From a bacterium (GTDB lineage: Bacteria > Patescibacteria > Microgenomatia > Levybacterales > GWA1-39-11), in assembly GCA_021825285.1 (NCBI GenBank), contig JAKAHW010000005.1:1-17261 (forward strand): a DNA stretch of 17,261 bases, written 5' to 3'. The notes under the pieces were generated by a model that had not been told where the DNA came from, did no database searches, and saw nothing but the letters and a program-made list of their open reading frames with translations. Below are positions 1-17,261 of this stretch, piece by piece. The position numbers and the translations under genes are program-made. Position 1 is the first letter of the stretch, and each line of letters begins with the position of its first letter.

Positions 1-2
1 GA

Positions 3-221
3 AAAGATCCATTTGCAAGAATGAGGTCGGCCGGTATTTCTTTCTCAACTGCAGGGGAAAATATTGCCGGAGGAGCAAATGCAGATATTATTGTTACGAA
101 TTGGATGAATTCTCCCGGGCATCGGGCAAATATTCTGAATCCTTCCTTTCATACACTTGGGGTTGGCGTTTCAACAAATAGTAGGTACGGACTGCTCGCC
201 ACCCAAAACTTCACAAATTAG
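3..221 (+). CDS. CAP/SCP-domain (PR-1 like) protein, 3' end only
   Basis: Reading in from the window edge, the frame gives about 72 residues ending at TAG 219-221. It carries the end of a CAP (cysteine-rich secretory/antigen 5/PR-1) domain: the AGENIAGG motif, followed by W..SPGHRANIL and a GVGV strand, in the usual CAP order. The His and Glu of these motifs belong to the family's conserved cavity. Bacterial CAP proteins are usually secreted or surface-anchored, but their molecular role is mostly unknown, and the signal peptide would lie upstream of the window. No domain follows CAP, so it is the C-terminal domain. The family call is firm; function is inferred only from the family. Confidence 0.88.
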   Translation, partial: KDPFARMRSAGISFSTAGENIAGGANADIIVTNWMNSPGHRANILNPSFHTLGVGVSTNSRYGLLATQNFTN

Positions 222-231
222 CCAAATACAA

Positions 232-269
232 GAGCAAAAAACAATTTTATCTTAAAATTTTAATTGCTC
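232..269 (+). terminator. possible hairpin terminator after the CAP gene
   Basis: GAGCAA (232-237) pairs with TTGCTC (264-269), and inside it AATTTTA (243-249) pairs with TAAAATT (253-259). A T-rich stretch follows. The stem is AT-rich, so this is a plausible but weak rho-independent terminator. Confidence 0.4.
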
Positions 270-328
270 ATACAAATTTTTATAGTTTTTCTTACAGAGT
301 TCTTTTATTTCCTCCCCAATAATGATTA

Positions 329-334
329 TATAAT
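329..334 (+). promoter_or_regulatory. -10 box for the histidine kinase operon
   Basis: A perfect TATAAT ends 14 bases before the ATG at 349, so the predicted transcript start leaves a 5' UTR of under 10 bases with no SD. No convincing -35 box was seen. Confidence 0.5.
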
Positions 335-348
335 TAAAATTTGGCTGA

Positions 349-2598
349 ATGGATAAGTTACTTGAAAATTTAAATGAAAGGTGGAACAACCTCGAGGCTA
401 ACCTTCCAAGAAAGTTGGTATTTAGGTATGGTTTTGCCCTTTTGGTGAGTTTTGCAGCTTTACTCATCAAACCTCTTTTCCCTGATATGGGACGCGCTCC
501 TTTTCTTATCCCTTTTGCAGCTGTCGCTTTGTCCGCGGTTATCGGAGGACTAGGTCCGGGTATCTTTTCAACCGTTTTTTTAGGTATCGCTATTGATTTT
601 TTAGTTGTAAACTCCGGCTTCGATTTTAAGTATTTTCACACATATCAATTAATTTTTATAAGCGAGGGGTTTTTACTTAGCCTTATCTTCAGAGCAATAG
701 AACGTGCAAAAGATTTATCCAACAGAAAAACACAAGAGTTGGCGGCTACATTATCAAACATCGGAGAGGGTGTGATAAGGTCTGATTTTCAGGGAAAAAT
801 AGTTTTTATGAATCATATCGCAGAAAAAATAACTGGATGGAAAAAAGAAGAAGCAATGGGTATGAAATTGGGCACAGTTTTAAGAATTTATAACAGACGT
901 GCTGAAAAAATCCTTTTAAAACTTAACGAAGAATTAAAAACAAGAAAATTAAGCATGAATCGCGAAGGCGTGATTTTATATTCTAAAACAAATGAAAAAA
1001 TACCAATTGACCTAAATATTTCCATGCTGGCAGAGAAGAATAGGCAAGTGCATGGCGTTGTAATAGTAATTCATGACAATACGGAACGCTTTAATAACCA
1101 ATTAGCTCTTGAGGAAAAAGAGAAGAAATTTCAAGCAATGGCAGACCATGCTCCCAACCTTTTTTGGATGTTAAACGAAAAAAGCGAACCGGTATATTTT
1201 AATAAATCATGGCTCAAGTTCACAGGAAAAACACTTGAACGACTACTTAAACAAAACCCAATAGAAGACGTTCATCCCCAGGATCGGGAAAGAGTAAATT
1301 ACGTTTACCAAACTTCATTTGAAAAAAGAAAAGAATTTGTGATTGAATTTAGGATGAAAAAGAAAAACGGAAAATACAGATGGGTGCTTACTTCAGGTGC
1401 GCCTTATTTTGAAGGAAAAGAATTTAAAGGGTATATGGGCGCGGCAATTGACATCACGGATAGGAAGGAAAATGAAGAAAAGAATGTAAAACTTATCGAG
1501 GAGATTCAGGAGGGAAGAAAAAAAATAAGAAATATTATCGGAAACGTACCAGGAATTGTTTGGGAAGCCGAAGCAAACCAAGATGAAGGGGTAAAAAGAA
1601 TTACGTTCATTAGTAAATATGCAGAAACCATGCTTGGCTACGCGACAGAATCTTGGGCAAAAGAGAACTTTTTATTTGATGTTATTCACACGGATGACAG
1701 ACAAAAAACAAAAGAAGATTTTATTTCGCTTATAAAGAAAAGGGAGAAAGGCACTTTTCAGTTCAGAATGATAACTAAAAATAAAGGAATTATTTGGGTG
1801 GAAACACAGGCTGCTGTAGTTTGCGACAAAGATCAAAAACCGATAGGGATAAGGGGTGTATCTACAGACACGACCCAACAAATGGAATTTGAAAAAAAGA
1901 AAGATGAATTTATCAGCATCGCAAGCCACGAGCTCAAAACTCCAGTCACAAGTGTCAAGCTTTTTATTCAGCATTTAGCCAAAAAAGCAAGAATTGAAAA
2001 AGAAGAAGATTACCTAAAATATCTTTTAAAAATTGATGGGCAGATAAACAACATGACCGACCTTATCAATGATTTACTTGATATTTCACGGATTGAGGCG
2101 GGAAAACTTCAGTTTTACCAGGAATATTTTAACCTTGACGATTTAATTTCTGAAACCGTAGAAGCCCTACAGTCCGATAAAAACCAAATTCAAGTTGAAG
2201 GAGAAACAGAACAAGAAGTATATGCGGATAAACAAAGGGTTGCTCAGGTTTTTATTAATCTTCTTACAAATGCAATTAAATACTCGCCCCCCTCCAAAAA
2301 AATCTATGTAAAAGCAAGTAAATTGGACGGGAAAGTAACCATTTCGGTACAAGATTTTGGCATAGGAATTTCAAAGAAAAATCAACAGAAAATATTTGAC
2401 AGGTTTTACAGGGAGGACGGAAATCGCGAAAGGACATATCCGGGCTTGGGAATTGGGCTTTATATCGCTTCAGAAATAGTAAAACGCCATAATGGAACAA
2501 TAGGCGTTGAAAGCGTTAAGGGAAAAGGCTCTACTTTTTTCTTTACTCTGCCTATAACAGACAGAAAACAAGCTCAAAAAGGAGAATTGTATGCGTAA
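349..2598 (+). CDS. membrane sensor histidine kinase with three PAS domains
   Basis: Sensor kinase of 749 residues. An N-terminal hydrophobic block (about 25-115) resembles the DUF4118/KdpD-type membrane region. Three PAS-type modules follow at roughly 125-250, 255-375 (with a PAC-like end at GAAIDITDRK) and 385-510. The HisKA H-box is ASHELKTP with phospho-acceptor His527. The ATPase domain has the N-box (Asn641 in NLLTNAIKYS), G1 box DFGIGIS from Asp669 and G2 box GLGIGL at 699-704, so all catalytic motifs are present. It should autophosphorylate and pass phosphate to a receiver, very likely the protein encoded next, whose start codon lies inside the end of this gene. The ligand of the PAS domains cannot be read from sequence. 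The start is the ATG just after a TATAAT box; there is no SD. Confidence 0.93.
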   Translation: MDKLLENLNERWNNLEANLPRKLVFRYGFALLVSFAALLIKPLFPDMGRAPFLIPFAAVALSAVIGGLGPGIFSTVFLGIAIDFLVVNSGFDFKYFHTYQLIFISEGFLLSLIFRAIERAKDLSNRKTQELAATLSNIGEGVIRSDFQGKIVFMNHIAEKITGWKKEEAMGMKLGTVLRIYNRRAEKILLKLNEELKTRKLSMNREGVILYSKTNEKIPIDLNISMLAEKNRQVHGVVIVIHDNTERFNNQLALEEKEKKFQAMADHAPNLFWMLNEKSEPVYFNKSWLKFTGKTLERLLKQNPIEDVHPQDRERVNYVYQTSFEKRKEFVIEFRMKKKNGKYRWVLTSGAPYFEGKEFKGYMGAAIDITDRKENEEKNVKLIEEIQEGRKKIRNIIGNVPGIVWEAEANQDEGVKRITFISKYAETMLGYATESWAKENFLFDVIHTDDRQKTKEDFISLIKKREKGTFQFRMITKNKGIIWVETQAAVVCDKDQKPIGIRGVSTDTTQQMEFEKKKDEFISIASHELKTPVTSVKLFIQHLAKKARIEKEEDYLKYLLKIDGQINNMTDLINDLLDISRIEAGKLQFYQEYFNLDDLISETVEALQSDKNQIQVEGETEQEVYADKQRVAQVFINLLTNAIKYSPPSKKIYVKASKLDGKVTISVQDFGIGISKKNQQKIFDRFYREDGNRERTYPGLGIGLYIASEIVKRHNGTIGVESVKGKGSTFFFTLPITDRKQAQKGELYA

Positions 2599-2947
2599 AA
2601 TTTTAGTAATAGACGACGATCCGGGAATCTCAGAAGCGCTAGAACTCATTTTAATTGAAGAGGGTTATGAAGTTCAAACCGTTGATAACGGAGAATACAT
2701 ATATGAAATGAGTGATGGAAATTTGCCGGATTTAATTCTTCTTGATCTTCTTCTTTCAGGAATCGACGGACGGGAAGTTGTAAAGAAACTTAAATCCGAA
2801 GACCTAACAAAAAATATTCCCGTTATTATGATGTCGGCACACCCAAAAGCTGACAAAAGCGTAAAAGATGCGGGTGCGGACGACTTCATTCCAAAACCAT
2901 TTGATTTAAATGAATTGGTAAAAAGAATTAAAAAACACCTCAACTAA
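2591..2947 (+). CDS. single-domain response regulator (CheY-like receiver)
   Basis: A stand-alone receiver domain of 118 residues. It has the acidic pocket Asp8-Asp9-Asp10, phospho-acceptor Asp52 in LILLDLL, the switch residue Ser82 in VIMMSAH, and Lys102 in the conserved PKPF motif. There is no DNA-binding or enzymatic output domain, so it probably acts through protein contacts or a phosphorelay. Its ATG lies 8 bases before the end of the kinase gene and is preceded by AAGGAG, so translation is probably coupled to the kinase and the two form a cognate pair. It is one of the few genes outside the GC-rich island with a clear SD, as expected for an internal operon gene. Confidence 0.92.
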   Translation: MRKILVIDDDPGISEALELILIEEGYEVQTVDNGEYIYEMSDGNLPDLILLDLLLSGIDGREVVKKLKSEDLTKNIPVIMMSAHPKADKSVKDAGADDFIPKPFDLNELVKRIKKHLN

Positions 2948-3034
2948 AATAAGCAAAGCTTTTCTCCGAATAAGCAAAGCTTTTCTCCGAATAAGCAAAG
3001 CTTTTCTCCGAATAAGCAGAGCTTTTCTCCGAAT
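2948..3034. repeat. 21-bp tandem repeat, about 4 copies
   Basis: Four head-to-tail copies of a 21-base unit (2948-2968, 2969-2989, 2990-3010, 3011-3031) plus three bases of a fifth. The fourth copy differs by one base (GCAGAGC for GCAAAGC). Copies 1-3 each contain the palindrome AAAGCTTT followed by TCTCCG. The array starts at the stop codon of the response regulator gene. It may act as a weak serial terminator or be a slippage-prone minisatellite. Confidence 0.9.
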
Positions 3035-3072
3035 CAAAAGTCGAAATTAAAAAGTCAAAAAAGATATTTTGG

Positions 3073-3078
3073 TATACT
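3073..3078 (+). promoter_or_regulatory. -10 box for rnhB
   Basis: TATACT ends 7 bases before the ATG at 3086. It implies a leaderless transcript and supports the ATG over the adjacent TTG at 3083. Confidence 0.5.
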
Positions 3079-3085
3079 TGTTTTG

Positions 3086-3766
3086 ATGAAAACTTTTCCG
3101 AGTTTAAGAAATGAGATTTCTCTTTGGGAAAAAGGATTTACGGTAATAGGAATTGATGAAGTCGGACGCGGCGCATTTGCAGGTCCCCTTGTTGTCGGGG
3201 CAGTTGCTTTTAAACCGAATCTTGATAAAACCTATATCCAATGGCTCGAAAAGCTTGGGATAAATGACTCCAAAAAATTGACAAAACTTCAAAGAGAAAC
3301 GTTGGCAAAAGTTATACGAAGTGAGTGTATTGCTTATGAATACGGTGTTATTAATGTGACCAAAATAAACAAAATCGGCATAGGTAAAGCGACCCATATG
3401 GCAATTAGGAAGGCCGTGAAAAACATGTGTGAAAAGAACAGTTTTGGGAAAAAATTCCTTTTAATTGATGCATTTTATATAAAACATATAAATGGAATTG
3501 GGCTTAAAAATCAAAAAGGGATTATTCGAGGCGACCAAATCTCTATCTCAATTGCCGCAGCAAGTATCATTGCAAAAGTAAAAAGAGACAAGATGATGAA
3601 AAAAGTTTCCTCCCTCTACCCTGTTTATAAATTAGACGTTAACAAAGGCTACGGAACCAGTGAACATAGACTTGCAATTCGAAATTTCGGAGCATCAGAT
3701 CTTCACCGCACTGCATTCGTCCAAACTTATCTTTCAAAGAAGAAAACAAAAGTTGCAGTAATTTAA
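3086..3766 (+). CDS. rnhB: ribonuclease HII
   Basis: RNase HII cuts the RNA strand of RNA-DNA hybrids and removes single ribonucleotides left in DNA. The 226-residue protein has the full family signature: IGIDEVGRGAFAGP with Asp24 and Glu25, a third acidic residue Asp128 in FLLIDAF, and Asp150 at the start of GDQISISIAAASIIAK, giving the DEDD metal site. The NDSKKLT and KGYGT motifs are also present. Length is normal. I use ATG 3086 because of the -10 box just upstream; TTG at 3083 would add one residue. The last codons form part of a terminator hairpin whose loop holds the stop codon, and that segment is duplicated just downstream. Confidence 0.95.
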   Translation: MKTFPSLRNEISLWEKGFTVIGIDEVGRGAFAGPLVVGAVAFKPNLDKTYIQWLEKLGINDSKKLTKLQRETLAKVIRSECIAYEYGVINVTKINKIGIGKATHMAIRKAVKNMCEKNSFGKKFLLIDAFYIKHINGIGLKNQKGIIRGDQISISIAAASIIAKVKRDKMMKKVSSLYPVYKLDVNKGYGTSEHRLAIRNFGASDLHRTAFVQTYLSKKKTKVAVI

Positions 3767-3839
3767 GCAACTTTGATTTTATTCTAACTTATCTTTCAAA
3801 GAAGAAAACAAAAGTTGCAGTAATTTAAGCAACTTTGAT
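3724..3839. repeat. 54-bp perfect direct duplication of the rnhB 3' end and its terminator
   Basis: Bases 3724-3777 recur without a mismatch at 3786-3839, at a 62-base offset with 8 bases between them. The first copy includes the last 14 codons, the stop and the hairpin of rnhB. The second is non-coding, repeats the hairpin (3811-3818 with 3829-3836), and runs straight into the promoter region of the PAP2 gene. Confidence 0.9.
3749..3782 (+). terminator. rnhB terminator, stop codon in the loop
   Basis: AAAGTTGC (3749-3756) pairs perfectly with GCAACTTT (3767-3774) across a 10-base loop that contains the TAA stop of rnhB, then GATTTTATT follows. This is a good intrinsic terminator overlapping the coding end. 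Confidence 0.7.
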
Positions 3840-3850
3840 AATATAAATAG

Positions 3851-4516
3851 ATGGTTTGGGAAGCTTTAAAAAAGAACCTTAAAAACAACTACAAGCAGAG
3901 ACTTCAGTTCGTCCTTTTTTTCCTGGTCTTGCTTACCCTTTTTTATATTTTTTCTTTTATGGTAAAAGGCGGAAGACTTGCTCGCTTTGATTTTGATATG
4001 ACTGTCCGCGTCCAAGACAAAATTGTTACCCGATGGGATCCTCTTTTATCAATCTTCAGTCTTATTGGGAGTTTTGAGGCAACCGTTGCCATCCTTATTT
4101 TTGTTGTCATACTTACAAGAAAACTTAGAGCGTTCATCCCATTATTTTTTTTCGGGTTGATGCATGTTGTTGAAATTGTCGGAAAAGCATTCCTTGACCA
4201 TCCCGGAACTCCATTTATGTTCCATAGATATAGCCTGGACCTTATTTTTCCAAGTTCGTATGTCCAGCCCGGCGGCTCTTATCCCTCCGGGCATGCGATG
4301 AGAAGCGCATTTCTGGCAACGATAATAATATTCCTAATTGTTAAAAGCAAAAGATTTTCTCAAATTACAAAAAGGGTCTTGATTGGCCTCTTGTTCTTGT
4401 TTCTTATCATAATGATGGTTTCCCGAATTAGCCTTGGCGAACACTGGACATCAGATGTAATTGGAGGCACTTTGCTTGGAACCGCGTTCTCCCTGCTTTC
4501 TTTGGCAGTTTTTTGA
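3851..4516 (+). CDS. PAP2-family membrane phosphatase (lipid phosphatase)
   Basis: Integral membrane phosphatase of 221 residues with about six hydrophobic segments. The second and third PAP2 catalytic motifs are clear: PSGH at 145-148 and SRISLGEHWTSD at 191-202 (R192, H198, D202). The first motif is weaker, probably the K.FLDHPGTP region near 115-123. PAP2 proteins of this type dephosphorylate lipid pyrophosphates or phosphates such as undecaprenyl pyrophosphate or phosphatidylglycerophosphate; the substrate here cannot be decided. Other carrier-lipid genes in the window (UppS homologue, uppP) make a carrier-lipid role attractive. The ATG is preceded by GATAAT/TATAAA within 10 bases and has no SD. 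Confidence 0.88.
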   Translation: MVWEALKKNLKNNYKQRLQFVLFFLVLLTLFYIFSFMVKGGRLARFDFDMTVRVQDKIVTRWDPLLSIFSLIGSFEATVAILIFVVILTRKLRAFIPLFFFGLMHVVEIVGKAFLDHPGTPFMFHRYSLDLIFPSSYVQPGGSYPSGHAMRSAFLATIIIFLIVKSKRFSQITKRVLIGLLFLFLIIMMVSRISLGEHWTSDVIGGTLLGTAFSLLSLAVF

Positions 4517-4517
4517 A

Positions 4518-4546
4518 TTGATTTAAGAAAAAAGCAGTATTATAAT
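4518..4546 (+). promoter_or_regulatory. promoter of the 468-residue unknown protein
   Basis: TTGATT (4518-4523), a 17-base spacer and a perfect TATAAT (4541-4546), with the ATG 8 bases further on. It is the clearest complete -35/-10 promoter on the plus strand and predicts a 5' UTR of only 1-2 bases. Confidence 0.65.
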
Positions 4547-4554
4547 GCTTTTCA

Positions 4555-5961
4555 ATGGACGAAAGACTTAGAAGATTTCAGATTTGGAAAACAGAAGGTA
4601 TTCCTCAAGCTCCAGATCAAAGAAGCCCTCTCCCAGGCTCAATGCTTGAAAAAAGATCTCCCTCTCCCCTTTTCCCGCTCGATGATTTTGCCGCTAAAAG
4701 ATCTTTTGACCACTTCATGGGAAGAATAGTTAACAGCGATGGCAGGTATCCTGATTTTTATTTAAGTTATGTAGAGTTTCAAAGCATCGGACACCAAGAC
4801 ATTAAAACCAGAGTATTTTTAAGTGACCTTTCTTTCTTGAGGGGTGAGCTGCATAAGAGCCAAAACGAAAGTTGGGATGATAATTATTATTTTCTAGGAG
4901 TTTCATTTTTATATAATGTTTTGAAAGAGGAAACAAAGGCAATGGGAATAGACATTCCAAAAATCGGAGACGCTGCTCTTGCGGAATACTTTTACAGTCT
5001 TTTTGGAAAAACTGGAAGTGAGGAATCAGCAGCTTTTAAAGCAATTGTCGACAGAGACGATCCTGTTAATTTACCTATGGCAGCCCAAAAAGCAGTTATT
5101 GGAAATATTCGCTTACCGGGATTTACTCAGGCTTTAAAAAATTATCCTAATATTAGGAACCAAAAAGTAAACGAGTTTAAGCGAAGGGAGTTTAATTTTG
5201 GTCTTAAATATATGGATCCTTTAAAAGCAGGTTTCGGGAAAAATTGGGATGCTTTTGAGGAAGGAATAATTGATATGTATGGACTTATAGATGCTCGTCT
5301 TTCAGGTGATAATACTGACGAGAGTTACCAAGGAAAAATTCAACCGCTTGATCTTTCATTTTTAGGATCTCTTTCCGAGACCCAAGATTTAGAAGCAAAA
5401 AGAAGGGAGGCTGTTTTTGCCGGACAAGAAACTCTTTCCTCTTTCCTTGAAGACATGGCCTTGTTAAGACAACTTACAACTCAAGATACTTTTAAAATCA
5501 GCGCTTATGAAAGTGGGGCTTACTACGGATTAAAACATTTAAAACTGATGGCTGAAGGAAAGTTTCCTGTCCTGGAGCAGCAGGACGTTGAAGCTTATTT
5601 TGGTGATTTAATTGACGCTGGCAATAATCAATATCAAATAAGATTCTTGAAGGAGAAAATGGCTGCACAAACTGAAGATAAAGATAATCCTCAGGCTTTT
5701 ATCGTTTTGTTCCAAAGAGGAGTAAGAGATCTTAATTTTACGCAATTATTGCGCTCCTTTGTTGAAAGATCACAAACACAACTAAAGTCGGCTCCAAAGC
5801 ATGCGAAAGACGAATATTACGCAAAAAGCCAAGGAATTTTGGGTCCTGAGGGATTGGAAAGTTTTCTTATGGGGCTTGTTGACGTGGCAGAGATTTATAA
5901 AAGGTGGCAGCAAAATCAAAGGATAAAGCAATTCCGTCAAGCTCTACCTATTGAGAATTAA
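4555..5961 (+). CDS. unknown soluble protein, 468 residues
   Basis: I do not recognise this protein. It has no signal peptide or membrane segment. The N-terminal 50 residues are rich in Pro, Arg and Ser (APDQRSPLPGS, KRSPSPLFP) and look disordered. The rest is mixed, charged and largely helical, with no recognisable metal-binding or P-loop motif. It has its own promoter and appears leaderless. Its stop codon overlaps the stop of the convergent UppS-like gene by three bases (5958-5961), so the two transcripts must overlap at their 3' ends. It is an intact, well-formed reading frame and is very likely a real, lineage-specific protein. Confidence 0.8.
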   Translation: MDERLRRFQIWKTEGIPQAPDQRSPLPGSMLEKRSPSPLFPLDDFAAKRSFDHFMGRIVNSDGRYPDFYLSYVEFQSIGHQDIKTRVFLSDLSFLRGELHKSQNESWDDNYYFLGVSFLYNVLKEETKAMGIDIPKIGDAALAEYFYSLFGKTGSEESAAFKAIVDRDDPVNLPMAAQKAVIGNIRLPGFTQALKNYPNIRNQKVNEFKRREFNFGLKYMDPLKAGFGKNWDAFEEGIIDMYGLIDARLSGDNTDESYQGKIQPLDLSFLGSLSETQDLEAKRREAVFAGQETLSSFLEDMALLRQLTTQDTFKISAYESGAYYGLKHLKLMAEGKFPVLEQQDVEAYFGDLIDAGNNQYQIRFLKEKMAAQTEDKDNPQAFIVLFQRGVRDLNFTQLLRSFVERSQTQLKSAPKHAKDEYYAKSQGILGPEGLESFLMGLVDVAEIYKRWQQNQRIKQFRQALPIEN

Positions 5962-6812
5962 GCTCCTTTCCTCTTCACTCTTTTAGTATATTCAAGCATT
6001 GCATCGGGCCACTGCCATTCTTTTACGTCAGGGAGAAATTCGTTAATTACGACTAATTCTGCATCCTTGACAAGAAGCCCAAGCCCTGAAGTCCTATGTT
6101 CACCTGAAGTTCTGATTAGAAGATCAACAGGAGGAGCATCGGTGTATTTAGCGTAAAAGTGTCCGGCTTCATCATCGTCAATTTCTCCGTCAAAACCCGC
6201 TTCCGCCAATTCCTTTCTTGCGCCGTTGATCGCTTGAGCCAAATCTCTTTGCCAGTTATAATCCAAAGCAAGCCACAGATTCATTCCTTTATTTCCCTCT
6301 GTTCCTTTTTCTGCTTCTTCAATTTGTTCTCTCAATGAAGCAGGCATTCTGTCTTTTCGTCCTAAATGCCTCACTCTCCATCCTTTTTCATCGGCCTCTT
6401 CTTTAAATTTTGGAACGTAATCCCCCGCAAGCGCAAAAACACTTGCTCTTTCTTCCGCAGATCTTCCTATTTCATTATCCTCAGACCAAATCCAAATTCC
6501 GACGTTGGGAATTCCAAGCTGTTCAAAAGTATGCAAGCCGTCCCAGACAACTTTTGCTCCCAAAGCATGACCTTCAAGCTTGCTCAATCCTCTTGCAACC
6601 GCTCCGCGCCTATTTCCATCAGGGATTACGAAAACGAAGTTTGGAAGTTTTCCCGGTTCTGCCTCTTTTATTGCCGTTAGTTCCTCCATTTTCAAAGTAA
6701 GTAACTCCTCATCTGTTGGCGGAGTTGGCTCGAAAGGGGCACGAAAAGGCATTGCTGCATGAGCAAAAGACTCTGGAACTCCCTTTGGGACTAGTTTTTC
6801 ATGAACTGACAT
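5958..6812 (-). CDS. uppS: polyprenyl diphosphate synthase (UppS/cis-prenyltransferase family), divergent
   Basis: Cis-prenyltransferases condense isopentenyl diphosphate onto farnesyl diphosphate to make the undecaprenyl carrier precursor. Family motifs appear in order: IPDGNRRGAVARG with the catalytic Asp65, G-H at 81-82, IWIWSEDN (cf. the usual FSTEN block), MNLWLALDYNWQRD, and VDLLIRTSGEHR (R234, R240), then INEFLPDVKEWQWPD. Oddities: the first motif reads DGNRRGA rather than DGNxRWA, and about 60 residues precede it, longer than usual. I start at the ATG at 6812 (284 residues) because TATTAT ends 6 bases upstream; an upstream TTG at 6839 would give 293. The substrate chain length and activity of so divergent a member are uncertain. 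Confidence 0.83.
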   Translation of the reverse strand: MSVHEKLVPKGVPESFAHAAMPFRAPFEPTPPTDEELLTLKMEELTAIKEAEPGKLPNFVFVIPDGNRRGAVARGLSKLEGHALGAKVVWDGLHTFEQLGIPNVGIWIWSEDNEIGRSAEERASVFALAGDYVPKFKEEADEKGWRVRHLGRKDRMPASLREQIEEAEKGTEGNKGMNLWLALDYNWQRDLAQAINGARKELAEAGFDGEIDDDEAGHFYAKYTDAPPVDLLIRTSGEHRTSGLGLLVKDAELVVINEFLPDVKEWQWPDAMLEYTKRVKRKGA

Positions 6813-6818
6813 CTGATA

Positions 6819-6824
6819 ATAATA
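6819..6824 (-). promoter_or_regulatory. -10 box for the UppS-like gene
   Basis: On the minus strand TATTAT lies exactly 6 bases before ATG 6812, the same spacing seen at several other genes here. This predicts a leaderless mRNA and favours that start over the TTG at 6839. Confidence 0.45.
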
Positions 6825-6873
6825 CTCAAACTGAAGCAAAAAATCAACGATAAAGCATTTCGCTTCTTGGTGC

Positions 6874-6902
6874 TTGGCAATTCCGGGAGTTTTTGGTAAA
6901 AT
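6874..6902 (+). promoter_or_regulatory. promoter of rpmG
   Basis: TTGGCA (6874-6879), a 17-base spacer and TAAAAT (6897-6902). The predicted start near 6909 gives a leader of about 100 bases, unlike the near-leaderless neighbours. Confidence 0.6.
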
Positions 6903-6920
6903 ACTAAGTTGTTGTAACTT

Positions 6921-6986
6921 ATACCTGTAACTCTTAGTGTCGTTCTTCGCGATGCTCAGAACTCGCTAGAGACTCCAGGTATTTTT
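6921..6986 (+). promoter_or_regulatory. structured 5' leader of rpmG
   Basis: Three nested stems: ATACCTG (6921-6927) with CAGGTAT (6976-6982); CTCTTAG (6931-6937) with CTAGAG (6966-6971, one bulge); GTTCT (6942-6946) with AGAAC (6958-6962). A T run (6982-6986) follows, then the SD of rpmG. Hairpin plus T run suggests an attenuator or an autoregulatory ribosomal-protein leader; which of these is not known. Confidence 0.55.
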
Positions 6987-7009
6987 GCTTCAAAGGAAGG
7001 GACGCAAAA

Positions 7010-7186
7010 ATGGCCAAGAAATCTGGAACAGTATTAAAATTAGGACTCGTTTGTACGGTTTGCAAAAGCCGTAATTATATTACGTCAAGAAACAAACTCA
7101 ACACTCCTGAAAAACTGAGCCTAAGTAAGTTCTGCCGCAAATGCCGCAAAGTCCAACCCCACAAAGAAACCGAGAAATTAAAATAA
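7010..7186 (+). CDS. rpmG: 50S ribosomal protein L33 (bL33)
   Basis: This 58-residue basic protein matches bL33 across its length: it begins MAKKSGTVLKLGLVCTVC, contains SRNYITSRNK, and ends with the FCRKCRKVQPHKET segment. It has two CxxC pairs (C15/C18 and C42/C45), so it is the zinc-binding form. It binds the large subunit near the E site. A strong SD (AAAGGAAGGG, 6992-7001) lies 8 bases before the ATG, and the gene has its own promoter and a long structured leader. It stands alone rather than in a ribosomal protein operon. Confidence 0.96.
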   Translation: MAKKSGTVLKLGLVCTVCKSRNYITSRNKLNTPEKLSLSKFCRKCRKVQPHKETEKLK

Positions 7187-7258
7187 ATTTTGTTTAAACA
7201 ATTTTCATTTAGTAAGTCTAGTTTTTTTAGTGGCTTCTTGGTAAAATTTAATCCTATT

Positions 7259-7330
7259 GCCGGCGTGGCTCAGTGGTAGAGCGAGTACTTGGTAAGTACT
7301 AGGTCATGGGTCCGATTCCCATCGCTGGCT
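7259..7330 (+). tRNA. tRNA-Thr (anticodon GGT)
   Basis: A 72-base cloverleaf. Acceptor GCCGGCG pairs with CGCTGGC (one G-T), D stem GCTC/GAGC, anticodon stem AGTAC/GTACT with loop TTGGTAA, T stem ATGGG/CCCAT. The discriminator is T and CCA is not encoded. The T loop reads TCCGATT, so position 55 is C instead of the near-universal T. TAAAAT at 7242-7247 is a likely -10 box. Confidence 0.93.
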
Positions 7331-7395
7331 CACGACAGCGTGGGATAAAGAAGGAAGAGCGAAGCGACCCTATCTTATTCCCATCGCTGGCTCAC
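7315..7395. repeat. 19-bp duplication of the tRNA-Thr 3' end
   Basis: Bases 7315-7333 (T-arm end, acceptor 3' strand and flank of tRNA-Thr) recur exactly at 7377-7395, a 62-base offset. The second copy contains the stop codon of the convergent kinase gene. Confidence 0.9.
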
Positions 7396-7401
7396 TTTTT
7401 T
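7336..7401 (+). terminator. possible terminator of tRNA-Thr(GGT)
   Basis: CAGCG-TGGGA-TAA (7336-7348) pairs with TTA-TCCCA-CGCTG (7375-7389) with two single-base bulges, and six Ts follow at 7396-7401. The downstream arm is the duplicated tRNA tail. The T run lies inside the convergent kinase gene. Confidence 0.5.
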
Positions 7402-7952
7402 AATTTTGCGAACACTTCCCTGACTTTTTCCCTGAATTCCTCAAAAGTTCCGTTGTTTTCTATTAAAAAGTCCGCCTTTTTACCTAATTTCGGTATATCG
7501 GTCTCGGTCTTTGCCTTTTCCTCGTGCTTGAATCTCTCAAATGTCAAATCATTCTCCCCTACCTTTTCTTTCCTTTTCCTCATTCGCTCAAACCTTGTTT
7601 TTGGGTCGGCAGTAATATAAACCAAAATGCTGTTTTCAAATTTCTTCAGCATCTTCACATCTGTTGCCCAACGTATTCCTTCCAAAATTACAACATCAGC
7701 TTTTCCGTTTTGAATTTTTTTTGATGTGGCACTTGTGAGAGTTCCTTTTCCAAACTGCTCATCCATTATAATTGCTAAATTCTGAAGATTTGCTCGTGAA
7801 GTTGGAATTTCCCAAGCCTGAAGCGTTTCAACCAAAATATCTGAAAATTTGATTCTTTTGATTTTTTTTGTTGCGGCTTCGGCTCTGAAAAATGTGGTAA
7901 AAGTGTCTTTTCCGCTACCGTTTTCACCTATAAGACCTATTACAAGCTTCAT
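7392..7952 (-). CDS. P-loop nucleotide kinase (CoaE/UPF0200-like)
   Basis: Small kinase of 186 residues beginning MKLVIGLIGENGSGKDT, a Walker A motif (G9 to T17) of the GxxGxGKD type. Further on are VVILEGIRW, VYITADPKTRFERMRKRKE (a lid-like Arg-rich helix) and ADFLIENNGTFEEF near the end. This order fits the dephospho-CoA kinase/UPF0200/nucleoside monophosphate kinase group, which moves phosphate from ATP to a small nucleotide-like substrate. I cannot choose between these substrates. The ATG has TATAAT exactly 6 bases upstream, so it may be transcribed separately from the gene ending at 7974. Its 3' end is convergent with tRNA-Thr(GGT), and its stop lies within the duplicated tRNA tail. Confidence 0.75.
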   Translation of the reverse strand: MKLVIGLIGENGSGKDTFTTFFRAEAATKKIKRIKFSDILVETLQAWEIPTSRANLQNLAIIMDEQFGKGTLTSATSKKIQNGKADVVILEGIRWATDVKMLKKFENSILVYITADPKTRFERMRKRKEKVGENDLTFERFKHEEKAKTETDIPKLGKKADFLIENNGTFEEFREKVREVFAKLKK

Positions 7953-7958
7953 AAAAGG

Positions 7959-7964
7959 ATTATA
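7959..7964 (-). promoter_or_regulatory. -10 box for the P-loop kinase gene
   Basis: A perfect TATAAT on the minus strand with 6 bases between it and the ATG at 7952, predicting a leaderless mRNA. Confidence 0.5.
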
Positions 7965-7973
7965 ACAAAACTA

Positions 7974-8723
7974 TTACTTCATGGCTTCAAAATTTGCTAC
8001 CCTAAACTTCCTTCTTGGAATTCCTCGGATCATTAAAGGTAAATGCTGGGGAAAATTTTCAGCCGCTTTTTTGGATTTTGCTAAAACCTCTTGCCCTTTT
8101 TTATCCCCATAAATACTTCTTAGTAAAACCCATGAACCCTCGGCAAGGTCTACGTGGCCTTGACCCATATCAAAACCTTTTTTTATAGCTTCTCTAGATT
8201 CTTCATCTGTTGGAGAATACCAGTTTCCTTCAAGAAATGTTGATTTTGCTGTTGAAAAAGATCTTACACAAAGTCCCGTGAATTTCCCGACTGTTTTCAT
8301 TAATATTGAACCGTTTACCAAAACCAGTGCATTCATTTTTAAAGCCTTATCCATATAATCTTCCGCGTCCTGACACAAAATCCAATCATTGTGATAGGTT
8401 TTAACTTCTAGGTTGACTCCGTCTTGTATAGAAGGCGCAAAAACCTGCTGAATCCTAGGATCCAAAGGTAAAACTCCCGCGGCAAGACCCAATCTATATC
8501 TATTTTCTCCTGTGGGATTTCTCAATAACCCTTCAATTGCCTGTGGATTTCTTTCAATCGCTTCTCTCAAAGCTTCATCAAAACTTCCACGCAGCATTCT
8601 ATGCTCAATCATCAAAAGCCCTAAATGCTCTGCGTCTTCCGCTTTTAACATAATCAAACCTTTTGCTCCTTTTGCAATCGGGCTTTGATCTCCTCCAAGA
8701 CCGGGTCTTTGTTCTGCTAGCAT
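7974..8723 (-). CDS. unknown soluble protein, 249 residues
   Basis: Not recognised. It has no signal peptide, membrane segment or known catalytic motif. The N-terminal part is helical and charged (an EHLGLLMIEHRMLRGSFDEALREA-type stretch near 32-55), the middle is mixed (a WILCQDAEDYMDKAL segment), and the C-terminus is basic (RGIPRRKFR). The start ATG is well supported by a promoter immediately upstream. A 21-base gap separates its stop from the kinase start, so the two could be co-transcribed, although the kinase has its own -10 box. Probably a real, lineage-restricted protein of unknown function. Confidence 0.75.
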   Translation of the reverse strand: MLAEQRPGLGGDQSPIAKGAKGLIMLKAEDAEHLGLLMIEHRMLRGSFDEALREAIERNPQAIEGLLRNPTGENRYRLGLAAGVLPLDPRIQQVFAPSIQDGVNLEVKTYHNDWILCQDAEDYMDKALKMNALVLVNGSILMKTVGKFTGLCVRSFSTAKSTFLEGNWYSPTDEESREAIKKGFDMGQGHVDLAEGSWVLLRSIYGDKKGQEVLAKSKKAAENFPQHLPLMIRGIPRRKFRVANFEAMK

Positions 8724-8732
8724 AAGAAGGAA

Positions 8733-8760
8733 ATTATATATTTAATTTGGAAAAAGTCAA
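8733..8760 (-). promoter_or_regulatory. promoter of the 249-residue unknown protein
   Basis: Minus strand TTGACT (8760-8755), a 16-base spacer and TATAAT (8738-8733), then 9 bases to the ATG at 8723. Near-consensus, predicting a 5' UTR of about two bases. Confidence 0.65.
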
Positions 8761-8793
8761 CGGAAGAAGAAACATGAACTTTTAAACAAAATG

Positions 8794-8878
8794 TGCCGAG
8801 ACCAGGATTTGCACCTGGGTAGCCCAAACGGGCGACAGATTTACAGTCTGTTGCGATTGACTACTCCGCCATCTCGGC
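8794..8878 (-). tRNA. tRNA-Tyr (anticodon GTA)
   Basis: An 85-base class II tRNA with a long variable arm. Acceptor GCCGAGA/TCTCGGC, anticodon stem ACAGA/TCTGT with loop CTGTAAA, discriminator A, no encoded CCA. The T loop reads TGCAAAT (position 55 is G) and the D loop shows AG where GG (18-19) is expected. A promoter TTCACT-17-TAAAAT lies at 8923-8895 on the minus strand. Confidence 0.92.
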
Positions 8879-8894
8879 AATGAACCAATAAATG

Positions 8895-8923
8895 ATTTTA
8901 CTAAATTTAAACTTAAAAGTGAA
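8895..8923 (-). promoter_or_regulatory. promoter of tRNA-Tyr
   Basis: Minus strand TTCACT (8923-8918), a 17-base spacer, TAAAAT (8900-8895), with the tRNA 5' end 16 bases further on. Confidence 0.5.
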
Positions 8924-8925
8924 GG

Positions 8926-9297
8926 CTAAGAGGTTTTGATGAATTTACTAACGTCCTCGAGGAGCTGTTCCGGTTGTGTGTTTGACTTTACAAAATATCC
9001 GTCCGCTCCAAGCTTCGTCGCCTTCTCTATTGCCGCATCATCTCCAAGATTTGTAAGCATAACTACGGGGATGCTTTTTGTAGAAGGATCCTCTTTTAAG
9101 GTTTTTAGGACATCAAGTCCGCTAATTCCGGGCATCATAATATCCAAAAGTATTAATCCTGGATTTACGGTTTTTGCTTTTTGAATTCCCTCTGTTCCTT
9201 CTCCCGCCAAGTCAACTTGAATTCCCTTAAGCGCAAAAAGCCGCTCATAAAGTTTTCTGAAAAATGGGTCGTCTTCAACAACTAAGATTTTCGGCAT
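8926..9297 (-). CDS. orphan single-domain response regulator
   Basis: A CheY-like receiver of 123 residues: acidic pocket Glu8-Asp9-Asp10, phospho-acceptor Asp52 in LILLDIMMPG, Thr82 in VVMLTN and Lys104 in YFVKS. No output domain follows. No kinase is adjacent; the only histidine kinase in the window is more than 6 kb away, so the partner is unknown. I start at ATG 9297, since TATAGT ends 7 bases upstream, rather than at a GTG at 9306 that would add three residues. It differs from the other receiver here in having the usual MMPG after the phospho-site. Confidence 0.9.
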   Translation of the reverse strand: MPKILVVEDDPFFRKLYERLFALKGIQVDLAGEGTEGIQKAKTVNPGLILLDIMMPGISGLDVLKTLKEDPSTKSIPVVMLTNLGDDAAIEKATKLGADGYFVKSNTQPEQLLEDVSKFIKTS

Positions 9298-9304
9298 ATG
9301 CAAC

Positions 9305-9310
9305 ACTATA
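9305..9310 (-). promoter_or_regulatory. -10 box for the orphan receiver gene
   Basis: Minus strand TATAGT, 7 bases before ATG 9297. This again implies a leaderless mRNA. The -35 region is not convincing. Confidence 0.4.
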
Positions 9311-9391
9311 CCTTAACAAATTAAGACACGAAAAGTCAAATTTAAGCCTTGACTTAGTGAACAATAAATTGCGAAAATAAGTAATATGCTC

Positions 9392-9418
9392 GAGTCTTAA
9401 CGCTTTTGCTGGAGACTC
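9392..9418 (+). promoter_or_regulatory. hairpin in the leader of the LytR_C gene
   Basis: GAGTCT (9392-9397) pairs with AGACTC (9413-9418). The segment resembles the rpmG leader, which shares TCTTA, a G-rich middle and GCT-GAGACTC in the same order. Role unknown. Confidence 0.35.
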
Positions 9419-9450
9419 AACATATTTTGCTCAAAATAATTTTTCGAAAA

Positions 9451-10260
9451 ATGGCAATAAAAAGAAAAGCTCCAAAAACTTTTAAAAGAAAAAAGGTTGC
9501 CCCCCTTCAACCCGAGGTAGTTGTTGAAACGGTTAAAACACTGGTGGAAATCTCAGATGTTGAAACGGCTGTCCCTCAACCGGCAAACGAAACCGAAGCC
9601 GCCAAAGAAGAGACAAAAGAAAATGATGAGAAAATCACACTCGATGAGCTTGAGGAAAAGGATGTTGAGGAAGCCAAAGAAGAGGAAAAGGCAGAACCCG
9701 AACCTGCCGAAAAGAAAGAAATGGCCGAAGAAGCTCAAAAACCAAAAGAAGAACCAGAAGAAAAAGCTCCGGAAACAGACACTGATACGCTTGACTTGGA
9801 TGATAAAAACGAAAAAAGAAGCAGTAAAAAATTTGTTATAGGAATAGGAATTATTGCCGGGCTTCTTATTGCAACCGGCGTGCTTCTTTATCTAATGTTC
9901 CAAACGTCTTTTCAAAAATCTAAAGAAGAGGTAAAAGTAGAAAAAGTGACGCCTACTCCACAAAAGAAACTTGTCAGGGAAAATTGGACATTTGAAGTCC
10001 TTAATGGTTCGGGAATTGCCGGACTTGCCTCAAAAAAAGCCAAACTCCTTGAGGAAGCGGGGTTCAAAGTAGGAAAAACGGGAAATGCGGATAACCAAAA
10101 TTATGAGACGACAGAACTTTATGTTTCTGCTGATATGTACGACCAGTCGAAGCTTTTAATCGAGGACCTCAGGACCAATTTCAACATAACCGAAGTTAAG
10201 GGAAAACTACAAGACTCAACTGCTTCAGCTCGAATAATTTTAGGAAAAGACCAACAATAA
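9451..10260 (+). CDS. membrane-anchored LytR_C-domain protein with long acidic linker
   Basis: A 269-residue protein starting at ATG 9451; a TTG at 9406 would add 15 poorly supported residues. It has a basic N-terminus, a low-complexity Glu/Lys/Pro region (about 20-125), one membrane helix (128-150), and a C-terminal LytR_C domain (from about 179, FEVLNGSGIAGLA) that should face outside. LytR_C domains occur in LytR-CpsA-Psr envelope proteins, where the catalytic domain attaches polymers to the wall; here there is no LCP catalytic domain. The acidic cytoplasmic half is unusual and could bind basic partners. It converges with another LytR_C gene 33 bases away. There is no SD; a leader hairpin lies upstream. 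Confidence 0.8.
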   Translation: MAIKRKAPKTFKRKKVAPLQPEVVVETVKTLVEISDVETAVPQPANETEAAKEETKENDEKITLDELEEKDVEEAKEEEKAEPEPAEKKEMAEEAQKPKEEPEEKAPETDTDTLDLDDKNEKRSSKKFVIGIGIIAGLLIATGVLLYLMFQTSFQKSKEEVKVEKVTPTPQKKLVRENWTFEVLNGSGIAGLASKKAKLLEEAGFKVGKTGNADNQNYETTELYVSADMYDQSKLLIEDLRTNFNITEVKGKLQDSTASARIILGKDQQ

Positions 10261-10293
10261 TAGACAAATAGAGAATTCTTCAGCGAAGAAATA

Positions 10294-10998
10294 TTATTTA
10301 ACGAAATTCTTTCCAACAATTATCAAGACATCTCCCTTTGCAGGTTTTGTTTCTTCTGCAGGGAGCGCGGAAGTAACCCCGTTCAATTCTTTTGCTATTT
10401 TTTGAGCTGTTTCTTTTTGTTTTCCCGACAAATCAATTATCAAAGTTTGAGTATAGGTTGACTTAACCGCATTGTCTTTCTCAAGAATTTTTAGTCCCGT
10501 AATTTTTGAAACAAGTAAATTCTCTACGTTTTTTGTGATCCCGACACTGCTTGTTCCATTCCAAATAACAACATTAACCCCAGCAGAAGCTGAAGCTGCT
10601 TGCGGTGGAGAGGAAACAGAAACAGGTTTTGTATTAACAAAAGTGACCTCTATAATCTTATTTATACTTGGCCTATATAAAATAGCTTTTTGTGATTGAG
10701 TATAAATCAAAACTTTGTCTCCATTTTTTGCTCGCTGAAAAAAGGGCTGGTTTTTAAGTTTTTCCGTATCGGTTACGGTAGCAAAAGTCGGGGTTTCCCC
10801 CTGGGGCAGGTCAATAAGCCTCCCTACTTTTTCGACTAATTGAGCATTTTGTTCATTTGAATCTGTTCCGATTATCTGCTTCGCTTTATTATAATCACTT
10901 CTATATTTATTCCAATACACAAATACACCAATAAGAACGACAAAAATTAATCCAAATAGGAGAAGCTGTTTGTTTGGTTTTACTTGTATTAATGCCAC
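10294..10998 (-). CDS. membrane-anchored LytR_C-domain protein
   Basis: A 234-residue protein with an N-terminal anchor (about 11-29), then a middle segment containing PTFATVTD, QPFFQRAKNGDKVLIYT and KAILYRPSINKIIEV (about 68-120), and a C-terminal LytR_C domain (from about 141, VNVVIWNGTSSVGITKNVENLL). I recall the middle block as common in envelope proteins of candidate-phyla bacteria, but cannot verify that here. The start is GTG 10998, five bases after a near-consensus promoter, so a leaderless GTG start is predicted. It faces the other LytR_C gene tail to tail, suggesting an old duplication or a functional pairing in the cell envelope. Confidence 0.8.
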   Translation of the reverse strand: MALIQVKPNKQLLLFGLIFVVLIGVFVYWNKYRSDYNKAKQIIGTDSNEQNAQLVEKVGRLIDLPQGETPTFATVTDTEKLKNQPFFQRAKNGDKVLIYTQSQKAILYRPSINKIIEVTFVNTKPVSVSSPPQAASASAGVNVVIWNGTSSVGITKNVENLLVSKITGLKILEKDNAVKSTYTQTLIIDLSGKQKETAQKIAKELNGVTSALPAEETKPAKGDVLIIVGKNFVK

Positions 10999-11003
10999 AA
11001 CCT

Positions 11004-11033
11004 ATTTTAGGCTTGATGGTATTCCTCTGTCAA
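11004..11033 (-). promoter_or_regulatory. promoter of the second LytR_C gene
   Basis: Minus strand consensus TTGACA (11033-11028), an 18-base spacer, TAAAAT (11009-11004), then 5 bases to GTG 10998. Transcription is predicted to begin at or within a base or two of the start codon. Confidence 0.7.
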
Positions 11034-11198
11034 TTGGAAAAAAATGCTCTAAAGATTTATTCAACTAAAAAAGTTTAGCTCTTTTTGAAATATAAAAAAA
11101 CTTTGCAGACGCTATCCTCTTCTTCTTAACCTTTTGGTTGTGGCAGAAGGAACACAAACAAAAAGCCCAAAAAGAGTAAGAATTATGAAAGATTAAAA

Positions 11199-11723
11199 TT
11201 ACCTAGAGGAAAAAAGCTCATGAATTGCTTTCAATTGCCCAAAAAATCTTTCTCTTATCTCGTCAGGTGGAACCTGTCCGTTTACCATAACTGTTTTGTC
11301 CTTTTTCAACCAGGCTTCAACTTCTTCATCGCTATTTAAACCCATTTTGCCTGCTATCTGACGCCTAAACATATTTTCTCCAGCTGAACTCGAAAATACT
11401 TGAAGCTTTACCCATTGTATAGGGGAGGTACGGGGAGGAATAACTTGAGCAGTCCCATCTGTATTAATATTATTTACATCACGATGAATAGGATTTATCT
11501 TTACTGAAACTACACTTTTAAGCACACCCTGGACAGAATGGTCGGAAAGTGCGACAGCAACATTGTTTAAAGATTCTTGGGCTCTTCGATGTTCCTCAGG
11601 GTTTGATAAACCGGCATAAACGTCTTCAGCAGTCTTCCCTTCGGCAACGCCGCTGAACAAAATTCCAATTCTCTCTGCTTTACTAAGCCCATAATCTGGT
11701 TGGACCATTTCTCTAGTAGACAT
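11199..11723 (-). CDS. unknown soluble protein, 174 residues
   Basis: Not recognised. There is no signal peptide, membrane segment or Cys. The N-terminal third is helical (AERIGILFSGVAEGKTAEDVYAG, then a charged SNPEEHRRAQESL stretch), followed by a short Val/Ser-rich section and a C-terminal helical part (SDEEVEAWLKKDKTVMVNGQ, then EIRERFFGQLKAIHELF). ATG 11723 has TATAAT exactly 6 bases upstream, so the start is well supported and the mRNA should be leaderless. It has no close co-directional neighbour. The frame is intact and free of low complexity, so it is probably a real protein of unknown role. Confidence 0.7.
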   Translation of the reverse strand: MSTREMVQPDYGLSKAERIGILFSGVAEGKTAEDVYAGLSNPEEHRRAQESLNNVAVALSDHSVQGVLKSVVSVKINPIHRDVNNINTDGTAQVIPPRTSPIQWVKLQVFSSSAGENMFRRQIAGKMGLNSDEEVEAWLKKDKTVMVNGQVPPDEIRERFFGQLKAIHELFSSR

Positions 11724-11729
11724 GCTACT

Positions 11730-11735
11730 ATTATA
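11730..11735 (-). promoter_or_regulatory. -10 box for the 174-residue unknown protein
   Basis: Minus strand TATAAT with 6 bases to ATG 11723. A TTGACA at 11749-11744 is only 8 bases away, too close to be the matching -35 box. Confidence 0.5.
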
Positions 11736-11778
11736 TCAAAAAATGTCAAGCAATTTCAAAAAAGATGAGCTTTTGAGG

Positions 11779-11892
11779 CTAATACTTGAGGTAGTTTTCT
11801 TCTTTTGGCTCCTGAATTGTCTTTCTCATATGGTATTCACCTAGTCCAAAATATCCTTTTTCATCATATCCTATATTTTCTGATACTTGTCT
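11779..11892 (-). pseudogene. possible C-terminal remnant of a decayed gene
   Basis: On the minus strand 37 open codons run to TAG 11779-11781 and read like protein (SENIGYDEKGYFGLGEYH, then a KTIQEPKEENYLKY end). A stop closes the frame at 11893-11895, and there is no start or RBS. A short open stretch in another frame farther upstream (GEKLFEKLEQRV) could belong to the same broken gene. The family is not recognised and a chance open frame is possible. Confidence 0.25.
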
Positions 11893-12056
11893 TCACTAAA
11901 GGACGGTCACAACTTTTTATACTCTTTGTTCAAGTTTTTCAAACAATTTTTCACCCACAATTTCTCATTAAATTGCAAACTACTGCGAGTTAATTTATGA
12001 AGAATTTAATCCTACATGAGCCGATGGTGAGACTCGAACTCACGACTTGCTCTTTT

Positions 12057-12157
12057 TATTTTAATTATGGTGAGCCATCTCCGGGACTCGAACCCGGGAC
12101 TTGCTCTTTACGAAAGAGCTACTCTACCAACTGAGTTAAGATGGCATAATTAAAATA
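12057..12157. repeat. 12-bp perfect inverted repeat around the nested tRNA-Thr
   Basis: TATTTTAATTAT (12057-12068) and ATAATTAAAATA (12146-12157) directly enclose tRNA-Thr(CGT) and would extend its acceptor stem in RNA. Next to it CTAGC (12158-12162) and GCTAG (12168-12172) form a second small hairpin. Both lie within the insert. Confidence 0.85.
12073..12145 (-). tRNA. tRNA-Thr (anticodon CGT), nested inside another tRNA
   Basis: A complete 73-base cloverleaf: acceptor GCCATCT/AGATGGC, D stem ACTC/GAGT, anticodon stem GCTCT/AGAGC with loop TTCGTAA, T stem CCGGG/CCCGG with loop TTCGAGT. Discriminator T, no encoded CCA. It sits in the anticodon loop of the tRNA spanning 12019-12207. Confidence 0.93.
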
Positions 12158-12235
12158 CTAGCTTTTAGCTAGAGAAAGAGCTACTCTACCAGCTGAGTTA
12201 CATCGGCAACAAAGGCTATAACAAACCTATAACTT

Positions 12236-12367
12236 GATTTTACCAAAGGAAACACAAAAAGTGAAGAAATCCTGCCAGAGGAATACGAAAAACAAATTAA
12301 ACCTGCCCAATCAAAACTTTACAAAATAGATAAATTCTGCTCTCAGATGGTAGATCAAAAGCGGTGA
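12236..12367 (+). pseudogene. possible C-terminal coding remnant
   Basis: An in-frame stretch of 43 codons from just after TAA 12230-12232 to TGA 12365-12367 reads like protein (GNTKSEEILPEEYEKQ, then KPAQSKLYKIDKFCSQM). It lacks a start codon and RBS, and its end overlaps the candidate ncRNA. It may be the tail of a lost gene; no family recognised. Confidence 0.25.
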
Positions 12368-12516
12368 TTCCCCGAAACCTCAATCGGGAAGAAGCTTAGC
12401 ATACCCCGCAGGGTAAACTTAAAAACCTCTCGTCGCTCCATTACTGGAACTACCCCAAAGTCTCGAAGATTAGTGTAGAGGAAAACGTCCCGCTTCCCTC
12501 AACTCACCCAAGAGCA
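12335..12516 (-). ncRNA. candidate structured non-coding RNA
   Basis: A minus strand promoter (TTGACA-17-TAGACT, 12551-12523) predicts an RNA starting near 12516 with GGTG. Downstream are clear stems: GAGGGAA with TTTTCCTC; GTTCCA-GTAA-TGGAGC, a GNRA-type loop; TACCC-TGC-GGGTA; TTCCCGA with TCGGGGAA near 12390-12365. The starting GGTG could pair with CACC near 12365, closing the molecule. I tested by eye the signatures of RNase P RNA, tmRNA, SRP RNA and common riboswitches and found none. The 3' end is approximate. Confidence 0.4.
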
Positions 12517-12522
12517 CCTTCA

Positions 12523-12551
12523 AGTCTAGTAAAGTATTCCCGCATTGTCAA
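12523..12551 (-). promoter_or_regulatory. promoter of the candidate ncRNA
   Basis: Minus strand consensus TTGACA (12551-12546), a 17-base spacer, and TAGACT (12528-12523) as -10. No translatable frame follows, consistent with an RNA gene. Confidence 0.45.
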
Positions 12552-12602
12552 GTAAGGATTTGCAACCTATAGTTCTAATTGTTATAATCCACTTTACCTA
12601 AC

Positions 12603-12660
12603 TTTTGCTCTTAAATATTTGCGCAAAAGCGGTAGCTTTTGGCCGCCGCCAATTTGGCGG
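12603..12660. other. overlapping hairpins with two alternative pairings
   Basis: TTTTGC (12603-12608) can pair with GCAAAA (12623-12628), while the overlapping AAAAGC (12625-12630) can pair with GCTTTT (12635-12640) across a GGTA loop. CCGCCA/TGGCGG (12646-12660) follows. The first two are mutually exclusive. I see no gene in 12552-12702. Confidence 0.45.
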
Positions 12661-12702
12661 ATACATGACTAAAAGCAATTTTATTTGTCTTTCTACTCTA
12701 CT

Positions 12703-12901
12703 CGTTCATTTCCCTTAAAAAGGGGAAAGCTTTGAACGCTATGGGCGGGAAGACTTGTTTCGATTTTAGAATCGGAACGCACCTTGATAATTTGCGAAAG
12801 ATTTTTGCATCGCAAAAATCTTGAGTCTCGCCGAAGCATTAGCGAAGGCGGACAGAAAGATATGCGAAGCATAAAAACACCTATTTTGTAGGTGGTGTTT
12901 T
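12703..12901. other. run of six consecutive hairpins before the GC-rich island
   Basis: Stems in order: CGTTCA+TTTCCCTT with AAGGGGAAA+TGAACG (12703-12738); GTTTCGATT/AATCGGAAC (12757-12778); AAGATTTTTGC/GCAAAAATCTT, 11 perfect pairs (12798-12822); GTCTCGCC/GGCGGAC (12825-12853); TATGC-GAA-GCATA (12861-12873); AAAACACC/GGTGTTTT followed by a T tail (12874-12901). No convincing reading frame. It may be one structured RNA ending in a terminator, or a set of DNA hairpins. Confidence 0.55.
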
Positions 12902-12902
12902 T
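12874..12902 (+). terminator. terminator just before the GC-rich island
   Basis: AAAACACC (12874-12881) pairs with GGTGTTTT (12894-12901), with the alternative CACCTA/TAGGTG inside, and Ts at 12898-12902. The flanking A run makes it usable on both strands. Confidence 0.5.
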
Positions 12903-12959
12903 GTTGGAAAAAAGGTTTCCAGCCGAAATTACCATCTACAAGAGAAAGGTAAATTCACT

Positions 12960-13130
12960 TTGAACCAAAATCAGCTCATATTGCTGGTAGCTCTGTTTTC
13001 CATATGCTTTGTCACGGCATGCGAGGTTTACACCTCAATTCCTGACGACGAGTGGGAACAAAGATATCGAATTCTAGGCCCGATAACTGCGCTCTGCGCT
13101 ATAGCCGGTGCTATCATTTGGTTCGCCTAA
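12960..13130 (+). CDS. small predicted lipoprotein or membrane protein (first gene of the GC-rich island)
   Basis: A 56-residue frame missed by ATG-based calling, starting at TTG 12960 with AAAGG nine bases upstream. The N-terminus (NQNQLILLVALFSICF) is hydrophobic and ends in VTAC, a lipobox-like sequence with Cys21, so it may be a lipoprotein with a short mature part. Alternatively it spans the membrane twice, because a second hydrophobic segment (ITALCAIAGAIIWFA) ends the protein. No family recognised. Codon use shifts here toward GC-rich, marking the island's left edge. Confidence 0.5.
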   Translation: MNQNQLILLVALFSICFVTACEVYTSIPDDEWEQRYRILGPITALCAIAGAIIWFA

Positions 13131-13182
13131 AAAACGAGCAACGATTGGAATTCACTCCCAAGAGGAGTTAGAGGAGAAGAAA

Positions 13183-13311
13183 TTGGAGCCCAAACCTGAA
13201 GTGAAGATCCTCCCTTGCCCCGAGTGCGGAGCCCAAATTCGTCTCGTTGTCACTGACAGCAAGACGGAAGGGTTCTCCTGTACAAAGTGCAAGAAGATCA
13301 TTCACCTTTAG
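13183..13311 (+). CDS. small zinc-ribbon protein
   Basis: A protein of 42 residues from TTG 13183, which has GAGGAG six bases upstream; a GTG at 13108 would give 67 residues but overlaps the preceding gene and lacks an RBS. It contains CPEC and, 21 residues later, CTKC, a classic zinc-ribbon spacing like that of transcription factor or ribosomal zinc ribbons. The remaining residues are basic and strand-rich. It probably binds zinc, and perhaps nucleic acid or protein. No wider domain is present, so it may be an adaptor for its neighbours. Confidence 0.6.
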   Translation: MEPKPEVKILPCPECGAQIRLVVTDSKTEGFSCTKCKKIIHL

Positions 13312-13356
13312 ACCGCGGAAGCGGACGCCGTCAACGAAACCGACAAGGAGAAACGA

Positions 13357-13770
13357 TTGATTCCCGGTGATCCTCAAGCATGGAGCTGGTTCTTCGGCCT
13401 CGTGGGAGCACTTCTGGCACTGTCCTTCGGACTTTGCCTCGCGCTTCCCGTCGAAGGCAAGAAGACATACGTCATCTGGAGCCCATTCGTATTGGGACTC
13501 GTAACGTTCCTGTTCTGGCTTTTCGTCATGCAGACGCTTGACAACCGGAACATCTCTTGCGTAGAGCAAGCAATGAGGGGCTTCAAAGACCTTTCATCGT
13601 GTCCGTCATACGACACGACTGACGCTTCAGAAATCACGCTCATCGTGGGCATTGTCTGGATCTGCACAGCGGCCGTATCCCTTCTCATGGGGCTCTTGGT
13701 CACGGGTGGAACAGCACTGCTTGAATGGGCGATAGACCGCATCTCGCGGATACTGTTTACAACCAACTAA
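13357..13770 (+). CDS. unknown membrane protein with three predicted helices
   Basis: A 137-residue protein starting at TTG 13357, with AAGGAG seven bases upstream. Hydrophobic segments lie at about 10-31, 39-60 and 93-117. The loop between the second and third holds Cys68 and Cys82, which could form a disulfide if the loop is outside. The C-terminal tail is short and amphipathic. I do not recognise a family. It sits among other small membrane proteins of the island, suggesting a membrane-associated function or complex, but that is inference from context only. Confidence 0.65.
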   Translation: MIPGDPQAWSWFFGLVGALLALSFGLCLALPVEGKKTYVIWSPFVLGLVTFLFWLFVMQTLDNRNISCVEQAMRGFKDLSSCPSYDTTDASEITLIVGIVWICTAAVSLLMGLLVTGGTALLEWAIDRISRILFTTN

Positions 13771-13792
13771 TTCCTGAAGGAAGGAAAGGTCA

Positions 13793-14080
13793 ATGGCATC
13801 CAAAGGCGACGAAATCAACGGGAGCGAGAGGTGGGGCTTTTGGTCCGATAATCACGCTGTAGCCGGAGCCCGGATTGTTGTCTATGAAGGAGCAGACGGA
13901 AAAGAGGTCCGACTGACCGGCGTCAGCTCTTATCAGAACGGAGGCTCGTACTCGTGGAAGGACAGGCAGCCTGTGGGGCGCCTGACTAAGTTCATCCGCG
14001 AGGAGAACCCGAGGGAACCAAAGCCTAGCGGCAAGCTTGCCGACAGGCCACGGCGTACCCGCTCAAAGCCAACGAGGTGA
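13793..14080 (+). CDS. unknown small protein with basic tail
   Basis: Protein of 95 residues, ATG start with a strong SD (AGGAAGGAAAGG) 2-14 bases upstream. The N-terminal two-thirds looks like a small beta-rich fold (ARIVVYEG, GKEVRLTGVSSYQNGGSYSW), and the last 35 residues are highly basic and Pro-rich (PRRTRSKPTR at the end), which would suit nucleic-acid or membrane-surface binding. No signal peptide, no Cys. Family not recognised. It is followed by a 90-base gap that holds a partial copy of the island's repeated leader. Confidence 0.65.
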   Translation: MASKGDEINGSERWGFWSDNHAVAGARIVVYEGADGKEVRLTGVSSYQNGGSYSWKDRQPVGRLTKFIREENPREPKPSGKLADRPRRTRSKPTR

Positions 14081-14170
14081 CAAATCGGCTCAAACGGCAA
14101 GAGCGACATCGTTATCGTGCTTAAGTTCACATCCCGCCAATTCGAAAACCAGAACCGATGGGAGGGTTCT

Positions 14171-14377
14171 ATGGACACCAATTCAGTCAAGATCATCATC
14201 GCCGTTCTAATCGTGCTCGCAGCACTCGCCCTGCTTGAGGCCGTCTGGCAGTCAAGAAGGGTCATCGATGCTGAGGAGAAGAAATCCCGGTTTGGGATTG
14301 TTGTGAACCAATGGTACCGGCTTGGATTCTCCTCCGCACTTGCAGGTTCGGCCATCGTTCTCGCAATCAATCTCTAG
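14171..14377 (+). CDS. small two-helix membrane protein
   Basis: A 68-residue protein; ATG 14171 is preceded by GGGAGGG, so I prefer it to the GTG at 14117. Two hydrophobic helices (about 7-22 and 52-67) flank a charged loop (SRRVIDAEEKKSRF). Topology suggests a hairpin in the membrane with a charged turn. No family is recognised. A perfect CTTGGG-GAAA-CCCAAG hairpin follows eight bases after the stop. Confidence 0.6.
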   Translation: MDTNSVKIIIAVLIVLAALALLEAVWQSRRVIDAEEKKSRFGIVVNQWYRLGFSSALAGSAIVLAINL

Positions 14378-14384
14378 CCATAAC

Positions 14385-14400
14385 CTTGGGGAAACCCAAG
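14385..14400 (+). other. GAAA-capped perfect hairpin
   Basis: CTTGGG, loop GAAA, CCCAAG. No T tract follows, so it is not a standard terminator; it could be a processing or stability element between two island genes. Confidence 0.5.
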
Positions 14401-14411
14401 ATCATAAGTCT

Positions 14412-14457
14412 CGGGAGAAAAAAGAACCGGGAACGCCAATTCACGACCGAGTTCAGG
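14412..14457 (+). repeat. island leader repeat, copy A
   Basis: 46 bases that recur at 15264-15309 with three mismatches. Both copies sit just before a gene start. The 3' end of this copy is part of the SD region of the gene at 14470. Confidence 0.85.
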
Positions 14458-14469
14458 AAAGGAACGGAA

Positions 14470-14970
14470 GTGAGCTATCTTCTCACAGAAGAAATGGTCC
14501 GTGAAGCCGTCGATTTGGTTCGACCGGCTATTGATCACATCCGGACCACGTTCGCCAAGCGAAGCCACGGCCATCTGATCGTGGTCGACCCAAACTCAGG
14601 TTCTGAACCCGAGAACCTCTACGAGGAATCCTGGGGAGATCCTGCGACGGAGTGGGAGCATTCCTACGACCTGATTGCCCAGGGAAAGGCTGACCTCTGC
14701 TTTTATACCGGCCGGAACTCCCGGACGGTTGTGACGGAGGAACCCTACCTTTTGGGCGAAGGCCACACCCAGTGGGTCGGAGCAATCGTTTCTGGCCCCA
14801 GCCGGCGACTGGTCGTTTCCTATTCGGGAGCGGAAGACTACGTGGATGAGATGATCTGCTATCTGGTCGCAGCCGCGATCCAGATGGTCTCTCGCCGCGC
14901 ATTCGCCAATCTCCCGGCGGAACTCGACTTCCCCTGGGATGAGGAGGACGAGGAACCGAACTATCGTTAA
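14470..14970 (+). CDS. conserved-looking unknown protein, 166 residues
   Basis: The start is probably GTG 14470, which follows AGGAAAGGA; the frame is open upstream to 14311 but that part overlaps the preceding gene. The protein starts helical (TEEMVREAVDLVRPAIDHI), has a central YDLIAQGKADLCFYTGRNSR segment, an EPYLLGEGHTQWVG segment, and an AGAEDYVDEM-like stretch (SYSGAEDYVDEMICYLVAAA) with an acidic tail. This resembles uncharacterised proteins I recall from Parcubacteria genomes, sometimes loosely called heme-binding/GlcG-like; I cannot verify that here. Soluble, with two Cys. It is the largest protein of the island and the best handle for finding related islands. Confidence 0.7.
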   Translation: MSYLLTEEMVREAVDLVRPAIDHIRTTFAKRSHGHLIVVDPNSGSEPENLYEESWGDPATEWEHSYDLIAQGKADLCFYTGRNSRTVVTEEPYLLGEGHTQWVGAIVSGPSRRLVVSYSGAEDYVDEMICYLVAAAIQMVSRRAFANLPAELDFPWDEEDEEPNYR

Positions 14971-14996
14971 CGACCAGAGTTCAGAAAGGCATAGCC

Positions 14997-15233
14997 ATGG
15001 CTTGGTTACAAATCTGCCCAACCTGCGGCGGAAGCGGACTCCATCTTGCGGGAGGAGGCATCGCCTACCTTTGCGTTCTTTGCGAAGGAGAAGGCCGGAT
15101 TTCCGTTCCGTTCTTCCGAACACGCGTCGAAGGCGTCCACACCGTTTTCCGGTTCGTGTGCAGCCCGGGGGTACCCGTAACCTACGACGAATTTCTCGCA
15201 GGCAAAAGGCCCACCCTGGCCGCGGCTTCTTAG
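14997..15233 (+). CDS. small DnaJ-type zinc-finger protein
   Basis: Protein of 78 residues with two CxxCxGxG-type repeats: C7-P-T-C10-GGSG and C26-V-L-C29-EGEG. In DnaJ and related proteins paired repeats of this kind form one zinc centre that holds substrate or partner proteins. There is no J domain, so this is a stand-alone single-centre finger, perhaps an adaptor. The C-terminal half (FFRTRVEGVHTVFRFV) is strand-like. ATG 14997 is preceded by GTTCAGAAAGG, which matches the 3' end of the island's repeated leader. Confidence 0.65.
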   Translation: MAWLQICPTCGGSGLHLAGGGIAYLCVLCEGEGRISVPFFRTRVEGVHTVFRFVCSPGVPVTYDEFLAGKRPTLAAAS

Positions 15234-15263
15234 TTCGTAACCACTCGAACTACGACACAGCTC

Positions 15264-15309
15264 CGGGAGAAAAAAGAACCGAGAACGCCAATTCACGTCC
15301 GAATTCAGG
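15264..15309 (+). repeat. island leader repeat, copy B
   Basis: Second copy of the 46-base element (three mismatches to 14412-14457), ending 16 bases before the ATG of the next gene. A partial match to its 3' part is also seen before the gene at 14997. Confidence 0.85.
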
Positions 15310-15325
15310 TAAGAGGGACAGACTC

Positions 15326-15496
15326 ATGGGTCATGTGATTTTGTTTCTGCTCTACTGCATGTGTATCCTGCTTGGGTTCACTGTTGTGGGCGCGACAACC
15401 GACCGATGGCTTCCGAGCATCCTTGTGTTTACGGGACTAATCCTGATTGGATTTGTGGTCTTCACGATCTCAATCCGAAATCTGAAAAGCCCGTAG
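15326..15496 (+). CDS. small two-helix membrane protein
   Basis: Protein of 56 residues, ATG start with an AAGAGGGA SD about 7 bases upstream and leader repeat B directly before it. Two hydrophobic helices (about 3-24 and 31-50) joined by a short loop (TTDRWLPS) and ending in a basic tail. Similar in plan, though not obviously in sequence, to the two-helix protein at 14171. No family recognised. Confidence 0.6.
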   Translation: MGHVILFLLYCMCILLGFTVVGATTDRWLPSILVFTGLILIGFVVFTISIRNLKSP

Positions 15497-15538
15497 CGCT
15501 TGCTGCTCGAAGCACCATCACCAGGACAGGAGAATTGG

Positions 15539-15772
15539 GTGGCTAAAATCACAGCCTCAGGTATCGTTCGCGGCACATGCCCCGAACATCCGAAATGTGC
15601 CCTCCTCGGAGGTAACGATCCGGACTTCGTAGTTCACGCGCCGTTTGCGCACCAGCGAAAAGGGGGAATCCCTGAAGTCGCCGCGCCGGCCACCTGGTCT
15701 GCCACAATGAAGCAGATCAACGATGTGGACGACCAGCCCATGATCGCCGCCATCTGGTGGGACGTGGAATAA
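15539..15772 (+). CDS. unknown small protein, last gene of the island
   Basis: Probably 77 residues from GTG 15539, with AGGAG six bases upstream; an in-frame TTG-type start at 15500 has no RBS. Contains CPEHPKC (C14, C20) close to the N-terminus, then a FVVHAPFAHQRKGG segment with His residues, and an acidic, Trp-rich end (AAIWWDVE). The Cys/His content would allow metal binding. No family recognised. It ends about 75 bases before the compound hairpin that closes the island. Confidence 0.6.
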   Translation: MAKITASGIVRGTCPEHPKCALLGGNDPDFVVHAPFAHQRKGGIPEVAAPATWSATMKQINDVDDQPMIAAIWWDVE

Positions 15773-15847
15773 TCTTTCGCAATACACGGGTAAAAACTCT
15801 ACAACCGCCAATAAGCTTGCGGAAACTCGAGGAATAACTCGTACAAG

Positions 15848-15948
15848 GTGGTCTACGGGGTGGATCGGAAAAAGAACTTAACAGTTCGCTTAGTAAGTTC
15901 GCTTACTCAGCCAAAAGCTGTTTCTTTTCTCCGATCCTCCCCCACCAC
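15848..15948. other. 100-base compound hairpin with TTCG-capped inner stem at the island's right edge
   Basis: GTGGT (15848-15852) with ACCAC (15944-15948); GGGG with CCCC; GGATCGGA (15862-15869) with TCCGATCC (15930-15937); AAAAGAA then ACAG with matching TTCTTTT/CTGT. Inside, AGTAAG (15892-15897), loop TTCG, CTTACT (15902-15907). Such a long, nested structure suggests a structured RNA or a strong terminator, although no T tract follows. Confidence 0.7.
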
Positions 15949-16027
15949 ACCCTAATTAACAATTTCAAATTTCCATTTTCCAATTGACAATTAATTCATC
16001 AATTTTTCAATTAACAATTAAATCTGT

Positions 16028-16033
16028 TACTAT
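16028..16033 (+). promoter_or_regulatory. extended -10 box for the four-helix-bundle gene
   Basis: TACTAT with 6 bases to ATG 16040, and a TG-type extended element just before it (CTGTTACTAT). A leaderless mRNA is predicted. Confidence 0.45.
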
Positions 16034-16039
16034 TTTTGT

Positions 16040-16405
16040 ATGGGAAAGTTCGATTCTGAAAAATTCTATGAAAGGCTTTATCTATTTGGTAGAAATTGCC
16101 TATTTTTAGTTCGAAGCTCTTCTAGGAATATTTATTTGAATGAATACAATTCTCAACTTATTAGATCTTCTGCTTCAGTTGGAGCAAATTACATAGAAGC
16201 TCTTGAAGCATTAAGTAAAAAAGACTTTATTCACCGTTTGAAAATATCAAGAAAAGAAGCAAGAGAATCAATACATTGGTTAAGATTATTAAAAGAGGGA
16301 AATAGTAATCCAGAAATTCCAAAACTAATAAAAGAAGCTGAAGAAATTAAAAACCTTCTTTCGTCCTCCATTCTCACCTTGGAAAAAAAGACCAAAACTG
16401 ATTAA
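16040..16405 (+). CDS. four helix bundle protein (S23/rRNA intervening-sequence protein family)
   Basis: Protein of 121 residues, all helical, with the family's features: a YLFGRNCLFLVRSS helix, the signature QLIRSSASVGANYIEA (39-54), SKKDFIHRLKISRKEARESIHWLRLL (59-84), and a final helix with NLLSSSILTL. These proteins are often encoded in intervening sequences of 23S rRNA genes, and relatives serve as accessory (Avd) proteins of diversity-generating retroelements. Here it stands between genes, flanked by AT-rich inverted repeats, with no rRNA, reverse transcriptase or template repeat nearby. Molecular role unknown; nucleic-acid binding is suspected for the family. Normal length, intact. Confidence 0.88.
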   Translation: MGKFDSEKFYERLYLFGRNCLFLVRSSSRNIYLNEYNSQLIRSSASVGANYIEALEALSKKDFIHRLKISRKEARESIHWLRLLKEGNSNPEIPKLIKEAEEIKNLLSSSILTLEKKTKTD

Positions 16406-16464
16406 TTGCCCAATTGAATAATTAATTGGAAACTGCTAATTGGAGACTGGAAACTATTGAAGTG

Positions 16465-16536
16465 AGCCTTCTGTGGGATTCGAACCCGCGACCTGCTGTT
16501 TACAAAACAGCTGCTCTACCGCTGAGCTAAGAAGGC
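16465..16536 (-). tRNA. tRNA-Thr (anticodon TGT)
   Basis: A 72-base cloverleaf: acceptor GCCTTCT/AGAAGGC, D stem GCTC/GAGC, anticodon stem GCTGT/ACAGC with loop TTTGTAA, T loop TTCGAAT (normal). The T stem GCGGG/CCCAC has one C-A mismatch. Discriminator T, no encoded CCA. It completes a set of GGT, CGT and TGT threonine anticodons within this window. Confidence 0.94.
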
Positions 16537-16634
16537 AAAATTTCCCCAATACTTCAGGGTATTTTAATTATACCAAACCCTAACACTAAATTGAAAATTA
16601 TCAACACTAACTGGAAATTGGTAACTGGAAATTG

Positions 16635-16640
16635 TATACT
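16635..16640 (+). promoter_or_regulatory. -10 box for uppP
   Basis: TATACT with 6 bases to ATG 16647. A weak -35 (TGGAAA at 16612-16617) lies 17 bases upstream. A leaderless mRNA is predicted. Confidence 0.5.
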
Positions 16641-16646
16641 AACATT

Positions 16647-17261
16647 ATGGACTTATTCCACGCACTTATCCTGGGCGTAATCGAAGGAATCACAGAATTT
16701 CTTCCCATCTCCTCTACCGGCCACTTAATTCTAGCCTCAAAGCTTTTTTCCATTCCTTCAACCGAATTTGTCAAAACATTTGAAATCGCAATTCAATCAG
16801 GCGCTATCCTTTCCGTTATTGTGCTTTACGCTCGCAAACTATTAAAAGACATCGAGCTTCTCAAGCGTGTCATCGTAGCCTTCATTCCAACCGGCATTTT
16901 GGGTTATATCCTTTATAAATTAGTTAAAACCTACCTTCTCGGGAACGCAAACGTGGTACTTTTGAGCCTATTCTGGGGAGGAATTGCCCTTATTGCCGTA
17001 GAATGGTACTTTAAACGCACAAAACACACCGGAAGCAACATAGATAGGGTTTCATATAGAAAAGCCATTATTATAGGCCTTTTTCAGGCAATTTCGATGG
17101 TTCCGGGAGTCTCACGCGCTGCCGCGACAATTGTAGGAGGAATGTTTGTAGGCTTGCCTCGTAAAGCAGCAGTTGAATTTTCCTTTATGCTTGCTATTCC
17201 CACCATGCTTGCCGCAACACTTTTAGATCTTTCAAAAACCAGCACGAATTTCTCACCCTCC
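16647..17261 (+). CDS. uppP: undecaprenyl-diphosphatase (UppP/BacA), 5' part
   Basis: The integral membrane enzyme removes one phosphate from undecaprenyl pyrophosphate so the carrier lipid can be reused in wall synthesis; it also confers bacitracin tolerance. The 205 residues present include both family motifs: EGITEFLPISSTGH (13-26) and GLFQAISMVPGVSR (144-157, catalytic region). Several membrane helices are visible. Roughly the last quarter lies beyond the window. ATG 16647 is placed by the -10 box 6 bases upstream and there is no SD. Confidence 0.95.
   Translation, partial: MDLFHALILGVIEGITEFLPISSTGHLILASKLFSIPSTEFVKTFEIAIQSGAILSVIVLYARKLLKDIELLKRVIVAFIPTGILGYILYKLVKTYLLGNANVVLLSLFWGGIALIAVEWYFKRTKHTGSNIDRVSYRKAIIIGLFQAISMVPGVSRAAATIVGGMFVGLPRKAAVEFSFMLAIPTMLAATLLDLSKTSTNFSPS

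Follow-up and report, generated by a model that had tools for sequence, protein, structure and literature searches.

The window analysed here, that is, the whole stretch of 17,261 nt from contig JAKAHW010000005.1 of a Patescibacteria genome (Levybacterales), contains a complete tRNA gene lying inside the anticodon loop of another tRNA gene. The block consists of the following features:

12174..12207, minus strand: 5' half of the resident outer tRNA-Thr, whose last base is C34 in the anticodon loop; it pairs with the 3' half through the acceptor, D and anticodon strands
12158..12173, minus strand: left hairpin of the insert, CTAGCT/AGCTAG, in the predicted fold; its relative position is that of the left hairpin of the class B elements described below
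12145..12157, minus strand: left arm of the palindrome enclosing the inner tRNA; 13 nt, 100% complementary to 12057-12069, taking in base 1 of the inner tRNA
12072..12145, minus strand: complete inner tRNA-Thr(CGT), read as a working gene (ARAGORN; Rfam, 66.2 bits)
12057..12069, minus strand: right arm of the palindrome; 13 nt, complementary to 12145-12157
12019..12053, minus strand: 3' half of the outer tRNA-Thr (anticodon stem strand, variable loop, T arm and acceptor strand), whose stems pair with the 5' half

ARAGORN placed the inner tRNA-Thr(CGT) at 12145-12072 of the minus strand, and Rfam placed it at 12145-12073 with 66.2 bits. An earlier annotation made from the sequence alone (the first-pass annotation) had described fully paired outer stems around this gene, and a nest-detector script indeed found every pair in place (acceptor 7/7, D 4/4, anticodon 5/5, T 5/5). 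The insert between the outer halves is 120 nt long, as had been stated; the enclosing inverted repeat is likewise perfect, but measures 13 nt rather than 12. In the predicted fold, the insert forms a separate domain, as previously proposed, in which the hairpin is followed by the palindrome with the inner tRNA in its loop. The hairpin, first given as CTAGC/GCTAG, extends to CTAGCT/AGCTAG and is predicted both for the insert alone and for the whole block. The two tRNAs share 26 of 27 nt across the D and anticodon arms and differ in the acceptor and T stems; the inner one carries the anticodon CGT, and the outer one is of the Thr type with an incomplete anticodon. The tRNA-in-tRNA observation is thus confirmed as real, and because of this shared sequence and the recurrence of the architecture in other genomes, the nesting is not a matter of chance.

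We further examined whether the insert resembles a known intron. A group I intron or another known RNA family was rejected as an identity for the insert, as only tRNA matches reached the curated cut-off. Rfam searches gave no group I match at E<=5 in window positions 11700-13100, in line with the first-pass statement that a group I core is missing, and none at E<=1 in ten nested loci. The same annotation had the insert opening the outer anticodon loop. The insert does lie in that loop, but the loop is not simply opened, since CGT cannot be obtained from the junctions: among the 54 cut pairs tried for excision, none yields this anticodon. An intron-aware scan, which had been proposed as a check, did not recover the outer tRNA either, as ARAGORN with introns allowed does not report it. 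At the level of sequence, splicing of the outer tRNA is not supported.

Several observations concern the surroundings of the block. A protein adjoining the locus had three relatives in a large protein set, one of them 99% identical, and a search with the neighbouring 174-aa protein against genome contigs gave no match. A prenyltransferase search at E<=1e-30 returned one protein, and the window junction found no match in viral contigs. At window positions 7259-7393, the last ~17 nt of a tRNA-Thr(GGT), ATTCCCATCGCTGGCTC, are repeated ~43 nt downstream, possibly as a remnant of another displaced outer tRNA. Positions 13001-16000 have a GC content of 51-58%, compared with 31-44% elsewhere in the window, and many small overlapping open frames; this stretch may be a foreign island or a chimeric join. 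Positions 16040-16405 hold a gene for a four-helix protein of the 23S rRNA intervening-sequence type (PF05635, TIGR02436).

The RNase HII encoded in the window has named relatives in Levybacteria and other Patescibacteria among the best 120 of 7990 matches. Its alignment yielded the best 80 loci in named genomes, and 13 of those genomes were searched first. In Candidatus Levybacteria RIFCSPHIGHO2_01_FULL_41_15 (genome G011, the record behind locus L013), the match spans the whole block and represents a second tRNA-in-tRNA. A pattern of two T arms spaced too closely for tandem tRNAs occurred in 34/82 genomes of the order, compared with 5/82 for the reversed control, not all matches being nests. 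In a set of mixed phyla that included some Patescibacteria, 8 of 50 genomes matched, two of which hold nests on reading: G357, of the same class as G011, and G426, a Dojkabacteria record behind L041. The other matches in this set resemble repeated tRNA ends, tandem tRNAs or coding sequence. In a Lactobacillales control, the pattern matched 25 of 118 genomes; 29 of the 30 loci fetched had no ARAGORN tRNA within 250 nt of their centre and one lay in a tRNA array, and nests were not seen there at the sensitivity used. The nest-detector script returned 44 raw calls, some of them false through tandem tRNAs (e.g. L113, Tyr, and L129).

Reading of the loci revealed two main kinds of insert. Class A inserts have the ends CCYGCCYG...CRGGCRGG, and class B inserts consist of a left hairpin, TCCCAG...GGGA, followed by a second palindrome, TCCC...GGGA, that contains the tRNA. 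The class A 3'-end pattern was found in 18/82 genomes of the order and in 19/192 genomes drawn from the phylum, with 0 matches in the reversed control. Of 47 distinct class A places read, 40 are in tRNA-in-tRNA arrangements (L269 and L286 each contributing two places in one block), 6 are not nests (L255, L265, L272, L277, L284 and L294), and one, L296, is undecided as the contig ends there. Of the outer tRNA, no more than a 3' remnant can be seen at L259, L283 and L293. The class B core pattern occurred in 14/373 genomes of the class, at a single place each, and 0 times in the reversed control. A complete tRNA adjoins the core at 14/14 places according to ARAGORN, and remnants of a tRNA of the same kind surround the core and its tRNA at the 14 places on reading. 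The window element has the class B layout, a hairpin and then a palindrome holding the tRNA, in a different sequence; since its AT-rich palindrome lacks the ends of both classes, it is placed among these cassettes by its architecture. Further variants were also observed. The outer D-loops of L122, L141, L155 and L174 carry another recurring kind of insert, several with CTTGCTTGACAAG. In the nested tRNA-Ala of L286 (G504:C4), the 3' part (T arm, acceptor end, GGCAGGCGGG and an outer fragment) is tandemly repeated, and the tRNA-Pro nest L269 (G052:C96), in which one class A 3' end follows another and two more T arms occur, is possibly a nest within a nest.

To compare inner and outer tRNAs, we used the places at which both element ends could be located. 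There are 55 such places, and the removal of L243 as not nested leaves a set of 54 loci, outside which stand the window and several nests with unrecognised ends (e.g. L118, L120, L126, L132, L134, L151, L159 and, of class B, L144, L146, L147 and L148). Under a script rule, the insert, 100-171 nt in length, enters the anticodon loop at 22 class A and 16 class B loci and the D-loop at 16 class A loci; the insert of L300 is probably also in the D-loop. With cut and site rules tuned after earlier automatic runs, 36 of the 46 loci readable by script have the same anticodon in the outer and the inner tRNA, compared with a mean of 4.0 and a maximum of 12 in 5000 shuffles; these 46 loci are not fully independent, as insertions are common to related genomes, and Thr is over-represented. 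The earlier runs, an all-cut-pairs test and an anticodon reading that confused the T arm with the anticodon arm (13/48 match), were set aside. Among the ten script mismatches, L116, L278, L281, L286 and L290 are cognate by eye, and the remaining five (L258, L267, L271, L285 and L295) are changed or unreadable. Outside the set, L246, in G426, is a possible exception to the cognate rule, with an inner Arg GCG and an outer CGT called by ARAGORN.

Related genomes provided both the same arrangement, which recurs in many ultra-small Patescibacteria, and an uninterrupted counterpart of an outer tRNA, as the first-pass annotation had proposed to look for. When the outer halves of one nest in G011 are joined, they are identical at 73/73 nt to the uninterrupted tRNA-Thr(CGT) of G002, and the 109-nt insert separates G35 from U36 without duplicating the target. 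Near-identical cassettes also occur in different outer tRNAs. A Val cassette found in G022 and G050 has inner tRNAs identical at 74/75 nt and spacers at 12/12 and 15/16; the surrounding outer halves show 74% and 59% identity. In a Leu cassette found in G037 and G039, the inner tRNAs agree at 82/82 nt and the spacers at 18/19 and 17/17; identity falls to 29% and 69% in the outer halves, the lower value arising because one outer half contains an extra tRNA-less palindrome. Each piece of the two cassettes is 94-100% identical and their 150-nt flanks 55-77%. Both pairs sit at syntenic loci where matching frames, antisense frames included, are 38-87% identical, and the cassettes therefore look much younger than the loci that hold them. 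At a Thr-Tyr-Thr tRNA cluster, the inner tRNA is identical in G038 and G027 and similar to the outer tRNA of G070, and that outer tRNA in turn contains a further inner tRNA; judging from this resemblance, replacement at the cluster seems to repeat.

We next considered which of the two genes is complete. In G011 and G038, the surroundings of 44 tRNA-family matches each were fetched, in which ARAGORN then called 45 and 43 tRNAs, respectively, with about one complete gene per anticodon. All 11 identified nested inner genes, six in G011 (Thr-CGT, Thr-TGT, Arg-CCT, Leu-CAG, Leu-TAG and Gly-CCC) and five in G038 (Thr-TGT, Cys-GCA, Leu-CAG, Val-CAC and Val-TAC), were the only complete gene found for their anticodon. 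Many outer tRNAs are decayed. A strict script test (perfect acceptor, T stem and T loop) was passed by 24 of 54 outers; the 30 failures overstate the lesions, because the test accepts only a 7-nt T loop and may pick the wrong arm (e.g. L085, L142, L153 and L275), and intact outers are favoured in the set by the loci that the T-arm pattern contributed. Under the tuned rules, ARAGORN was applied after excision at the element ends of the 55 places: 20 yielded a tRNA whose anticodon is that of the inner gene, 4 a different call and 31 no tRNA. In the class B pair G027/G038, the inner tRNAs are identical at 73/73 nt and the outer halves differ at 7/70 positions. In G008, an inner tRNA identical to that of the window at 71/74 nt is followed by only a remnant of a window-like outer 3' half; one of the 55 frames in the surrounding 16 kb has a match in the window, next to the other tRNA-Thr (16464-16536), and the two places are therefore not clearly syntenic. 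The Gln nests of G062, G017 and G050 present a different picture, with outer halves 86-97%, spacers 85-100%, inner tRNAs 79-99% and 150-nt flanks 57-65% identical, and with a paired change in the acceptor between G017 and G050. This conservation may mean either that the outer tRNA is maintained by selection or that the block was transferred as a unit.

Class A ends are not confined to nests. They also flank short tRNA-less palindromes, in 2-19 copies each in 9 of 10 genomes among the matches listed, with 0 in the reversed control. At L338, the 5' half of a Gly-type tRNA carries such a tRNA-less palindrome in its D-loop. At its anticodon loop comes a class A left end and then a complete tRNA-Gly(TCC), and no 3' half of the outer tRNA was found within 99 nt. 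The predicted fold of the class B core shows two-sided changes at 12/19 pairs across 17 sequences. A self-splicing RNA was nevertheless rejected for this core despite these covarying pairs, and class B was filed as a DNA element rather than a ribozyme, because the structured core of the Glu locus L135 and the tRNAs there are on opposite strands. As for a mobiliser, Y1_Tnp is present in 14/15 genomes with nests and in 7/13 others, which is suggestive of a RAYT. Class A end motifs are not enriched beside Y1 genes, at 0.16 per kb around 20 of them compared with 0.26 in ten comparison loci, whose motif density is raised as they were picked for tRNA nests or relics; a RAYT was accordingly not retained as the mobiliser.

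Based on these data, we consider it probable, at roughly 80%, that the insert is a cognate tRNA cassette that has displaced the resident tRNA gene, with an inner tRNA that is presumably functional and an outer tRNA that is a decaying relic. We infer that the cassette inserts as DNA and that its target thereby dies: a palindromic element with a complete tRNA-Thr(CGT) in its loop would enter the anticodon loop of a resident tRNA-Thr and, by supplying a tRNA of the same kind, would allow the cell to survive the loss of the resident gene. The inner tRNA would then take over, and the interrupted outer one would decay as a relic. The palindrome arms would pair into a stem against which the acceptor stem of the inner tRNA can stack, and in this arrangement the inner tRNA could be freed by RNase P and 3' processing. 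Cassettes appear to have moved repeatedly among Patescibacteria, and their cognate specificity may reflect either targeting or selective survival, in which an insertion persists only if it replaces the gene it breaks. In the window, the outer stems are still intact and the anticodon can no longer be assembled. The last alternative named in the first-pass annotation, a dead outer copy left after one tRNA inserted into its paralogue, is probably right. Its split-tRNA-like reading finds no support, as outers are often decayed, the inner gene is the only complete one found in 11/11 nests identified in two genomes and 0/54 excisions restore CGT in the window. The first-pass interpretation is thus supported in part; that displacement recurs in Patescibacteria, mostly between cognate tRNAs, lay beyond what the window sequence alone could show. 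Counted against displacement are the perfect stems of the window outer, the conserved Gln nests, the 20/55 excisions that return the same anticodon, the non-cognate L246, the absence of class A or B ends from the window palindrome and the lack of a link between Y1 genes and class A ends.

Some of the same observations would suit an unusual intron outside group I, in which removal of the inner tRNA would be followed by ligation of the two outer halves, for instance through an enzyme of the RtcB type, so that one locus yields two tRNAs. The perfect stems of the window outer, the 24/54 outers that pass the acceptor and T-arm test, the 20/55 places at which excision gives a tRNA with the inner anticodon and the conserved outer halves of the Gln nests are all compatible with such an intron. 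Restoration of a tRNA by precise removal does not discriminate here, because insertion without target duplication predicts the same result. We regard the intron as unlikely: no tRNA results at 31/55 places, CGT could not be given to the window outer by any of the 54 cuts, the outer Val of G022 reads CGT rather than CAC (L258), the strand of the class B core in L135 is incompatible with one self-splicing RNA, and the inner gene would be sufficient on its own.

A one-off pseudogene, formed when a paralogous tRNA inserted by chance and no recurrent element was involved, would account for the paralogy of the inner and outer tRNAs and for a window insert that lacks class A and B ends. The recurrence of the architecture, the cognate pairing and the palindromic flanks at dozens of loci makes such an event highly improbable. 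An error of assembly or binning might be suspected from the GC content of the neighbouring 13.0-16.0 kb (51-58%, against 31-44% elsewhere in the window), but equivalent nests occur in separate assemblies, some at syntenic loci of different species, and this explanation is hardly credible.

A broader claim, which we hold with somewhat more confidence than doubt, is that Patescibacteria carry mobile, palindrome-borne selfish tRNA genes that enter the loops of cognate tRNAs and swap the tRNA repeatedly at the same locus. If true, a selfish tRNA gene would persist because it replaces what it destroys. tRNA genes are usually regarded as passive landing sites, whereas here the cargo itself would be a tRNA, and its landing site a tRNA gene of the same kind. 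This would offer a concrete route for the replacement of essential tRNA genes and would explain interrupted tRNA genes that the standard tRNA finder does not report. It also advises caution, in that intact-looking outer halves are not to be called introns or split tRNAs.

Finally, we compared the nests with known systems. REP-BIME and the Rickettsia palindromic elements are palindromic interspersed elements, and class A elements are likewise short palindromes with conserved ends, in 0-19 copies per genome in ten genomes among the matches listed. They differ from REP-type elements in that the nest elements carry a tRNA gene in the loop and no Y1/RAYT link was seen, and class B and the window element have ends other than those of class A. 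Integrative elements use tRNA genes as attachment sites and restore the tRNA with a fragment at one end; the nests share the use of tRNA genes as targets and the compensation of the lost gene. In contrast to integrative elements, they bring a whole tRNA within an insert of 100-171 nt (54 loci), which is too short for an integrase gene. In archaeal split and permuted tRNAs, the tRNA halves are separated in the genome, as are the outer halves of the nests, but decay affects many of the latter, and it is apparently the inner gene that provides the function. In searches of mainly open-access literature, the titles and abstract openings returned contain no description of tRNA genes nested in Patescibacteria tRNA genes. 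Group I introns are reported in some tRNAs of CPR genomes (PMC8172020), and PMC12641178 cites a 2025 preprint (Nakagawa et al.) on group I introns in Patescibacteria tRNA genes. Such introns also interrupt a tRNA gene, but no Rfam group I match was found in the window segment or in the ten nested loci searched; the nests carry a complete tRNA, usually one with the same anticodon, and their outers decay. A tRNA gene inside another gene is also found in the tRNA-Sec gene nested in selB (PMC8124441), where the host is a protein gene, whereas in the nests it is a tRNA gene.
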